Shown here: in pieces, positions 1 to 64,000 of the stretch
How positions within the stretch are numbered: position 1 is the first letter of the stretch
Layout of the letters: every line of letters starts with the position of its first letter
Assembly (NCBI RefSeq): GCF_003574735.1
Contig: NZ_QORW01000005.1
Span: 248,001 to 312,000 of the forward strand
DNA length: 64,000 nucleotides
Source: Dongia deserti
Lineage (GTDB): Bacteria > Pseudomonadota > Alphaproteobacteria > Dongiales > Dongiaceae
Reading direction: 5' to 3'
Translations under genes and position numbers: made by a program
The notes under the pieces: model-generated
Databases searched by the model: none
What the model was told of the DNA's origin: nothing
What the model saw: only the letters and a program-made list of their open reading frames with translations

Positions 1-10
1 GACCAGTCCC

Positions 11-2005
11 TTACCGACAGACATAGCCTTGGCCGCGCTGCGTGCCGATCATATCCGCTCGGCTCCCGAGCTTGCGCCGCAACCCGGCAATCACCGTATC
101 GACGACATTGCTGCCGCCGTCGAAGTGATGGCCCCAAACATTGTCGAGCAGTTCCTGACGGGGCACCACCGCGCCGCGGCGCAGCCAGAGATAGCGCATC
201 ACCTCGAATTCCAGCCGCGTCAGCGGAATTGTCTCGTCCTGGATGCGCAGAACCTTGCCCGCGATATCGAGAACTTCACCCTCATCCGCCCCGAGTTCAC
301 ACGCCATCAGCCAGGAGAGCCAGCCCTCGACCGAAGCCGCCCCCATGTCGAGCACGGCGCTCTCGAAGGTCGCTTCTCCGACTTCGGCGCGATATTTCGG
401 CAGCAGACTGAACCCCAGCCGCTCCGCCACCTGCGCATAGGGAGCGGGATCGGCCAAGCCCAGATAGACGCGGCGCAGGCGGGGACGCATTTCGAGGTAG
501 TGACGCTTGATGTCGAGCCAGGCAGCCGCTTGCACCGGGGAAGGCCGTTCGCCATCGATTTCGCCCAGCCAGCGGCGGATGAACAGGGCCGTTTGGTTGG
601 CCGGAATTCGGTGATCCTTGAGGTGGCGCCACCATTGATGGGTTATGGGATCGTCTCGCAACTGGGTTTCGGGCACCTGCGCGGTGTCAAACAGGATGTA
701 GAAGCCGGCAACTGCTCCATCCTCATGCAGGATGACGGAAAAATGGCGCGGCGCGCGCGCCCACCAGTTCTCCAGGAGGTGCGCCGCTTCCGGCGTTTCA
801 TGGCGGCAGGAGATGGCGCGAATGGCCTCGGCATGCTCCGGCCGGGCGGGTTGGACGCTGAGCAAAGGGGTGTTGCGCGGGAAAAATGCCTCGCGCACTA
901 CCGGGTTGCGCAGGATGTAGATGAGATCAGCCGTATAGCGCCAGAGATCGCTGTCACCTGCCGAAGACGCAGCTTGCGCCAGATGCCGCCATGCCGTGCG
1001 GCGGCAATCGCGAAACCCGTCCGGGTCGCAGGCTTCGAAATCGGCAGCCAGCGCTTCGCGCACCGCTTCGGTCATGGTCAGTCCACCTGCATCCCCCTCG
1101 ATGAAAGGCAAGCGGGCAATCCTTTCGATGAGATTGTCGCTTCCGGCCGGCCGCAGGATTTCGAGGAGCGGCCGGGTGATCCGCCGCACGACGCAGGTAG
1201 CCCGCAATCCTTCGCGCACTGTCTCGTCTTCCACGCCATCGAGATAAAGCCGAGACAAGTGGTGCAATACGCCATCAAGAGAGGCGCCCTTTTCGGGCGT
1301 TTCCTTGGCCGCAAGCCGGGCGGCAAGGGTCAGCGCCAGTGGATTGCCATGCGCGAAGGCAACGATGCGCCTCGCCGTTTCGCCCGGCAAGCCAAAGCGC
1401 GCGACTAGGCGTCTCGCCGTTTCATCGCTGAGGGGCTTGAGTGGCAAGGGATGAAACAGCCCCTGCCATTCCGGCGCAATGAGCCAATGCGACGATGGCG
1501 GTAGCCGCCCGGCTAGCCCGACGCGGAGATTATCGGGCATCGCCGGCAAAAATTCCTGGCACAGCCAAGTGTCAAGCAATCGCAGGGATTCGTAATTGTC
1601 CAACACCAGGATGAGGCGGGAGTGGCTGGCAATTCTACCGGCGAGGCCATCCATCGTGACATCGCGCTGTCCTAGGTGCCGCGCGAGCTCGGCCATGAAG
1701 CCCGACGGGGTCGGCTCGACGGCGGCACCGTCCATGAGAACGACGCTGCATCCTCGCGTGGGCGCCCGCGTGGCAAAGCTACGCAGCAGCGTGGTCTTGC
1801 CGATTCCGGATGCCCCATGCACGTGAACGACGAGAGGCGCCTCATCGCCAAGGAGACGCGTCAGCACATCCAGTTCGTGATCACGGCCGAGAATGCTGGT
1901 TGCGGTATTGCGCGACAGCCTGTCACGGATTTTCGGCAAACGTTCGTTCCTTGCCCATACCCTCTGCAACTTAACGATACTTCTAACGAATGACACGATG
2001 GTCAA
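11..2005 (-). CDS. P-loop ATPase with GNAT-like and C-terminal winged-helix DNA-binding regions
   Basis: 664-residue protein. An N-terminal P-loop ATPase (Walker A GASGIGKTTLL near residues 64-74, a hydrophobic LILVLDNYE Walker B near 130) resembles STAND/NB-ARC-type switch ATPases. A middle stretch around 390-520 reads like a GNAT acetyltransferase fold. The last 75 residues match an OmpR/PhoB-type winged helix (LTRLEFEVMRYLWLRRG ... VVDTVIAGLRRKLG ... GYVCR). It is probably a signal-dependent transcription regulator; ligand and targets are unknown. The furthest start is TTG and no ATG occurs before residue 90, so the N-terminus is uncertain. The gene stands alone, next to a degraded spacer. 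Confidence 0.75.
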   Translation of the reverse strand: MTIVSFVRSIVKLQRVWARNERLPKIRDRLSRNTATSILGRDHELDVLTRLLGDEAPLVVHVHGASGIGKTTLLRSFATRAPTRGCSVVLMDGAAVEPTPSGFMAELARHLGQRDVTMDGLAGRIASHSRLILVLDNYESLRLLDTWLCQEFLPAMPDNLRVGLAGRLPPSSHWLIAPEWQGLFHPLPLKPLSDETARRLVARFGLPGETARRIVAFAHGNPLALTLAARLAAKETPEKGASLDGVLHHLSRLYLDGVEDETVREGLRATCVVRRITRPLLEILRPAGSDNLIERIARLPFIEGDAGGLTMTEAVREALAADFEACDPDGFRDCRRTAWRHLAQAASSAGDSDLWRYTADLIYILRNPVVREAFFPRNTPLLSVQPARPEHAEAIRAISCRHETPEAAHLLENWWARAPRHFSVILHEDGAVAGFYILFDTAQVPETQLRDDPITHQWWRHLKDHRIPANQTALFIRRWLGEIDGERPSPVQAAAWLDIKRHYLEMRPRLRRVYLGLADPAPYAQVAERLGFSLLPKYRAEVGEATFESAVLDMGAASVEGWLSWLMACELGADEGEVLDIAGKVLRIQDETIPLTRLEFEVMRYLWLRRGAVVPRQELLDNVWGHHFDGGSNVVDTVIAGLRRKLGSRADMIGTQRGQGYVCR

Positions 2006-2116
2006 CAGGGCCGATCAGAGCGCAACCGTGTCGAATGGACATGACAGGATTAGTCGGCGTGGCGCGGCCGCTGAACGGTGGATCGAAGCCCTCGCGACAG
2101 ACGCGTCCCGGCTCGC

Positions 2117-2224
2117 GTGCGCCTCGTGATCGGCTGCGCGGTACAGGCCGTAGCCGACCTTAACGAAGAGATCTTCCTGGCACATACCTACCAGTTGGCA
2201 GCGGGGAACACCGATCTCCGTTAG
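2117..2224 (+). pseudogene. possible coding remnant of 35 residues
   Basis: A GTG-started reading frame gives VRLVIGCAVQAVADLNEEIF followed by a short tail ending DLR-stop. Its composition looks protein-like, but it has no ribosome binding site and no recognisable family. It lies in the 340-base spacer between the ATPase regulator and cpdR, just before a truncated tRNA. It could be the C-terminal scrap of a lost gene or a chance frame. Nothing else was seen in this spacer apart from the tRNA remnant. Confidence 0.2.
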
Positions 2225-2281
2225 GTCACGGGACCGACGAAGGTTCGTTTTCCCCGGATTCAGGCCAAACTTTGCGGACCC

Positions 2282-2344
2282 GCTAGCTTAGTCTAAGCGT
2301 TGACATCGCAGGGGTCACTGGTTCAATCCCACTACCGCCCACCA
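2282..2344 (+). pseudogene. truncated tRNA-Val(GAC) remnant
   Basis: The 3' half of a tRNA is visible: anticodon loop TTGACAT (anticodon GAC), a T arm with GGTTCAATCC, an acceptor strand ACCGCCC and an encoded ACCA end at 2341-2344. The D arm is collapsed to TAGCTTAGTC, and no GGGCGGT acceptor partner lies at the expected distance upstream. The T stem carries a mismatch. It therefore cannot fold as a full 76-base tRNA. It lies 3 bases from the stop codon of the cpdR-like gene on the opposite strand. Such 3' tRNA ends are common scars of integrase-mediated insertion, but no integrase is present here. Confidence 0.6.
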
Positions 2345-2347
2345 TTC

Positions 2348-2710
2348 TCAGGCCGCCAGCAACTGGCGCACCTCATTCACCAGCCGGTTCAAGTGAAAGG
2401 GCTTGGACAGACCCGGATTGCGCCGCCCGTCCGGGCCAAATTCCTGGTTCAGCGCGACCGCCGCAAAACCGGTGATGAACATGATCTTGAGGTCGGGCGC
2501 CATGCGCGTCGCGCGTTTGGCCAGTTCGACGCCATCGATCCCCGGCATCACCACGTCCGCCAGCAGCAGATCGAAATCGCACCGCTCCAACTGGCTGGCT
2601 GCGCTTTCCCCATCCTCCGTCGCGCTCACATCGTGCCCTGCTCGGCGCAAGCAGTGAGCCAGGAACGCGCGCATCTCCGCGTCATCTTCTGCCAATAGAA
2701 TTCGTGCCAT
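2348..2710 (-). CDS. cpdR: single-domain response regulator, CpdR type
   Basis: 120-residue stand-alone receiver domain. The acidic pocket is E8-D9-D10, the phospho-acceptor is D52 (LLLADVVMPG), with T80 in FITGF and K103 in LSKPF. There is no output domain. The length and the MARILLAEDD opening match CpdR of Caulobacter and relatives, an adaptor that steers ClpXP proteolysis when unphosphorylated. The ATG at 2710 was chosen over an upstream in-frame start because AGGAAAG immediately precedes it. Transcribed alone. Assignment to CpdR rather than another orphan receiver rests on overall resemblance. Confidence 0.85.
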   Translation of the reverse strand: MARILLAEDDAEMRAFLAHCLRRAGHDVSATEDGESAASQLERCDFDLLLADVVMPGIDGVELAKRATRMAPDLKIMFITGFAAVALNQEFGPDGRRNPGLSKPFHLNRLVNEVRQLLAA

Positions 2711-2864
2711 CTTTCCTGCGAGCCCCCGCACTGCCGATCCTTCATGGATCGATGGCATCGGATTAGATGCTCATAGCCGAGTCGGGACCAAGGCCATTTT
2801 GCGCAAGGCAGTGACATTGCCGCGTCGTGACAGGCCGGATCGTTTCCAGTAAACCTTGCCTGCC

Positions 2865-3806
2865 ATGAACGATCTCTCCGCCGCCCGGCCGGCCAGCCTG
2901 GCCGACCTTGCCGCCCGCCAGGCGAGCCTCGCCGATCTGGCGAGCCATCCGTTCGAAGTCACCGCGCCGGCGCGCCAGGCAAGCCCGCTCATCATCGCCT
3001 CGCCTCATAGCGGTCGGATCTATCCGGATGAGTTCGCGCAGCAATCGTGCCTTGCCGAGATTATCCTCAGGCAATCGGAGGACTGCTTCGTCGATCGCCT
3101 GGTGGCTGCCGCTCCCAAACTTGGCGTGCCACTGATCTCTGCACTGTTCCCCCGCATCTTTGTCGACCCCAACCGCGAGGCGACCGAACTTGACCAGGAG
3201 ATGTTCGCGGAGCGCCTGACGCTGCCGGTGAATGCGAGCTCGCCGCGCGTCCTTGCGGGCCTTGGTGTCATTCCGCGCCTTGCCGCCAACGAGCAGGAGA
3301 TCTACGCCGTGAAGCTTCCGCCGGCCGAAGCGGAGCAGCGGCTGGATCTGTTCTATCGTCCGTATCACCGCGCGCTGGGCGATCTGGTCGCGGCCACCAA
3401 GCGCCAGTTCGGCATCTGCGTGCTGCTCGACTGCCATTCCATGCCATCGGCGGGCGCCTGGATGGACGGGCTGCACACGCGGCAACGGATCGATGTTGAC
3501 TACGTGCTCGGTGATTGCTTCGGCGCTTCCTGTGCGGAGCGCATGACCGGGACGGCGGAAGCAAGTCTCGTCGAACTTGGCGCCAGGGTCCGCCGCAACA
3601 ACCCCTATTCCGGCGGCTATGTTGCCCAGGCCTATGGCCGGCCAGCGCAGGGTGTTCACGTCCTGCAGCTCGAGATCAACCGCGCGCTCTATATGAATGA
3701 AACGACACTGGAACCCGCCAAGAGCTTCACCGCCGTCCAGGATGTCTTGAAGGTGCTGATCGAGCGCATGAGCAATACGGCGCTGCAGCTCGCCAAGACC
3801 GCCTGA
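2865..3806 (+). CDS. N-formylglutamate amidohydrolase family protein
   Basis: 313 residues with the N-formylglutamate amidohydrolase (PF05013) signature: SPHSGRIYP near the N-terminus, DPNREATELD, and LLDCHSMPS in the middle, giving the His/Glu/Asp metal ligands. Family members hydrolyse N-formyl-glutamate (histidine breakdown) or related N-acyl amino acids in the cytoplasm. No other hut gene is nearby, so the exact substrate is open. The first 25 residues contain a duplicated ASLADLA unit. ATG at 2865 is preferred to an in-frame TTG three codons earlier. The stop codon abuts the next gene, so the two are probably co-translated. Confidence 0.85.
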   Translation: MNDLSAARPASLADLAARQASLADLASHPFEVTAPARQASPLIIASPHSGRIYPDEFAQQSCLAEIILRQSEDCFVDRLVAAAPKLGVPLISALFPRIFVDPNREATELDQEMFAERLTLPVNASSPRVLAGLGVIPRLAANEQEIYAVKLPPAEAEQRLDLFYRPYHRALGDLVAATKRQFGICVLLDCHSMPSAGAWMDGLHTRQRIDVDYVLGDCFGASCAERMTGTAEASLVELGARVRRNNPYSGGYVAQAYGRPAQGVHVLQLEINRALYMNETTLEPAKSFTAVQDVLKVLIERMSNTALQLAKTA

Positions 3807-4358
3807 TTGCTCGCCGTGAGCGAACCAGCCCCGACCATATCCATCCGGCCGGTGGAGGCCGCGGACCTGGAGGCGATCCAGGCCATCTACGCCCATCACG
3901 TTCTGCACGGCCTGGCCTCGTTCGAGGAAACGCCGCCCGACACGGCCGAACTGACGCGGCGCTGGCGTGCCATCGTCGATGCCGGCCTGCCGTACCTCTG
4001 TGCGACCGAGGGCCCCGGCCCAATCCTCGGCTATGCCTATGCTGGCGCCTATCGGCCGCGGAGCGCCTATCGCTTCACAGTCGAGGATTCGGTCTACGTG
4101 GCTCCAGGCGCGGCCGGGCGGGGGATCGGGCGCGCTTTGTTAGGCCGGCTGATCGACATCTGCACCGATCTCGGCAAGCGCCAGATGATCGCGATCATCG
4201 GCGATTCCGGCAACGCGGGATCCATCGCGCTGCACCGCGCCTGCGGCTTTGAGCTGGTGGGGAGCTTCAGGTCGATCGGGTTTAAGCACGGCCGGTGGGT
4301 CGACAGCGTATTGATGCAGCGCTCTCTTGGCGCAGGCGACACCACGCTGCTTGCTTAA
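3807..4358 (+). CDS. GNAT N-acetyltransferase, phosphinothricin acetyltransferase-like
   Basis: 183 residues beginning SIRPVEAADLEAIQAIYAHH, typical of the Pat/Bar branch of GNAT enzymes. The acetyl-CoA-binding motif A is VAPGAAGRGIGRALLGRLID, followed by the GFELVGSFRSIGFKHGRW tail shared with phosphinothricin and methionine-sulfone acetyltransferases. It probably acetylates an amino acid or analogue. Start choice is between TTG at 3807, directly after the previous TGA, and GTG at 3816; both imply coupling to the amidohydrolase gene upstream. Substrate is inferred only from family resemblance. Confidence 0.85.
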   Translation: MLAVSEPAPTISIRPVEAADLEAIQAIYAHHVLHGLASFEETPPDTAELTRRWRAIVDAGLPYLCATEGPGPILGYAYAGAYRPRSAYRFTVEDSVYVAPGAAGRGIGRALLGRLIDICTDLGKRQMIAIIGDSGNAGSIALHRACGFELVGSFRSIGFKHGRWVDSVLMQRSLGAGDTTLLA

Positions 4359-4374
4359 CCCTTTGTATCCGCGG

Positions 4375-4404
4375 AAAAAAATGGGCCGTGCTTTAGCACG
4401 GCCC
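4375..4404 (-). terminator. intrinsic terminator of the sRNA
   Basis: Perfect inverted repeat GGGCCGTGC (4383-4391) and GCACGGCCC (4396-4404) with a four-base loop, followed on the minus strand by a run of seven T at 4375-4381. There is no T-run on the plus side, so it serves minus-strand transcription. Confidence 0.8.
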
Positions 4405-4475
4405 AAGTTCTGGGAGGAAACGCCCATAAGGGCGATGCGACAACGGAATGTCAGGGGAGATATCCAGTTGCCGCG
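4375..4475 (-). ncRNA. small RNA candidate of the suhB/MmgR (alpha-r8) type
   Basis: On the minus strand a sigma-70 promoter is followed by a roughly 100-base transcript. It contains a small hairpin (CGCCC/GGGCG, 4421-4434), then the unpaired GTTTCCTCCCA element, then a perfect 9-bp hairpin GGGCCGTGC/GCACGGCCC (4383-4404) ending in seven T residues (4375-4381). The UUUCCUCCC element beside a 3' terminator is the hallmark of the alphaproteobacterial suhB/MmgR sRNA family, which acts on polyhydroxybutyrate and phasin control in Sinorhizobium. The family call is from memory of the motif, so a covariance-model search should confirm it. The arrangement itself is clearly that of an sRNA gene. Confidence 0.7.
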
Positions 4476-4481
4476 ATGCAA

Positions 4482-4510
4482 AATATGATGTTGCGCATGC
4501 GAGAAGTCAA
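4482..4510 (-). promoter_or_regulatory. sigma-70 promoter of the sRNA
   Basis: TTGACT (-35, 4505-4510) and CATATT (-10, 4482-4487) are separated by 17 bases on the minus strand. The -35 sits in CTTGACTT, the preferred alphaproteobacterial form. Transcription would begin near 4475, about 100 bases before the T-run terminator. Confidence 0.6.
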
Positions 4511-4529
4511 GCTCGATCTCACGCGACAG

Positions 4530-4545
4530 GTGAAACGTTTTTCAC
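4530..4545. promoter_or_regulatory. palindrome in the sRNA/histidine kinase divergent spacer
   Basis: GTGAAA-CGTT-TTTCAC is a perfect 6-bp inverted repeat in an AT-rich stretch upstream of the kinase gene and of the divergent sRNA promoter. It could be an operator. No regulator can be assigned. The rest of 4546-4769 shows only AT-rich promoter-like sequence. Confidence 0.3.
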
Positions 4546-4769
4546 AAATTTTTTCAATGTATTAACCGCCACGAAATCGCCATGTTTTGTTTTTTGCACT
4601 GCACAGTGGCGCCTCTGCAACGAGCCGCACTTTCATATCCGTTAACCAAATCGGCACCAATGTGCACCAGAATCTTTGGAATGATCTGCGCAGGGATCAA
4701 GGGGCCGGTTTCAGGGATGGTGCTACAACCACTCCTCAGTCGGAAACGTCAGTTGAAGTGTCAGTGACG

Positions 4770-6923
4770 ATGCAACCGCCGCACGTAGCGCCGCCGGGTT
4801 ATACAGCCGACCGCAGAGGCCCGGTCCTGCAGCCGATCCGCGCCACGGTTTTCCCGATCGTCGGTCTGATCTTCGCCATGGCCGCGACCATCGGGATCAT
4901 GGTCTGGTTCAGCGCCCGCGAAGTCGACCGGCAATATGCCGAGGATACGTCCGCCCGCATCAAACTCGTGGTCGCGAACCTCCGCAGCGCGGCTAAGACT
5001 GTGGCCCTGGACTATGCCTGGTGGGACGAGGCGTACGAAAAGATCCACGTCCAATACGATCCTGACTGGGCGGATTCGACCTTCGAGCAGGGCACCGTGC
5101 TCGGCCCTGACGAGTCGGTCGACGGCGTCATCCTGTTGGGCCCCGACAGTCAGATCCTGTTCGCCAAATGGCAGGGGAAGATTCTCGATCCTGCCGCGAC
5201 CGTGTTGGAGGGCGGCCTGGCGGACTTGGCAGAGGCCGCCCGTGCCGATGCTTCCAACACATCACCCGGCCCGACGCCGCAAGCTGGGTACCTTTCCTAC
5301 AATGGCCAGCTTGCAATCGCCGCCGCCTCCGGGCTGATGCCCTATGAAAAGGCCGAACTGAGCGCACAATCCCCGGGTATCTCCGTTCTCGTCATGCTGC
5401 GCTCCCTTACGCCCGAGTATCTCGAGCAAGTCAGTGCGATCTACGGAATCGTCGAGCCGCGCATTGTGGAGCCGCGGCACGCAGAGCCCTCGGAGCAGCG
5501 GCTGGCGGCTACGCTGGTGGACAACGTCGATAGCCGGCCTGAGCAGATCAATCTGACCGGTCGCGACGGAACCGTGCTCGGCCAGCTGGTGTGGGCACCT
5601 GCCGCACCTGGCCAATCACTGATGGCGACATTGGCGCCGGCTGCGCTCCTGGCTTTCATCGTATTGGGCGCCATCGGCTTGTTCGTGCTTTGGCAGATCG
5701 TCGCCATCCGTCGCGTGACGCGCGAGCAGATGAAAGTGATCGAGGCGCGCAACGATGCGCTGCGTAAGTCGGCGCAGATGCTGGGCGCCACCATCCAGTC
5801 GATCGAAGACGGCATCGCGGTCTGGGACCGCGACCGCAAGCTGCAGCACTGGAACCGCGCCTATATGCAGATGTGGCAGTTTCCGGAGAGCTTCCTGCGC
5901 TCCGGCATCACCATGGATGACATGCTGGACGAACTCGCCGGGAGCGGACGCGCGCAGCGGCTCGAAACCGATGATCGGGGCAGGCCCGCGACCGATCCAA
6001 AGGCCTTTGAACAGACCGGCCACTGGCTCTATCGCCGTGCCGACGGCCGCCTGCTGTCAGTGCGGCGGCTGCCGATCGGCGATGAAGGCTACATGGCGAT
6101 CTGCAGCGATCTGACCGCGCAGAAGCAGCACGAGGATGAGCTGGTGAAGGCCTGGGAGCAGGCCGTCATCGCCAACCGCTCCAAGTCCGAATTCCTGGCC
6201 AATGTGAGCCACGAGCTGCGCACGCCGTTGAACGCCATCATCGGCTTCTCGGAAGTGGTGGAGCGCGAGTTGTTCGGCCCGCTCGGCAATGAGCGCTACG
6301 TCTCCTATGTGCGCGACATCCGCAACAGCGGCGAGCATCTCCTCAGCCTCATCAACGACATTCTCGACCTGTCGAAGATCGAGGCCGGACGCTTCCAGCT
6401 GCGCATGGAGGAGGTCGACTGCAACGAAATCGCGCACAGCGTCGCACGCCTGATCCGGCCGCGCACGGTTGAGCATGGCTTGACCATGCATATCGACCTG
6501 CCGGAGCGTCCGATCGTGCTGCATGCGGACAAGCGCGCCGTCAAGCAGGTGCTGATCAATCTACTGTCGAATGCCGTGAAGTTCACGCCGGAGAACGGCA
6601 CAGTCACGCTCACCAGCCGGCCCTGGCATGACGGTGTGGAATTCGTGGTCAGCGATACCGGCATCGGCATCGACGAGAAGGACATGCATGTCGCGCTGGC
6701 GCCGTTCGGCCAGATCGACAGCCAGTTCACGCGCAAGTATGAGGGCACGGGCCTCGGCCTGCCAATCGTCAAGGGCATCGTCGAACTGCATGGCGGCACG
6801 CTTGAGATCAAGAGCGAGCCTAACCAGGGCACCAGCGTGATCGTGCGCTTCCCCAACCACCCGTCTGAACATCCGATAGCGGAGATCCTCTCCATGCCGC
6901 GAAAGCACGCGGCCGGGCACTAG
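4770..6923 (+). CDS. CHASE4-PAS hybrid-free sensor histidine kinase
   Basis: 717-residue membrane kinase. Transmembrane segment 1 is at about residues 26-48. A periplasmic CHASE4-like sensor follows (LDYAWWDEAYE near 80). Transmembrane segment 2 is about 285-312 and a PAS domain lies roughly at 335-450. HisKA carries the phospho-acceptor H481 in NVSHELRTPLN. The HATPase domain has LINLLSNAVKFTP, DTGIGID and GTGLGLPIVK. No receiver domain is attached and no partner regulator is adjacent. The signal is unknown. An in-frame extension upstream to 4587 lacks protein character, so ATG 4770 was chosen, though its Shine-Dalgarno is weak. Confidence 0.85.
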   Translation: MQPPHVAPPGYTADRRGPVLQPIRATVFPIVGLIFAMAATIGIMVWFSAREVDRQYAEDTSARIKLVVANLRSAAKTVALDYAWWDEAYEKIHVQYDPDWADSTFEQGTVLGPDESVDGVILLGPDSQILFAKWQGKILDPAATVLEGGLADLAEAARADASNTSPGPTPQAGYLSYNGQLAIAAASGLMPYEKAELSAQSPGISVLVMLRSLTPEYLEQVSAIYGIVEPRIVEPRHAEPSEQRLAATLVDNVDSRPEQINLTGRDGTVLGQLVWAPAAPGQSLMATLAPAALLAFIVLGAIGLFVLWQIVAIRRVTREQMKVIEARNDALRKSAQMLGATIQSIEDGIAVWDRDRKLQHWNRAYMQMWQFPESFLRSGITMDDMLDELAGSGRAQRLETDDRGRPATDPKAFEQTGHWLYRRADGRLLSVRRLPIGDEGYMAICSDLTAQKQHEDELVKAWEQAVIANRSKSEFLANVSHELRTPLNAIIGFSEVVERELFGPLGNERYVSYVRDIRNSGEHLLSLINDILDLSKIEAGRFQLRMEEVDCNEIAHSVARLIRPRTVEHGLTMHIDLPERPIVLHADKRAVKQVLINLLSNAVKFTPENGTVTLTSRPWHDGVEFVVSDTGIGIDEKDMHVALAPFGQIDSQFTRKYEGTGLGLPIVKGIVELHGGTLEIKSEPNQGTSVIVRFPNHPSEHPIAEILSMPRKHAAGH

Positions 6924-6934
6924 GTCTAGTCGGT

Positions 6935-8281
6935 CTAATCCGCCGCAACGGCCTTCGGCTGGGCGCCGACCATGCGCACGAACCGCATGGCGCACACCAT
7001 GGCGAACAGCGGCGCCAGCGCGCCGATCGACAGCACCCATTGCGACGCGCGCGCGACGTCCTGGTAGTCAAGGGCGTCGGTCAGCCCGGCCTTGTTGGCG
7101 ATCACGCCGGCACCTGCGGAGCCGAACGCGATCCCCAGGGACCTTATCGTCGGAATAGCGCCCGCGGTCGTCGTTTCTTCTCCCGACGGCGCGTGGCGCA
7201 TCGACGCCTCGACCAGATGCAGGTTGGAGCTGCCGAGCCCGGCCCCGACCACCACGTTGAGCGCGACGATGACCAAGAAGGGCAGGTCGGCGATGGCAAG
7301 CGCCATTCCGCCGAGGCCGATCACGCACAGCGCCTGGCCGATCACGATGCTGCGCATCGCCGCCGGGCCATGGATGTGGGACGTCATCATCGACGCGATG
7401 GTCCAGGACAAGGCAAGAGCCGTGATCGCGTAGCCTGCCGCCTCGTCCGAAACGCCGTGCAGGATCTGCATGCTGAGCGGCAGATAAGCGCCGATCACCG
7501 AATGCGTGATGGACGACAGCGACAGCACCCAGTTCGCCGTTCCGATCGGCCGCGCCAGCGACAGCGGGTGACTGGGGAACATGCGATTGTCGCTGCTCTG
7601 ATCAAGCCGGATGGTCAGCGCAACCGCCACGGCCGCCAATGCCAGTAGTCCGACCTGCGCCCAGACCTGCGCAACCTGGCTCGCCATCGCCACGGCTGCC
7701 ACACCGGCGGTGAGCAGGGCCAGCTGCAAGTAGGGAAAGCGGATGGCTTTCTCGCGGGCCTTCTTCTTCGGCAGGCGTATGCAGGCCAGCATGAACAGCA
7801 GTACGATCGGCACGTTGATCCAAAAGGCGCCACGCCACATCCCCGCGGAGGCGAACATGCCGCCGACGCCGGGTCCGAGTAGCGACGCGACACCCCAGGC
7901 AGCAGACACCAGTGCCAGCACGCGCTTGCGCAGATGCGGCGGGAACAATTCGCTGATCAGGCTCATGGACAGGGCGATCATGGTGCCGCCCCCCAGCCCC
8001 TGGATCGTGCGCGCGACCAGCAGCAGCGCCATCGTGGGCGCAAGTGCACAGGCGGCTGATCCCACCGCAAAGACCAGGGCCGCCACGGCATAGCCGATGC
8101 GGCTGCCCAGCATCTGGCGTACCGGATTGCCCGCGGCGGTGCCGATGATCGAGGCGACCATGTAGAGCATGGTGGCCCAGGTGTAGTATTCAGCGCCGCC
8201 AAGGTCGCGTACGACGCGCGGCATCACCGTCGCGATGATGAAGACATCCAGCGCGTGCAGCCCGATCCCGACATTCAGCAT
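6935..8281 (-). CDS. MFS drug/metabolite exporter (DHA family)
   Basis: 448 residues from the first ATG, mostly hydrophobic, with the major-facilitator motif ALDVFIIATVMPRVVRDLGG in helix 1 and RTIQGLGGG in helix 4, as in proton-driven multidrug exporters of the DHA type. The ATG at 8281 falls inside helix 1, so the true start is probably upstream. The same frame stays open for 31 more codons and reads WIDPFKHGLALYTI just before this Met. The only well-placed ribosome site in that extension is GGGAG, six bases before a CTG codon at 8374. The gene converges on the histidine kinase with an 11-base gap. Confidence 0.8.
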   Translation of the reverse strand: MLNVGIGLHALDVFIIATVMPRVVRDLGGAEYYTWATMLYMVASIIGTAAGNPVRQMLGSRIGYAVAALVFAVGSAACALAPTMALLLVARTIQGLGGGTMIALSMSLISELFPPHLRKRVLALVSAAWGVASLLGPGVGGMFASAGMWRGAFWINVPIVLLFMLACIRLPKKKAREKAIRFPYLQLALLTAGVAAVAMASQVAQVWAQVGLLALAAVAVALTIRLDQSSDNRMFPSHPLSLARPIGTANWVLSLSSITHSVIGAYLPLSMQILHGVSDEAAGYAITALALSWTIASMMTSHIHGPAAMRSIVIGQALCVIGLGGMALAIADLPFLVIVALNVVVGAGLGSSNLHLVEASMRHAPSGEETTTAGAIPTIRSLGIAFGSAGAGVIANKAGLTDALDYQDVARASQWVLSIGALAPLFAMVCAMRFVRMVGAQPKAVAAD

Positions 8282-8396
8282 GATGGTGTAGAGCGCTAGG
8301 CCGTGCTTGAACGGATCAATCCAGCGCGCGCCTTCCGCAGCCTTGATTCCTGGCGATGTTGATTGATTCTTCAGAGCAGACTCCCAGCCAGCTTAT

Positions 8397-8417
8397 GGCA
8401 TCCGTTGAATGGATGCC
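8397..8417. promoter_or_regulatory. inverted repeat in the MFS/cupin divergent region
   Basis: Perfect 7-bp inverted repeat GGCATCC-GTTGAAT-GGATGCC lies upstream of the MFS gene's probable ribosome site and about 100 bases before the divergent cupin gene. It is a possible operator shared by both. No regulator gene is adjacent. Confidence 0.3.
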
Positions 8418-8515
8418 CTTGGACGACGGATCAAGGCGATTGCGACATGGCACCGTGATGGCGTGCGTGCTATGCCACCTCAATGATAACAGCTCCAGCA
8501 AGAGGGAGATTGCGC

Positions 8516-8875
8516 ATGGCAGCCGTGCAAGTGGTGCGTTTCGGCGCCAACCCGCCGCCGGTCGAGACGGGCAAGCCCGGCAACATCCTATCCGGCGACC
8601 CGATGACGAGCCTGCAGAATTACTTTAGCGACGACACGGGTCAGTTCTTTTCCGGCATCTGGGAGAGCTCGCCTGGCAAGTGGCGGGTGTCCTATGCCGA
8701 GAACGAGTTCTGCGGGATCCTGTCTGGCCGCGTGATCCTGACCAATGCGGACGGCGAGGCACAGGAGTTCAAGGCCGGCGATGCCTTCGTCATTCCAGCT
8801 GGGTTCGAAGGCACGTGGGAGACGATCGAGCCGGTCCGCAAGTGGTACGCGATCTTCGAAGCCAGGAAGGCGTAG
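8516..8875 (+). CDS. cupin-domain protein (cupin_3/DUF861 type)
   Basis: 119 residues forming a single small beta-barrel: WESSPGKWRVSY, then ENEFCGILSGRVILTNADGE and FKAGDAFVIPAGFEGTWET, the usual two cupin motifs of the (S)-ureidoglycine aminohydrolase-like/DUF861 group. Members of this group are small stand-alone cupins, often of unknown function. AGAGGGAG seven bases upstream fixes the ATG at 8516. It is divergent from the MFS exporter, and its stop is one base from that of the convergent amidotransferase gene. Confidence 0.8.
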   Translation: MAAVQVVRFGANPPPVETGKPGNILSGDPMTSLQNYFSDDTGQFFSGIWESSPGKWRVSYAENEFCGILSGRVILTNADGEAQEFKAGDAFVIPAGFEGTWETIEPVRKWYAIFEARKA

Positions 8876-8876
8876 C

Positions 8877-9608
8877 TCACTGTGCGAGCGCCATCGCGCT
8901 CGCGGATTTCATGAAGTCCTGGTAGAGCCGCCGCGCGCAGTCCTTGAAGCTCGGCATGAGCGGCTTGGCTTCGTCCGCCATGCGTTGCAGCGCGCCGGCG
9001 CCCTGCGTGCGCTCGAGCGCAGCCGCATATTCCGGCACGCAACCCCAGGCCGAGATCGTGCTGTCCTCCAGCTCGACGTGATACTGGGCGCTCCACGCGC
9101 GATCGCCAACTCGCATGGCCTGCACGCGGCAGGCGGGCGAGGAGGCGAGCACCACCGCGTCCTCCGGCGGTTGTGCCACCCGCACGCCATGCCATTGCAG
9201 CGCCTTTGCGGTTGCGGGCTGCCGGCCGAACACCGGGTCGCGCTTGCCGTCTTCGGTCAGCGAGACCTCCATGATTCCGACCTCGGGAGGGCGCTGCGGC
9301 CCGCAGGTGCCGCCAACCGAGTCGGCAAGCAGCTGATGACCGAGGCAGATGCCGAGGAACGGCCGGCGCAGCTCCCGCACCCATTGGCGGATCGCGCGCT
9401 TCTCCGGGATCAGCCAGGGATGGTCCTCGACATCCCACACATCCATCGGGCCGCCCATGACCCACAAGGCTTCATACGCGCGCAGGTCCGGAATCGGCTG
9501 GCCCTCATCCAGTTCGATGGCGTCCCATCGAACGCCGTCTTCCTTCAGGAATTCACGGAAGACCCCCGGATGCTCGATCGCGATGTGCTGGAAGACCAGG
9601 AGGCGCAT
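8877..9608 (-). CDS. class I glutamine amidotransferase-like protein
   Basis: 243 residues with the GATase1 triad: nucleophile C88 in FLGICLGHQLL, the QWHGV strand, and a His-Glu pair in the YHVELE segment. It resembles the stand-alone GuaA-like amidotransferases (YfeJ/COG0518) that lack a synthase domain. It probably hydrolyses glutamine or a gamma-glutamyl compound. The region before its ATG consists entirely of a palindromic heptad repeat, with no Shine-Dalgarno visible. Confidence 0.8.
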   Translation of the reverse strand: MRLLVFQHIAIEHPGVFREFLKEDGVRWDAIELDEGQPIPDLRAYEALWVMGGPMDVWDVEDHPWLIPEKRAIRQWVRELRRPFLGICLGHQLLADSVGGTCGPQRPPEVGIMEVSLTEDGKRDPVFGRQPATAKALQWHGVRVAQPPEDAVVLASSPACRVQAMRVGDRAWSAQYHVELEDSTISAWGCVPEYAAALERTQGAGALQRMADEAKPLMPSFKDCARRLYQDFMKSASAMALAQ

Positions 9609-9612
9609 GGCT

Positions 9613-9709
9613 GTCAGGGATCAGATGTCAAAAATCAGAGGTCAGATATTGGCTTGGAGGCGAGAAACTGACAACTCTGATTACTGATCCCTGATACCTG
9701 ACTACTGAC
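9613..9709. repeat. palindromic heptad-repeat element, copy A
   Basis: The left arm is a run of degenerate (GT/A)TCAGGG-like units (9613-9645). The right arm holds the complementary CTGATCCCTGATACC-type units (9668-9709). The core is TTGGAGGCGAGAAAC (9654-9668). The arms can pair into one long imperfect hairpin. It fills the whole gap between the amidotransferase start and the DUF983 stop, and that TAG stop lies within the right arm. Copies B and C lie near 11.2 and 50.1 kb. Confidence 0.8.
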
Positions 9710-10070
9710 TCGCCTTGGTCCGGAAGATCACCGCCATCACGCCGCCCTTGATGAAGGGCAGCAGCGCGAGACTGAGCACCAGCGTGAGGCTGCACCAGAT
9801 CAGCGCATGCACCCAGTCCGGGAAGGGCATGTAAGGCCACAGCAGCAGATAGAGGCTGACCACCAGATGGCCGACAATGAACAGGGTGAAATAGGGCGGG
9901 GCATCGTCCGAGCGCAGCGGCTCGAACGCCATCTTGCAAACCGCGCAGGCCTCTCGGACGGAGAGATAGCCTGCGAACATGCGCCCTTCGCCGCAGCGCG
10001 GGCACAGCCGGCGAAACCCCCGCCATACGGTCTCAAGTGCGCTCATGCTCTGACGGGAGGATGCCATCAC
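9702..10070 (-). CDS. DUF983 family membrane protein
   Basis: 122 residues. It opens with a zinc-binding-like CPRCGEG and a second ACAVCKM pair, followed by two transmembrane helices (TLFIVGHLVVSLYLLLW and ALIWCSLTLVLSLALLPF). This Cys-pair plus double-helix layout is DUF983 (PF06170), common in alphaproteobacteria and of undefined function, sometimes near cytochrome oxidase genes. Initiation is at GTG 10070 or the adjacent ATG 10067, with AAGGG a few bases ahead. The last residues are encoded by the flanking repeat. Confidence 0.85.
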   Translation of the reverse strand: MMASSRQSMSALETVWRGFRRLCPRCGEGRMFAGYLSVREACAVCKMAFEPLRSDDAPPYFTLFIVGHLVVSLYLLLWPYMPFPDWVHALIWCSLTLVLSLALLPFIKGGVMAVIFRTKASQ

Positions 10071-10157
10071 GGTGCCCTTGGAATGCCTCTAATGGCGACG
10101 GGACACAAATGGCGTCGCCGCCGGTCCGGGGCAATGTGCCATGCTGCCGCATGCCGG

Positions 10158-11207
10158 CTACAGCCGCTCCAACTGGTCCTGAAACTTGAGACGCGCCTTG
10201 TCGTAATTGTCCGCCCACCAGTTGCTGTCGCTGAAGGCCTGCAGCGCCAGGTTCTGCGGCTGCGTCGGGTCGATCGGGCGGAGGCTTTCCGGCATGGCGG
10301 CGGTGGCCGCCGGATTGGACGGGCCAAGGCCGCGCAGGCGCGTCAATTCCAGCTGACGCTTGGGCTGCTGCATCGCCGCCAGCAGATCGAAGGCGGCATT
10401 GCCGCCGGGATTCTTCTTCGGCACGACCCACATGCCGGGGCACAACAGACCGCCTTCGAACGTCCAGGCGATCGCGCCCTTGCTCTCCGCGCCCAGCTGC
10501 GCCGCGCGGCTATGCCACATGCACGCCATGGTGATGGTGCCGTCGAGCAGCATCTGCCGGACATGATCGCCGCTTTCCCAGACGACCAGGTCGTCGCCGA
10601 GGGTTGCCAGCTTCGCCACCGCGGCTTCAATGTCGATCGGATAGAGCTTGTCGCGCGCCGCGCCCGACGCCATGGCCGCCGCTTCGAATCCGCCGATCAT
10701 CCAGCGCCAGACCGCGCGCCGGCCCGGAAAGGTCCGACGGTCGAAGAAATCCTTCCAGGTCAGCGGCGGCCGTTTCGGGAAGGCGGCCGTGTTGTAGGCC
10801 AGCACGAAGGAGTAGGTGTAGCCGGCGATGGCATGTTCCAGCGCGAACGGCGCCATCACCGCCTCGCGCTGGACCTTCTTGTAGTCGATGATGCTGAGCA
10901 CGCCGGCATTGGCGAGGCGCACGGCGACATAACCGTCGACATCGCACAGATCCCAATCGACCTGGCCCTGGTCGACCATGGCCTTGATCTTGCCCTCGGA
11001 TGGACCCGCGCCGTCGAACAGAACCCTGATACCGGTCTCGCTCGTGAAGGGTCTCGCGAAAGCCGCCGTCAAATCCTTGATCTCACCCGCGCCCCAGGTC
11101 GCGATGGTCAGCTCCTTCGTCGCCGCCTGCGCCTCGCGCGGGTAGGCATGGAGAAGGGCGGCGGAGCCTGCGGCGCCTAGGAAGGAGCGGCGAGATAGTT
11201 CAGTCAT
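10158..11207 (-). CDS. PotD-like periplasmic substrate-binding protein
   Basis: 349 residues starting with a twin-arginine signal (SRRSFLGAAGSAALL ... REAQA). The mature part resembles family 1 solute-binding proteins for polyamines or iron-type ligands (ELTIATWGAGEIKDL, FDGAGPSEGKIKAMVDQGQ, WDLCDVDGY, YTYSFVLAYN). It is an orphan: no permease or ATPase gene is adjacent. It may serve a transporter elsewhere. The initiating ATG immediately follows repeat copy B, so no ribosome site is evident; starting a few codons further in would damage the signal peptide. Confidence 0.8.
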   Translation of the reverse strand: MTELSRRSFLGAAGSAALLHAYPREAQAATKELTIATWGAGEIKDLTAAFARPFTSETGIRVLFDGAGPSEGKIKAMVDQGQVDWDLCDVDGYVAVRLANAGVLSIIDYKKVQREAVMAPFALEHAIAGYTYSFVLAYNTAAFPKRPPLTWKDFFDRRTFPGRRAVWRWMIGGFEAAAMASGAARDKLYPIDIEAAVAKLATLGDDLVVWESGDHVRQMLLDGTITMACMWHSRAAQLGAESKGAIAWTFEGGLLCPGMWVVPKKNPGGNAAFDLLAAMQQPKRQLELTRLRGLGPSNPAATAAMPESLRPIDPTQPQNLALQAFSDSNWWADNYDKARLKFQDQLERL

Positions 11208-11316
11208 CAGTAATCAGGTATCAGGTATCAGGCATCAGAAAAAGGACGTTTCTACGCCTCCAATTCTGATCCCTGATTCCTGATCCCTGATCCCTGATCC
11301 CTGACCTCTGAATCAG
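11205..11316. repeat. palindromic heptad-repeat element, copy B
   Basis: The left arm reads as repeated ATCAGGT/ATCAGTA units (11205-11238). The right arm has four CTGATCC/CTGATTC units plus CTGACCTCTG (11264-11311). The core GTTTCTACGCCTCCAA (11248-11263) is nearly the reverse complement of the core of copy A. It exactly bridges the mmsA stop codon and the start codon of the binding-protein gene, and both codons are embedded in repeat units. Confidence 0.8.
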
Positions 11317-12809
11317 CGCATGGTTGGCATCACGAACTCGGCGCCGGCGCGGATGCCGGTCGGCCAGCGCGATGTCACGGTCTTCAGCTTGGTATAGAAG
11401 CGCACGCCCTCCGGGCCGTGCATATGATGGTCTCCGAACAGCGAGCGCTTCCAGCCGCCGAAGCTGTTGAAAGCCATCGGCACCGGGATCGGCACGTTGA
11501 TGCCGACCATGCCGACCTTGATCTTGGAGGCGAACTCGCGCGCCGCGTCACCGTCGCGGGTGAAGATCGCGGTGCCGTTGCCGTATTCATGCTCGTTCAC
11601 CAGCTTGACCGCGCTGTTGTAGTCCGGCACGCGCACGACGGAGAGAACGGGGCCGAAGATCTCCTCCTTGTAGATGCGCATATGCGGCTCGACATGGTCG
11701 AACAGGCACCCGCCGAGGAAGTAGCCGTTCTCATAGCCCTGCAGCCTCAGGCTGCGGCCGTCGACGACCAGCTTGGCACCTTCCTGCACGCCAAGATCGA
11801 CATAGCCCTTCACCTTCTCGTAGTGCTGCTTGGTGACCAGCGGGCCCATCTCGGCCTCGGGATCGGTGCCCGGCGCGACCTTGAGGCCGCGCACGCGCGG
11901 CGCCAGCTTGTCGATCAGCGTGTCGCCGACCTTGTCGCCGATCGCGACGGCCACGGAGATCGCCATGCAGCGCTCGCCGGCCGAGCCGTAGCCCGCCCCC
12001 ATCAGCGCATCGGTCGCCTGGTCCATGTCGGCGTCGGGCATCACGATCATATGGTTTTTGGCGCCGCCTAGCGCCTGCACGCGCTTATTGTGCGCGGTAC
12101 CCGTGTGGTAGATGTATTCCGCGATCGGCGTCGAGCCGACGAAGCTCACCGCCTGGATGTCCGGGTTGGTGAGGATAGCGTCCACCGCTTCCTTGTCGCC
12201 GTGCACGACATTGAGCACGCCGTCCGGCAGGCCGGCCTTCTTCATGAGCTCGGCCATGAAATTGGCAGCGCTGGGATCGCGCTCCGAGACCTTCAGAATG
12301 AAGGTGTTGCCGCAGGCCAGCGCGAGGGGGAACATCCACATCGGCACCATGGCGGGGAAGTTGAACGGCGTGATGCCAGCAACGACGCCCAGCGCCTGGC
12401 GCATCGAGTAGGAATCGACGTTGGTGCCGACATTCTCGCAGTAGTCAGCCTTCAGCATATGCGGGATGCCGGTCGCGAATTCCACCACCTCCAGGCCGCG
12501 CGTAATGGAGCCCTTGGCGTCGGAGAGGACCTTGCCGTGCTCGGAGGTCACGATGTGCGCCAGCTGATCCATGTTCTCTTCGACCAGCTGCTTGAAGCGG
12601 AACATGACGCGGGCGCGGATGAGGGGCGGGGTGGAGGACCATTTCGGGAAGGCCTCGGCCGCGACCTTCACGGCGGCGTCGACCTCCGCCTTGCTGGCCA
12701 GCGCCACTTTGGCCTGTACTTCGCCGGTCGCGGGATTGAACACATCGCCAAAGCGGCCGCTCTTGCCGGCGACTTCTTGGCCGCCGACGAAGTGATTGAT
12801 CGTACGCAT
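11313..12809 (-). CDS. mmsA: methylmalonate-semialdehyde dehydrogenase (CoA-acylating)
   Basis: 498 residues, full length for the family. Aldehyde dehydrogenase landmarks are [20 protein letters not shown], the NAD-binding [14 protein letters not shown], the ALGGAKNH segment that replaces the usual ELGGK, and the catalytic Cys in [11 protein letters not shown]. These are diagnostic of MmsA/IolA, which converts methylmalonate semialdehyde to propionyl-CoA in valine or inositol breakdown. ATG 12809 is preferred to GTG three codons upstream because GGTGAGG lies directly before it. No other valine-degradation genes are adjacent. Confidence 0.92.
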
Positions 12810-12928
12810 CTGCCTCACCTTTCACGCTCGGAATTGGACCTTCGCCGCCAGCACTCTTCGGGGCACTGATCGGGCGCCGTTTTTGCCATCATATGGCGCT
12901 GGTGGCGACAGGCTGCGAAGGAATTTCG

Positions 12929-12977
12929 TGATCATAATTACTCGCGATTGTTGGTCAAGATATTAATCGTATGATCA
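12929..12977. promoter_or_regulatory. paired inverted sites in the mmsA/phosphodiesterase divergent region
   Basis: TGATCATA (12929-12936) and TATGATCA (12970-12977) form an exact inverted pair across an AT-rich 33-base spacer, in the 240-base divergent region. This could be a dimeric regulator site or overlapping promoters. No assignment is possible from sequence alone. Confidence 0.3.
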
Positions 12978-13061
12978 GTTTACTTAACACCGCGGCGTCA
13001 GGTTAATCAAATCGCCATCAAGAAACCCGACTATTTCCCGCATCATCGTGGGGCGAGCTTG

Positions 13062-13925
13062 ATGAAGTTCATACACTTGACTGACCCTCACTTGGTCCCG
13101 GCCGGGGAGCGGCTCTATGGTCTGGATCCGGAGGCACGGCTGCGCGCCGCTGTCGCCGACATAAATAAGAACCAGCCGGACGCCGCATTCGTCCTCGCCA
13201 CCGGCGATCTTACGCATCGCGGCAAACCTGCTGCCTACAACGTCCTGAGGCGGGCGCTGGAGGATCTGACGGTCCCCTGGCATCTCATGCTCGGCAACCA
13301 CGATGACCGCCAGGCGTTCCGGGATGCCTTCCCCGAGGTCCCAACCGACGAACATGGCTTCATCCAATCCGTCGTGGAAACACCGGCCGGGCCGCTGGTG
13401 CTGCTCGACACGAATCAACCCGGCACGGCGGCTGGCTGGTTCTGCGACCGGCGCATCGCTTGGCTTGACCGCACGCTGGCGGCCCTGAAGGGCGAGCGGG
13501 CGATGCTTGCCATGCATCACCCGCCATTCGATGTTGCACTTCCGGCACTGGATGCGATCGGGCTCGTGCAAAAGGCGGAACTCGGCGCCGTCCTTGCCAA
13601 GCATCCCGTTCGCCACATCTTTTTCGGCCACGTTCATCGACCCATTCATGGCGCTTGGCGCGACATACCGTTCTCGACTCTGCGGGCACTCAACCATCAG
13701 GTTGCGCTGCAGTTCACGCTGGAGGGGGGAGAGGGCGGCCGCAGGCGTGTTCCGGGCAGCCACGAGCCGCCAGCCTATTCGATCGTACTGGCCGATCGCG
13801 AATCGATCGTCATTCATGTCCACGACTTTCTCGATGCGAGTCCGCGCTTCTATCTGTCGGAGGAGGAAGCCCAGCGGGCACGGTCGGTCGAAGAGTTGGA
13901 AGCACGGACTGTGGTCAGCGAGTAG
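13062..13925 (+). CDS. CpdA-like metallophosphoesterase
   Basis: 287 residues of the calcineurin-like phosphoesterase fold with all metal motifs: HLTDPHL, TGDLTHRG, GNHDDR, MHHPPFD and GHVHRP. The order and spacing fit class III cyclic-nucleotide phosphodiesterases (CpdA/IcpA group), which hydrolyse cAMP or other phosphodiesters. Start at ATG 13062, with GGGGCGAG upstream; a TTG directly before it is less likely. It converges with the PLP decarboxylase with only 3 bases between stop codons. The cAMP specificity is inferred. Confidence 0.82.
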   Translation: MKFIHLTDPHLVPAGERLYGLDPEARLRAAVADINKNQPDAAFVLATGDLTHRGKPAAYNVLRRALEDLTVPWHLMLGNHDDRQAFRDAFPEVPTDEHGFIQSVVETPAGPLVLLDTNQPGTAAGWFCDRRIAWLDRTLAALKGERAMLAMHHPPFDVALPALDAIGLVQKAELGAVLAKHPVRHIFFGHVHRPIHGAWRDIPFSTLRALNHQVALQFTLEGGEGGRRRVPGSHEPPAYSIVLADRESIVIHVHDFLDASPRFYLSEEEAQRARSVEELEARTVVSE

Positions 13926-13928
13926 CTG

Positions 13929-15392
13929 CTAACGCCTGCCGAGTTCGAATCCCAGCCGGCGAACCAGCGCAATCAGGTGCTCTACGTCGCTCTCGTCGTT
14001 CTCATAGTGCAGGAAGCAGGCGCGCAGCGCGATGCGCCCGTGCACGCGCGTCGTCGGAATGTGCGCTTTGCCGCTGGCACTGATGGCCTCCGAGATCCGT
14101 CCGTTGAGATCGTCCAACGCTGGGTCATCCATGGCATGCGCCGTCGGTCGATACCGGAAGTTCACGACCGACAGCGAAGCCGGCGCGAGCAGCTCAAGAT
14201 CGGCTGTCTCGCGCACGCGCTGCTCCAGCAGCTTGGCGAGCGCATTGCACCGCGTCACCAATTCGGCAACGCCGTTCCGCCCCAGGCGCGCGATCGCGGC
14301 CCACACCTTGAGCGCGCGATTGCCGTAGGTCAGCTGGAACATATGCTCGTACGGCCATGGCGCCTCGCTATGCCCCGCCTCGAGGTAGTCCGGGGTCAGG
14401 GAATAGGCGGCGCGGTGCGCCTCCGGGTGGCGCGTCAGCAGCGCGCCGCAATCGACCGGCACCTGCAGCCACTTGTGCGGATTGAGCGTGACCGAATCGA
14501 CGCGCGAGAAGGCACGGAACCGGTCGCGATAGGAGGGATCGAGCGCTGCCCAGGCGCCGAACGCGCCATCCACGTGCAGCCAGATATCGAATGCCGCGGC
14601 GATGTCCGCGATCTCGTCCAGTGGATCGATTGCGCCGGTATTGGTCGCCCCGCCGCACGCCACGATGGCGAAGGGCAGGTGGCCTGCCTGTAAGTCGGCT
14701 TCGATCGCCGTCCGCAACGCCGGTGGCTTCATGCGGAAATCCGGCTCGGTTTCGATTGCGCGCAGATGGTCGGTCCCGATGCCAAGCTGCTCGGCGCACT
14801 TCTGGATCGAGGAATGGCTCTCTGCGCTGGCATAAAGGATGAGGCGCTTGCGCCCGCCTTGCAGTCCTTCGGTGCGCAGGTTCCAGCCATCGCGCGCGGC
14901 GGCGCGATGCCGTGCCGTGGTCAGCGCATTCAGCGTCGCTGACGACCCGCCGCTCAGGAGCAGGCACAGGCTGCCCTCGGTCGGAAACCCGACCAGCTCC
15001 ATGATCCAGCGCCCTAGGCTTTTCATCAGGAAAATGGCGGAGTGGTCGAAGCCGTCCAACCCGCAATCCATGGTGCTGGCGATGGCGTCCGCCAATAGCG
15101 AGATCGGCGCGGGCGGCGAATTCACCCAGCCGTAGGAACGCTTGTGCCCGGTGGCGATCGGCCAGGGCATGATCTCGCGCCGCAGGAAGTCCAGAATCTC
15201 CTCGGGCGACTGTCCATACTCGGGCAGGGGCAGCGAGATCAGCCTTTGCCGCACCTCTTCCGGGACGATCCGGTCGACCGGCTCGTTCGGCAAGGCGCGC
15301 AGGTAGGAGGCCAGCATCTTGATCGTCTCAGTCCCGAGCGCGTCGAACCGCTCCCGATCCAGCACAAATGGATGCCTGGAATCCCCCACCAT
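13929..15392 (-). CDS. group II PLP-dependent decarboxylase
   Basis: 487 residues of the aromatic-L-amino-acid/tyrosine/glutamate decarboxylase family. Visible motifs are GWVNSPPAPISLLADAI in the substrate pocket, LLLSGGSSATLNAL for the phosphate, IVACGGATNTGAIDPL, the WLHVDGAFG aspartate, and the PLP lysine in LNPHKWLQ. Substrate cannot be fixed; aromatic amino acids are most likely from overall length and the NPHKW context. Monocistronic, divergent from a small secreted protein. Confidence 0.85.
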   Translation of the reverse strand: MVGDSRHPFVLDRERFDALGTETIKMLASYLRALPNEPVDRIVPEEVRQRLISLPLPEYGQSPEEILDFLRREIMPWPIATGHKRSYGWVNSPPAPISLLADAIASTMDCGLDGFDHSAIFLMKSLGRWIMELVGFPTEGSLCLLLSGGSSATLNALTTARHRAAARDGWNLRTEGLQGGRKRLILYASAESHSSIQKCAEQLGIGTDHLRAIETEPDFRMKPPALRTAIEADLQAGHLPFAIVACGGATNTGAIDPLDEIADIAAAFDIWLHVDGAFGAWAALDPSYRDRFRAFSRVDSVTLNPHKWLQVPVDCGALLTRHPEAHRAAYSLTPDYLEAGHSEAPWPYEHMFQLTYGNRALKVWAAIARLGRNGVAELVTRCNALAKLLEQRVRETADLELLAPASLSVVNFRYRPTAHAMDDPALDDLNGRISEAISASGKAHIPTTRVHGRIALRACFLHYENDESDVEHLIALVRRLGFELGRR

Positions 15393-15520
15393 AGCCCGAA
15401 CTCCCCTGCAAGTGGTGCGCCATTAGAGCAAGAATCGCGATCCGCGACCATGCGGCACTGGTATTGGCGCGCGGATCGCGTCAGGATAGGCGCAGTTCGG
15501 GTTTTGAGAGGGAGGTCGCG

Positions 15521-15796
15521 ATGCGCACGCGTCTCTTGTCGTTCTTTGCCTTGTGCCTGTTGGCCATGCCGCTTACGAGCGCCGGCGCGGATTCGTTCCA
15601 GAATAACACTGCCGAAGCCGAGCGCCTCGCCAACGAAGCGCTCGCCAAAATGATGAAGGCGCTCGATCTGTTGATCATGACCGTGCCGCGCTACGCTGCG
15701 CCCGAGGTCCTGCCCAACGGCGACATCATCATCCGCCGCCTCGATCCGCAGGACGAGGAGCCGATCGAGACCAAAGGCGACGGGATCGAGACTTGA
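15521..15796 (+). CDS. small secreted hypothetical protein
   Basis: 91 residues: a signal peptide (MRTRLLSFFALCLLAMPLTS, cleavage near AGA/DSF), an amphipathic helix rich in Ala and Glu (AEAERLANEALAKMMKALD), and an acidic tail containing EVLPNGDIIIRRLDP. The start is fixed by GAGAGGGAGG just upstream. It resembles short conserved periplasmic proteins of Rhodospirillales without known role. No enzymatic motif is visible. Confidence 0.75.
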   Translation: MRTRLLSFFALCLLAMPLTSAGADSFQNNTAEAERLANEALAKMMKALDLLIMTVPRYAAPEVLPNGDIIIRRLDPQDEEPIETKGDGIET

Positions 15797-15813
15797 TATT
15801 GTCCACCAACTTG

Positions 15814-15915
15814 CGTCGTGGTCATGCTCGGCACGACCATCCACGAGCCTATGTGCGTCCGCTCGGTCTCGCCGATGGAAACTCGTGGATGGTAAGACCA
15901 AGTCCGACCATGACG
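15814..15915. repeat. long imperfect inverted repeat between the secreted protein and the amidase
   Basis: Arms 15814-15847 and 15882-15915 match at 25 of 34 positions, including a perfect 12-bp inner stem ACCATCCACGAG/CTCGTGGATGGT around a 34-base loop. There is no T-run. It could be a transcript-stabilising or attenuating hairpin or a MITE-like relic. It lies about 20 bases ahead of the amidase start. Confidence 0.55.
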
Positions 15916-15934
15916 AAATAGAACGTATCTTCAT

Positions 15935-17134
15935 ATGGCCCTTTCTTCCGCCGCGCTTGCCACCGGTGCGTTTTGCCCGCACGGCGATTTCGAGATTGCC
16001 GGCGCCGCTTCCGGTCCGCTGAAGGGCCTGACCTTCGCCACCAAGGACATCTTCGATATTGCCGGCCGCGTCACCGGCTGCGGCAATCCCGATTGGCTCG
16101 CGAGCCATGGCCCGGCGAGCGCAACCGCGCCGGCGGCGCAGAAGCTGCTCGATGCTGGCGCGAGCATGATCGGCAAGACCATCACCGACGAGCTTGCCTT
16201 CAGCCTCAATGGCCAGAACTTCCACTATGGCACGCCGCGCAACGCGCTGACGCCGGAGCGCATTCCGGGCGGCTCCTCGTGCGGATCCGTCTCCGCCGTC
16301 GCGCATGGCACTGTCGATCTGGCGCTGGGCAGCGATACCGGCGGTTCGGTGCGCATCCCGGCCTGCCTCAATGGCATGTTCGGCATTCGCTCGACCCACG
16401 GCGCGGTCGATATTTCCGGCGTTATGCCTTTGGCGCCGAGCTTCGATACTGTCGGCTGGTTCGCGCGTGACGCGCACACGCTGTACCGTGCGGGCGAGGT
16501 GCTGCTGCCGGCCGACCGAAGCGGCATCGCGCTCAGCCGCTTCTATGTCATACGGGATGCCTTCGCGCTCGCGGAACCGAGCGTCGCGAACGCCGTGCGG
16601 CAGGCGCTGTCGCGGGCAGCGGGGACACTGTCGATTGCAGCCGAACTGGACTTGGCGAGCGAGCTGGGCGGCCTCGGCGAATGGCTGAAGCGCTTCCGCC
16701 GCCTGCAACCGCGCGAGATCTGGGCCATCCACGGTGCCTGGATCGAATCCACGAAGCCGAAATTCGGGCCCGAAATCGCCGAACGTTTCGCGCTCGCCAA
16801 GTCAGTCGCGGAAGCGCCCGAGGGCGACGATCAGGAATTCCGCACGAAAGTCTCGGCGCACCTCGATCGCGTTCTCGGCCCTGATGGTGTGCTGCTGATT
16901 CCAACGGCCGGCACCATTGCGCCGCGCCTTGATGCCAGCAAGGAAGAGCTGGCCGACTTCCGCGACCGTACTTTAAGCCTGACCTCGATCGCCGGGCTGG
17001 GCGGTCTGCCGCAGGTGCAGATCCCCGCCGGCCTGGTCGGCGGCGCGGCAGTCGGCCTGTCGCTCATCGGTCCGCGTGGCAGCGATCGCGCGTTGCTGCG
17101 GCTGACGGAACAGGTAGCGAGAGCCCTCGCCTAA
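15935..17134 (+). CDS. amidase-signature family amidase
   Basis: 399 residues with the complete Ser-cisSer-Lys triad of the amidase signature family: K37 in FATKDIFDIAG, S114 in PGGSSCGSVS and nucleophile S138 in GSDTGGSVRIPA. It is shorter than GatA (about 480 residues) and lacks its C-terminal part, so it is a catabolic or detoxifying amidase rather than the tRNA amidotransferase. Ribosome site before the ATG is weak. Its TAA overlaps the stop codon of the convergent GST gene (CTAA). Confidence 0.85.
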   Translation: MALSSAALATGAFCPHGDFEIAGAASGPLKGLTFATKDIFDIAGRVTGCGNPDWLASHGPASATAPAAQKLLDAGASMIGKTITDELAFSLNGQNFHYGTPRNALTPERIPGGSSCGSVSAVAHGTVDLALGSDTGGSVRIPACLNGMFGIRSTHGAVDISGVMPLAPSFDTVGWFARDAHTLYRAGEVLLPADRSGIALSRFYVIRDAFALAEPSVANAVRQALSRAAGTLSIAAELDLASELGGLGEWLKRFRRLQPREIWAIHGAWIESTKPKFGPEIAERFALAKSVAEAPEGDDQEFRTKVSAHLDRVLGPDGVLLIPTAGTIAPRLDASKEELADFRDRTLSLTSIAGLGGLPQVQIPAGLVGGAAVGLSLIGPRGSDRALLRLTEQVARALA

Positions 17135-17781
17135 GCGTCTGCTTTCCGCATCGCCTGCACTGCCAGGGATGCCGGCCGCTCGTGGCAGCGTTTGGCCCAG
17201 TCCGCCACCTGAGGAAAAGCCGCAATGTCGATAGCCGACAGGCGCGAGGCCGACAGCACGCAGGCCACATTGAGATCGGCTACCGTGAATCGCGAGCCTA
17301 GTAGATAGGGACTTTCCGCGAGGACCTTGTCTAACATCGCCAGCGGCCGTTGTACCTGCGCTTCCGCATCCTCGGCTGCCTTGGCATCGCGCTTGTCCGG
17401 CGGAAAGAAGTTGCGATGCAGGTGAATGGTGTTCAGGGGAATTTCCAGGTCCGTCAGCGCCCAGCACGACCACCGCCAGATCTTGGCCTCTTCCTCGAGC
17501 GAGGCCGGTGCCAGCGATGGCGTCGCGCGCTCGCCATATTTCCGCGCCAAATAGAGATTGATCGCGAGCGATTCCGACATGGCGAAGCCATTATCGTCGA
17601 TCGCCGGCACGCGGCCTGCCGGATTGATCTTGAGGAACGGCGGCTGTTTCAGCGCCCCATCGCCCATCGTCAGCGGAGTGTGTTCGAACGGCAGCCCGAG
17701 CTCCGTCGCCATCCACAGCACCCGCGCCGTCCGCGAGCGCGCTGTGCCATAGATTTTCAAACCTGTCATCGCGTCATCCAT
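17131..17781 (-). CDS. glutathione S-transferase family protein
   Basis: 216 residues with a thioredoxin-like N-terminal domain (KIYGTARSRTARVLWMATELG, then NPAGRVPAIDDNGFAMSESLAI giving the cis-Pro and SNAIL-like Glu-Ser) and an all-helical C-terminal domain (SRFTVADLNVACVL). The Ser in the SRTARV segment is the probable catalytic residue. Substrate unknown. The ATG overlaps the stop of the frameshifted gene upstream (ATGGATGA), implying former translational coupling; an internal ATG at 17769 is possible. Confidence 0.85.
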   Translation of the reverse strand: MDDAMTGLKIYGTARSRTARVLWMATELGLPFEHTPLTMGDGALKQPPFLKINPAGRVPAIDDNGFAMSESLAINLYLARKYGERATPSLAPASLEEEAKIWRWSCWALTDLEIPLNTIHLHRNFFPPDKRDAKAAEDAEAQVQRPLAMLDKVLAESPYLLGSRFTVADLNVACVLSASRLSAIDIAAFPQVADWAKRCHERPASLAVQAMRKADA

Positions 17782-18123
17782 TCTTGACGAACGCCCGCGT
17801 CACTTCGATCGGCCCGGCTATGTGCCGATTGAATTCGTCGAGCTCCTCGGCCGGAATCCACAGCTCGCGGTGCATGGCGGAGCCAACGACCTGCGGCGCG
17901 TAGCGCTTGACGAAATCCGCGTCGACCTCAAACCGGGTGACGTAGCCGGCGCCGCTCGCCTTGACGTTCCAGTCCCGCGCGATCTGGATCGCGTAGTCCT
18001 CATTGAGGACGGATAGAAGATCGGCTGCTCCGGCAGGCGCGGCGGAAATGCGCGCCACCCGCTGGCCTCGATCAGCGCCAGCTCCTTGGGGCCGACGGGG
18101 CGATAGAGCGTGACGGTTGGCAC
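17774..18123 (-). pseudogene. frameshifted gene, ADP-ribosylation/crystallin J1-like family
   Basis: Two overlapping minus-strand frames each carry half of one protein: PTVTLYRPVGPKELALIEAS ... RLPEQPIFYP from GTG 18123, then VLNEDYAIQIARDWNVKASG ... IAGPIEVTRAFVKNG ending at 17774. Joined, they give a roughly 115-residue protein like those annotated as ADP-ribosylation/crystallin J1. Restoring one G in TATCCGTCCTC (near 18010) would reconnect them. There is no slippery heptamer, so a real 1-base deletion or an assembly error is more likely than programmed shifting. GGGAGAG precedes the GTG start, and the gene would lie in a GST operon. Confidence 0.75.
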
Positions 18124-18136
18124 AGTGTGCTCTCCC

Positions 18137-18652
18137 TCACGACTCGTACGAGATCATCGACCTGAACGGCACGTCGAGCTTGCCGCGGCCGCCCAAGAAC
18201 GCCAGCTCGATGATGCAGGCGGCACCCACCACATCGGCGCCGACCTTGCGCAGCAGGCTGATCGCGGCCTGCAGTGTCCCGCCGGTCGCCAACAGATCGT
18301 CGAGCACGACCACGCGCTGGCCGGGCGTAATGGCTCCCGCCTGGATCTCCACCGTGTCGGTCCCATATTCCAGATCGTAGTGATGCTGAATCACGTCGCC
18401 GGGCAGCTTGCCGCGCTTCCGCACCATGACGAAGCCGCAGCCCATCAGATAGGAAAGCGGCGCCGCCACCAGGAAACCGCGCGACTCGATTCCCACCAGC
18501 AGGTCCGGCTCCAGCGGCGTAACGGCGGTGACCAGCCGATTCACCGTCTCCTTCCACGCGGGCCCGTGCGCCAGCAGGGTGGAGATGTCGTAGAACAGGA
18601 TGCCGGGTTTTGGGAAATCCGGAACGTGGCGGATATGGGCCTTGAGATCCAT
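18137..18652 (-). CDS. apt: adenine phosphoribosyltransferase
   Basis: 171 residues, normal length for Apt. The N-terminal [18 protein letters not shown], the [20 protein letters not shown] adenine/Mg region and the PRPP-binding loop [13 protein letters not shown] are all present. It salvages adenine to AMP in the cytoplasm. It sits 13 bases before the frameshifted gene on the same strand and is divergent from an Lrp/AsnC regulator. Confidence 0.93.
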
Positions 18653-18808
18653 CGAGACACCTGGCGGCTGGAATGCGACGTGGCCCTAGATAACAGCCCA
18701 TGCCGTCCTTGCAAAGCGGGACAGGGCTCCCGGGGCCTTGCGATCCAGCCGCATTCTGCCTAAGCATCGCGCCATGCGGTCCGCTCCCGGGCCGGCTAGG
18801 GGAACGGA

Positions 18809-19321
18809 ATGGCCGCGCGCAAGTCACACAAGATCGACCGGATCGACCTCAAGATCCTGACGGCCCTGCAGGAACAGGGCCGGATGAGCAACCTGGAGCT
18901 GGCTGCCAAGGCCGGCCTCTCCGCTAGCCCCTGTCACGCTCGCCACCGCGCGCTGGAGCGCAGCAAGGTGATCCAAGGCTACCGTGCCGACGTCGACCTC
19001 TCCAAGCTCATCGACTATGTCGAGATCTTGTCCTTCGTAACGTTGCACAAGCACGGCCGCACCCAGCAGGGCGCGTTCGAGCGGCTGATCGAGCGCACGC
19101 CGCAGGCGATCGCCTGCTATCAGATCTCCGGCAATTTCGACTACATCGTCCACTTCGTCTGCCGCTCGGTCGGCGACTATGTCGAGCTGCATCACAGCCT
19201 GATCGAGGAGGAGCCGAACATCGCCTCGGTCACGACCAATGTCATCATGGCGGAGACAAAGAAGTTCTCCGGCTATCCGCTGAAGGAACTGATCGAGCCC
19301 GTGGAGCAGGCGAAGGAATAG
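18809..19321 (+). CDS. Lrp/AsnC family transcriptional regulator
   Basis: 170 residues: an N-terminal winged-helix (KIDRIDLKILTALQEQGRMS, NLELAAKAGLSASPCHARHR) and a C-terminal RAM/AsnC ligand-binding domain (AIACYQISGNFDYIVHFVCR, NVIMAETKKFSGYPL). The AGGGGAACGG ahead of the ATG is a good ribosome site. Such regulators respond to amino acids. Its position divergent from apt and upstream of a glycosyltransferase gives no firm target. Confidence 0.9.
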   Translation: MAARKSHKIDRIDLKILTALQEQGRMSNLELAAKAGLSASPCHARHRALERSKVIQGYRADVDLSKLIDYVEILSFVTLHKHGRTQQGAFERLIERTPQAIACYQISGNFDYIVHFVCRSVGDYVELHHSLIEEEPNIASVTTNVIMAETKKFSGYPLKELIEPVEQAKE

Positions 19322-19324
19322 GGA

Positions 19325-20146
19325 ATGTTCTTCTGGTGGCGCAAACCGCGCATCCACTATTACGCACCAGCATGGAACGAAGAGCTGATGTTGCCCTTCC
19401 TATTCCGGCACTATGCGCAGTGGGTGGAGCGGTTCGTCATCTGCGACAGCGATTCGACGGATGGCTCCCTTGAGTTGTTGCGCCGGACGCCGAAGGTGGA
19501 GATTCGCAAGGTCACCTGGACGCAACCCGACTCCATGATCACGAGCCTGCAGGATCTGCACAACACCTGCTGGAAGGAGAGCCGCGGCACCGCCGACTGG
19601 GTGATCGTCGCGGACATCGACGAGTTCTTGCACCATCCGGACTTCCTCGGTTACTTGCGGACGTGCCGCAGACGGGGCGTGACGTGCATCCCGGCGCTTG
19701 GCTACGAGATGGTGTCGGATCGCTTTCCGGAGCCGGACGAGACGCTGCTCTCCGCCGTACGACGTGGCGTGCCGCATCGCATGATGAGCAAGCTGCGCCT
19801 GTTCGATCCCAATGCTCTCGAGGAGACGAACTTCGGTCCGGGCGGCCACGTCGCCGAGCCGGCCGGCAATGTCGTCTACCCGAAACGCGACGAGCTACTT
19901 CTCCTGCACTACAAGTGGCTCGGATTCGACTACCTGCGGCGGCGCAACGCCATGATGGAGACGACCCGCCGTTCCCGCGATATTGCCAACAACTGGAGCC
20001 ACCATTATCGGACCTCGGAGCCTGATTTGGCATCGGGTCTGAAACATCTGCTGCAGTCTTCGGTGGACGTCATTGAGCTCGGCGAGGCGGCTTGGCGCGG
20101 GCACAAGGAGGGCCGCTGGTGGCGCGGCCGCAAGAAAGCGGCTTAG
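19325..20146 (+). CDS. glycosyltransferase family 2-like protein
   Basis: 273 residues with a GT-A core: HYYAPAWNEELMLPFLFRHY, FVICDSDSTDGSLELL and the metal-binding-like VIVADIDEFLHHPDF. This fits the Glyco_tranf_2_4 group, which lacks transmembrane segments and often transfers sugars onto surface glycans. The C-terminus is strongly basic (WRGHKEGRWWRGRKKAA). It follows the Lrp gene by 3 bases. No polysaccharide cluster is near, so the acceptor is unknown. Confidence 0.75.
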   Translation: MFFWWRKPRIHYYAPAWNEELMLPFLFRHYAQWVERFVICDSDSTDGSLELLRRTPKVEIRKVTWTQPDSMITSLQDLHNTCWKESRGTADWVIVADIDEFLHHPDFLGYLRTCRRRGVTCIPALGYEMVSDRFPEPDETLLSAVRRGVPHRMMSKLRLFDPNALEETNFGPGGHVAEPAGNVVYPKRDELLLLHYKWLGFDYLRRRNAMMETTRRSRDIANNWSHHYRTSEPDLASGLKHLLQSSVDVIELGEAAWRGHKEGRWWRGRKKAA

Positions 20147-20249
20147 CGCCTGATCCGCGCCGAAACCTGGTACTGCTCATTGGCCGCCACGGGATTCAAA
20201 TATTCCGCTCTGGCCGGCCAGATCGGTGACAAATTCTAAACCTCTGTCG

Positions 20250-20345
20250 CCATATTCTGGGCAAGCCAACACGGCAATCGCCGCAAGGGGCGCACCGCCG
20301 ACTGGGTAAAGGTCGGGCTGCAGCACCCCTGCGGCGATTTCTATT
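20250..20345 (+). ncRNA. speF-type leader RNA of the decarboxylase gene
   Basis: The leader 60-150 bases before the decarboxylase folds as nested helices. A perfect 10-bp outer stem pairs AATCGCCGCA (20276-20285) with TGCGGCGATT (20330-20339), a GGGG/CCCC stem (20287-20290, 20326-20329) lies inside it, and an inner hairpin CCGAC/GTCGG (20298-20302, 20312-20316) closes on TGGGTAAAG. The upstream single-stranded GGGCAAGCCAACACGG is also distinctive. Gene context and structure fit the alphaproteobacterial speF motif, a cis-regulatory RNA found before ornithine decarboxylase genes. Assignment needs a covariance-model hit. Confidence 0.7.
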
Positions 20346-20401
20346 TTGGCGAAGACCTTTTGGCTGCTCGGGGTGGACGCGGCCGCGGAGGAAACGAAGA
20401 A

Positions 20402-21535
20402 ATGTCCGACAAAGTCGAGCAATTCCTGAATGAGCGACGTCCCGCCACCCCGTGCCTGGTGGTCGACCTGGACGTGGTGGCGGAGAAGTATCGCGCTTTG
20501 ACGAACGCACTGCCGCTCGCCGAAGTGTTCTATGCCGTCAAGGCCAACCCGGCGCAGGAAGTCCTCTCACGTCTGGCCGAGCAGGGCGCCAGTTTCGACA
20601 CCGCCTCGGCCGGCGAGATCGCCCAGGTGCTGTCGCTTGGCGTCGCGCCGGAGCGGATCTCCTTTGGCAGCACCATCAAGAAGCAGTCCGACATCGCCTG
20701 GGCTTATGCCCGCGGCATCAATCTCTATGCCTTCGACAGCAAGGCCGAGCTGGAGAAGATCGCCGAGGCTGCGCCGAGCGCACAGGTCTTCTGCCGCATC
20801 CTGATCGATGCCGAGGGCGCTCTGTGGCCGCTGAACCGCAAGTTCGGCTGCGCACCCAAGATGGCGGCCGACCTGCTCATACAGGCGCGCGAGCTGGGGC
20901 TGGAGCCCTACGGCGTCTCGTTCCACGTCGGCTCGCAGCAGACGCAGCCGGCCCAGTGGGATTCCGCTGTCGCCTCGGTGAAGAAGGTCTTCAAGCAGGT
21001 CGCCAAGGCCGGCATCGATCTCAAGATGATCGATCTCGGCGGCGGGTTCCCGGCCCACTACAACGCCCCAGTCGAGGCGATCGGCGCCTATGGCTCCGGG
21101 ATCATGAACGCAATGACCAAGCATTTCGGCAACGACTTGCCGCGCATGATCGTGGAGCCGGGCCGCTATCTGGTCGGCGATGCCGGCGTGCTGGAGGCGG
21201 AGGTCGTGCTGATCTCCACGAAGAGCTACAGAGAGGACCGTCGTTGGGTCTATCTCGATATCGGCCGCTTCGGTGGCCTAGCCGAGGTGGAGGGCGAAGG
21301 TATCCGCTACCGCATCCGCCCGGTGCGCGAGATGGGCGTGGAGGAGGGGCCGGTCGTCCTGGCGGGTCCCACCTGCGATTCCGCCGACATCCTCTACGAC
21401 AAGGCAAACTATCACATGCCGCGCGATCTCAAGATCGGCGACCGCGTGCGCATCTTCTCGACCGGCGCCTACACGACCACCTACTCGGCCGTGAACTTCA
21501 ACGGTTTCGAGCCGCTGAAGGCCTACTACATCTAA
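20402..21535 (+). CDS. fold-III PLP ornithine/lysine decarboxylase
   Basis: 377 residues of the alanine-racemase-fold decarboxylases. The PLP lysine is K47 in FYAVKANP, followed by SFHVGSQQTQPAQW, the GGGFPAHY phosphate loop, EPGRYLVGDAG, and catalytic C325 in GPTCDSADILYD. It makes putrescine from ornithine (or cadaverine from lysine). The length fits eukaryotic-type bacterial ODC. GGAGGAAAC precedes ATG 20402; an upstream in-frame ATG was rejected because it lies inside the leader. A speF-type RNA precedes it, supporting polyamine control. Confidence 0.9.
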   Translation: MSDKVEQFLNERRPATPCLVVDLDVVAEKYRALTNALPLAEVFYAVKANPAQEVLSRLAEQGASFDTASAGEIAQVLSLGVAPERISFGSTIKKQSDIAWAYARGINLYAFDSKAELEKIAEAAPSAQVFCRILIDAEGALWPLNRKFGCAPKMAADLLIQARELGLEPYGVSFHVGSQQTQPAQWDSAVASVKKVFKQVAKAGIDLKMIDLGGGFPAHYNAPVEAIGAYGSGIMNAMTKHFGNDLPRMIVEPGRYLVGDAGVLEAEVVLISTKSYREDRRWVYLDIGRFGGLAEVEGEGIRYRIRPVREMGVEEGPVVLAGPTCDSADILYDKANYHMPRDLKIGDRVRIFSTGAYTTTYSAVNFNGFEPLKAYYI

Positions 21536-21557
21536 GCAGGCGCTCCGTTCAGGAATC

Positions 21558-21597
21558 GGCGATGCAGCCCAGGTGCAATCCTGGCCGCATCGCCCTT
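21558..21597 (+). terminator. probable terminator of the decarboxylase gene
   Basis: GGCGATGC (21558-21565) pairs with GCATCGCC (21587-21594), and an inner CCAGG/CCTGG extends the stem. It is followed by CTTTCT, only a short T-run, so termination may be partial. Confidence 0.5.
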
Positions 21598-21727
21598 TCT
21601 GTGCTTGGAACCCACCCGGTTTGCCCGTGTTTTCCCATTGCGCCAGCGGTTGAAGCACCTAAATGCCATTGAGGGTGCACCGAGAGGCGCCCACGCCAGA
21701 GGGGTTTCCGCATTTCCGGAGCAAACT

Positions 21728-22180
21728 ATGAAAAAGACGGTTACATATATTCTGGTCGCCGATGGCGCCCGGGCGCGCCTCTACGCGAATCACGGAGTGG
21801 GCAAGGGGCTACAGCCAGTTTCGGGCGCGACCCACAAGGCCGATCTGCACCACCATGACCGGGACATCCTCACTGACAGGCCCGGACGCGCCTTCAGCAG
21901 CGTCGGCAGTGGGCGATCGGCCATGGAACCGCCGACCGAATGGCACCGCTTCGAGAAGCATAAGTTTGCGCGCGAAATGGCGAGAGTGCTCGACGCCGCC
22001 GCCGCCAACAAGGTGTTCGACCGCCTGATCCTGATCGCACCGCCTGCCACGCTGGGTGACCTGCGGACCGAGCTCAGCGACGCGACGCGCAAGATGGTGA
22101 CGGCAGAGATCCCAAAGGATCTGACGCGGCATGCCGAGCAGGAGCTGCCTCAACATCTGGAGACTGTTCTGGCGGTCTGA
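21728..22180 (+). CDS. host attachment protein family (PF10116)
   Basis: 150 residues: KKTVTYILVADGARARLY at the N-terminus, a HHHDRDILTDRPGRAFSS middle and RLILIAPPATLGDLRTEL in the core. This is the pattern of the family named 'protein required for attachment to host cells', an eRF1-like fold of unclear biochemical role that is widespread in non-symbionts too. GGAG seven bases upstream fixes ATG 21728. It precedes the Mla operon but is separated from it by a strong hairpin. Confidence 0.8.
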   Translation: MKKTVTYILVADGARARLYANHGVGKGLQPVSGATHKADLHHHDRDILTDRPGRAFSSVGSGRSAMEPPTEWHRFEKHKFAREMARVLDAAAANKVFDRLILIAPPATLGDLRTELSDATRKMVTAEIPKDLTRHAEQELPQHLETVLAV

Positions 22181-22225
22181 GGTTCTGCCCCCTCCCATTG
22201 TTCGAACTTCCCGACCTGCTATTCT

Positions 22226-22255
22226 CCCTGCGCGGGCAGCGGGCCCCGCGCAGGG
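22226..22255. terminator. strong hairpin between the attachment protein and the Mla operon
   Basis: Perfect 11-bp stem CCCTGCGCGGG/CCCGCGCAGGG (22226-22236, 22245-22255) with an 8-base loop, ending 15 bases before the mlaE start. There is no T-run, so it may insulate or stabilise mRNA rather than act as an intrinsic terminator. Confidence 0.4.
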
Positions 22256-22270
22256 TAGATCTCCGATCGC

Positions 22271-23395
22271 ATGACCAACCAACCCGGCTGGATCAAACTC
22301 GCGCAAGAGCGCGACGGCGCCGTGTTACAGGCGGGGGGTGCCTGGACGGTCGAATACGCGGCCGACCTGGACCGGCAGGTCGAATCCCTGCCCAAGGAGA
22401 GCGCTGCACAGGTCCTGGATCTGACAGAGATCGACGCGATCGACACTGCCGGTGCCTGGCTGCTGGCGCGCGCGAGTGGCCAGGGCGAGGGCCAGGAGAT
22501 ACCGTGGCGAAACCTGGCGCCGGAGTTCCAGCCCCTGGCTGAGCGCGTGCTGACCGCAGGGCCAAAGGTCACGCCGGAACGGCCGAGGGCACGCACGATC
22601 ACCGATTGGGTGGCGGATGTCGGCGCCGGTGTCGAGGAGGTGCTGGCCGAGAGCCTGAACCTCGTCGCCTTCTTTGGCGAGTTCGTGCTGGCTACCGGCC
22701 GCGTCATTGCCAACCCACGCCGCTTCCGCTGGGTTTCGCTGCTGGTCCATATCGAGCAGACCGGCATCAATGCCTTGCCGATCGTCGGCCTGATCTCGTT
22801 CCTGGTGGGCGTTGTTCTTGCCTATCAGGGCGCGGACCAATTGCGGCAATTCAATGCTCAGTTCTTGACCGTCAACATGGTCGGTATTTCCGTCCTCCGC
22901 GAAATGGGCATCCTGCTCACTGCGATCGTTGTTGCCGGCCGCTCCGGCTCGGCCTTCACTGCGCAGATCGGCACCATGCAGGTAAGCGAAGAGGTGGATG
23001 CCCTGCGCACCATGGGGCTCGATCCCATGGAGGTCCTGGTGCTGCCGCGGGTCACGGCCCTCATCATCACGCTGCCGATCCTGACGTTCTTCGCGGACCT
23101 GATGGGATTGTTTGGCGGCGGCATCATGTATTCCGTGCTGGTCGATCAGACCTTCGGCCAGTATGTGACCCGCCTGAATGACGTGATCACGCCGACTATG
23201 TTCTGGGTCGGCATGGTAAAGGCGCCCGTCTTCGCCATCCTGATCGCGCTGGTCGGGTGCTTCGAGGGCCTGCGTGTGACCGGCAGCGCCGAAAGCGTCG
23301 GCAAGATGACCACGCGCGCGGTGGTGGAGGGCATCTTCCTGGTGATCATCTTCGATGCCTTGTTCTCAGTCCTTTTCTCCATCCTGAGCATCTGA
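22271..23395 (+). CDS. mlaE: Mla-type ABC permease with N-terminal STAS domain
   Basis: 374 residues. The first 100 form a STAS-like domain (AQVLDLTEIDAIDTAGAWLL). The rest is a MlaE permease with helices around residues 170-370 and the conserved FLVGVVLAYQGADQLRQF, EMGILLTAIVVAGRSGSAF and ALRTMGLDPMEVLVLPR blocks. It is the membrane part of an intermembrane phospholipid transporter. In E. coli the STAS protein MlaB is separate, so fusion here replaces it. First gene of a four-gene operon; one base separates it from the ATPase gene. Confidence 0.9.
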   Translation: MTNQPGWIKLAQERDGAVLQAGGAWTVEYAADLDRQVESLPKESAAQVLDLTEIDAIDTAGAWLLARASGQGEGQEIPWRNLAPEFQPLAERVLTAGPKVTPERPRARTITDWVADVGAGVEEVLAESLNLVAFFGEFVLATGRVIANPRRFRWVSLLVHIEQTGINALPIVGLISFLVGVVLAYQGADQLRQFNAQFLTVNMVGISVLREMGILLTAIVVAGRSGSAFTAQIGTMQVSEEVDALRTMGLDPMEVLVLPRVTALIITLPILTFFADLMGLFGGGIMYSVLVDQTFGQYVTRLNDVITPTMFWVGMVKAPVFAILIALVGCFEGLRVTGSAESVGKMTTRAVVEGIFLVIIFDALFSVLFSILSI

Positions 23396-23396
23396 G

Positions 23397-24170
23397 ATGG
23401 CGGAGCGAAGCGCGAACATCATCGAAATACGCGGCCTCGTGAATCGCTTCGGCGAGCAGGTGCTGCATGACGGTCTCGATCTCGACATCCGGCGGGGCGA
23501 GGTGCTGGGCGTGGTCGGCGGCTCCGGCAGCGGTAAGTCGGTCCTGCTGCGCACCATCATCGGCCTCAATCGATCCACGGCAGGCGACATTCGCGTCCTC
23601 GGCCAATTGACGCGCGAGCTAGACGACGAGGCGCTGCGCCGCTTGCAGACCCGCTGGGGGGTCCTGTTCCAGAACGGCGCCTTGTTCTCCTCGCTCACGG
23701 TGGCGGAGAACATCCAGGCGCCGATGCGCGAGCGCGGCGACATCCCGCCGGAGCTGGTGGACGAGCTGGCCGGGCTGAAGGTCAAGCTGGTCGGCCTGCC
23801 GATCGACGCGATGGCCAAATATCCTTCGCAGCTCTCCGGCGGCATGAAGAAACGCGTCGGCCTGGCGCGCGCTCTGGCCCTCGATCCGGAGATCCTGTTC
23901 CTGGATGAGCCGACCGCCGGCCTCGACCCGATCGGCGCCGCCGACTTCGATCAGCTGATTCGCAGCCTGCAGCAGAGCCTTGGCCTGACCGTCGTCATGA
24001 TCACCCACGACCTCGACTCGCTGGTCACGATTTGCGACCGGATTGCTGTCCTGGTAGACAAGAAGGTCAAGGTGGGGACCTTGGAAGAATTGATGCGCGA
24101 TCCGCACCCCTGGGTTCAGAGCTATTTCCACGGGCCGCGTGCGCGCGCCGCCGGCATTGCGGCGGATTGA
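23397..24170 (+). CDS. mlaF: Mla-type ABC ATPase
   Basis: 257 residues with Walker A GGSGSGKSVLLR, Q-loop region LFQNGALFSSLTVAEN, signature LSGGMKKRVGLARALA, Walker B PEILFLDEPTAGLDP and the switch His in ITHDLD. This is the MlaF/Ttg2A pattern (GALFSSLTV). It powers lipid movement with the MlaE permease and is encoded directly downstream of it. Confidence 0.92.
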   Translation: MAERSANIIEIRGLVNRFGEQVLHDGLDLDIRRGEVLGVVGGSGSGKSVLLRTIIGLNRSTAGDIRVLGQLTRELDDEALRRLQTRWGVLFQNGALFSSLTVAENIQAPMRERGDIPPELVDELAGLKVKLVGLPIDAMAKYPSQLSGGMKKRVGLARALALDPEILFLDEPTAGLDPIGAADFDQLIRSLQQSLGLTVVMITHDLDSLVTICDRIAVLVDKKVKVGTLEELMRDPHPWVQSYFHGPRARAAGIAAD

Positions 24171-24186
24171 TCGAGGGCTGTATCCC

Positions 24187-25125
24187 ATGGAAACCCGCGC
24201 CAAGCACATCACGATCGGGGCCTTTGTCCTGTCTTCCCTCCTGGCGATCGCGTTCTTCGTATTCTGGCTTGCCCGCTTCGAGGGCGAGGCCGTGTATTAT
24301 AAGTACTTTGTCCGCTTCGCCGGTTCGGTGTCGCAGTTGCGGGTCGACAGCACGGTCTTGTTCGGCGGCATCCCGGTCGGCCGCGTGACCGACGTGCGCA
24401 TCGATCCGGAGAACAGCGAATTGGCACGCGTCGATCTCGCCATCCGCGAAGGCACGCCGATCCGCGTCGATTCACGGGCGACGCTCGAGATCCAGGGCAT
24501 CGCTGGCGGCGTGGTCGTGCAGATCAGCCGCGGCACGAGCACGGCCACGCTGCTGGAGCCCGGTAGCGAGATCACAGCAGGCCCCTCCGCGCTGGAGCAG
24601 ATCGTGCGCCGCGTGCCGGATCTCCTGACCAAGATCGACGATATAACTCAGCGCATGAGCGATCTGCTCAGCGACGAAAACCGCCAGGCCTTCAGCAACT
24701 CCCTCGCCAATCTCGAGGCGATTACCCGGCAGCTGGTGGGCGGGGCAAGCTCGGCCGAAGGCGTCATGACCAGCGCCGGCGGTGCAATCGAAGAGCTCAA
24801 CAAGGCGGCCAAGGAATTCTCCGCCCTGGCCATGGAACTGCGCGGTGCAGTGGGCGACGTGCGCGGTGATGCCAGCAAGGCCGCGCGCAACTTCGCCCTG
24901 ATGGCGGACAGCTTCAACAGGACGTCGAAACAGCTTGCCGCCGTGATCGAAGACAATCGCGAACCCTTGAAACAGTTCTCCGCCACCACCCTCTATGAGA
25001 CCGGCGAGCTGGTCAGTGAGCTGCGCCGGCTGGTCGCCTCCATGACCCGTATCTCGCACCAGCTCGAAACGGACCCCGCGCGCTTCCTCCTTAGAGACCG
25101 CAGCAGCGGGGTCGACGCACCATGA
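24187..25125 (+). CDS. mlaD: MlaD-like MCE-domain periplasmic protein
   Basis: 312 residues: one N-terminal transmembrane helix (ITIGAFVLSSLLAIAFFVFWLA), then an MCE domain (YKYFVRFAGSVSQLRVDSTV, FGGIPVGRVTDVRIDP, ATLEIQGIAGGVVVQISRG). A long C-terminal helical region (residues about 150-300) suggests oligomeric barrel or needle formation. It binds lipid in the periplasm for the MlaEF complex. The longer frame upstream overlaps mlaF, so ATG 24187 was taken. Confidence 0.9.
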   Translation: METRAKHITIGAFVLSSLLAIAFFVFWLARFEGEAVYYKYFVRFAGSVSQLRVDSTVLFGGIPVGRVTDVRIDPENSELARVDLAIREGTPIRVDSRATLEIQGIAGGVVVQISRGTSTATLLEPGSEITAGPSALEQIVRRVPDLLTKIDDITQRMSDLLSDENRQAFSNSLANLEAITRQLVGGASSAEGVMTSAGGAIEELNKAAKEFSALAMELRGAVGDVRGDASKAARNFALMADSFNRTSKQLAAVIEDNREPLKQFSATTLYETGELVSELRRLVASMTRISHQLETDPARFLLRDRSSGVDAP

Positions 25126-25721
25126 TCAACCGCCGTCGTTTCATCCTGGCCGGCGGTGCGGCGGTCGCGGGCTGTGGCGTCATTCCCGAAGTGAACAATC
25201 CAATTCCACTCTATACCTTGTCGCCGGTGCGTGATTTCGGCCGGTCGTTGCCCAAGGTCAATTGGCAATTGGTGATCGGCACGCCGGTCGCGTCGGCGGA
25301 TCTCAACACCACGCGCATTGCTCTGACGCGCTCCCCGGGCGTCATCGAATACTACGCAAATGGCGCCTGGGCCGACTACGCTCCGGTTCTATTGCAAGGC
25401 AAGCTGATCGAAAGCTTCGAGGCCTCGAAGGCGATCGTCGCCGTCGGGCGCGATGCCGTCGGCTTGCGGCCGGATTACGTGCTGCAGTCGGAGCTTCGCG
25501 ATTTCCAGGCGGAATATTCGGAAGGGAAACCGACTGCGCATCTGCGCCTGGCGGCCAAGCTGGTGCGCATGCCGGACCGGCGCATCGTCGCCAATATCCT
25601 GACCGAGCAGAAGGTGCCAGCCGAGGGCACCTCGCTGGCGCAGATCGTCCGCGCCTTCGACCGCGCCGCCGGCGAAGCCTTCGAGGATGTGGTGGTCCGC
25701 GTCCTGACCGCCGAGACCTAG
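25122..25721 (+). CDS. ABC-type transport auxiliary lipoprotein
   Basis: 199 residues. RRRFILAGGAAVAGC gives a lipoprotein signal with the acylated Cys at about 18. PLYTLSPVRDF and RSPGVIEYYANGAWADYAPV match the PF03886 ABC_trans_aux family (PqiC/LetC-like), outer-membrane partners of MCE transporters. ATG overlaps the mlaD stop (ATGA). Together with mlaE, mlaF and mlaD this makes a complete alphaproteobacterial lipid-trafficking operon. Confidence 0.85.
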   Translation: MINRRRFILAGGAAVAGCGVIPEVNNPIPLYTLSPVRDFGRSLPKVNWQLVIGTPVASADLNTTRIALTRSPGVIEYYANGAWADYAPVLLQGKLIESFEASKAIVAVGRDAVGLRPDYVLQSELRDFQAEYSEGKPTAHLRLAAKLVRMPDRRIVANILTEQKVPAEGTSLAQIVRAFDRAAGEAFEDVVVRVLTAET

Positions 25722-25735
25722 ACTTCAGGATCCCT

Positions 25736-27094
25736 ATGCTACTGGAACCCAAGAAAAGCGCGCTGTTCCAACGCGACCTCGAGAATCCCGTGCCGGTCAT
25801 CGTGAAGGGTGAGGGCGCCTATCTCGTCGATGACGACGGCAAGCGCTATCTCGACGCTTCGGGCGGGCCGGCGGTTTCATGCCTCGGTCATTCGCACCCG
25901 CTGGTAATGGAGGAGATCAAGCGCCAGCTCAATTCCGTCGCCTATGCCTATTCGATGTTCTTCACCACGCCGGCAATCGAGGAGTTGTCGCAGCGCCTGG
26001 TGGCTCAGGCGCCGGCCGGTCTCACCAAGACCTTCTTCGTCGGTAGCGGCTCGGAAGCGGTGGAAGCCGCGATGAAGCTGGCACGCCAGTACTTCCTGGA
26101 GATTGGGTGGCCCTCCCGCCGCCTGTTCATCGCGCGCGAGCGCTCCTATCACGGCAACACGCTGGGCGCACTGGCGCTCGGCGGCGATGCAAACCGCCGC
26201 GCGCCCTATCAGCCTCTGCTGATGGACGTGACGCATATCGCGCCCTGCTACGAATATCGCGACCGCCGCGCTGATGAAAGCGCGGAGCAATATGGGCTCC
26301 GCGTCGCCGATGAGCTGGAGCGTGCGATCCAGCGCCTGGGCGCGGAGAATGTCGCTGCCTTCTTCTGCGAGCCCGTGGTCGGAGCTTCGCTCGGTTGCGC
26401 GCCGCCGGTACCGGGCTATCTGAAACGCCTGCGCGAGATCTGCGACCGGCACGGTGTGCTGCTGATATTCGACGAGGTGATGTGCGGCATGGGCCGCACC
26501 GGTCACATGTATGCCTGCAACGAAGATGGCGTCGCGCCGGACATCCTCACCATGGCCAAAGGACTGGGCGGCGGCTATCAGCCGATTGGCGGTCTGTTGA
26601 TCTCGCAGAAGATCTTCGACGCCATTGCCGAGGGCTCAGGCAGCTTAAAGCACGGCCATACCTATGCGGGCCACACCCTCTCGGTGGCGGCCGCGCTGGG
26701 TGTGCAGAAGGCGATTGAACAGGAGGGATTGCTGGCGCGGGTGCGGCATTTGAGCGCTTTGCTGTTCGGTCGGCTGCAGGAGCGCTTTGGTCAGCATCCG
26801 CATGTCGGAGACATCCGTGGGCGGGGCCTGTTCATCGGGCTGGAACTGGTGGCGGACCGCGACGGCAAGGCGCCGTTCGACCCGAAGACCAAGCTGTGGC
26901 AACGCGTTCGGCGCATCGGTTTCGAGGAGGGCATTGTCTGCTACCCTACCGGCGGGTGTATCGACGGCGTCCGTGGCGATCACGTCGTCCTGGCCCCGCC
27001 ATTCATTTTGGCGGACCCGCAAGTTGATGAAATTGTTGACAAACTCTCGCGCACGCTCGACCGTGCGGTGGCCGCGGCAGGGGCCGTGGAGTAG
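25736..27094 (+). CDS. class III PLP aminotransferase
   Basis: 452 residues of the aspartate-aminotransferase-fold class III: GKRYLDASGGPAVSCLGHSH, FVGSGSEAVEAAMKLARQYF for the cofactor phosphate, RERSYHGNTLGAL, the LLIFDEVMCGMGRTG aspartate, and the PLP lysine in LTMAKGLGGGYQPIGG. It resembles omega-amino-acid or diamine aminotransferases and acts on a substrate that cannot be named. It lies 14 bases after the lipoprotein gene, possibly as a read-through member of that operon. Confidence 0.85.
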   Translation: MLLEPKKSALFQRDLENPVPVIVKGEGAYLVDDDGKRYLDASGGPAVSCLGHSHPLVMEEIKRQLNSVAYAYSMFFTTPAIEELSQRLVAQAPAGLTKTFFVGSGSEAVEAAMKLARQYFLEIGWPSRRLFIARERSYHGNTLGALALGGDANRRAPYQPLLMDVTHIAPCYEYRDRRADESAEQYGLRVADELERAIQRLGAENVAAFFCEPVVGASLGCAPPVPGYLKRLREICDRHGVLLIFDEVMCGMGRTGHMYACNEDGVAPDILTMAKGLGGGYQPIGGLLISQKIFDAIAEGSGSLKHGHTYAGHTLSVAAALGVQKAIEQEGLLARVRHLSALLFGRLQERFGQHPHVGDIRGRGLFIGLELVADRDGKAPFDPKTKLWQRVRRIGFEEGIVCYPTGGCIDGVRGDHVVLAPPFILADPQVDEIVDKLSRTLDRAVAAAGAVE

Positions 27095-27173
27095 CGGATT
27101 ATTAACCCTTCTTTGTTTGACTGGGCAAACGGCGCGAAGCCAGGGAGTCGCGCCCGAATAGCGGAGCTTGCTC

Positions 27174-28280
27174 ATGGCACAATTGCTGACCGAGGCCGAC
27201 GTCAAACGGTTGATCACCAATCCAAGTGGAGAGGTGCGCGCCGAGACCGCCGTCAAGGTCGCCGAAGCATTCGAGTTGGGAGAACTATCGGCTAGCGAGC
27301 GGGCGCTTGCCGAACAGATCTTCCGCGTGATGGTGCAGGACGCCGAGGTCAAAGTCCGCGAATCCCTCGCCAGCCATCTGAAGTCGAGCGCAAATCTTCC
27401 GCACGACATCGCCCTCAAGATGGCGAAAGATGTGGAGCAGGTCGCGCTGCCCGTTCTCGAGTTCTCCAAGGTGTTGAGCGACGCCGACCTCATTGAGATC
27501 GTGCGCTCCTCCAGCGCCGAGAAGCAAACCGCGGTCGCCAAGCGCGCCGAGGTTTCCGGCAAGGTTGCCAACGCGCTCATCGATCACGGCAAGTCGAGCG
27601 GCGTAGTCGCCGCCTTGGCCGCCAACAAGGGCGCCGCGCTCGGTGATGCCGAGATGAAGAAGATTCTCGACAAGCACGGTTCGGACGCCACGGTGACCAA
27701 TTCCCTGGTCGCCCGTCCCAATCTGCCGCTCGCCTTATCCGAGCGCATCGTGAACATCGTCTCAGGCAGCCTGCGCGACTACCTGGTGCAGTGTCACTAC
27801 ATGTCGGACGAAATGGCCGCCGATCTGGTGCTGTCAGCACGCGAGAAGGCGACGATCATGCTGCTGCCCTCCGGCGCCAAGAGCACCGACGTGATCGAGT
27901 TTGCTCAGCAGCTGCACAGCGCCGGCCGCCTGTCGCCGACCTTGCTGCTGCGCGCGCTCTGCAGCGGCGACATCGCCTTTTTCGAGGCAGCCATGTCGGT
28001 GCTGTCGGGAGTTCCGATCATCAATGCCCGCCTCCTGATCCACGATCAGGGCGGGCTTGGCATGCAGTCGATCTTTCAGTACGCCCACCTGCCGCTCGAC
28101 CTGTTCCCTGCCTTCCGCGCCGCCTTCGACGTCGCGCGGGACATGGACTATGACGGCGGCGATCGCGATCGCCAGCGCTTCGCTTCCAAGGTGATCGAGC
28201 GCGTCCTGACGCGCCTCGAGCAGCTCGACCAGCGCAACGCCGAATATCTGCTCAACCGCCTGCAGCAACTGGCAGCCTAG
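27174..28280 (+). CDS. DUF2336 domain-containing protein
   Basis: 368 residues, largely helical, with HEAT-like repeats near the N-terminus (EVRAETAVKVAEAFELGELS, then VKVRESLASHLKSSANLPHD) followed by the DUF2336 body (LVARPNLPLALSERIVNIVS, YMSDEMAADLVLSAREKAT). The family is restricted mainly to alphaproteobacteria and has no proven function. GCGGAG ahead supports ATG 27174 over a TTG two codons earlier. Monocistronic; converges with tag. Confidence 0.85.
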   Translation: MAQLLTEADVKRLITNPSGEVRAETAVKVAEAFELGELSASERALAEQIFRVMVQDAEVKVRESLASHLKSSANLPHDIALKMAKDVEQVALPVLEFSKVLSDADLIEIVRSSSAEKQTAVAKRAEVSGKVANALIDHGKSSGVVAALAANKGAALGDAEMKKILDKHGSDATVTNSLVARPNLPLALSERIVNIVSGSLRDYLVQCHYMSDEMAADLVLSAREKATIMLLPSGAKSTDVIEFAQQLHSAGRLSPTLLLRALCSGDIAFFEAAMSVLSGVPIINARLLIHDQGGLGMQSIFQYAHLPLDLFPAFRAAFDVARDMDYDGGDRDRQRFASKVIERVLTRLEQLDQRNAEYLLNRLQQLAA

Positions 28281-28327
28281 CGCCGCCTGCGCGCCCCATG
28301 ACGCCGCGGTAAGCCGCGTCGGCTAGG
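28275..28327. terminator. shared convergent hairpin between DUF2336 gene and tag
   Basis: CCTAGC at the DUF2336 stop can pair with GCTAGG at the tag stop, and an inner stem CGCGG-TAAG-CCGCG strengthens it. Both stop codons lie in the outer stem. No T-run; a bidirectional termination role is plausible only. Confidence 0.35.
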
Positions 28328-28943
28328 ACGCCAGCGCTCCCGGGCGCCGGAAGCTTTTGCGCGCCCGCGCGACCTTGCTTCGGATCACGCAGTCTTCGAC
28401 ATGATCGTTGATCAGGCCCATGGCCTGCATGAACGCATAGACGGTCGTCGGCCCGACGAATTGCCAACCCCGCTTCTTGAGGTCTTTCGAAAGAGCGATC
28501 GCCTCCGCAGAGGTCGACGCGGTTTGCGGCTTCGCGTGCTGTTTTGGGTCCGGTTCGTAACCCCAGAAAAAGGCTGCCAACGAGCCTTCCTGTTTGACGA
28601 GCTCGCGGGCTCGCCGCGCATTGTTGATGACCGCCTCGATCTTGCCGCGGTGGCGGACGATCCCTTCGTCCTTCAGCAGGCGGGCTACGTCGCGCTCGGT
28701 GAAGCGCGCGATCTTGTCGAAATCGAAGCCATGGAAGGCGGCCCGGAAGTTCTCCCGCTTGGCGAGGATCGTGCGCCAGCTCAGTCCGGATTGAAAGCCC
28801 TCCAGGCACAACTTCTCGAACAGGCGCCGATCGCTGTCGACGGGAAAGCCCCATTCGATGTCGTGATAGGCCAGAAACCCCGGGGCGGCAGCGCACCAGC
28901 GACACCGTGACTTCCCATCTGGCCCCGCGATCGTTGCACTCAT
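28323..28943 (-). CDS. tag: DNA-3-methyladenine glycosylase I
   Basis: 206 residues. The Tag-specific zinc snap is visible (RCRWC near residues 13-17, YHDIEWGFPV, and a C-terminal His-Cys part in NDHVEDCVIR). GFQSGLSWRTILAKRENFRAAF and YAFMQAMGLINDH complete the family pattern. It excises 3-methyladenine from alkylated DNA in base-excision repair. Transcribed towards the DUF2336 gene; a YciI-like gene follows upstream on the same strand. Confidence 0.93.
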   Translation of the reverse strand: MSATIAGPDGKSRCRWCAAAPGFLAYHDIEWGFPVDSDRRLFEKLCLEGFQSGLSWRTILAKRENFRAAFHGFDFDKIARFTERDVARLLKDEGIVRHRGKIEAVINNARRARELVKQEGSLAAFFWGYEPDPKQHAKPQTASTSAEAIALSKDLKKRGWQFVGPTTVYAFMQAMGLINDHVEDCVIRSKVARARKSFRRPGALAS

Positions 28944-28964
28944 ATGTCAGCCCTCCTGCTTGCG

Positions 28965-29252
28965 CTAGTTGAGCAGAAACTGCAGCCGTGCATCGGCTCT
29001 TGATGGCGTGATCTCGAGGATTTCGGCCGTCACCACGTTCTCCGCCACGAAAGGATCATCGTTTACGCGGCTTTGCAGATCCGGCAGCGATGTATTGTGG
29101 GCCACAATGCCGCCACCCCGATTGGGCTGAAGGCTGCCGGCCAACAGAAACACGCCATCATCAAAACCGCGTTTGAGCCACTCTTTGTGGCCGTCCATGA
29201 ATTGGCCGGCTTTGCTGTTGTTGTCCGAAAAACTCAAAAGCACGATGAACAT
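28965..29252 (-). CDS. YciI-like protein
   Basis: 95 residues of the YCII-related ferredoxin-like fold: MFIVLLSFSDN, FMDGHKEWLKRGFDDGVFLL (the conserved His) and GGGIVAHNTSLPDLQSRVND with the conserved Asp-Pro-Phe. Members are small putative enzymes of unknown reaction. It is downstream of the MarR-type regulator on the same strand and may be controlled by it. Confidence 0.8.
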   Translation of the reverse strand: MFIVLLSFSDNNSKAGQFMDGHKEWLKRGFDDGVFLLAGSLQPNRGGGIVAHNTSLPDLQSRVNDDPFVAENVVTAEILEITPSRADARLQFLLN

Positions 29253-29307
29253 CGATTCCTTCCCCTCTCGATCTGTCCTGCGACCAGCCTGTGCCTTCTC
29301 GCCAAAA

Positions 29308-29757
29308 CTACATGATCGCTGAAAGGGCGCGGCGCAGCGCGCCTTGATTGATGCCGTCGAGCGTTTTGCGAAGTTCGGCTTGCACCCTCGCCACTTCCTT
29401 CGCGCCCGCGCTCTGACGCTCGCGGCCGAGCCGCGTCAGCGCTGCCTTCACGGTCCGGCGGTCCTGCGGGTCCTTGATGCGCCGCACTAGCCCGTCCGCC
29501 TCGAGCCGATCCATGAGCTGCGTGATGTTGGAGCGCACGCAGGTCATTTTTTTCGCGCATTCGCTCAGGCTGAGCGGCTCACCCGCTTCGACGAGATGCG
29601 TCAAAGCGCCGAACTTCGCGAGCGACAGCCCAATCGGTGTCAAGGCTTCCTCCAGGCTCTGCTCGATCGCCCGCCCCGCGTTGATCAGGGAGAACATCAG
29701 CTGACGATCGTCCTTGCCACTTATGCCGTGTTGGTTCCGCGTGTTCGGTTTATTCAT
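29308..29757 (-). CDS. MarR family transcriptional regulator
   Basis: 149 residues: winged-helix core with SLAKFGALTHLVEAGEPLSL, SECAKKMTCVRSNITQLMDR and a wing KDPQDRRTVKAALTRLG. A 12-codon upstream extension is excluded because it would cross the promoter. The -10 element ends 7 bases before this ATG, implying a leaderless transcript. A perfect 18-bp palindrome covers the -10 and the start codon, so self-repression is likely. Ligand unknown; the YciI gene downstream is a candidate target. Confidence 0.88.
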   Translation of the reverse strand: MNKPNTRNQHGISGKDDRQLMFSLINAGRAIEQSLEEALTPIGLSLAKFGALTHLVEAGEPLSLSECAKKMTCVRSNITQLMDRLEADGLVRRIKDPQDRRTVKAALTRLGRERQSAGAKEVARVQAELRKTLDGINQGALRRALSAIM

Positions 29758-29767
29758 ATATGAATAA
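29750..29767. promoter_or_regulatory. 18-bp operator palindrome over the marR start
   Basis: TTATTCATATATGAATAA is a perfect two-fold palindrome. It overlaps the -10 hexamer of the marR promoter and contains the ATG start codon. Size and position fit a MarR dimer site for autorepression. Confidence 0.7.
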
Positions 29768-29793
29768 TACAGGGATGAGCCATCGCCCGTCAA
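29764..29793 (-). promoter_or_regulatory. sigma-70 promoter of the marR gene
   Basis: TTGACG (-35, 29788-29793) and TATTAT (-10, 29764-29769), 18-base spacer, minus strand. The predicted start of transcription coincides with the A of the ATG at 29757. Confidence 0.65.
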
Positions 29794-29821
29794 GCCGACT
29801 GCAAGGCGCTGATGCGTCGTG

Positions 29822-30862
29822 CTACTGCTGCATCCTCCCCGTCACGCCCCAGCTATCGGCGACCAGGTAGCCCTGTGGATAGGGGTCGTTGGCGTCCAGG
29901 CAGTAGGTGTGGAAGCCGGTGATCCAGGCGCGGCCCTCGATGCGGGGCAGGATAGCGGGCCGGCCGGCGATCGTGGTCTGGCCGGCGATGGTGCCCTTGA
30001 AGCGCGAGCCGATGATGCTCTCGTGGTACATGTGATCGCCGACCTTCATCTGCCCGCGCGCGTGCAGGACTGCCATGCGCGCGCAAGTGCCGGTGCCCGT
30101 CGGACTGCGGTCGGAGCGCCCAGGCGCCACGATGCAGGTGTTGCGCGTCACCTTGCCGACACCTTCGAACGGGCGGTTGAGTTGCACAATCGAGACCCCG
30201 GCGATGCCGGGATTTTCCGGATGCACGACTTTCAACTGTTCACGCGCCGCCAGGCGCACCTTCTCGCCCAGCACCGCTAGGTCTCGCGCTTCGTCGGGCG
30301 TGATCGCGTAGCCGAGCTTCGCCGCATCCACGATCGCATAGAACATGCCGCCATAGGCAACGTCGAGGGTGACCGATCCGATGCCGGCGATCTCGATAGT
30401 CACATCCAGCTTGTCGACGAAGCATGGCACGTTGCCGAACTCGACCGACTGGCACTTGCCGTCGCGGCATGTGGCGACGGCCTCGACCGGACCCGCCGGC
30501 GTATCGACCGTGACCTCGGTGGCTGGTTCGCGCATCGGCACGATGCCGGTCTCCAGCGCCACGGTGACGATGCAGATGAGGTTGGAGCCCGACATCGGCA
30601 CGTATTCCGTGGGCTCCATGATGATCACGCCGAAATCGCAGTCCGGCCGCGTCGCCGGCACGATGAAATTGAGATGTCGCGCCACCGACCCGCGCGGCTC
30701 GCACATCAGCAGCTTGCGGATATGGTCGTGCGCGTGCTCCATCGTGCGCATCTTCTCGTACATCGTCGCACCCGCCGGCGGTAGCACGCCGCCAGTGATC
30801 ACATCGCCGACCTCGCCTTCGGCATGGCAGCCGACGACGGAAATGGAGCAGATGGACTGCAT
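29822..30862 (-). CDS. proline racemase/hydroxyproline epimerase superfamily protein
   Basis: 346 residues with the family layout CHAEGEVGDVI, RGSVARHLNFIVPA, then the two active-site loops. In classical racemases these are MCGHN and DRSPCGTG. Here they read VPMSGSNLICIVT and SDRSPTGTGTCARMA, so the catalytic Cys pair is replaced by Ser and Thr. It therefore probably acts as a dehydratase or epimerase on hydroxyproline-like compounds rather than as proline racemase. Its ATG directly follows the stop of the FAD dehydrogenase gene, so the two are co-transcribed and likely act in one D-amino-acid or hydroxyproline pathway. Confidence 0.85.
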   Translation of the reverse strand: MQSICSISVVGCHAEGEVGDVITGGVLPPAGATMYEKMRTMEHAHDHIRKLLMCEPRGSVARHLNFIVPATRPDCDFGVIIMEPTEYVPMSGSNLICIVTVALETGIVPMREPATEVTVDTPAGPVEAVATCRDGKCQSVEFGNVPCFVDKLDVTIEIAGIGSVTLDVAYGGMFYAIVDAAKLGYAITPDEARDLAVLGEKVRLAAREQLKVVHPENPGIAGVSIVQLNRPFEGVGKVTRNTCIVAPGRSDRSPTGTGTCARMAVLHARGQMKVGDHMYHESIIGSRFKGTIAGQTTIAGRPAILPRIEGRAWITGFHTYCLDANDPYPQGYLVADSWGVTGRMQQ

Positions 30863-32224
30863 TCAGATCACCTTGCCAGGATTGAGGATGCCCTTGGGAT
30901 CGAGCGCCGCTTTGATGCGGCGCATCACGTCGATCTCGGCTGCGGAGCGGCTGTGGTCGAGATAGGCGCGCTTCAGGGTGCCGATGCCGTGCTCGGCGGA
31001 GATGCTGCCGCCGATCCGGCGCACTTCGTCGTAGACGAGTTCGTCCATTTCATGCGCCACCTGTTCGAGCGTTTCGCCGACCCATGCCGACAAATGAATG
31101 TTGCCGTCGCCGATATGGCCATAAACGAAGAAGAGCCCGCCCGGCCAGCGCGTCGAGAGCTTCGCCTTGAGTTGATCTGCCAGCCCACCCAGCTGCGCGG
31201 TCGGCGCGCTCACGTCGAAATTGATGAGATAGGGCAGCTGGTCCAACGCTTCGCCTTCGCGGATCGTCCAGAAACTGCGCACCTCGCGCTCCGACTGTGC
31301 GATCAGCGCATCCAGCGCATCACCAGCCTCGATTGCTGCGGCGAGGCATTCCTCCAAGCGCGCGCCGTCGCGGTCCGGGTCGCTGCCCTGAAACTCGGTG
31401 AGGGCATAGAAGGGATGCGTGTCCACCATCGGCTTGGTGCCGGCCGCGGGATGGTCCGTCACATAGCGATAGAAATCCGGCCACATGGCCTCGAATGCGC
31501 TGACTTCGCCTAGCTCGCGCTGCAATCGCCGCAGCAGACGAACGGTCGCGTCATAGCCACTCGTGGCGATCAGCGCCGTGCTCTTGCAGCGCGGCCGCGG
31601 ATAGAGCCGCAGCACTACGCGGGTCACAATCCCGAGCGTTCCTTCCGAGCCGATGAAGAGCTGATTGAGATCATAGCCGGCATTGTTCTTCATCACCTTG
31701 GTGAGCGAGGTCAGGATCGTGCCGTCGGCCAGCACCGTCTCGAGGCCCAGCACCTGCGCCCGTGCCATGCCATAGCGGATGACATGGTTGCCGCCGGCGT
31801 TGGTCGCGATGTTGCCACCGATCTGACAGGAGCCGCGGGAACCGATATCGAGGGCGAGGTAGAGCCCCGCTTCCTCGGCGGCCTTCTGGGCCGTCTCTAG
31901 AGGCGTGCCGGCCAGCAGGATTATGGTCGCGCTGTCGGGATCAATTTCCTCGATGCCCCTCAGCCGCTCGAGCGAGAGCACGACTTGGCCGGCCTGCGGT
32001 GTCGCGCCACCCGCAAGGCCCGTCAATCCGCCCTGCGGTACCACGCCGAGTCCGGCCTCATGGCACAAGCTAAGCGCCGCCGATACCTCCGCGACCGAGC
32101 GGGGACGCAACACGGCAAGCGGCCTCTGCCGGTTCACGTTGGACCAATCGCAGGCGTGCTTCTCCAGCACGGCCGGCTCGGTCGAAACCATTTCGCCCAA
32201 TGAATTCAGGAGATCGAAGGACAT
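30863..32224 (-). CDS. FAD-binding oxidoreductase, GlcD/D-2-hydroxyacid dehydrogenase type
   Basis: 453 residues of the VAO/PCMH flavoprotein fold: PRSVAEVSAALSLCHEAGLG, VVPQGGLTGLAGGATP, LDIGSRGSCQIGGNIATNAG for FAD, IGSEGTLGIVTRVVLRLYP, and a C-terminal YGHIGDGNIHLSAW with the metal His and SAEHGIGTLKRAYL. Typical of D-lactate, D-2-hydroxyglutarate or glycolate dehydrogenases. ATG 32224 was chosen; a longer frame to 32266 adds an unlikely leader. It forms an operon with the racemase-like gene. Confidence 0.87.
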   Translation of the reverse strand: MSFDLLNSLGEMVSTEPAVLEKHACDWSNVNRQRPLAVLRPRSVAEVSAALSLCHEAGLGVVPQGGLTGLAGGATPQAGQVVLSLERLRGIEEIDPDSATIILLAGTPLETAQKAAEEAGLYLALDIGSRGSCQIGGNIATNAGGNHVIRYGMARAQVLGLETVLADGTILTSLTKVMKNNAGYDLNQLFIGSEGTLGIVTRVVLRLYPRPRCKSTALIATSGYDATVRLLRRLQRELGEVSAFEAMWPDFYRYVTDHPAAGTKPMVDTHPFYALTEFQGSDPDRDGARLEECLAAAIEAGDALDALIAQSEREVRSFWTIREGEALDQLPYLINFDVSAPTAQLGGLADQLKAKLSTRWPGGLFFVYGHIGDGNIHLSAWVGETLEQVAHEMDELVYDEVRRIGGSISAEHGIGTLKRAYLDHSRSAAEIDVMRRIKAALDPKGILNPGKVI

Positions 32225-32350
32225 GACGCAGCGCCACCCATGATGAGCCGCGCGCATCTTAATCATCCGAGCCTACCACGGTCGAGGTGGGGACGAATAG
32301 TCGCGCCATCTGTTTATGCACGGGAGCTTGGCGACAAGGAGTTAAAGGCG

Positions 32351-32674
32351 ATGAACATCTTCTCAAAAGTGCTGGTCGGTCTGCTTGCCGGCGCTCTGAT
32401 CGCCGGGTGTGGCACAGTCCCGACGCGAACGGGGAAGAGCAATGACCATGTGGTTGCCTACCGGTCGCAGAACGTCGAGCCGACGAGAGAACGGGAAGTC
32501 GTCTACGTGGACCGGACGCCGGTCTATCAGGAGCGGGTCTACTATCAGCGAGTGGTACCGGCCTATCGCGTGATCAGCTCAGATCCAAGTTACGCAACTG
32601 TCACCACTCGGCCAGTTTACCAGCGGACCTTCACGACCGGGCCAGTAACTCGCTACTACTATTACACTGACTAG
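32351..32674 (+). CDS. small tyrosine-rich lipoprotein 1
   Basis: 107 residues. FSKVLVGLLAGALIAGC gives a lipoprotein signal with the lipid Cys at about 18. The mature part is rich in Tyr, Arg, Val and Thr (REREVVYVDRTPVYQERVYY, then a C-terminal YYYYTD). AAGGAG upstream supports this start. First of three small tandem lipoproteins that share a VVY-x-RP-x-Y-like element. No known function; surface exposure is possible. Confidence 0.75.
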   Translation: MNIFSKVLVGLLAGALIAGCGTVPTRTGKSNDHVVAYRSQNVEPTREREVVYVDRTPVYQERVYYQRVVPAYRVISSDPSYATVTTRPVYQRTFTTGPVTRYYYYTD

Positions 32675-32684
32675 GGAGGTTGCC

Positions 32685-32930
32685 ATGAGGCTTCTTCCGC
32701 TCTTCACGCTCCTCCTTGCAGGAACTGCAGTAGTCGGATGCAGCGGGGCGCATGACGCCCTCCGCAACGAAGCCGAGGTCATGTACCGCGTGCCGGCCTA
32801 TGGGGCCACCGCAGATCGCTACGACGATGATGAGGTGGTATATGTCCGCCCATCATACCGGGCGGTGCCTGCGGCTTGTGATGATCTGATCTACGGCGGC
32901 GACGGCTACTACTACTGCGACCCTGACTGA
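32685..32930 (+). CDS. small tyrosine/aspartate-rich lipoprotein 2
   Basis: 81 residues. The signal is MRLLPLFTLLLAGTAVVGCS, with the lipid Cys at 19. The mature sequence has MYRVPAYG, DDDEVVYVRPSYRAVPA and CDDLIYGGDGYYYCDPD. It contains two extra Cys in the tail, unlike its neighbours. Clear paralogue of the next gene (shared VRPSYRAVP / TRPTYRAVP and DDLIYG). Separated from lipoprotein 1 by 10 bases with GGGAGG between. Confidence 0.75.
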   Translation: MRLLPLFTLLLAGTAVVGCSGAHDALRNEAEVMYRVPAYGATADRYDDDEVVYVRPSYRAVPAACDDLIYGGDGYYYCDPD

Positions 32931-32980
32931 AGCGCGAACCGAGTAACGCGCTGCCACTATTCTGACTAAAGGAGCTTGCC

Positions 32981-33247
32981 ATGAAGCTGCTTGCGCTTCT
33001 GACACTCGTCATTACCGGAACAACCGTGGCCGCATGTGGCGGTACCAGGTCCGACCGCAATTATGATCATGATGTCGTGTATCGCACGCCTTCTTATGAA
33101 GACCGCTACTATGTCGACGATGATGACGACGAGAGGGTGGTCTATACCCGCCCGACGTATCGGGCAGTCCCCGTCGATCGCGATGATCTGATCTACGGCG
33201 ACGGCGGTTATTACTACTACTACGACCGCGACTACGACCACGATTAG
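32981..33247 (+). CDS. small tyrosine/aspartate-rich lipoprotein 3
   Basis: 88 residues. The lipobox lies in VITGTTVAACGG. The mature part is very acidic and Tyr-rich (VYRTPSYEDRYYVDDDDDER, VVYTRPTYRAVPVDRDDLIY, then YYYYYDRDYDHD). The His/Asp/Tyr-dense tail could bind metal or surface polymer, but that is speculation. GGAG lies eight bases before the ATG. Last of the tandem set; a terminator follows. Confidence 0.75.
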   Translation: MKLLALLTLVITGTTVAACGGTRSDRNYDHDVVYRTPSYEDRYYVDDDDDERVVYTRPTYRAVPVDRDDLIYGDGGYYYYYDRDYDHD

Positions 33248-33253
33248 GAGAGA

Positions 33254-33279
33254 GCGGGAAGCAAAGTGCTTCCCGCTTT
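33254..33279. terminator. terminator after the lipoprotein array
   Basis: GCGGGAAGC-AAAGT-GCTTCCCGC (33254-33276) followed by TTTC. It lies between the convergent lipoprotein array and acyl-CoA dehydrogenase gene and may serve both strands. Confidence 0.65.
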
Positions 33280-33293
33280 CGCCTCTATGGGCC

Positions 33294-34442
33294 TCAAAAT
33301 ACCCGATTGGTCGGCAAACCAAGCGCGATGCTGCCTGCAAAGGCCGCCTGAGGCCCGCTTTGCAGCGGGTGATAGCGTGCGCCCTGGATGTCGCGGAAAC
33401 GCCGCTCCAATCCTGCTGCGCGATAGAAAGCCGCGCCGCCGGCCGCCTCCATTGCCAGCTCGACGGTGGCAATGGCGTGGCTGGCAACCAGGCTGCGGCC
33501 GATCATAACCTCGTTGGTGGTTTCCGGTCCGGGCTTGTTGCTGCGCACGGCCGCCAGCATGGCAGCGTGTGCCAGTTGCGCGCCGCGCAGCTCGGTCTCC
33601 ATCTTGCCCGCCAACTCGGTGGTATGCGGATCCGGCCGGCGCTTGCGTGCCAGCTCCAGCGCGATATCGCGCGCGCTCTCCGCCACGCCGAGATAGACGG
33701 CGTAGATCAACGGGAAGGCGATCATCGCAATGGTATGGAATACCAGATGCCACTCACCGGCCTTGCGCTTCAGCGCGACGGCGGAGTCCGGCACCACATG
33801 CCCGTCGATCAGCACGTCATGCGAGCCGGTGGCGCGCATGCCGAGCGTCTTCCACACCGGAATGATACGCACGTTGGGCGAAGTCATCGGGACACCGAAA
33901 TGTAGTACCTGCGGCCCTTCGTCCGAACTGTCCCAGACAGCACTCGTCATCAGCAGGTTGCCGGCAGGCGCACCGGAAGAGAAGATCTTGCGTGCAGTAA
34001 TGCGATAGCCGCCCTCAACCTTCTCCGCCTTGCCCGAGCCGGCGATCCAGTCCGACCCGCCGCTGGTCAGCAGGATGATGCGTTCGGCCGCCACGCGTTT
34101 CAGCAGCGGCTCCACGGGCGCCTTCTGGTGCACCCAGCGCCAGGCGGGAATCGCCACCTGGTGCGTATGCATGGCAAAGGCGAGGGCGGTTGAACTGCAA
34201 TGATGCGCCAGCTCGCGCAGCATGGTCGCCAGCGCATCCACATCGTGCCCGCCACCACCGAGTTCCTTTGGCACGCCGGCCTCGACTAGCCCGGCGGACT
34301 TCAATGCTTCATAGTTTTCCCCGACAAAAGTGTCGGTCTCATCCATCTCCGCGGCGCGCTGGGCGAAATCCTGCCCCAGGTGCCGTGCCACGGCGACCAG
34401 ATCCTCCACCACCGGCTGGGTCTTCAATTCCACGACTGACAT
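33294..34442 (-). CDS. acyl-CoA dehydrogenase family protein
   Basis: 382 residues. An N-terminal helical domain (LAHHCSSTALAFAMHTHQVA), a beta domain (IILLTSGGSDWIAGSGKAEK, FSSGAPAGNLLMTSAVW) and a C-terminal helical domain (AHAAMLAAVRSNKPGPETTN, MEAAGGAAFYRAAGLERRFR) follow the acyl-CoA dehydrogenase plan. The DszC/HpaH-like C-terminal His-rich end suggests possible flavin monooxygenase activity instead. GAGGAG precedes ATG 34442; the upstream frame extension is rejected. Divergent from an HxlR regulator that probably controls it. Confidence 0.85.
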   Translation of the reverse strand: MSVVELKTQPVVEDLVAVARHLGQDFAQRAAEMDETDTFVGENYEALKSAGLVEAGVPKELGGGGHDVDALATMLRELAHHCSSTALAFAMHTHQVAIPAWRWVHQKAPVEPLLKRVAAERIILLTSGGSDWIAGSGKAEKVEGGYRITARKIFSSGAPAGNLLMTSAVWDSSDEGPQVLHFGVPMTSPNVRIIPVWKTLGMRATGSHDVLIDGHVVPDSAVALKRKAGEWHLVFHTIAMIAFPLIYAVYLGVAESARDIALELARKRRPDPHTTELAGKMETELRGAQLAHAAMLAAVRSNKPGPETTNEVMIGRSLVASHAIATVELAMEAAGGAAFYRAAGLERRFRDIQGARYHPLQSGPQAAFAGSIALGLPTNRVF

Positions 34443-34627
34443 TGGTGCTCTCCTCAAATCGATACCTCGACGCCCACGGGCCGAATCATCGCGCTGTGGC
34501 CCTTCGCAATCTAGTTCAGGATCTGTAGCGGTCTGATGGCGGGGCAGAACTCCCTGACCAACTAACTGAAAAACAAGCGAAATTCGAAACCAATCGAGTG
34601 GACTTCTGCAGCCCTGCGTGAAACCAG

Positions 34628-34640
34628 TCCAGAATCTGGA
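34628..34640. promoter_or_regulatory. palindrome in the acyl-CoA dehydrogenase/HxlR divergent region
   Basis: TCCAGA-A-TCTGGA, a perfect 6-bp inverted repeat about 60 bases before the HxlR start and about 185 before the dehydrogenase start. Candidate HxlR operator. A CATAAT -10-like element lies just downstream at about 34664. Nothing else gene-like was seen in 34443-34700. Confidence 0.35.
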
Positions 34641-34700
34641 GTGGCATTTGGTGGCAACCTGGGCATAATACGTGGAAGTTTGCACGAAGGGGAGAGAGCC

Positions 34701-35399
34701 ATGGACCAGGTCGGAGGTTACGGGCAGTTTTGCCCCGTCGCGATGGCGGCGGAGGTTGTGTGCGCGCGGTGGACACCGCTTATCCTGCGTGAGCTGCTAT
34801 GCGGCAGCACGCGGTTCAATGACATTCGGCGCGGCGTGCCGCGTATGTCGCCTACCCTGCTGTCAAAACGCCTGAAGGAGCTCGAGCAGGCCGGCGTCGT
34901 GGAGACGCGGCCGACAGCCCAGCCTGGCATCGTCGAGTATCATCTGACGGGGGCTGGGCAAGAGCTGCGCCCGATCGTCATGTCCCTGGGCACCTGGGGG
35001 CAGCGCTGGGTGGAGACGCAACTGTCACTGAAGAATCTCGATCCGTCCCTGCTGATGTGGGACATGCGGCGAAGCCTGAACGTTACTCCCATTTCGCCGA
35101 GGCGCTCCACCATACAGTTCCAATTCCCGGAGCTGCCATCCTCGCGCCAGCGTTATTGGCTGGTGATCGAGAACAACCTCGTCGATCTCTGCCAAGTCGA
35201 TCCTGGCTACGAGGTCGATCTCTTCGTCGAGTGCTCGCTACGCGCCATGACCATGATCTGGATGGGCCTGACCACTGTCCAGGCGGAGCTCGATGCCGGC
35301 CGCCTCGAACTCTCGGGAGATAGGGCGCTCGCGCGCTCCATGCAGCAATGGCTGGGCCTCAGCGCCTTCGCCGGCGAGAAGAACCGCCGCGCGGCGTAG
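34701..35399 (+). CDS. HxlR family transcriptional regulator with C-terminal sterol-carrier-like domain
   Basis: 232 residues. Residues 1-110 are an HxlR winged helix (CPVAMAAEVVCARWTPLILR, RMSPTLLSKRLKELEQAGVV). The extra C-terminal 110 residues (QFQFPELPSSRQRYWLVIEN ... DPGYEVDLFVECSLRAMTMI) resemble the SCP2-like extension seen on some HxlR proteins. That extension may sense a lipid or acyl ligand, which suits the divergent acyl-CoA dehydrogenase gene. GGGGAGAG upstream of the ATG is strong. Confidence 0.85.
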   Translation: MDQVGGYGQFCPVAMAAEVVCARWTPLILRELLCGSTRFNDIRRGVPRMSPTLLSKRLKELEQAGVVETRPTAQPGIVEYHLTGAGQELRPIVMSLGTWGQRWVETQLSLKNLDPSLLMWDMRRSLNVTPISPRRSTIQFQFPELPSSRQRYWLVIENNLVDLCQVDPGYEVDLFVECSLRAMTMIWMGLTTVQAELDAGRLELSGDRALARSMQQWLGLSAFAGEKNRRAA

Positions 35400-35429
35400 A
35401 GCGAGCCATCGCGCCGGAACAACATCGCA

Positions 35430-35456
35430 GGAACCAACCATGCAGGAGGCTTGTTC
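35430..35456 (+). promoter_or_regulatory. possible EcfG-type stress promoter of the hemerythrin gene
   Basis: GGAAC (35430-35434) and TGTT (35452-35455) are 17 bases apart, close to the GGAAC-N16/17-CGTT consensus of the alphaproteobacterial general stress sigma factor. If real, transcription starts near 35460 and excludes the ATG at 35440. Confidence 0.3.
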
Positions 35457-35490
35457 TCCAGGGCCTGTTCTTCAACACATGGAGAGCCCC

Positions 35491-36018
35491 ATGCCGACTG
35501 CCGCAAAGCACACGACCGCGAACCGCCGGAGGAGTGCCGCACGCAAGCGCACGACCGGCGGAAAGAATGATGCGCTGAAGCTCCTGAAGGCGGACCACAA
35601 GGAAGTCTCGGACCTGGTCGCAAAGTTCGAAGGCGGTCGGCTATCGAAAGACCGCAAGGTGGCCATTGCGAAGCATATCTGCATGGCGTTGACGGTCCAT
35701 GCGCAGATCGAGGAGGAGATCTTCTATCCCGCCGCGCGCGAGGCCATGCGCAGCGACGAGGATCTTCTGGACGAGGCGGAAGTCGAGCACGGCTCGATCA
35801 AGGAGCTGGTCACGGCGATCGAGGATTCCTCGCCCGACGACGATCTGTTCGAGGCGCGCGTCAAGGTCCTGGGCGAATATGTCAAGCACCACGTGAAGGA
35901 AGAAGAGGGCCAGATCTTCCCGAAGATCCGCAAGAGCGACTTGGACCTGGCCGAGATCGGCCAGGAACTCACCGCCCGCAAGGAAGCGCTGATGCGTGAG
36001 CTGAAGGGCGACGCCTGA
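35491..36018 (+). CDS. hemerythrin/HHE cation-binding domain protein
   Basis: 175 residues. A basic, disordered N-terminus (AAKHTTANRRRSAARKRTTG) precedes a four-helix HHE domain with the iron-ligand His in ADHKEVSDLV, AKHICMALTVHAQIEEEIFY, EVEHGSIKEL and EYVKHHVKEEEGQIFP. It may bind O2, NO or iron in the cytoplasm. Starts at 35440 and 35479 are also in frame; GGAGAG just before 35491 favours this one. A terminator follows and separates it from the convergent alcohol dehydrogenase. Confidence 0.85.
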   Translation: MPTAAKHTTANRRRSAARKRTTGGKNDALKLLKADHKEVSDLVAKFEGGRLSKDRKVAIAKHICMALTVHAQIEEEIFYPAAREAMRSDEDLLDEAEVEHGSIKELVTAIEDSSPDDDLFEARVKVLGEYVKHHVKEEEGQIFPKIRKSDLDLAEIGQELTARKEALMRELKGDA

Positions 36019-36030
36019 TTTCCTTCTAAT

Positions 36031-36056
36031 GCCGGACGCCAGCCATGGCGTCCGGC
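36031..36056. terminator. bidirectional hairpin between hemerythrin and alcohol dehydrogenase genes
   Basis: Perfect 11-bp stem GCCGGACGCCA/TGGCGTCCGGC with a GCCA loop in a 53-base convergent gap. Short T-containing tails lie on each side (TTGTT on plus). Confidence 0.6.
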
Positions 36057-36071
36057 AGCTTGTTCACGACG

Positions 36072-37295
36072 TTATTCGGCCGCTCTCGCCGGCACCAGTT
36101 CCACTTTGATCCAGCCCGGGTCGCGCCGGTCGAACGCCTCGTAGGCCTCGATCGCCCCGCTCAGAGGCTCGGCCTGCGTCAGGATCTCCGCCGGGTCCAC
36201 GGCACCGGTCCGCACCAGATCGATCAGCAGCGGGATGTACTTCCGGTGGTGGCAATTCCCCATGTTGAGGGTGAGGTTCTTGTTCATCGCCTTGCCGATC
36301 GGGAACGACGTGGCGTTCGGCGGATAGACGCCGACGATCGACAGCGTCCCTGCCTTCGCCAGCGCGTCGATCGCCCAGCGCAGCGCCTGCGAAGGCGCAT
36401 CGCCCGGCACCCAGTTCTCGTCGTTGGGATTGGCTTCCGGCGCAACCTCCTGGACTTCTCGTTCGAAGCTCTCCTCCTCCTTCCGCGCGGCGTCGGCCGC
36501 CGGCCCGTGATGGGCATGCTGCGCATCCACGCCGACGGCATCGATCGCACGATCCACGCCGATCTCCCCGGTCAGCGCCAGGATGGTCTTGACCGGGTCT
36601 TCCTGGTCGAAGTTCACGATCTCGGCGCCCTGGCGCCGCGCCATCGTCAGGCGGTCCTCCTTGTTGTCGATAGCGATGATTCGACCCGCGCGCATCAGCT
36701 TGGCGCTGGCGATCGCGAACTGTCCGACGGGGCCGCAGCCGAACACCGCGACAGTGTCGCCGGGCTCGATCTCCGCCATCTCGGCGGCGAAATAGCCGGT
36801 CGGGAAGATGTCGGACAGGAGGATCGCCTGGTCGTCGCTGATCTCCTCTGGCAGCTTCACCAGCCCGACATTGGCGAAGGGAACGCGCACCTTCTCCGCC
36901 TGCATGCCGTGAAAACCGCCATTTGCGACCGGCCCGCCGAAGAACGCCGTGCCGGCCCGCTTGCCGTTGGGATTGGCGTTGTCGCATTGCGCGAAATAGC
37001 CGGCCCGGCAATAGGAGCATGTGCCGCACGCAATGGTGGACGGTATCACGACGCGGTCGCCGACCTGCAGGTTGCGCACCATCTCGCCCAGCTTCTCCAC
37101 GATCCCAACCCCTTCGTGGCCCAGCACGGTGCCAGGCTTTACCCCGCTCGCCGTGCCACGCACGAAATGCAGGTCGGTCCCGCAGATCGCGGAGGAGGTG
37201 ATCCGGACGATTGCATCGGTCGGCTGCTCGATCTTGGGTTCGGCAATGTCTTCGATGCGAATGTCGCCGATGCCGTGGAATACGACTGCCTTCAT
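36072..37295 (-). CDS. zinc-dependent alcohol dehydrogenase (MDR family)
   Basis: 407 residues. Catalytic-zinc motif GTVLGHEGVGIVEKLG, first ligand Cys in SSAICGTDLHF, and structural zinc Cys in CGTCSYCRAGYFAQC. The Rossmann loop is VAVFGCGPVGQFAIASA. An insert around residues 245-275 (HAHHGPAADAARKEEE) is characteristic of the glutathione-independent formaldehyde dehydrogenase-like branch. Substrate unproven. A broken basic-protein gene lies upstream on the same strand. Confidence 0.87.
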   Translation of the reverse strand: MKAVVFHGIGDIRIEDIAEPKIEQPTDAIVRITSSAICGTDLHFVRGTASGVKPGTVLGHEGVGIVEKLGEMVRNLQVGDRVVIPSTIACGTCSYCRAGYFAQCDNANPNGKRAGTAFFGGPVANGGFHGMQAEKVRVPFANVGLVKLPEEISDDQAILLSDIFPTGYFAAEMAEIEPGDTVAVFGCGPVGQFAIASAKLMRAGRIIAIDNKEDRLTMARRQGAEIVNFDQEDPVKTILALTGEIGVDRAIDAVGVDAQHAHHGPAADAARKEEESFEREVQEVAPEANPNDENWVPGDAPSQALRWAIDALAKAGTLSIVGVYPPNATSFPIGKAMNKNLTLNMGNCHHRKYIPLLIDLVRTGAVDPAEILTQAEPLSGAIEAYEAFDRRDPGWIKVELVPARAAE

Positions 37296-37316
37296 GAAAG
37301 AACTCCGCCAAACTTG

Positions 37317-37521
37317 TTACTTCTTGCGCTTTGGGGCTTTTTTGCCGCCCTTGCGTCCACCAGTGCGTGCAGCGGCATTGCTGGCCGTCTTGCCACGGCC
37401 AGACCCGCGCTTCCCCGACACACCGCGTTCCTTGTAGCTCTTGGTGGTAGTGCTCGGCTTTGCGCTTCTGCTTGCCGGTGTAGGAGCTCTTGCTGTCCCC
37501 GTAGCATCGCAAGGACCTCAT
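37317..37521 (-). pseudogene. frameshifted small basic protein (plasmid-stabilisation-like)
   Basis: From ATG 37521 the frame reads SKSSYTGKQKRKAEHYHQ, then loses sense. The neighbouring frame continues with KSYKERGVSGKRGSGRGKTA and a Gly-Lys-Arg-rich tail to a TAA at 37317. Joined, this resembles the small KSxYTxKQKRxAEH...YxKRGVS basic proteins often labelled plasmid stabilisation protein. One base is missing near the AEH/SYKERG join, and the segment that usually follows KERGVS is shortened. It is therefore a degraded gene, unless the deletion is a sequencing error. The name of the family is from memory. Confidence 0.55.
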
Positions 37522-37804
37522 GACTGTTCCATCTGCAAAACAGTCACCAAGAACTTGCGTTGCTCCGTGAGCACCCATCGCAAGGAAGACGTGTAGCCGC
37601 TCGGAACCTTTGCCCGGCTTGTGAGTTGTTATTGGTTGGCCACTTGTGGTGGCGTGGCTGGCGAAGTTTACCCCCTCACATCGCTGAGCCACGGCGGCGG
37701 CGAGGGCGAAGCCCGTCCCCCCGAGCGCGCTCCTTCGCCGTCGCCCGCTTTATGCACCGATAAAATTCTGCAATGCGTGTCGAGAAAGAGCGAGCTGGCT
37801 TGGT
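37522..37804. other. spacer without recognisable gene
   Basis: 283 bases between the broken basic-protein gene and the NTF2-like gene. No coding frame with family resemblance, tRNA or terminator was seen. A GGAAC-N17-GTT match at 37603-37627 on the plus strand has no downstream gene. Confidence 0.5.
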
Positions 37805-38188
37805 CTACGTCTGCAGGAGGTCGTAGTGGATCGTCTGCACCCGAATCTTCCCATCGCAGATCACGAAGGTATCCACGCCGCAGCCAACACGATAGTTGTT
37901 GGAACTTGCACCCCAAACTAGCAGCGCGTAGCGGTCGGCGACTTGGCGCGCCGTGAAATGGAAATGAACATTCGGCAGCTGTGCCTTGAGCCGCCGGGCG
38001 GATTCCCTGATTCCATCATGGCCGCGCTGGATGCTGTTGCACGTCAGGAGCAGCACATCATCGGCGTAGTTCCGGTGCAGATCCTCCTCGAGGGCGCCAG
38101 CCTCCCTGAGACGCAGATGGTCTTCGAAGACTTCGGCGGGCGACCGTTGCAACAGGCGGCGGTCGTTCTCGACGGCGCGAACTGACAT
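37805..38188 (-). CDS. NTF2-like (SnoaL) fold protein
   Basis: 127 residues of the nuclear-transport-factor-2-like cone fold: VFEDHLRLREAGALEEDLHR, NYADDVLLLTCNSIQRGHDG and a curved sheet NVHFHFTARQVADRYALLVW ending CDGKIRVQTIHYDL. Such proteins are isomerases, hydrolases or ligand carriers; activity cannot be read here. AAGGGAAC lies just before ATG 38188; an upstream start is less likely. Confidence 0.75.
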   Translation of the reverse strand: MSVRAVENDRRLLQRSPAEVFEDHLRLREAGALEEDLHRNYADDVLLLTCNSIQRGHDGIRESARRLKAQLPNVHFHFTARQVADRYALLVWGASSNNYRVGCGVDTFVICDGKIRVQTIHYDLLQT

Positions 38189-38385
38189 GGCTGTTCCCTT
38201 CCAGAGCGTCATCTGCGAAGCAGCACCCGACCGCTTGCGCTAACAGATGGCGCGCGGAAGCATGGCTCAGGCGTGTCAGCCCTCGCCCCCTTTGACAAAG
38301 GACATTTTCTCCGCTGCGCGAGCGTTTGCTGGCGCAAGACTGCGCCCGCTGGCTCCGCATGAAAGGGGGATCAAGCCAGAGGGAA

Positions 38386-38462
38386 TGGTCGGAGTGAGAG
38401 GATTCGAACCTCCGGCCCCTGCGTCCCGAACACAGTGCTCTACCAGGCTGAGCTACACTCCG
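38386..38462 (-). tRNA. tRNA-Pro (anticodon CGG)
   Basis: 77 bases with all arms: acceptor CGGAGTG/CACTCCG, D arm GCTC/GAGC, anticodon stem CTGTG/CGCAG around TTCGGGA (CGG at positions 34-36), variable GGGCC, T arm GGAGG-TTCGAAT-CCTCT, discriminator A and encoded CCA. It has its own promoter upstream. Confidence 0.97.
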
Positions 38463-38512
38463 ACACATGAAACGGGGCGATGAGCCCCGGTCGGGAACTT
38501 CTGGGCGAGCGG

Positions 38513-38541
38513 TATATACAGACGCCATCGCCCTGAGGCAA
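38513..38541 (-). promoter_or_regulatory. sigma-70 promoter of tRNA-Pro
   Basis: TTGCCT (38536-38541) and TATATA (38513-38518) with a 17-base spacer on the minus strand, about 50 bases before the mature tRNA 5' end. The remaining spacer to 38765 holds no other recognisable element. Confidence 0.6.
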
Positions 38542-38765
38542 GCCCCGCCCGGAGGGTCTTTCGGGGATGGCAGGATTCCCCGGAAAATCCCGCGAATTCA
38601 GCCGCTTCCGCTACCGCCGGAGGTGCCGGAAACGGCGGTGCTGCGCGGGCCACCGTCCCCTGGCAGGGTGTGGGCTTGTTCGCGAAACCTTAATCCTGTT
38701 GATTCCTGGTCGTCATGGTTCGCGGCGAGCATCGCGACCCGCACGAACCCCAAAGGAGAGTCGCG

Positions 38766-40343
38766 ATGCCTCGCACCTCGTCCTCTCGGCCGAAGTCCCG
38801 GCGCACCTTCCTGAAGGTCGCCAGTGCCGGCGCTCTCATGATCCCGGCCGGCCTCGCCATGCCCCGCCTCTCGCGCGCCGTTTCCCGGCCGGTGGTGACG
38901 CACGGCCTGCAAGCGGGCGACGTCGGCGTGGATCACGGCGTGATCTGGGCGCGTGCCGACCGGCCTGCTCGCGCGATCATCGAGGTCGCGACGACGGAAG
39001 GGTTCCGCGACGCGCGGACATTGCCCTATGTCGATGTGCTGCCGGAGACCGACTATGTCGCCAAGCTGCTGGTCGAGAACCTGCCGGCTGGCCACGATAT
39101 CTTCTACCGCGTGACCTTCTTTGATCTTGCCGACGCGAATGCCATCTCCGAGCCCGTGAGCGGCCGCTTCCGCACCGCGCCCACTGGCCTGCGCGACGTC
39201 TCCTTCACCTGGTCCGGCGACACGGCCGGGCAGGGCTGGGGCATCGATCTCGACCGCGGCGGCATGAAGGCCTATGCGACCATGCTGAAGCATCAGCCAG
39301 ACTTCTTCATCCATTGCGGCGACACCGTCTACGCCGACGGCCCGTTGGCGGCGGAAGTCGACCTGCCCGACGGCAGCAAATGGAAGAACGTGATGATCGA
39401 GGAGAAAGCCAAGGTCGCCGAGACTTTGGCCGAGTTCCGCGCTCAGTACAAATACAATCTCATGGACCAGAACCTGCTCGCGTTCAACGCGCAGGTGCCG
39501 ATGCTTGCACAGTGGGACGACCATGAGGTCACCAACAACTGGTCGGACTCGAAGGTCTTCGACGACCGTTACACGGAGAAGAACGTGCGCCTGCTGGCGG
39601 CGCGCGCGGCGCGGGCGTTCCACGAATTCATGCCGATCGCACCTGTCGCCGCGGAACAGGGCCGGGTCTATCGCAAAGTGTCGTACGGGCCGTTGCTCGA
39701 CGTCTTTTTCGTCGACATGCGCCGCTATCGCGGGCCTAACGGGGGCAATCTGGAGGCCGAACCCGGCGTCAACACCGTGTTCCTCGGTCGCGACCAGATC
39801 GAATGGCTGAAACGTGAGCTGCTGGCGTCGAAGGCGACGTGGAAAGTGATCTCCGCCGACATGCCGCTCTCGCTGCTGATCTGGAACGACGCCGAGAACA
39901 AGAAGGGTTTCGAGGGCATCGCCAACAACGAGCCCGGCGCGCCCAGGGGCCGCGAGATGGAGTTCGCGGAACTGCTCTCCTTCATGAAGGCGGCGAAGAT
40001 CCGCAACACGGTGTGGCTAACCGCCGACGTGCACTACACTGCCGCGCATTACTATGATCCGAACAAGGCGGCGTTCCAGGACTTCAACCCGTTCTGGGAG
40101 TTCGTGTCCGGCCCGATCCACGCCGGCACCTTCGGTCCCAACGAGCTCGACATGACCTTTGGGCCGGACGTGAAATACGCCAAATCGGCCGACGGCACCG
40201 TCGACGGCCTGTCGCCGGCCGCTGGCCTGCAGTTTTTCGGCCATGTGAAGATCGCCGGCGACACCGGCGTCATGACCGTCACGCTGCGCGACGTTGCCGA
40301 CGCGGCGTTGTGGTCGGTCGATCTGACGCCAGAGCAGGCGTGA
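38766..40343 (+). CDS. phoD: PhoD-like alkaline phosphatase
   Basis: 525 residues. A twin-arginine signal (SRRTFLKVASAGALMIPAGL) indicates Tat export. The PhoD core shows TWSGDTAGQGWG, FIHCGDTVYADG, LAQWDDHEVTNNW, DVFFVDMRRYRG and WLTADVHYTAAHYYDP, giving the Fe/Ca ligands. It is a periplasmic or secreted phosphomonoesterase/diesterase for phosphate scavenging. AAAGGAG fixes ATG 38766. No pho box was convincing upstream. A double hairpin terminator follows. Confidence 0.9.
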   Translation: MPRTSSSRPKSRRTFLKVASAGALMIPAGLAMPRLSRAVSRPVVTHGLQAGDVGVDHGVIWARADRPARAIIEVATTEGFRDARTLPYVDVLPETDYVAKLLVENLPAGHDIFYRVTFFDLADANAISEPVSGRFRTAPTGLRDVSFTWSGDTAGQGWGIDLDRGGMKAYATMLKHQPDFFIHCGDTVYADGPLAAEVDLPDGSKWKNVMIEEKAKVAETLAEFRAQYKYNLMDQNLLAFNAQVPMLAQWDDHEVTNNWSDSKVFDDRYTEKNVRLLAARAARAFHEFMPIAPVAAEQGRVYRKVSYGPLLDVFFVDMRRYRGPNGGNLEAEPGVNTVFLGRDQIEWLKRELLASKATWKVISADMPLSLLIWNDAENKKGFEGIANNEPGAPRGREMEFAELLSFMKAAKIRNTVWLTADVHYTAAHYYDPNKAAFQDFNPFWEFVSGPIHAGTFGPNELDMTFGPDVKYAKSADGTVDGLSPAAGLQFFGHVKIAGDTGVMTVTLRDVADAALWSVDLTPEQA

Positions 40344-40348
40344 GTATC

Positions 40349-40420
40349 AGCGGGCGCCGCATCGTCGCCCGCTGCCGACACCCCGCCGGGCCGCGGATGT
40401 ACCGGCCCGGCGGGTGTCGG
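40349..40420 (+). terminator. tandem hairpins after phoD
   Basis: First hairpin AGCGGGCG/CGCCCGCT (about 40349-40373). Then a very long stem of about 18 bp: CCGACACC..CCGGGCCG (40375-40393) against CGGCCCGG..GTGTCGG (40403-40420), with one bulged C. They separate phoD from the convergent DUF2185 gene. Confidence 0.6.
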
Positions 40421-40431
40421 TGCTTCTCCGC

Positions 40432-40737
40432 TTATCCAGGAAATGCCGTTGGAACGAACATGTTCGTCGCCGGATGGCGCTCAAACGCGGAGAAGACTGC
40501 AGCGTCCAGATACTTGATGATGTCAGGATCGCAGTTCGCGATGGTGTTGACGTCATAGAGCGCGAAGTTGGCCGGATCGTCGGCATATGCCTGCGTTTCT
40601 TCGCTCGAAAAGAAACGCCAGCCGCTATCCGTGTCATCGTCAGGCAACTCGCGATACATGAACCCGACGCGCTGACCGTCCACCGTAATGCGGTTGGAGG
40701 CGATGCAAGATCCTCGGCGCTCGGCCAGTGGCTTCAT
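40432..40737 (-). CDS. DUF2185 (Imm33-like) protein
   Basis: 101 residues. CIASNRITVDGQRVGFMYRE, DDDTDSGWRFFSSEETQAYA and FALYDVNTIANCDPDIIKYL match the DUF2185/Imm33 family, some members of which are immunity proteins in polymorphic toxin loci. No toxin gene is adjacent here, so an immunity role is not supported by context. ATG 40737. Confidence 0.8.
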   Translation of the reverse strand: MKPLAERRGSCIASNRITVDGQRVGFMYRELPDDDTDSGWRFFSSEETQAYADDPANFALYDVNTIANCDPDIIKYLDAAVFSAFERHPATNMFVPTAFPG

Positions 40738-40786
40738 GTTCGAGGATCCAAGGCAAAGCGTTTCGTCGCCATATGGCGGCGCGCTA

Positions 40787-42457
40787 CTACCGATCGCCCG
40801 CTTTCATCGCCTCGGGCTGCGCCTTGCGGCGGGCGAGGAGGTTGGTCAGCCAGTCGGGGTCCATCTCCGGCACGGAGGACAGCAGCAGCTCCGTGTAAGG
40901 TGGGTGCGGGGGCGAGAGCACTTGTGTCTTCGGCCCTTGCTGCACCACGCGGCCCTGGAACATCACCACGATCTCGTCCGAGATGGCGCGCACGGTCGCG
41001 ATGTCGTGGGTGATGAAGAGGTAGGAGACGCCCAGCTCCCGCTGCAGCCGCATGAGCAGCTGCAGGATGCCTTCCTGCACGATCTGGTCGAGCGCCGAGG
41101 TCACCTCGTCGCAAATGATGAGTTCCGGCTCCGCGGCGAGGGCGCGGGCGATGCAGATGCGCTGCTTCTGGCCGCCCGACAGCTCGCCGGGGAAGCGATC
41201 GACATAGCTGTCGTCCATCTCGATCAGCTTCATGAGCTCGCTGATACGCGCCTCTTTCTTGGCGCCGGTCAGGCCCCGATAGAACTCGATCGGCCTGCCG
41301 ATCACCTCATAGACCGTCTGGCGCGGATTGAGCGCGGTGTCCGGCATCTGGTAGATCATCTGGATGCGGCGTAGCGTGTCCGCATTGCGCTCCTTCAGTG
41401 CCCGCGGCAGCGCCTTGCCATTGAAGATGATCTGGCCTTCGATCGGTGGCAGCAGGCCGGTGATGACGCGCGCCAGCGTGGACTTTCCCGATCCGGACTC
41501 GCCCACCACCGCCACCGTGCGGCCGCGCGGCACCGTCACCGTCACGTCGCTCAGCACGCGCACGGCGTTGCCGTAGGCGGCGGTCACGTTCTTCACCTGC
41601 AGGATTGGCTCGCCGCCCGGCTGCTCCTGCTTGCCGAGCTTGCGCACCGACCAGAGCGACCTGGTGTATTCCTCGCGCGGGCTGGTCAGCATCTCGCGCG
41701 TCGGTGCCTCCTCTACCGACTTGCCGTAGCGCAGCACCTTGATACGGTCCGCCATCTGCGCCACCACCGCCAGATCGTGCGTGATGTAGATTGCGGCGGT
41801 GTGGAACTGCTCCACGATATCGCGGATCGCGGCCAGCACTTCGACCTGGGTCGTGACGTCGAGCGCCGTGGTCGGCTCGTCGAAGATGATGAGGTCGGGC
41901 CGGCAGGTCATCGCCATCGCCGTCATGGCGCGCTGCAGCTGGCCGCCCGAGACCTGGTGCGGATACCGGAAGCCGATCTCCTCGGGGTTCGGCAGACGCA
42001 GGCGGTGATAGAGCTCGATCGCGTCCTTCTCGGCCTCTGCTTTTGTGCGGAAGCCCTCACGCAGCTCCGCCTCGATGGTCTGCTCCAGCAGGCGATGGGC
42101 GGGATTAAAGGAGGCGGCGGCGCTTTGCGCTACATAAGCGATGCGGGTGCCGCGCAGTTTGCGACGCGTCTCGTCGCTCGCCGTCAGCAGGTCGATACCG
42201 TCGAAGACGACGCTGCCACCCGAAATACGACAGCCGCCCCGCGCATATCCCATGGCCGCAAGCCCGATGGTGGACTTGCCCGCTCCGGATTCGCCGATCA
42301 GGCCCAGGACCTCGCCACGCTTCAGTGTTAGATCGACGCCGCGCACAATCGGCTGCCAGACCTCGTCGCTCTCGCCTTCGATCTGCAAATTGCGGATCTC
42401 CAAGAGCACATCGCCCTTGGTGCGGGCGCCCCTCGATGACTTTGCGGTCTCGTTCAT
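40787..42457 (-). CDS. peptide ABC transporter, fused double ATPase (DppD-DppF type)
   Basis: 556 residues carrying two complete ABC domains. The first has Walker A GESGAGKSTIGLA and signature VSGGQLQRAM. The second has GESGSGKSTLARV and LSGGQKQRICIARALA. Each has a Walker B (LIIFDEPTTALD, LIICDEVTSALD). Fused oligopeptide ATPases of this kind power dipeptide, glutathione or opine uptake. Its start overlaps the stop of the upstream permease gene (ATGA), and it is the last gene of the five-gene transporter operon. Confidence 0.9.
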   Translation of the reverse strand: MNETAKSSRGARTKGDVLLEIRNLQIEGESDEVWQPIVRGVDLTLKRGEVLGLIGESGAGKSTIGLAAMGYARGGCRISGGSVVFDGIDLLTASDETRRKLRGTRIAYVAQSAAASFNPAHRLLEQTIEAELREGFRTKAEAEKDAIELYHRLRLPNPEEIGFRYPHQVSGGQLQRAMTAMAMTCRPDLIIFDEPTTALDVTTQVEVLAAIRDIVEQFHTAAIYITHDLAVVAQMADRIKVLRYGKSVEEAPTREMLTSPREEYTRSLWSVRKLGKQEQPGGEPILQVKNVTAAYGNAVRVLSDVTVTVPRGRTVAVVGESGSGKSTLARVITGLLPPIEGQIIFNGKALPRALKERNADTLRRIQMIYQMPDTALNPRQTVYEVIGRPIEFYRGLTGAKKEARISELMKLIEMDDSYVDRFPGELSGGQKQRICIARALAAEPELIICDEVTSALDQIVQEGILQLLMRLQRELGVSYLFITHDIATVRAISDEIVVMFQGRVVQQGPKTQVLSPPHPPYTELLLSSVPEMDPDWLTNLLARRKAQPEAMKAGDR

Positions 42458-43353
42458 TCGCGCAGCCCACTCGTCTTGTGCAGGAACCAGTCGACCACGA
42501 AATTCACCGCGACCGTGAGCAGCGCAATCGCGCCGGCAGGCAAAAGCGGCGTGACGTCCCCATACGTGATGAGAGCAGCATTGTCCCGCACCATCGAACC
42601 CCAGTCGGCCGTCGGCGGCTTGATGCCGAGTCCTAGGAAGGAGAGGGCGCTAATGGTGAGGAAAACGAAGCAGAACCGAAGCCCGAACTCTGCCACCAGC
42701 GGCGGCATGATGTTGGGCAGAATCTCGCGCCGCATGATCCAAGGCAGCTTCTCGCCGCGCAGCCGCGCTGCCTCGACATAGTCCATCACCACCACGCCCT
42801 GTGCGACGGATCGGCTCAGCCGGAACACGCGCGTGGAGTCTAGCACGGCAATGACGACGATCAGGTTCACGATCGAGGAACCGAGGATGGACAGCAGCAC
42901 CAGCGCGAAGATCAGCTGCGGAATGGACATGAGCACGTCGACCGCACGGCCCAGCACCTGGTCGAGCCAGCCGCCCGATATGGCCGCCATCAAGCCCAGC
43001 CCGCCGCCCAGCAGAAACGACAGCATGGTGGTCAGGAACGCGATACCGACCGTGTTGCGCGCGCCGTAGATAAGGCGCGAGAGCATGTCGCGACCAAGCT
43101 GGTCAGTGCCGAGAAGGAACTGTCCTCCCCAGGGCTCGAACGCGCCCCCCACGAGCTCGCTTTCCGGATAAGGCGCGAGCCAGGGGGCGCCAACCGCGAC
43201 GAACAGATACAGGCCGATGACGATCAACCCGAACCAAGCCGTTGGGGGTGCCTTGCGCAGAACGCGCCAGACGCGCGCACGCCTGCTGCGGCGGCCGGGC
43301 AGTGGCTGCGCCGCCGCCACAGGTCTATCGGAGGTGTGCGCGCTCTCGGTCAT
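42454..43353 (-). CDS. peptide ABC transporter permease (DppC type)
   Basis: 299 residues. A cytoplasmic N-terminus with the DppC lead-in PWLAPYPESELVGG and LLGTDQLGRDMLSRLIYGAR. Five to six membrane helices, and the EAA loop DYVEAARLRGEKLPWIMRRE that docks the ATPase. Overlaps both neighbours by 4 bases, showing tight operon organisation. Confidence 0.9.
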   Translation of the reverse strand: MTESAHTSDRPVAAAQPLPGRRSRRARVWRVLRKAPPTAWFGLIVIGLYLFVAVGAPWLAPYPESELVGGAFEPWGGQFLLGTDQLGRDMLSRLIYGARNTVGIAFLTTMLSFLLGGGLGLMAAISGGWLDQVLGRAVDVLMSIPQLIFALVLLSILGSSIVNLIVVIAVLDSTRVFRLSRSVAQGVVVMDYVEAARLRGEKLPWIMRREILPNIMPPLVAEFGLRFCFVFLTISALSFLGLGIKPPTADWGSMVRDNAALITYGDVTPLLPAGAIALLTVAVNFVVDWFLHKTSGLRE

Positions 43354-44327
43354 CGCGGATGCAGCAATCTCGGGTTGGAGACGATCGTGACGATGTCGGC
43401 AAGAAGGTTGAGCAGGATGTATGTCCCGGCGAATACAAGGGCACAGCCCTGCACGACCGGCAAATCGCGTTTCGATACCGCATCGACCATCAATTGCCCA
43501 ATACCGGGATAGGTGAACACCACCTCGACCACCACCACGCCCACCACCAGGTAGGCAAGGTTGAGCGCGATGACATTGGCGATCGGCGCCCAGGCATTCG
43601 GCAGCGCATGACGCAAGATGACCTGCATCGGTCTTGCGCCCTTCAGGCGACTCATCTCGATATACGGGCTGGCGAGTAGGTTGATGATAGCCGCGCGGGT
43701 CATCCGCATCATGTGCGCGACGATCACCAGCACAAGTGTAAGCGTGGGCAGCGCAATGGCGTGCAATCGGTCCAGGAACGGCATGTTCGGCGTTATGCTC
43801 GCCAGCGATACGAAAATCGGGAACTTGACCGCCAGGAACATGATCAGGATATAGGCCAGGAAGAATTCCGGCGACGAGATCGAGGTCAAGCTGACGACAT
43901 TGACTGCCCGGTCGAAGAAGCTGTTGCGGTAGAGCGCGGCCATGAAGCCGAGGAACAGGGAGAGAGGCACGGCGATCAACGCCGCGGCACCGGCGAGGAA
44001 GAGCGTGTTCAGCAGCCTAGGCCCAATCATCTCGGCGACCAGCCGGCGATGGCCGGCGAGGCTGCCCGCGCTCGCATACGACTCGCCGAAATCACCGCGC
44101 AGCACGCCGCTGATCCAATTGAAATAGCGCACGACCGGGGAGCGGTCGAGGCCGATTTCCCGCTGGAACGCAGCTACGGTCTCAGGCGTCGCCGACTGCC
44201 CCAGCACCGCTCTCGCGAAATCGCCGGGCAGCATTTCGATGGTGAGCGAAATGATGATGGACACCACGAACAGGGTCGCGATGCCCAGCCCCAAGCGCTG
44301 CAGAATCGTCCTCAGAACTGGATTCAT
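43350..44327 (-). CDS. peptide ABC transporter permease (DppB type)
   Basis: 325 residues. The DppB opening MNPVLRTILQRLGLGIATLF leads to the conserved MLPGDFARAVLGQSATPETV block, six helices and the EAA loop (EMSRLKGARPMQVILRHALP). Pairs with the DppC gene that overlaps its 3' end. A GC-rich inverted repeat lies between it and the binding-protein gene upstream. Confidence 0.9.
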   Translation of the reverse strand: MNPVLRTILQRLGLGIATLFVVSIIISLTIEMLPGDFARAVLGQSATPETVAAFQREIGLDRSPVVRYFNWISGVLRGDFGESYASAGSLAGHRRLVAEMIGPRLLNTLFLAGAAALIAVPLSLFLGFMAALYRNSFFDRAVNVVSLTSISSPEFFLAYILIMFLAVKFPIFVSLASITPNMPFLDRLHAIALPTLTLVLVIVAHMMRMTRAAIINLLASPYIEMSRLKGARPMQVILRHALPNAWAPIANVIALNLAYLVVGVVVVEVVFTYPGIGQLMVDAVSKRDLPVVQGCALVFAGTYILLNLLADIVTIVSNPRLLHPR

Positions 44328-44392
44328 TGCCTTGCTTCAGAGCCAAAATGTCCCTTCCCGAAGCCTCGTCCGGAAAGGTCGCCTTCACTGTA

Positions 44393-44424
44393 CCGGCCGG
44401 CTCGCACATTGGCAAACCGGCCGG
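44393..44424. repeat. intercistronic inverted repeat in the peptide transporter operon
   Basis: CCGGCCGG occurs at 44393-44400 and 44417-44424, 16 bases apart, between the permease start and the binding-protein stop. The hairpin may lower or protect distal expression, as is common between binding protein and permease genes. Confidence 0.4.
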
Positions 44425-44439
44425 CCACGTGACTGACCG

Positions 44440-46035
44440 CTATGCGAACCACCAGCGCTCGGCGATCTTGAAGCCGTCGCCTTCCCAGTTGCCCGCGATC
44501 TTGCCGTGCGCGAGCTTCTTGGAGGACGCATCGACGTAGTTGTTGAAGACGAGGACGATGGCACCGCCCTCGTCGTGCTGAATCTGCTGCATCTCCGCAT
44601 AGATGGCGGCGCGCTTCTTCTCGTCCGTCTCGGCTCGCCCCTGGATCAGCAACTCATTGAACCGTGGATGAGCAAAGTTCGTCTCGTTCCACGCGGCTCC
44701 CTTGGCGTAGGTCGTCGTGAACATCCAATCGCAGGTGGGGCGGCCGCCCCAGTAGCTGGCGCACCAGGGCTTCTTCAGCCACACATTGTCCCAGTAGCCG
44801 TCGTTCGGTTCGCGCACGACGTTGATATCAATGCCCGCTGCCTTGGCATGCTGCTGGTAGAGCACGGCGGCATCCACCGCGCCGTTGAACGCGGCATCCG
44901 CCACCGACAGATTGACCTTGAGGTTCTCCATTCCCGCCTTCTTCAGGTGGAACTTCGCCTTTTCCGGATCATAGGTGTGCTTCGGCTCGGGATCGATCGC
45001 GAACTTGACAGATGGAGCGATCGGATTGTCGTTGCCCGGCGCGGCGTGACCCAGGAAGACCTTGTCGACAATGTCCTGCCGATTGATCGCATATTTCAGC
45101 GCCGTCCGCACGTCTACATTGTCGAACGGTGCAGCGTCGACCAGCATTGGGAACGTATAGTGGCCGAGGCCGGTCACCTCGTCGATATTGACGTTGGGAT
45201 CACGCTTCAGCAGGTTCAGGGTCTTGAGATCCGCACGGCTGATCCAATGGAGCTGGCCGGCGGTCAGCGCCGCGGTGCGAGCCGTCACATCGGGGATCGT
45301 CAGGAACTCGACCTCGTCAAACCATGCCGTTTTATGATAGTTCGGGTTCCGGGTCAGATGCGCCCGGACGCCGGGTTCATATTCGCCATAGACATAGGCG
45401 CCGGTCCGCACGCCCGACTGCCAATCGGCCTTGCCGTCCTTCGCCGGCATGATCGGGATGTGATATTCGCTGGCGACGTAAGGGAAGTCCGCGTTCGCGC
45501 CCGTCAGCGTAAACACGACTTGGTCCTTTCCGTCGGCCTTGATCTCTTTGACATCGGCCAGCAGCGATTTGGCAGCCGACTTCGAGTCCGGGCCCATATG
45601 GTGCTGGAACGAAATGATGACGTCTTCGGGAGTCACGCCCTTGCCGTTATGGAAGGTGATGCCGTTGCGGATCTTGAAGACCCAGGTCGCCGCGTCGTCG
45701 CCGGGCTCGAAGGATTCGGCGACGTCCGGGTGGATATTGCCGTCCGCATCAACCTCCGTCAGGTTATTAGACATGGCGCCGGCGAACGGAATTTGCGTAG
45801 CGGTATCGGGGTAGCCGGCGGGATCGAGCGAATCCGTGGTTGCGCCGTGGGCAAGGCCGAACTTGGCGAATCCGCCTTTCTTGGGTTCGGCGCGCGCGGC
45901 TTTCACGAACATCGTTTCGGCGGCCCCGGCGGTGAGCCCGGCGGCAAGCGCCAACTGGACGAACTGGCGGCGCGAAACCTTCCCCCGGCCCACCAGTTTT
46001 TCAGCCAGCTTCAGTTTCTCCATGCTCTCAGACAT
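44440..46035 (-). CDS. peptide ABC transporter substrate-binding protein, copy 1
   Basis: 531 residues. A Tat-like signal (SRRQFVQLALAAGLTAGAAE) is preceded by the unusual 19-residue cytoplasmic lead MSESMEKLKLAEKLVGRGK. The mature part is a DppA/OppA-type family 5 protein (YPDTATQIPFAGAMSNNLTE, NGITFHNGKGVTPEDVIISF, DVRTALKYAINRQDIVDKVF, KPWCASYWGGRPTCDWMFTT). It is nearly collinear with the neighbouring copy, with about four of five residues identical by eye, so it is a tandem duplicate. Confidence 0.9.
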   Translation of the reverse strand: MSESMEKLKLAEKLVGRGKVSRRQFVQLALAAGLTAGAAETMFVKAARAEPKKGGFAKFGLAHGATTDSLDPAGYPDTATQIPFAGAMSNNLTEVDADGNIHPDVAESFEPGDDAATWVFKIRNGITFHNGKGVTPEDVIISFQHHMGPDSKSAAKSLLADVKEIKADGKDQVVFTLTGANADFPYVASEYHIPIMPAKDGKADWQSGVRTGAYVYGEYEPGVRAHLTRNPNYHKTAWFDEVEFLTIPDVTARTAALTAGQLHWISRADLKTLNLLKRDPNVNIDEVTGLGHYTFPMLVDAAPFDNVDVRTALKYAINRQDIVDKVFLGHAAPGNDNPIAPSVKFAIDPEPKHTYDPEKAKFHLKKAGMENLKVNLSVADAAFNGAVDAAVLYQQHAKAAGIDINVVREPNDGYWDNVWLKKPWCASYWGGRPTCDWMFTTTYAKGAAWNETNFAHPRFNELLIQGRAETDEKKRAAIYAEMQQIQHDEGGAIVLVFNNYVDASSKKLAHGKIAGNWEGDGFKIAERWWFA

Positions 46036-46110
46036 CGAAACTCCCCTCCTTCGAGTTGGGCCAAATCAATCCCGCCCGCTACCTGTGCGGGCCAACCATC
46101 CTCTAAAGGC

Positions 46111-46139
46111 ACGCTTCCCAGGTAACCACCGGGAAGCGT
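46111..46139. terminator. hairpin between the two binding-protein genes
   Basis: Perfect 9-bp stem ACGCTTCCC/GGGAAGCGT with an 11-base loop, no T-run. It may attenuate or stabilise the message between copy 2 and copy 1. Confidence 0.4.
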
Positions 46140-46197
46140 ACTTCATCGATCAGTGGCGCGGGGGCGGCCGCTCGCACGAGCACCGCCCTCGCAACTC

Positions 46198-47799
46198 TCA
46201 TGCGAACCACCAGCGTTCGGCCAGCTTGAGGCCGTCGCCTTCCCAGTTGCCGGCGATGGGGCCGTGCGCGATCTTCTTCGATGTCGCTTCGACATAGTTG
46301 TTGAACACGATCACCATGCCGCCGCCATCGTCGTGGTGCAGCTGCTGCATTTCCGCATAGATCGCGGCGCGCTTCTTGTCGTCGGTTTCCGAGCGGCCCT
46401 GCGCCAGCAACTCGTTAAACCGCGGATTGGACCAGTTGGTCTCGTTCCACGCCGCGCCGGCGGCATAGGCGGTCGAGAACATCCAGTCGCACGTGGGGCG
46501 GCCGCTCCAGTAGCTGGCACACCACGGCTTCTTCAGCCACACATTGTCCCAGTAGCCGTCGTTCGGCTCCCGCACGACATTGATGTCGATGCCGGCGGCC
46601 TTCGCATGCTGCTGGTAGAGAACGCCGGCATCTACAGCTCCGTTGAACGCCGCATCGGCCACCGACAGGTTGACCTTGAGGTTCTCCATGCCCGCCTTCT
46701 TCAGGTGGAACTTTGCCTTGTCCGGATCATAGGTATGCTTCGGCTCGGGATCGATCGCGAACTTCACGCCCTGCGCGATTGGGTTGTCGTTACCGGGCTT
46801 GGCATGGCCAAGGAAGATCTTGTCGACGATGTCCTGGCGATTCAGCGCGTATTTGAGCGCTGTGCGCACGTCGACATTGTCGAACGGCGCCTCGGTGACG
46901 CGCATCGGCAGGGTGTAATGACCGTAGCCGGTCACTTCCACGATATTGATATTGGGATTCCGCTTTAGCAGGTTGAGCGTCTTCAGGTCGGCGCGGCCGA
47001 TCCAATGCACGGTGCCGGCGGTCAGCGCCGCAGTGCGGGCTGTCACGTCGGCAATGGTGAGGAACTCGACATCGTCGAAGTAGGGCATGCCCTCCTTGTG
47101 GTAGTTCGGATTACGCGTCAGGTGCGCCCGGACGCCCGGTTCGTATTCGCCATAGACATACGGTCCAGTCCGGACGCCCGACTGCCAGTCGGCTTTCCCA
47201 TCCTTCGCCGGCATGATGACCATGTGGTACTCGCTGGCGACGTAGGGGAAGTCGGCACTGGGGGCCTTCAGATTGAAGACGACGGTCTCGGGACCGTCCG
47301 CTTTGATTTCAGCGATATCACCCAGCAGCGATTTGGCCGCTGACTTGGAACCCTCGCCCATATGATACTGGAACGAGGCGATCACGTCCTCCGGCGTCAC
47401 GTTCTTGCCGTTATGGAACGTGGAGCCCTTGCGCAGCTTGAAGACCCATGTCGAGGCGTCGTCGCCAGGCGCGAACGATTCTGCGAGGTCAGGCTTCACG
47501 TTGCCCGCGATATCCACTTCGGTCAGGCAGTTCGACATGCTGCCGGAGAATGGAATCTGCGTTCCGGTGTCCGGGTAACCGGCGGGATCGATGGTGTCGG
47601 TGGTTGCGCCGTGCGCCAAGCCGAACTTGGCCGAGCCGCCCCTCTTTGGCTCCGCACGTGCGGCCTTGGCGAACATGACCTCGCCCGCGGCAGCCGTGAA
47701 GCCGGCGGCCAGCGCCAACTGGACGAACTGGCGGCGCGAGACTTTCCCGCGGCCGACCAGCCTCTCGGCCAGCTTCAGTTTCTCCAGGCTCTCAGACAT
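46198..47799 (-). CDS. peptide ABC transporter substrate-binding protein, copy 2
   Basis: 533 residues, same layout as copy 1: lead MSESLEKLKLAERLVGRGK, Tat-like SRRQFVQLALAAGFTAAAGE, then a family 5 binding protein (YPDTGTQIPFSGSMSNCLTE, KGSTFHNGKNVTPEDVIASF). It differs by a two-residue insertion (HKEGMPYFDDV) and scattered changes in the ligand-facing regions. First gene of the operon. The 60 bases before it are also shared with copy 1, so the duplicated unit included the leader. Confidence 0.9.
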   Translation of the reverse strand: MSESLEKLKLAERLVGRGKVSRRQFVQLALAAGFTAAAGEVMFAKAARAEPKRGGSAKFGLAHGATTDTIDPAGYPDTGTQIPFSGSMSNCLTEVDIAGNVKPDLAESFAPGDDASTWVFKLRKGSTFHNGKNVTPEDVIASFQYHMGEGSKSAAKSLLGDIAEIKADGPETVVFNLKAPSADFPYVASEYHMVIMPAKDGKADWQSGVRTGPYVYGEYEPGVRAHLTRNPNYHKEGMPYFDDVEFLTIADVTARTAALTAGTVHWIGRADLKTLNLLKRNPNINIVEVTGYGHYTLPMRVTEAPFDNVDVRTALKYALNRQDIVDKIFLGHAKPGNDNPIAQGVKFAIDPEPKHTYDPDKAKFHLKKAGMENLKVNLSVADAAFNGAVDAGVLYQQHAKAAGIDINVVREPNDGYWDNVWLKKPWCASYWSGRPTCDWMFSTAYAAGAAWNETNWSNPRFNELLAQGRSETDDKKRAAIYAEMQQLHHDDGGGMVIVFNNYVEATSKKIAHGPIAGNWEGDGLKLAERWWFA

Positions 47800-48112
47800 T
47801 GATGCATCCCTCCTTCGAGTTGGGCGAAAACAATCCTGCCCGCGACCTTGCGCGGGTTGGCTGGGACTTCTTCATAGAGGCCAGGCCGGCGGTCGCTCCG
47901 CATCAGCTCGTGGGCCCTCCCTGCGTGTCAGTTCTTGTTTGTTTCCCGATGCGTGGCGCCTGATCTCACCCGCACGGGTTTAATCTGTACGCTGTCACTG
48001 GCCTGTGAGAGCGTCAATCTATCCCATCGGCTTTCCGGGTCTACTTCTTGACTTTTTCCGACCCATCTTCGCCTCGGCGCGCCTTTTTTGGTTGGTTGAC
48101 CGATTAAGTTTG
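47800..48112. other. leader and spacer of the peptide transporter operon
   Basis: The first 60 bases share CCCTCCTTCGAGTTGGGC and a CCCGCG/CGCGGG hairpin with the leader of copy 1 (46036-46100). The Shine-Dalgarno AAGGAGGG (minus strand) lies in this shared part. The rest up to the hydrolase stop has no coding frame of note; a clear promoter was not identified. Confidence 0.5.
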
Positions 48113-49048
48113 CTACGCCTCATCCCGGCGCAGCGCCTGGGCCATGCAGTGGATGCCGCCACCGGTCTTGGAGATCTCGCTCATGTCCATCTCCGCGACG
48201 GTGAAGCCGCGGGCCTTCAAGGCCTCGATCAGGGCGCGGCTGTGCTTGGGCGCGATCACCCGGTCCTTGCCCAGCGACATCACGTTGCAGCCAAGCGTTA
48301 CGGTGTCCTGGAACGGCACTGGGATGATCTCGATCTTCTTCGCCTTGAGCCAGGCAACGACATCCGGTGCCGTTGTCTCCAGGCACACCGCCGCGAGCTT
48401 CTCCGCGATCATGACCACCATCAGGTCGATATGGACGTAGAAGGGATCGAAATAGGTGGGCTTCACTTCCCATCCTTCCTTCTCGAACCAGCCCTTCACC
48501 TGCTGCACTGCTTCGTCCTGCGTGCGCTCACCGCCGCAGCCGATCAGCACGCACCCCGGCTCGATCACGTTGAAGTCGCCGCCTTCGAAGTGGCCGGCGG
48601 TGATCATGTCATAGATCGGGATTCCCATCGCCTGATAGGTCCGGATGGCGGCGAAGTTCTCGCCGCGGCGCCACCAGTTCGCCATGTTGGTGATCACAGC
48701 GCCATACGGCGTCATGAAGCTCGAATCTCGCGCATAGACCTGGTACGGCAGGTTCGGATCGATGTCATGGAAGTGCACCCGCACGCCGAAATGCTCGTAG
48801 GCGCCGATCAGCTCGGCATGCTGCTTCTTCGCGACCTCGATGTTGCACGGGGCCTCGCGCAGATATTTGCGCGACAGAGATGAGGTGGAGAGATGCTTGA
48901 TGTGATCCGCCTTGCCCAGCAACACGTCGGTCAGTACGCCATATTCCGACGTGCACCCCCAGTAGTTCATGACCGGCGTCCCGCCGCCCTCGACGCGGCG
49001 CTTCAGGCTGAAGGTCTCGGCGGCGGGAGTGGCAAGGGGTGCGTTCAT
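48113..49048 (-). CDS. amidinotransferase/dimethylargininase-family hydrolase
   Basis: 311 residues of the pentein fold. YARDSSFMTPYG carries the substrate Asp, GHFEGGDFNVIEPG the catalytic His-Glu/Asp segment, and GGGIHCMAQAL the nucleophilic Cys near the C-terminus. These fit N(omega),N(omega)-dimethylarginine dimethylaminohydrolase or arginine deiminase-like enzymes acting on guanidino groups. Placement between a peptide transporter and a LysR gene suggests use of imported arginine-containing compounds. Confidence 0.82.
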   Translation of the reverse strand: MNAPLATPAAETFSLKRRVEGGGTPVMNYWGCTSEYGVLTDVLLGKADHIKHLSTSSLSRKYLREAPCNIEVAKKQHAELIGAYEHFGVRVHFHDIDPNLPYQVYARDSSFMTPYGAVITNMANWWRRGENFAAIRTYQAMGIPIYDMITAGHFEGGDFNVIEPGCVLIGCGGERTQDEAVQQVKGWFEKEGWEVKPTYFDPFYVHIDLMVVMIAEKLAAVCLETTAPDVVAWLKAKKIEIIPVPFQDTVTLGCNVMSLGKDRVIAPKHSRALIEALKARGFTVAEMDMSEISKTGGGIHCMAQALRRDEA

Positions 49049-49123
49049 GGGCGTGCCTCCTGTCGTTTCCAGGCACTGTAGCGTGAACGCGATTTGCAGA
49101 AAATCGAATAGATTTCGCTGAAA

Positions 49124-49142
49124 TGGTGAGTTTTGTTCACCA
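49124..49142. promoter_or_regulatory. possible LysR site upstream of the hydrolase gene
   Basis: TGGTGA-GTTTTGT-TCACCA is a perfect 6-bp inverted repeat in the AT-rich 107-base gap between the lysR stop and the hydrolase start. LysR-type dimers bind such T-N11-A-like dyads. The adjacent LysR protein is the natural candidate. Confidence 0.4.
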
Positions 49143-49155
49143 GAACAGGATATTT

Positions 49156-50046
49156 TTAGTCCTGTGCACTCGCCTCGGCGAGCCGCGCGGTGATCCAGCC
49201 GCGGAACGCCTTCACCAGCGGCTGGCGCAGCCTCCCGCGCTCAGCCACCAGGTAATAGGAGTTGGGCGCGCGGATGGCGAGGCTGAACGGCCGCACTAGC
49301 CGGCCTGCGGAGAGCGCGCCACCGGCGATGATCGGATCCCCGATCGCGATGCCTTGACCCGCGAGCGCCGCGGCGATCACCAGATGCATGTCGGAGAACA
49401 CGATGCCCTGCGCCGGATCGACCTCGTCGGCGCCCGCCGCCGTCAGCCACTGTGTCCAGTCGCTGTGGTCGGCGAGATGCAGCAGCGTCACCTTGGCGAG
49501 GTCGTTGGGTTCGCCCAAACCCCCGCACTCATTGATCAAGGTGGGGGAGCAGACCGGCGTCTCATGCAAATTGGCGAGTAGCTCGTACCACTTGCCGCTC
49601 CATTCGCCGCGCCCGAAGGCGATGAAAATGTCGATATCAGGTGCGCTCACGTCGTCGAACCGTTTCGGTGTGACGACGCTGATGCGTGCTTGTGGATGCG
49701 CGTCCTGGAAGGCGCCAATCTCCGCGCAGAGCCAGAAGCTGGCAAAGCCGGGCGCGCAACTGATCACCAGCCGGCCGCTGAGCGCCGCATCGGCCGACTT
49801 GGCGCGTGCGTCGGACAGGGTCTGCAGCGCCTTTCGCACTTCGCGCGCATAGGATTCGCCCCGCGGCGTCAGCACGACGCCACGTCCGTCGCGCTCGATG
49901 AGGGCGAAGCCGAGCTCGCGCTCCAGGAAACGCAATTGATGGCTAATGGCGCTGCGCGTGATGTTGAGCTCGGCGGCAGCCCGCGTCACGCTCCCGAGCC
50001 GCGCGACGGCATCGAGAGCGCGGAGCGCGCTGGTGGATGGCAGCAT
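49156..50046 (-). CDS. LysR family regulator (GcvA type)
   Basis: 296 residues: winged helix (LRALDAVARLGSVTRAAAEL, ITRSAISHQLRFLERELGFA) and a periplasmic-binding-like effector domain. The lead MLPSTSALRALDAVARLGS and the ERDGRGVVLTPRGESYAREV wing are typical of GcvA-like members. It probably activates the downstream hydrolase gene. Its ATG is embedded in repeat copy C, with no ribosome site visible. Confidence 0.88.
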   Translation of the reverse strand: MLPSTSALRALDAVARLGSVTRAAAELNITRSAISHQLRFLERELGFALIERDGRGVVLTPRGESYAREVRKALQTLSDARAKSADAALSGRLVISCAPGFASFWLCAEIGAFQDAHPQARISVVTPKRFDDVSAPDIDIFIAFGRGEWSGKWYELLANLHETPVCSPTLINECGGLGEPNDLAKVTLLHLADHSDWTQWLTAAGADEVDPAQGIVFSDMHLVIAAALAGQGIAIGDPIIAGGALSAGRLVRPFSLAIRAPNSYYLVAERGRLRQPLVKAFRGWITARLAEASAQD

Positions 50047-50119
50047 CAGAGGTCAGGGATCAGAAATCAGTAATCAGAGGGCAACGTGCCCTTCTGATCC
50101 CTGATCCCTGATACCTGGC
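50044..50119. repeat. palindromic heptad-repeat element, copy C
   Basis: Left arm ATCAGAGGTCAGGGATCAG followed by two more ATCAG units (50044-50078). Right arm TTCTGATCCCTGATCCCTG and ATACCTGG (50091-50118). The centre GGGCAACGTGCCC is itself a small hairpin and differs from the core of copies A and B. It occupies the gap between lysR and the polyprenyl synthase gene. Confidence 0.75.
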
Positions 50120-50126
50120 CACTCGC

Positions 50127-51146
50127 TCAATGTCCCCGGCGGATGCAGAAATCGACCACCTCGATCAGCGCGCGCTTATCGGCGCTGTCGGGGAAGATGC
50201 CGAGGGCATCGCGCGCGACGGCACCGTAATACGCGGCGCGCTGCACGGTGTCGCTGAGCGCATTGTGCTTGGCGATGAGGCGCTGGGCTTCGGCGAGGTC
50301 GCCACCCTTCTGTTCCTGATGCTCCAGCGTGCGGCGCCAGAATTCGCGCTCGGTTTTATCGCCGCGCAGGAAGGCGAGGATGACGGGGAGCGTGATCTTG
50401 CCCTCCCGGAAGTCGTCACCGATCTTCTTGCCCAGTGCTTCCTGCTTGGCGGAGTAGTCGAGCGCATCGTCGATCAGCTGGAACGCGATGCCGAGATTGA
50501 GGCCGAAGCTCGCGAGTGCTTCCTGCTCGCTCTTCGGCCGATCGGCCAGCACGGCGCCCACTTCGCACGCCGCCGAAAACAGAATGGCGGTCTTGCCCTT
50601 GATGACTTCGAGATAGGCCTGCTCCGTCGTCGCGGTGTCGTTGGTCGTCATCAGCTGCAGAACCTCGCCCTCGGCGATCTTGGCCGAAGCGCTGCACAGT
50701 ATTTCGAGGATGCGCAGCGAACCGTCCGCGACCATCAGCTGGAAGGCGCGGCTGAACAGGAAGTCACCGACCAGCACGCTGGCCTTGTTGCCCCAGAGGA
50801 CGTTGGCAGAGGCCTCGCCGCGGCGGAGGTCGCTCTCGTCGACCACGTCGTCGTGCAGCAGGGTGGCGGTGTGGATGAACTCGACGCAGGCTGCGAGGCC
50901 CGCGGCCCTCGGACCGGGATGTCCGCATAGCCGCGCGGCGGCCAATGTCAGGACCGGCCGCAGCCGCTTTCCGCCGGCGGCGATGATGTGCCCAGCCAGC
51001 TGCGGTATCAGCGAAACCGGGCTCTGCATGTGCTGCAGGATGAGCTCATTGACCCGGTCCAGATCGTCGCGCACCAACTGCGTCAGACGATCCAGCGCGT
51101 CCGGCTGCTTGTCCCGCCCGGTTTCCAGATTGACGATGACTGCCAC
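50127..51146 (-). CDS. ispB: polyprenyl diphosphate synthase (octaprenyl/decaprenyl type)
   Basis: 339 residues. First aspartate-rich motif LLHDDVVDESDLRRG, second QLIDDALDY, GGKRLRP substrate site and GDFLFSRAFQLMV match long-chain trans-prenyl synthases. It makes the ubiquinone side chain (C40-C50 in alphaproteobacteria); chain length is not readable with certainty. Divergent from a DUF2007 gene, as is common for this locus in Rhodospirillales. Confidence 0.9.
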   Translation of the reverse strand: MAVIVNLETGRDKQPDALDRLTQLVRDDLDRVNELILQHMQSPVSLIPQLAGHIIAAGGKRLRPVLTLAAARLCGHPGPRAAGLAACVEFIHTATLLHDDVVDESDLRRGEASANVLWGNKASVLVGDFLFSRAFQLMVADGSLRILEILCSASAKIAEGEVLQLMTTNDTATTEQAYLEVIKGKTAILFSAACEVGAVLADRPKSEQEALASFGLNLGIAFQLIDDALDYSAKQEALGKKIGDDFREGKITLPVILAFLRGDKTEREFWRRTLEHQEQKGGDLAEAQRLIAKHNALSDTVQRAAYYGAVARDALGIFPDSADKRALIEVVDFCIRRGH

Positions 51147-51319
51147 GCAAGCCCTTTCCGGCGGCCCTCCCCAAAGCGCCGCCTTAACCCTTCAACCAGT
51201 GCGGCGGCCCGGCACGCATTCATTTGGTGCGGAACGCCAGTAGGCAGCATAATGTCCCAATTAACGAACGCAATGCCAACAATCGACGCAGGCCTTGTGG
51301 TCAATCGGGGAGAGTCCGT

Positions 51320-51553
51320 GTGAAAGAGATCGCCCGCAGCACCGATCCAGTCCGCCTGTCCTTCCTGTCCGCTCTGCTGGCCGATGGCGGCATCACGTCC
51401 GTCTTGTTCGACACCCATGCCAGCATCGTCCAGGGCAGCCTCGGCGTCTTGCCACAGCGCCTGATGGTGGCGGATGACGAGTATAACGAGGCCGTGGCGA
51501 TCCTGAAGAGCGCCGGCGAGTGGCACGAGCCGGAACAAACCGGATGGCTGTGA
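51320..51553 (+). CDS. DUF2007 family protein
   Basis: 77 residues: VRLSFLSALLADGGITSVLF, THASIVQGSLGVLPQRLMVA, DDEYNEAVAIL. This is the DUF2007 (signal-transducing PII-like fold) pattern of short proteins without known role. GTG start with GGGGAGAG seven bases before it. Begins a three-gene run with the ASCH and methyltransferase genes. Confidence 0.8.
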   Translation: MKEIARSTDPVRLSFLSALLADGGITSVLFDTHASIVQGSLGVLPQRLMVADDEYNEAVAILKSAGEWHEPEQTGWL

Positions 51554-51984
51554 GCACGATGAGAGCGCGGCAGCAGGAATTCTGGCGCATGGCGTGCCAC
51601 GCAGTGCCGGATCTGGTGCCTGCAGCTGCCCATCAGGTCTGGCACTTTGGCGATAGCGAGACGCTGGCACGCGCGCTGGCTGATCTGGTGCTGCAGGGTC
51701 GGAAGCGTGCGACCGCGGGCTTGCTGTGGGAGGCTGAGACGGATCCCACCACAGTGCCGGTTCTCGGCGGCTATAGCCTCGTCACCGACTATGCCGGTGG
51801 ACCGCTGCTCATCATCCGCACCACGGACGTCGCGATTTGCTCCTATGATGAGGTCTTCGCCGCCGCGGAAGGGGAGGGCGACGGCTTGCCGGATTACTGG
51901 CGCGCTGCGCACTGGGACTATTTCTCGCGGCGCTGCACGGCCCTGGGCCGCGAACCGAGCACAGACATGCCGGTTTATCCTTGA
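51544..51984 (+). CDS. ASCH domain protein
   Basis: 146 residues with the ASCH beta-barrel: FGDSETLARALADLVLQGRK, RATAGLLWEAETDPTTVPVL, YSLVTDYAGGPLLIIRTTDV and a C-terminal SYDEVFAAAEGEGDGLPDYW. ASCH proteins bind or process RNA; some hydrolyse acetylcytidine. The start overlaps the DUF2007 stop. ATG 51544 or 51559 are both possible. Confidence 0.82.
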   Translation: MAVSTMRARQQEFWRMACHAVPDLVPAAAHQVWHFGDSETLARALADLVLQGRKRATAGLLWEAETDPTTVPVLGGYSLVTDYAGGPLLIIRTTDVAICSYDEVFAAAEGEGDGLPDYWRAAHWDYFSRRCTALGREPSTDMPVYP

Positions 51985-52017
51985 GCGCTTCGCATTGGTC
52001 TATCTGATCGCACGGAC

Positions 52018-52773
52018 ATGAACGACGCACCGACCACACTCGATACGGTTCTCGGCGGAAGAGTCACCCTGCACCAGCCGGCGGTTGGCTACCGCGTTGC
52101 CATTGATCCCATCCTGCTCGCTGCGGCGTGCCCTGCCGAGGCAGGAGAGACGATCGTCGATCTCGGCTGCGGCGTCGGCACCGCCGCGCTGTGCCTCGCG
52201 CGGCGTGTGGCGGACGTGCGCTGCACCGGCGTCGACCTGCAGCCGGAGCTGGCAGCGCTCGCCGATCGCAACGCGCAGGAGAACAAGGTCGCCGATCGCG
52301 TGCGCTTCGTGGCAGGCGACATTCTCGACCGGTCGCTGCCGATCTATGCCGAGCCCGCGGATCACGTGATCGTCAATCCGCCTTACCTTAAGCGTGGCAC
52401 GGCGACGCCGTCTGCCAATCCGGCGAAGGCGCTCGCCAATGTCGAGGGCGATGCGGATCTCGCTGCGTGGGTTGCAGCAGCTGCAAAGGCCGTCCGGCCC
52501 GGCGGCACCATCACCTTCATCCACCGCGCTGACCGGCTGCCGGAACTGCTGGCGCTGCTGGGCGCGCGCTGTGGTGGACTGGTCGTCCTGCCACTGCATC
52601 CGAAAGCGGGTGCGGCGGCGCATCGCACGATCGTCGCCTGCCGCCTCGATCAACGTCTGCCGGCCATGCTGCTGCCGGGTCTCGTCCTGCATGAGGCGGA
52701 TGGTAGCTTCTCGCCCGTGCTGCAGCGCGTGTTGCGCGATGGCGCGCCGTTGCCCATGAGCGTCAGCGCCTGA
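52018..52773 (+). CDS. tRNA1(Val) adenine-37 N6-methyltransferase-like (TrmN6 family)
   Basis: 251 residues of class I methyltransferase fold. SAM motif DLGCGVGTAALCLARRV, acidic loop GVDLQPELAALADRNAQENK, and the base-flipping motif VNPPYLKRG typical of N6-adenine methylation. The small N-terminal VTLHQPAVGYRVAIDPILLA resembles COG4123/TrmN6. It follows the ASCH gene by 33 bases, and both may concern RNA. Confidence 0.85.
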   Translation: MNDAPTTLDTVLGGRVTLHQPAVGYRVAIDPILLAAACPAEAGETIVDLGCGVGTAALCLARRVADVRCTGVDLQPELAALADRNAQENKVADRVRFVAGDILDRSLPIYAEPADHVIVNPPYLKRGTATPSANPAKALANVEGDADLAAWVAAAAKAVRPGGTITFIHRADRLPELLALLGARCGGLVVLPLHPKAGAAAHRTIVACRLDQRLPAMLLPGLVLHEADGSFSPVLQRVLRDGAPLPMSVSA

Positions 52774-52815
52774 TCGTTTCTTGACCCGGCGGGGTCACGG
52801 CCGCTAAATGGCCCG

Positions 52816-53061
52816 ATGTTTACGATTCCGACCCTGCCCAAGATTCTGCTGATCGTGCTGGTGATCGCAGTGGTCTGGTGGTGGCACCGCCGCAACCAGA
52901 TCAAGAAGCGCGAGCAGGCCGAGCTGGAGCGCAATCCCCGCAACCGCGCGAAATCGAAGCCGGCCAACCCGATTGAGGACATGACGCAGTGCAAGGTATG
53001 CGGGGCCTATGTGCCCGCCAGCGGCGCGAAGAATTGCGGCCGCCCCAATTGCCCGTTCTAG
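52816..53061 (+). CDS. membrane-anchored zinc-ribbon-like small protein
   Basis: 81 residues. One N-terminal transmembrane helix (ILLIVLVIAVVWWW), a basic linker (HRRNQIKKREQAELERN), and a C-terminal Cys cluster CKVCGAYVP ... NCGRPNCPF with four Cys that can ligate zinc. Topology places the ribbon in the cytoplasm. Similar short proteins occur in related genomes without assigned function. It ends 11 bases before a convergent GST. Confidence 0.75.
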   Translation: MFTIPTLPKILLIVLVIAVVWWWHRRNQIKKREQAELERNPRNRAKSKPANPIEDMTQCKVCGAYVPASGAKNCGRPNCPF

Positions 53062-53072
53062 TGCCCGGCGCG

Positions 53073-53708
53073 CTAGCCGGCCGCCTTTGGATGCAGCTGC
53101 TCGTATAGCGCCTGGTTCTTCGCGAACGAGCGCTGCGCCGCGGGGCGGGCACGCAGCCGCTCCATGTAGCTGGCGAATTCCGGCCGCTCAGGTACCGCTT
53201 TCATCATCGTGCCCCACTGCACCCCCGACCCGATGACGACATCGGCCGCGGTGAACTGCCCGCCGACCAGATAGGGACCTTTGGCCACCGCCTGCGCGAG
53301 TGTCTCCATGACCGTGTCGTGGTCGCCATAGGACGAGGCTTGCGGCGGCGCCAGTGGCCGATTGTGGATGCGGTCGATGATCGCCTGCTCGAGGCAGCTC
53401 GGTCCGAAGAACAGCCACTTGAGGTACACACCACGCCTGGGATCGCCGATCGGCACCGACAATTTCGCCGCCGGAAACTCGTCGGCGAGATAGGCGCAGA
53501 TCGCCGCCGCCTCTGTGATGGTGATGCCCTGGTGCGTGATGGCTGGCACCTTGCCCATCGCATTGATGGCAAGATAGGCGGGCTTCTTGTGATCGCCGCG
53601 CTCGAGGCTCATGGCATCGAGCTCATACGGCACGCCGAGCTCTTCGAGCATCCAATGCACGATGTTGCTGCGCGACATCGGCGCGTGATGGAAGATGATC
53701 TTGTCCAT
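53073..53708 (-). CDS. glutathione S-transferase family protein
   Basis: 211 residues. Thioredoxin-like start KIIFHHAPMSRSNIVHWMLE, AINAMGKVPAITHQGITITE (cis-Pro, Thr-Glu for the gamma-glutamyl group) and a helical C-terminal domain with QFTAADVVIGSGVQWG. Ser in SRSN is the probable catalytic residue. GGAG precedes ATG 53708, so an earlier Met is rejected. Not evidently part of the Anbu operon upstream of it. Confidence 0.87.
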   Translation of the reverse strand: MDKIIFHHAPMSRSNIVHWMLEELGVPYELDAMSLERGDHKKPAYLAINAMGKVPAITHQGITITEAAAICAYLADEFPAAKLSVPIGDPRRGVYLKWLFFGPSCLEQAIIDRIHNRPLAPPQASSYGDHDTVMETLAQAVAKGPYLVGGQFTAADVVIGSGVQWGTMMKAVPERPEFASYMERLRARPAAQRSFAKNQALYEQLHPKAAG

Positions 53709-53764
53709 GGGAGTCTCCATCCTGAAACTGACCCGATGCTAGTCCGGCATGCTGCCAATAAATG

Positions 53765-54520
53765 TCAGGAGCTTGCCTTGAGGCTATTATAGCTCGGGCG
53801 CGGGATGGCGAGGTGAGCGGTTTTCAGCGCTTCAGACCAGCGGTGGCGCAGATCCTCGAAATAGGGATCGCCCGCCTCGATCCGATGCTTCAGTTCCGTT
53901 TGCAACGCGTCGCGCCGCAGCACCATGATGTCGAGCGGCAGCCCGACCGCGAGGTTCGAGCGCATGGCCGAATCCATGGAAATGAGCCCAATCTTCAGCG
54001 CGTCATAGAGATCGGTGTTGAAGGTGACGGCGCGGTCAAGGATCGGTTTGCCGTATTTGGTCTCGCCGATCTGCAGGAACGGCGTGTCCGACGTCGCCTC
54101 GATGAAATTGCCGGCGGCATAGATCATGTAGAGGCGCAGGCGTCGTTCTTTCATCTGTCCGCCCAGCAGGAACGAGACCTCGAAGCGCCCGCCCTGCTGC
54201 TCCAGGCTCGGCCCGTCGATGCGGTAGACTTCGCGCACCGCGCGCCCGACTAGCTGCGCCGCCTGGAACATGGTCTCGCACTTGGACAGCAGTAGAGTCT
54301 CGCCGGTATCCGGATGCGCGAATCCTTCGTTCAGCAGTGACAGCACTGATTGCGTAACGGAGAGATTGCCAGCGCTTGCGACGGTGAGCACCCGCTCGCC
54401 CGGCTCCTCGAACACATGCAGCTTGCGGAAAGAGGCGATGTTGTCGATGCCCGCATTGGTGCGGGTATCCGAAATCATCACCAGCCCGTCGCGCACCAGC
54501 ACGCCGACGCAATAGGTCAT
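53765..54520 (-). CDS. Anbu-type proteasome-like peptidase
   Basis: 251 residues of the Ntn-hydrolase proteasome beta fold. After Met removal the N-terminal nucleophile is T2 (MTYCVGVLVRDGLVMISDTR), with SDTRTNAGIDNIASFRK, LTVASAGNLSVTQSVLSLLN and LLGGQMKERRLRLYMIYAAG following the Anbu pattern. Anbu assembles into helical or ring particles whose substrates are not defined. Upstream genes encode a transglutaminase-fold protein, an alpha-E protein and an ATP-grasp enzyme, the classic Anbu association. A longer frame to 54577 would remove the N-terminal Thr and is rejected. Confidence 0.9.
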   Translation of the reverse strand: MTYCVGVLVRDGLVMISDTRTNAGIDNIASFRKLHVFEEPGERVLTVASAGNLSVTQSVLSLLNEGFAHPDTGETLLLSKCETMFQAAQLVGRAVREVYRIDGPSLEQQGGRFEVSFLLGGQMKERRLRLYMIYAAGNFIEATSDTPFLQIGETKYGKPILDRAVTFNTDLYDALKIGLISMDSAMRSNLAVGLPLDIMVLRRDALQTELKHRIEAGDPYFEDLRHRWSEALKTAHLAIPRPSYNSLKASS

Positions 54521-54570
54521 GAAAGGGCCCCTCGACTGACTGGCCGGATTTATAGCGGGGCGTCCTTCCG

Positions 54571-54683
54571 CTGTCATCCCGGCCGAGCGCAGCGAGCGCC
54601 GGGACCCATGCGGTATCGCCGCAACGCGGAGAGGACGAATGGGTCCCGGGTCACGCCGCTGTCGCGGCTGCCCGGGATGACGG
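54571..54683. repeat. REP-like palindrome between the transglutaminase and Anbu genes
   Basis: CTGTCATCCCGGC at 54571 and CCCGGGATGACGG at 54671 form the outer arms. CGGGACCCATGCGG and AATGGGTCCCGGG form inner arms, giving a cruciform of about 110 bases. This GTCATCCCGG...CCGGGATGAC pattern is a widespread intergenic repeat in alphaproteobacteria. It interrupts an otherwise overlapping operon. Confidence 0.75.
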
Positions 54684-54694
54684 TTTGTGGAGCA

Positions 54695-55522
54695 TCAACT
54701 CTGCCACTGCGACCGCGCCTGATTGATCTGGACGGCGACGCGCATCTGCTCCTCCGCCCCGCCCTGGCGGGTGCCGCGGATGGGGGCGGCGCCGAGGTAG
54801 TCGAGGCCGGTGGCGACCCGGACGTGGCCCTCGGTCGGGCAGATGCCGTTGGCCGGATCGAAGCCGACCCAGCCCAGTCCTTCGACGTCCGCTTCGGCCC
54901 AGGCGTGGCCCGCCTCCTGCTGCGTCACGCCGTCTGTGCGGAGCATGTATCCGCCGACATAGCGCGCCGGCACGCCCAGGTGCCGCGCGCAGGCGATGAA
55001 GATGTGGGTCAGATCCTGGCACACGCCGCGTTTCAACTTGAACGCTTCGCTCGCAGCGGTCGCGCTGTTGGTCGGCGTCGTGTCGAACTTGATCGCGCTG
55101 TAGATGCCGACCAGCAGGCAGTGCAACATCTCGAGCCGGTCCTTGCGGGCTTCCGACGTCACGTCGTGCGCGAACTCCTTGAGCGCCGCGTCGGCTTCCG
55201 TCAGCGGCGTCTCGCGCAGGTAGAGTCCTGCTGGGAAGCGCTCGCAGGCGCCGCGCACGATGCCGTGGCGATCCTCAGTCTCGACCTCGCCTTCGACCGT
55301 GACCTCGAGGTCGGAAATGGGTCCGTTCAGCGCCAGCGTGTGGGTCAGGTTCCCGAACGGATCCTCGCCGGCCTTCAGCACACCATCGCAATTGAGGTCG
55401 ATGCGCCAGCTCTTGACCGTCTGGCCGTCATGATTGCGCGGCGTCAGGCGCAGCAGCTGCATGACGGCCTTGGCCGGGCTGCCATAGGCGTAGTGTGTGC
55501 GGTGCTGGATGAAGATGCGCAT
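54695..55522 (-). CDS. transglutaminase-like domain protein of the Anbu operon
   Basis: 275 residues. The N-terminal domain (MRIFIQHRTHYAYGSPAKAV, LLRLTPRNHDGQTVKSWRID) is followed by a transglutaminase core with catalytic Cys in LKRGVCQDLTHIFIACARHL, His in EAGHAWAEADVEGLGWVGFD and the downstream Asp of that segment. It may cleave or transfer amide bonds. Its ATG is 2 bases after the alpha-E stop. No signal peptide, so it acts in the cytoplasm with its operon partners. Confidence 0.9.
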   Translation of the reverse strand: MRIFIQHRTHYAYGSPAKAVMQLLRLTPRNHDGQTVKSWRIDLNCDGVLKAGEDPFGNLTHTLALNGPISDLEVTVEGEVETEDRHGIVRGACERFPAGLYLRETPLTEADAALKEFAHDVTSEARKDRLEMLHCLLVGIYSAIKFDTTPTNSATAASEAFKLKRGVCQDLTHIFIACARHLGVPARYVGGYMLRTDGVTQQEAGHAWAEADVEGLGWVGFDPANGICPTEGHVRVATGLDYLGAAPIRGTRQGGAEEQMRVAVQINQARSQWQS

Positions 55523-55524
55523 GG

Positions 55525-56466
55525 TCAGACCAGGTATTGCTCGCTGATGGCTGCGCCAAGCCGCACGTTCTCCGCAATGACGGTTTCGCAGAACTCGTGC
55601 AGCCCGGTCTCGAAGATCTGCTCGATGCGCGCGTTCTCCAGCTTGTTGTGCATGCTGCGCGCCATGCGCTGCGCCTCGCCTTGCCTGCCATAGGCCTCTG
55701 CTAAGCTGTCGAGATTGGCGCAGATCGCGCCATAGCAGGAGGCGACGGAGCGCGGCATCTTGGGATTGAGCAGCATCAGATCCGCGATGCGCATCGGCTT
55801 GAGGCTCTCGTGATAGACATGATGATAGGCGGTGAGGGCGGAGACGGCGCGCAGGATCGCCGCCCATTGCGAGTAATCGAGCCCACCGCCGACCACGACA
55901 TGCTCCGGCAGCAGCACGTGGTATTTGACATCCAGGATGCGTGCCGTGTTGTCCGCCCGCTCCACGAAGATGCCGAGCCGCGCGAACCAGTAGGCATCGT
56001 TGCGCAGCATGGTTCGATAGCCCGAGCCGTCGACCCGCAGCGAGATCTCTTTCACCCACTCCAGGAAGCGCGCCATGGCGCTGGCGTCCATGTTGTCGAA
56101 ATCGAGCTTGTTCAGCTCGAGCCAGGCGGTGTTGATGGTATCCCACATCTCGGCCGTGAGCGCCGTCCGCACCTGGCGTGCATTGCGCCGCGCGATGCGC
56201 AGGCAGTTGCGGATCGAGGTCGGGTTGCGCTTGGAAAAGGCGAGGAAGCGCGTCACCTTTGCCGGCGACACCCAATCATAGAGCGCATCGAAGTCCGCCC
56301 GGCAGCCGGCGGTCGCCAGCGCGCTCGCCCATTCGTTCTCCGCATCCTCGCGCCGGATCGGCAGGGAGGAGAGGCGGATCGTCGCTTCCAGCACCCGTGC
56401 CAGATAGTCCGCCCGCTCCACATAGCGCGAGAACCAGAAGAGGCTATCTGCGGTGCGGCTCAGCAT
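55525..56466 (-). CDS. alpha-E domain protein
   Basis: 313 residues, all-helical, with the family hallmark start MLSRTADSLFWFSRYVERAD and internal ERADNTARILDVKYH. Alpha-E proteins always travel with circularly permuted ATP-grasp enzymes and are thought to aid or complete the ligase. The start overlaps the ATP-grasp stop by 7 bases, supporting stoichiometric co-expression. Confidence 0.92.
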   Translation of the reverse strand: MLSRTADSLFWFSRYVERADYLARVLEATIRLSSLPIRREDAENEWASALATAGCRADFDALYDWVSPAKVTRFLAFSKRNPTSIRNCLRIARRNARQVRTALTAEMWDTINTAWLELNKLDFDNMDASAMARFLEWVKEISLRVDGSGYRTMLRNDAYWFARLGIFVERADNTARILDVKYHVLLPEHVVVGGGLDYSQWAAILRAVSALTAYHHVYHESLKPMRIADLMLLNPKMPRSVASCYGAICANLDSLAEAYGRQGEAQRMARSMHNKLENARIEQIFETGLHEFCETVIAENVRLGAAISEQYLV

Positions 56467-57872
56467 TCGATGACCCAGGTGTCCTTGGTGCCGCCGCCCT
56501 GGCTGGAATTGACCACCAGCGAGCCATCGCGCAAGGCAACTCGCGTGAGGCCACCTGGAACGATCCGCACGCCATCGGCGCCGGTCAGCACGAACGGCCG
56601 GAGATCGACGTGCCGTGGCGCGACCCCGTTGGAGACGAATGTGGGGCAGGTGGAGAGTGCCAACGTCGGCTGCGCGATGTAATTCTCAGGATGCACCTTC
56701 AGCCGCTCCGCAAAATCCGCGCGCTGGTCCTTGGTGGCGTGCGGTCCGACCAGCATGCCGTAGCCGCCGGAGCCATGCACTTCCTTCACCACCAGCTCCG
56801 CAAGATGGTCGAGTACATAACGCAGATCCTCCGGATCGCGGCAGCGCCAGGTCTGCACGTTCTTCAGGATGGGCTTCTCGCCCAGATAGAAACGCACGAA
56901 GTCGGGCACATAGGAGTAGATGACCTTGTCGTCCGCAGCACCTGTGCCCATCGCGTTCGCGACCGTGACATTGCCGGCGACGTAGGCGCCGTAGAGACCG
57001 GGAACGCCCAGCGCCGAATCTGGCCGGAACACCAGCGGGTCAATGAAATCGTCGTCGATCCTGCGATAGATCACGTCGACGCGCTTCGGCCCCTCGGTGG
57101 TGCGCATATAGACGACATCATCGCGCACGAAGAGGTCGACGCCCTCGACCAGCTCGACGCCCATGCCATCGGCCAGGAACGAGTGCTCATAGAAGGCGGA
57201 ATTATGGATGCCTGGCGTCAGCAGCGCGATCGTGGGCTCGCTCATCGTGCCGCGCGGCGCCACCGATCGCAGGGTCGCCAGCAGCTCGTTGGGATAGTTC
57301 TCGATCGGCGCCACGCGATGCGAGCGGAATAGCTCGGGCATCAGGCGGATGGAGATTTCCCTGCCGCCGAGCATGTAGGAGACGCCGGAGGGCGTGCGCG
57401 CATTGTCCTCCAGAACATAGAATTCCTCTTCATCGACGCGCACGATGTCGATGCCGCCGATATGGACGTAGATGCCGTGCGGCGCCTCGACGCCGCACAT
57501 CTCCGGCCGGAAGGCCGGATTGCGCCACACCAGGTCAGGCGGGACGATGCCAGCCTTCAGGATGTCCTGCGGCCCGTAGATGTCGCGCAGATATGCGTTG
57601 AGCGCCTTGACGCGCTGCTCAAGCCCGGCAGCGAGCTTCGACCATTCCTGGGTCGAAAGGATGCGCGGGATGATGTCGTAAGGAATGATGCGCTCTTCGC
57701 CCTGCGCATCGCCATAGACCGCGAAGGTGATGCCGCCGCGGCGGTAGAACAGCTCCGCCTCGACCCGCCGCCGTTCCAGCTGCTCCGGCGAAACGGTCGC
57801 GAGCCATTGCGCCACGCGCGCATACGGCTCGCGGACGCTGCCATCCTCCGCATTCATTTCGTCGAGGGACAT
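56460..57872 (-). CDS. circularly permuted ATP-grasp type 2 protein
   Basis: 470 residues. IIPYDIIPRILSTQEWSKLA, HGIYVHIGGIDIVRVDEEEF, YVLEDNARTPSGVSYMLGGR and a C-terminal VVKEVHGSGGYGMLVGP plus GGLTRVALRDGSLVVNSSQG show the permuted ATP-grasp arrangement (CP_ATPgrasp_2). Predicted to form amide or peptide bonds through an acyl-phosphate. It is the first gene of the operon with alpha-E, transglutaminase and Anbu. What is ligated is unknown. Confidence 0.9.
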   Translation of the reverse strand: MSLDEMNAEDGSVREPYARVAQWLATVSPEQLERRRVEAELFYRRGGITFAVYGDAQGEERIIPYDIIPRILSTQEWSKLAAGLEQRVKALNAYLRDIYGPQDILKAGIVPPDLVWRNPAFRPEMCGVEAPHGIYVHIGGIDIVRVDEEEFYVLEDNARTPSGVSYMLGGREISIRLMPELFRSHRVAPIENYPNELLATLRSVAPRGTMSEPTIALLTPGIHNSAFYEHSFLADGMGVELVEGVDLFVRDDVVYMRTTEGPKRVDVIYRRIDDDFIDPLVFRPDSALGVPGLYGAYVAGNVTVANAMGTGAADDKVIYSYVPDFVRFYLGEKPILKNVQTWRCRDPEDLRYVLDHLAELVVKEVHGSGGYGMLVGPHATKDQRADFAERLKVHPENYIAQPTLALSTCPTFVSNGVAPRHVDLRPFVLTGADGVRIVPGGLTRVALRDGSLVVNSSQGGGTKDTWVIEC

Positions 57873-57980
57873 CGCTCCCTGATCTCGCCCCCTTTGTTTT
57901 CCGGAGAGTGTAGCACGCGCTGTGCCAGTCCCAAGCCAAGGAAAATCGCGCGACGGAGGTCTGCGGTGCTCAAATCTTAG

Positions 57981-58018
57981 GCAAGTTCATGGAGGTTGAT
58001 GCGAATCTGCGCGTGAAA
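57981..58018. repeat. direct repeat flanking the AraC remnant, left copy
   Basis: Contains GGCAAGTTC and an exact TGATGCGAATCTG (57998-58010). The same order recurs at 58401-58437 (GGCAAGGTTC then TGATGCGAATCTG, 58418-58430). The copies bracket the AraC fragment. They could be regulator sites or scars of a duplication or deletion. Confidence 0.55.
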
Positions 58019-58046
58019 CTTAATTGCCCCTGCAGCATCGCTGCCG

Positions 58047-58316
58047 TCACGGGCCTGTCCTCACCGCCCGCATCTCGCGTGGCGTGGCGCCGTAGCGCCG
58101 GCGAAAGGCGTGGTTGAAGTAAGAGAGATCGCCGAATCCAACGGCGTAGGCTATCTCCGTGACCGTCCGATGATCCTGGCGTGGATCTGTGAGCAAGCGG
58201 CGCGCTGCGGCGAGGCGCTCCCCCAGCACGAACTGGGAGAAGCTGGTTCCCTCGCACTCGAACAGCATGTGCAAATAGCGCGGCGAGATGCCCTGGCGCT
58301 TGGCGACGGCGGCCAC
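58047..58316 (-). pseudogene. AraC-type regulator remnant (DNA-binding domain only)
   Basis: 89 residues from a GTG: VAKRQGISPRYLHMLFECEG and RTVTEIAYAVGFGDLSYFNH-AFRRRYGATPREMR form both helix-turn-helix units of an AraC C-terminal domain. Upstream codons continue in the same style (ending AKAELSV) to an in-frame stop near 58390, without an ATG or ligand-binding domain. Full AraC proteins have 280-330 residues, so this is a truncated gene, flanked by direct repeats. It might still act as a small DNA-binding protein. Confidence 0.65.
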
Positions 58317-58439
58317 CGAGAGCTCAGCCTTGGCAGGCTGCGTGCCATCGCACTCTTCGGGCTGACATTTAGCGGGCCAATGATCGCGCTATCGCATTTG
58401 GGCAAGGTTCGCCGCTCTGATGCGAATCTGAGCGGAACG

Positions 58440-59192
58440 CTAGTTGTGATGCGGCATCCCGCTCTCATGCATCTTCATCATCTCGTGCATCTCCGGCTCG
58501 ATTTGGATCGCGTCGGGGTTTCCCGGATACTGCGCGATGAAGTCGGACAGGATGCCAATCTCCATCATTTGGTCGCGGATGATGCCGATGTTGATCTCAC
58601 GGATGACCTTGTTCCCGCCGGCTGGGTCGTTGTTGTACTCGTGCGCCATCTCCACGCCCATCTGATGGTGCATCTTCATCGCCTTGGCGAACATCACGTC
58701 GTAATCGGACGGGACTTGAGCGCTGACCGGTTCCATCACGGACAGGACTGGCGCTTTTTGGAAGCGCGCCTTGTGCTCCATTCCGGTCAAACCGGCCGGC
58801 AGACGGATGAGGCCCATATCACCTATCTGAAGCAGGGGATCGGGTCCCGCACTCACCCGCCGCTTCAGGTCTTCCAGCCACGCGATCTCGAACTCCTGAT
58901 TATAGATGATGGCCCCGGCCATCTTCTGCAGGAACGGATTGGTGCCTCGCGGATCATCCAGATAGGCCCGAGACATGTCGACTGCGCCTTGATGATGATG
59001 CCCCATCTCGTCCGCGAACTTGATGTCGCGGTTCATGGCTGCTTCTGCGGCTTCTCGCGTATCGAAATAACGATAAACGGGAGCCGGGAAGTGACCCTGC
59101 TCTTCCTCGTCCTCCTCATAAGGGCTTGCTGCCGAACTCGCCGGCTGCAGAACGGCACAAGCGAGAATCGCTGCCCAGATTGGAGTTTTCAT
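58440..59192 (-). CDS. periplasmic DUF305 protein, duplicated domain
   Basis: 250 residues. Signal peptide MKTPIWAAILACAVLQPASS. Two ferritin-like DUF305 halves follow, each with a His/Met-rich helix: FADEMGHHHQGAVDMSRAYL and FAKAMKMHHQMGVEMAHEYN. The C-terminus is HEMMKMHESGMPHHN, a Met/His tail suited to copper or other metal binding. GGAGGTGG fixes ATG 59192. Divergent from a Cys-rich copper-storage-type protein, which suggests a shared metal-handling role. Confidence 0.85.
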   Translation of the reverse strand: MKTPIWAAILACAVLQPASSAASPYEEDEEEQGHFPAPVYRYFDTREAAEAAMNRDIKFADEMGHHHQGAVDMSRAYLDDPRGTNPFLQKMAGAIIYNQEFEIAWLEDLKRRVSAGPDPLLQIGDMGLIRLPAGLTGMEHKARFQKAPVLSVMEPVSAQVPSDYDVMFAKAMKMHHQMGVEMAHEYNNDPAGGNKVIREINIGIIRDQMMEIGILSDFIAQYPGNPDAIQIEPEMHEMMKMHESGMPHHN

Positions 59193-59310
59193 CGATCCAC
59201 CTCCGCGCTTGAACGCGCAGTGCAAACAGCGGGGCGCTCACAGCCGTTCCAATGCATGGTTGCAGTAAGCCCACGGAACTCTCCCACGGGTCAGACTTGT
59301 TTCTAACTGG

Positions 59311-59351
59311 GCCACGAAGCATGAATTGCGAGGGGCTCTCGCCTTCGTGGC
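59311..59351. promoter_or_regulatory. inverted repeat in the DUF305/Csp divergent region
   Basis: GCCACGAAG (59311-59319) and CTTCGTGGC (59343-59351) are exact inverted copies 23 bases apart in the 190-base divergent spacer. Possible operator for both metal-related genes. Confidence 0.35.
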
Positions 59352-59384
59352 GGCGTTGAGAATTTCCAGTGAAGTGAGGCCACC

Positions 59385-59732
59385 ATGCATAAGCTCTCAG
59401 GCGAATTGAAATCCTGCATCGATGCGTGCCAGCGCTGCTATGCCGTCTGCCTCCAGACCGCCATGCAGCACTGCCTGCAGGCCGGCGGCCGCCACACCGA
59501 GCCCAAGCACTTCCAGCTGATGATGGCGTGTGCCGAGATCTGCCGGACTTCGGCGGCACTGATGCTGATCGGCTCGCCCAGCCACCTGATGCAATGCGAC
59601 CTGTGTGCCAAGATCTGCGAGGAATGCGCCACCGACTGCGAACACATCGGCGGCATGGAGGAGTGCGTCAAAGCCTGCCGCGCCTGCGCCAAGGAGTGCC
59701 GCCAGATGGCCAGCCGGGCGCTGGCCGCCTAA
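59385..59732 (+). CDS. four-helix Cys-rich copper-storage-type protein (Csp/DUF326)
   Basis: 115 residues with 16 Cys lining a four-helix bundle in CxxxC and CxxC spacing (CIDACQRCYAVC, MACAEIC, QCDLCAKICEECATDC, ECVKACRACAKEC). This is the Csp/DUF326 pattern, in which the core thiolates bind many Cu(I) ions. No signal peptide, so it is of the cytosolic Csp3 kind. It probably stores or buffers copper, together with the divergent periplasmic DUF305 protein. Confidence 0.9.
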   Translation: MHKLSGELKSCIDACQRCYAVCLQTAMQHCLQAGGRHTEPKHFQLMMACAEICRTSAALMLIGSPSHLMQCDLCAKICEECATDCEHIGGMEECVKACRACAKECRQMASRALAA

Positions 59733-59801
59733 GGCGCTGGAGCGCTTCCAAAAAGGGCTAAATTCCGCCCCTTCCTTGCCTTGCAGACTCCAGCCCCGGT
59801 C

Positions 59802-59824
59802 ATTATGGTGCGCCGCACCATAAT
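59802..59824. promoter_or_regulatory. 23-bp palindrome in the glyQ leader
   Basis: ATTATGGTGCG (59802-59812), one central C, then CGCACCATAAT (59814-59824): perfect 11-bp arms ending 15 bases before the glyQ ATG. It could be an operator dyad or an RNA hairpin near the ribosome site. No matching regulator is adjacent. Confidence 0.5.
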
Positions 59825-59839
59825 CAGTGGGGCGGGCAA

Positions 59840-60760
59840 ATGACGGGGCGGAAGCCCAATCCTGAGACCTGCTTTCAGAACGCGATTCTGAAACTGCAGA
59901 CTTACTGGTCCAAGCAGGGCTGCGTGATCCTGCAGCCCTACGACATGGAAATGGGGGCGGGCACCTTCCACTGGGCGACCACCCTGCGCGCGCTCGGGCC
60001 GAAGCCGTGGCGCGCCGCGTATGTCCAGCCATCGCGCCGACCGAAAGACGGCCGCTACGGCGAGAACCCCAACCGCCTTCAGCACTACTACCAGTTCCAG
60101 GTCATTCTGAAGCCCTCGCCGATCGACAGCCAGGATCTCTATCTCGGCAGCCTGAAGGCGCTCGGCATCGACCCGATGAACCACGATATCCGCTTCGTGG
60201 AGGACGATTGGGAGAGCCCGACCCTCGGTGCCTGGGGCCTAGGCTGGGAGGTATGGCTGGACGGAATGGAGGTCTCCCAGTTCACCTACTTCCAGCAGGT
60301 CGGCGGCCTTGAGTGCAACCCGGTCTCAACCGAGCTTACCTATGGTCTCGAGCGCCTGATGATGTATGTGCAGGGGGTCGAGAACATCTTCGACCTCGAC
60401 TTCAACGGCCACGGCATGACCTATGGCGATGTCTACCTGCAGGCCGAGCGCGAGTTCTCAGAATACAATTTCGAGAATTCAGACAGCACATTGTTATTGC
60501 AGCATTTCAAGGACGCGGAGCAGGAATGCATCGCGCTGCTGAACGGCGCGCAGCCACTGCCGCTGCCGGCCTATGATCAGTGCCTGAAGGCCAGCCACAT
60601 TTTCAATCTGCTAGATGCGCGCGGCGTGATCTCGGTGACCGAGCGCCAAGCCTATATCGCTCGCGTGCGCACCCTGGCGAAGGCCTGCTGCGAAGCCTGG
60701 GAAGCGACCCAGCGCCCAGAGAACGTTCGCGGGGGGAACGTCCGCGTGGGGAAGGCCTGA
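59840..60760 (+). CDS. glyQ: glycyl-tRNA synthetase alpha subunit
   Basis: 306 residues. [40 protein letters not shown] (motif-2 region), [20 protein letters not shown] and [20 protein letters not shown] are diagnostic of class II GlyQ. With GlyS it forms the alpha2-beta2 enzyme that charges tRNA-Gly. GlyS follows after 3 bases. A 23-bp palindrome sits in its leader. Confidence 0.97.
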
Positions 60761-60763
60761 ACC

Positions 60764-62872
60764 ATGTCGGAACTGTTGCTCGAGTTGTTCTCTGAAGAGA
60801 TCCCGGCACGCATGCAGGCGCGCGCCGCCGAAGACCTGCAGCGCCTGATGTCGGACAAGTTGCACGAGGCCGGCCTGCATTTCACCTTGGCGCGCACCTA
60901 TGTGACGCCGCGCCGCCTGGCCTTGGTGGTCGAGGAGCTGCCGACCGCCCAGCCCGACGTGCGCGAGGAGCGCAAGGGTCCGCGGGTCGGTTCGCCGCAA
61001 GCCGCCATCGACGGGTTCCTGAAATCCGCGGGCCTCAAGTCCATCAAGGAGTGCGAGGAGCGCGATACCGGCAAGGGCGTGTTCTATTTCGCTGTCGTCG
61101 AGAAGAAGGGCCGGCCGACTGCGGACGTGCTTCCTGCGATCATCGTCGACTGCATCCAACAGATGCCGTGGCCCAAGAGCATGCGCTTCGCCGATTTGAC
61201 GCAGCGCTGGGTGCGGCCGCTGCACCACGTGCTGGCGGTGTTCGCCGGGACGGTACTGGAAGGCGGCGTGCCGATGGGTGGCAACACGGAGCTCGCCTTC
61301 ACCTCCCGCACGCGGGGTCACCGCTTCTTGAGTCCAGGTGAGATAAGTGTTGCAAATTCAAGCGACTATCTCGTCAAGCTCAAGGCCGCCAAAGTTGTTC
61401 CTGACCCCAGGGAACGGCGCAGCCTCATCCTGGCCCAGTGTCGTGACCGCGCGCTCAAGGAAGGGCTGACGGTCAAGTCCGACGAAGGGCTGCTGGATGA
61501 GGTGACCGGCTTGGTGGAATGGCCGGTCGTGCTGATGGGCAGGATCGATCCGCAATACATGCCTCTTCCGCCGGAGGTGCTGACCACCTCCATGCGCACC
61601 CACCAGAAATACTTCGCGCTCCAGGACAAGAACGGGACGCTGGCGGCTCGCTTCCTAGTGGTTGCCAACATGGACACGCCCGACAAGGGCGCGCAGATCG
61701 TTGCCGGCAATGAGCGCGTCCTGCGCGCCCGTCTCAGCGACGCAATGTTCTTCTGGGAACAGGACCAGAAAGTGCATCTCGCGGATCGGCTGCCCGCGCT
61801 CAAGGACATTATCTTCCATGCCCAGCTCGGGACTGTGGGCCAGAAGGTCACGCGCATTGAAGCGCTCGCCCGTCACCTGGCCGGCCTCATTCCGGGCTGC
61901 AATGCCGATCAGGCCGCCCAGGCCGCGCGCCTTGCCAAGGCGGACCTTACCAGCGGGATGGTAGGTGAGTTCCCGGAACTCCAAGGCATCATGGGGCGTT
62001 ACTACGCAGGGATCGAGGGTCACGCCCCAGAGATTGCTGATGCGATTGCCCATCATTACCGGCCTCTCGGTCCCACCGATCTATGTCCATCGGCGCCGAT
62101 CAGCTTGGCCGTGGCCCTGGCGGACAAGATCGACAGTCTGGTCGGGTTCTTCGCGATCGACGAGAAGCCGACCGGCTCGAAGGATCCCTTTGCGCTGCGC
62201 CGTGCAGCCCTGGGCGTTATCCGGCTGATCCTGGAAAATGGCTTGAGGTTGAAACTGCGCGACGTGTTCGGCTTTGCTTACAGCGGCTTCTATGATCAGG
62301 GCGGGTTCGAGCAGAACCAACCGAAGGCGGTGATCGCCCAACTGCTCGACTTCTTCGCGGACCGGCTGAAGGTCGCACTGAGAGAGCAGGGCGTGCGGCA
62401 TGATCTGATCGCTGCAGTGTTCGCGCTCGGCGATGAGGACGACCTGATCCGCCTGATGGCGCGGGTAAAGGCGCTGCAGGATCTGGTGGAAAGCGATGCG
62501 GGCGCCGATCTGCTGGCGGCCTATCGCCGTGCCAGCAACATTGTGCGCATCGAGGAGAAGAAGGACGCCGCCAGCTATGACGGCGCCGCCGATCCCGCGA
62601 AGTTCATCCAGGACGAGGAGCGGACGCTCTTCAAGGGCCTGGAACAGGAAGCTCAAATTGCACGAAAGCGCATCGCCAACGAAGAATTCGTGGCGGCCAT
62701 GGGTGCGCTTGCCAATCTGCGTGCGCCGATCGACGACTTCTTCGATCGCGTGACAGTCAACGATCCCGATCCGTCGCTGCGCTCCAATCGCTTGCGACTG
62801 CTCTCCACCATCCGCGCGACGCTGAACGCTGTCGCGGACTTTTCCAAGATCGAAGCCAAAGCCGAAGCTTAA
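60764..62872 (+). CDS. glyS: glycyl-tRNA synthetase beta subunit
   Basis: 702 residues, normal length. SELLLELFSEEIPARMQARA at the N-terminus, the tRNA-binding/editing-like body (WVRPLHHVLAVFAGTVLEGG, TRGHRFLSPGEISV), the HD-like segment, and a C-terminal anticodon-binding DALR-type domain (FDRVTVNDPDPSLRSNRLRL). Works with GlyQ; co-transcribed. Confidence 0.97.
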   Translation: MSELLLELFSEEIPARMQARAAEDLQRLMSDKLHEAGLHFTLARTYVTPRRLALVVEELPTAQPDVREERKGPRVGSPQAAIDGFLKSAGLKSIKECEERDTGKGVFYFAVVEKKGRPTADVLPAIIVDCIQQMPWPKSMRFADLTQRWVRPLHHVLAVFAGTVLEGGVPMGGNTELAFTSRTRGHRFLSPGEISVANSSDYLVKLKAAKVVPDPRERRSLILAQCRDRALKEGLTVKSDEGLLDEVTGLVEWPVVLMGRIDPQYMPLPPEVLTTSMRTHQKYFALQDKNGTLAARFLVVANMDTPDKGAQIVAGNERVLRARLSDAMFFWEQDQKVHLADRLPALKDIIFHAQLGTVGQKVTRIEALARHLAGLIPGCNADQAAQAARLAKADLTSGMVGEFPELQGIMGRYYAGIEGHAPEIADAIAHHYRPLGPTDLCPSAPISLAVALADKIDSLVGFFAIDEKPTGSKDPFALRRAALGVIRLILENGLRLKLRDVFGFAYSGFYDQGGFEQNQPKAVIAQLLDFFADRLKVALREQGVRHDLIAAVFALGDEDDLIRLMARVKALQDLVESDAGADLLAAYRRASNIVRIEEKKDAASYDGAADPAKFIQDEERTLFKGLEQEAQIARKRIANEEFVAAMGALANLRAPIDDFFDRVTVNDPDPSLRSNRLRLLSTIRATLNAVADFSKIEAKAEA

Positions 62873-62892
62873 CGACCGAAGGGTGAGTGAAG

Positions 62893-64000
62893 ATGGCGAA
62901 GTGGGTGTATCGGTTCGGTGGTGGTTCCGCGGAAGGCAGTGCGGACATGCGCAACCTGCTGGGCGGCAAAGGCGCCAATCTTGCGGAGATGAGCGCGCTG
63001 GGCCTGCCGGTACCGCCTGGATTCACCATCACGACCGAGGTCTGCACCTATTTCTATGCCAACGGAAAGACCTATCCCGCGGACCTGAAGGTGCAGGTCG
63101 AGGATGCGCTGCGCCAGATCGAGACCATCGTCGGTGCGCAGTTCGGCGACGCCAAGAAGCCGCTGCTGGTCTCCGTGCGCTCGGGCGCACGCGTCTCCAT
63201 GCCGGGCATGATGGATACCGTCCTCAATCTCGGCCTCAATGACGAGACCGCGAAAGGCCTTGCCAAGCAATCGGGCGATGAACGCTTCGCTTATGATTCC
63301 TATCGGCGTTTCATCCAAATGTACGGAAACGTGGTTCTGGGTGCGGAGCATCACAGCTTCGAGGAGATCCTCGAGCTGCACAAATCCGACCTCGGCCTCG
63401 ACACCGACACCAAGCTCAAGGCCGAGCACTGGAAGAAGGTGATCGAGGATTACAAGGCGAAAGTCGAGGAGGAGATCGGCAAGCCCTTCCCGCAGGATCC
63501 CAAGGAGCAGCTGTGGGGCGCCATCGGCGCCGTCTTCGGCTCCTGGAACATCCAGCGCGCGGTCACCTACCGCAAGCTGAACCACATACCCGAGGACTGG
63601 GGGACCGCCGTCAGCGTCCAGGCGATGGTGTTCGGCAACATGGGCGAGGATTGCGCCACCGGTGTGGCCTTCACTCGCAATCCCTCCACCGGTGCCAAGG
63701 AATTCTACGGCGAGTATCTCGTCAACGCGCAGGGCGAGGATGTGGTCGCCGGCATCCGCACGCCGCAGCAGGTGACCATCGCCGGCAAGAAGGCGAACAA
63801 CTCGACGCTGCCCGCGATGGAAGAAGTGATGCCGACCGTCTTCAAGCAGCTCGACCAGGTGCGCGCGCAGCTCGAGAAGCACTATTGCGACATGCAGGAT
63901 GTCGAGTTCACGGTCCAGCAGGGCAAGCTCTACATGCTGCAGACCCGCAACGGCAAACGCACCGCCGCCGCTGCGTTGAAGATCGCGGTCGACCTCTGCA
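62893..64000 (+). CDS. ppdK: pyruvate, phosphate dikinase (5' part, runs off the window)
   Basis: The first 369 residues are present. The N-terminal nucleotide-binding domain shows [80 protein letters not shown] and [20 protein letters not shown], as in PPDK. It interconverts pyruvate and phosphoenolpyruvate with ATP and phosphate. The frame stays open to the last base; the phospho-His and C-terminal domains lie outside. It starts 21 bases after glyS, a common alphaproteobacterial order. Confidence 0.95.

Follow-up and report, generated by a model that had tools for sequence, protein, structure and literature searches.

The DNA analysed here, hereafter the window, is a stretch of 64,000 nucleotides from Dongia deserti. 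Three intergenic gaps in it are occupied by palindromic heptad-repeat elements, which we call copies A, B and C. Copy A (9613-9709) takes up the space between two minus-strand genes, one for a glutamine amidotransferase and one for a DUF983 protein; the latter gene spans 9702-10070 and is identified by a PF06170 match (E 7e-24). The arrays, loop and adjoining gene ends are as follows:

9613-9647, plus strand: left heptad array of copy A, ATCAGNN-like, five units
9648-9676, no strand: loop of copy A, unique sequence, holding one off-register CTGAC at 9668-9672
9677-9709, minus strand: right heptad array of copy A, inverted, five units, holding the DUF983 stop codon at 9702-9704
11199-11240, plus strand: left heptad array of copy B, six units, holding the ATG of a solute-binding-protein gene (10158-11207, minus strand)
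11266-11312, minus strand: right heptad array of copy B, seven units, adjoining the end of an aldehyde dehydrogenase gene (11313)
50045-50079, plus strand: left heptad array of copy C, five units, overlapping the ATG of a LysR-type regulator gene (49156-50046, minus strand)
50094-50117, minus strand: right heptad array of copy C, three full units and one partial, with a polyprenyl synthetase gene (50127-51146, minus strand) ending 9 bp away

An earlier note on this DNA had described a palindromic heptad element at copy A, and the element is real: two opposed arrays of a degenerate ATCAGGN unit stand round a unique loop. The left arm reads GTCAGGG, ATCAGAT, GTCAAAA, ATCAGAG, GTCAGAT and the right arm, its inverted counterpart, CTGATTA, CTGATCC, CTGATAC, CTGACTA, CTGAC. 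The DUF983 stop codon is part of the repeat as the note had said, since its TAG (9704-9702) sits in the right arm. The accompanying claim, that the whole gap folds into one hairpin, stands in part. A hairpin is predicted for copy A RNA at -41 kcal/mol (z -4.9), but the arms do not pair from end to end and no mirror image is maintained between them. Copies B and C are cleaner, A being the most degenerate, and at all three the arms stop within a few bases of start codons.

The repeats stand out clearly from the rest of the window. Allowing one mismatch, ATCAGGNATCAGG has 13 matches in the window, every one within copies A, B or C, against a mean of 0.31 in shuffled sequence. Identity at a lag of seven bases is 0.58 in the three element-bearing gaps vs 0.25 in the other 39, so that heptad periodicity as a general trait of all gaps was rejected. 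The unit is spelled CAGGNAT, not CAGTTAT, in copies A, B and C. In an Rfam 15 search of the window nothing at the element passed the gathering score; the only matches lay elsewhere, to a tRNA and to the suhB/mmgR small RNA (4368-4440, minus strand, 59 bits).

The outcome that the earlier note had named as fatal, that only these three loci exist, fails, and the suggestion of a repeat family is borne out genome-wide. A three-heptad pattern matched 60 times in the 6.13-Mb genome vs 2 for the reversed control. Merging these matches and adding a second, CAGATGT-like spelling yields about 28 elements, a count in which other spellings are under-represented because the search pattern fixes ATCAG. More than 20 unlinked loci have one common spelling. 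The arms comprise mostly two to seven heptads (about 20-45 bp) with no constant tag, the loops are mostly 8-67 bases, and whole elements measure about 50-130 bp. The majority have opposed arms, a few copies being one-sided, and the loop sequences are unrelated from locus to locus. The single motif is not in excess: in 400 kb, ATCAGG was observed 328 times vs 310 expected, and CAGGGAT 28 times vs 48 expected. A spelling-independent detector was run over 400 kb from each of two sister genomes (G001 and G003) and over 400 kb of the D. deserti genome (G000); outside the window it found no inverted arrays of period 7. Two contigs of the D. deserti assembly, C12 and C13, carry one identical half-element sequence at their ends, and the assembly was probably broken at that hairpin. 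A second dispersed repeat, not related to the heptad elements, is 100-135 bp long and apparently self-complementary (for example L049, about 12290-12423 and 3977-4078); it is present in tens of copies in G000, G001 and G002.

No element was called inside a gene. Every one is intergenic or trims the end of a gene, several taking over a start or stop codon, and many are held in tight co-directional gaps. Using a simple home-made frame-composition gene caller, on which these counts rest, 16 element gaps were co-directional, 5 convergent and 2 divergent vs 56, 10 and 30 among other gaps. Divergent gaps are modestly scarcer among those with elements (2/23 vs 30/96, Fisher p 0.035), with both divergent examples exceeding 500 bp, where gene calls are uncertain.

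Folding is strong across the genome, with a mean z of -5.3 over 23 elements, and the loops alone are unstructured (-0.3). The variable dinucleotides of the two arms were matched at a fraction of 0.62 at best register vs 0.57 in shuffled arm pairs (p 0.05; the genome's elements). Since the variable bases barely match, the element is better viewed as two opposed arrays of one degenerate unit than as a mirror image kept by pairing. Arms maintained by pairing were accordingly rejected: matching at variable positions is just marginal in this genome and, while significant across phyla, is explicable there by genome-specific base preference.

The orthologous gap of 18 D. deserti loci could be read in one or more of three sister genomes of the genus (G001, G002 and G003). 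Copy B keeps its spelling and loop in G002 and is spelled CAGATGY in G001 and G003. At the copy C site, G001 has no element, G003 a CAGATGT-like one and G002 one spelled GAAGTCR. Further element loci are empty in one or more relatives, and one orthologous site (the L045 locus) holds a heptad-like seed, CAGGGATCGG, without repeats. By one detector, heptad palindromes occupy 6 of 41 gaps orthologous to D. deserti element loci, four of them in another dialect; the same detector found none in 618 random gaps of G000, G001 and G003 and none in 62 of G002 (Fisher p 0.005 for enrichment in G001 and G003 alone). Element places are kept or re-used while their spelling changes. A 5.5-kb segment (L186 3830-9319, contig C12) is absent from G001 and G003; it has elements within a few bases of both ends and a third inside. 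No target-site duplication or constant terminal inverted repeats were visible at empty/filled pairs, the relatives being about 16% diverged with poorly aligning spacers, too diverged for insertion ends to be reconstructed. By eye, two loci suggested that the loop is a remnant of the ancestral spacer; this was rejected, since local alignment to orthologous spacers was no better than to shuffles at 11 of 12 loci. In two convergent gaps (L047 and L057), also by eye, the element appears to give a neighbouring gene a new C-terminal tail and stop, replacing the last residues of the sister species.

The architecture is rare and extends across many phyla. It was present in 2 of 299 sampled genomes of the window's phylum and, within the window's own family, in this genus only. 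Nevertheless, at least 116 stretches matched in 84,980 species genomes vs our random-sequence estimate of about 7 for that size. Among the matches listed are Chloroflexi, Cyanobacteria, Planctomycetes, Verrucomicrobia, Acidobacteria, several Proteobacteria, Chlorobi, Bacteroidetes, Peregrinibacteria and others. In viral contigs the inward heptad pattern matched 79 stretches, and the controls gave 12 (outward or reversed), 10 (scrambled core), 7 (period 6) and 3 (period 8). These control counts are far below 79, so that a period of seven, a CAG core and an inward orientation characterise the family. Outer units, which the pattern leaves unconstrained at positions 4-7, give the consensus C-A-G-x-N-A/G-T, with positions 1-3 biased by the extension rule. 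The fourth base is the same in both arms in 72 of 82 elements from genomes (expected fraction 0.40) and in 109 of 115 from viral contigs (expected fraction 0.50). It is also uniform over loci in most multi-locus genomes, being T in Microcystis, Fischerella and a Syntrophobacterales bin and C at the loci of a Saprospiraceae bin. This prevailing fourth base, or dialect, is a property of the genome.

The viral contigs are from IMG/VR and may include host DNA, but two of those discussed here, L286 and L216, do carry phage tail genes. The tail module of L286 encodes tape measure, tail assembly and central tail fibre proteins (PHROG), and 9 of the 12 gaps in its tail operon are filled by CAGT heptad arrays; related contigs have like gap-fillers. 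The variation in unit number between strains for which the earlier note had proposed a test is seen here as 7-bp indels within arrays of relatives 96-99.9% identical: L231 and L250 (99.9% identical) have one array whose length differs by a single heptad, and several 7 bp indels separate L216 from L283 (96% identical). At one gap of the latter pair (L216, about 1262-1370) the fillers are wholly different, CCGAAAA-type vs CAGT heptads, and look as if swapped whole. Contigs L215, L219, L225, L247, L286 and relatives have a loop common to several loci (AAAGGCAAA / TTTGCCTTT), unlike D. deserti. BLAST of the arrays against phage and plasmid collections returned nothing useful, the two phage matches lying in a coding gene.

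Our best explanation as a whole, to which we give somewhat less than even odds, is that the elements are a family of REP-like intergenic hairpins evolving by heptad slippage and dialect replacement. The family is rare and patchily distributed, each element consisting of two opposed degenerate heptad arrays (C-A/G-G-x-N-R-T, CAG side towards the loop) round a locus-specific loop. Arrays gain and lose whole heptads, as seen between the near-identical phage contigs, and the dialect at a given gap is replaced over evolutionary time. Elements persist chiefly downstream of at least one gene, reaching only slightly into coding sequence. Because nothing points to a dedicated transposase, we infer that new copies arise from an existing array copied in trans; the probable route is template switching or the annealing of CAG-containing repeats, which would homogenise the dialect of a genome. 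A long hairpin between genes may be tolerated as harmless or, as proposed for REP elements, kept because it is useful in the transcript, with processing, 3'-end protection or the uncoupling of neighbouring genes as candidate uses. Phages could plausibly carry the elements from one phylum to another. What the data show directly is that arrays gain and lose whole heptads, that hairpin potential is strong, that the elements are confined to intergenic gaps and recur at the same gaps in other spellings, and that RAYT genes are absent.

Two rivals seem to us unlikely. The strongest is that each arm is a series of sites recognised by a sequence-specific protein that binds DNA or RNA, with the dialect following that protein's specificity and placement near starts serving translational or transcriptional control. 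A fixed core with genome-specific flanks does resemble co-evolution of site and binder, and a repeat-binding translational regulator has been proposed for the TAACTGA repeats (MacGregor 2015, PMC4679880). The ends of the arms close to start codons at copies A, B and C fit such control, and the weak matching of the arms at variable positions, which argues against strong selection on pairing, implies that pairing is not what is kept. This rival thus accommodates both dialects and weak pairing, but the genes beside the three window copies are functionally unrelated, convergent gene pairs flank several of the elements, outside the arrays single heptads show no enrichment, and no candidate protein was identified. 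Of comparable standing is a MITE- or REPIN-like miniature element that a transposase mobilises as a unit. In its favour are gaps filled in one genome and empty in another, the sporadic spread over many phyla and the elements bounding the 5.5-kb insertion. Against this, loops are unrelated between loci, which a transposon moved as a unit does not explain and which argues against movement of the whole element, and they do not come from the ancestral spacer; no constant ends or target duplications were visible between relatives as diverged as these, and a gene end appears, by eye, to have been trimmed at several loci. RAYT as mobiliser was rejected, since none of the genus's four genomes (G000-G003) had a match to its gene (Y1_Tnp, PF01797), while the same search was positive in E. 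coli and in five genomes from elsewhere in the family.

Plain local slippage, in which any spacer grows heptads by polymerase slippage and the palindrome comes from local hairpin copying, is improbable on its own. Whole-unit indels and the unrepeated seed at the L045 locus speak for it, long simple repeats favour heptamers as their unit, and PMC4679880 cites Mrazek 2007 as reporting that longer repeat units are in excess in some prokaryotes. One spelling at more than 20 unlinked loci makes local slippage alone insufficient, however, and other cores, orientations or periods are rare in the controls while ordinary gaps are free of heptad periodicity. Ordinary intrinsic terminators, which are also hairpins downstream of genes, are very unlikely: the arm units are G+C-poor for a G+C-rich genome, many elements sit in tight co-directional gaps, no terminator was called in copy A, and the one call in copy B is at chance level (2 found, 1.0 expected). 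A DNA uptake system is largely refuted and is the least credible reading of all. Neisserial DUS do have dialects, a CTG core that does not vary and inverted pairs where genes end (PMC3630211), reminiscent of the CTG/CAG core, dialects and inverted pairs downstream of genes seen here. Uptake sequences in the Neisseriaceae, however, number thousands of single 10-12-mers per genome, whereas the present family has tens of elements built from a 7 bp unit in arrays. Such a system needs an excess of single sites, and single heptads outside arrays are at chance level.

A wider reading, which we regard as possible but doubtful, is that REP-like hairpins of this kind form a pan-bacterial, phage-borne class of self-spreading or co-evolving intergenic element, with a CAG-core heptad, a genome dialect, two arrays directed towards a loop and fixed gene boundaries at which the spelling is rewritten. 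If true, it would imply a trans-acting factor, either copying machinery or a binder, that enforces the dialect. It is unusual for a dispersed repeat to keep its place while its spelling changes, and this offers a testable case for concerted evolution or a co-evolving binder. A phage tail operon with arrays in most of its gaps is also at hand. The elements may also explain assembly breaks, as at the two D. deserti contigs, and altered gene ends beside them.

Among known systems, the cyanobacterial short tandemly repeated repetitive (STRR) heptamers are likewise heptameric intergenic tandem repeats, occurring as direct arrays that are used for fingerprinting, whereas the arrays here are inverted; to our knowledge, STRR sequences have been described without inverted architecture or cross-phylum dialects. 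The earlier note was right to set the element apart from CRISPRs, since contiguous 7-bp units in inverted arms take the place of identical direct repeats with spacers of constant length. It was equally right that this is not a standard REP or BIME. The elements are, like REP, BIME and REPIN sequences (GTAG and CGTC families, PMC3733652), dispersed, extragenic and hairpin-forming, present in tens to hundreds, patchily distributed and devoid of coding capacity. They differ in that the GTAG/CGTC tag with its 20-40 bp unit is not seen, the arms instead being CAG-x heptad arrays of about 20-45 bp vs REP stems of 5-13 bp, with unit number changing in 7-bp steps and no RAYT in the genus.

The suggestion that the family may be undescribed needs qualification. 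The inverted, multi-dialect family was not found described in the literature searched, which left subscription journals largely outside, and as a whole it appears undescribed there; one spelling of its unit has been published. TAACTGA heptamers (CAGTTAT inverted) were reported as direct repeats in Beggiatoaceae, cyanobacteria and Bacteroidetes (MacGregor 2015, PMC4679880), and they are the closest published relative of the heptad hairpins. On the other strand they are one spelling of the same unit (TCAGTTA, a CAGTTAT spelling), the general heptad covering both CAGGNAT and CAGTTAT, and this seems to be the single spelling described earlier. Both occur in intergenic gaps, the TAACTGA repeats in arrays of 2-6 or more, with 7-nt indels between strains, a patchy distribution and no evident transfer mechanism. 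The TAACTGA repeats were reported in one spelling and as direct, with a single inverted repeat in 170 sets (PMC4679880), whereas in the heptad hairpins opposed arrays round a loop are the rule, in several dialects and in further phyla and phages. The present analysis thus ties a published oddity to a far wider architecture of period 7, CAG core, inward orientation and genome dialect.
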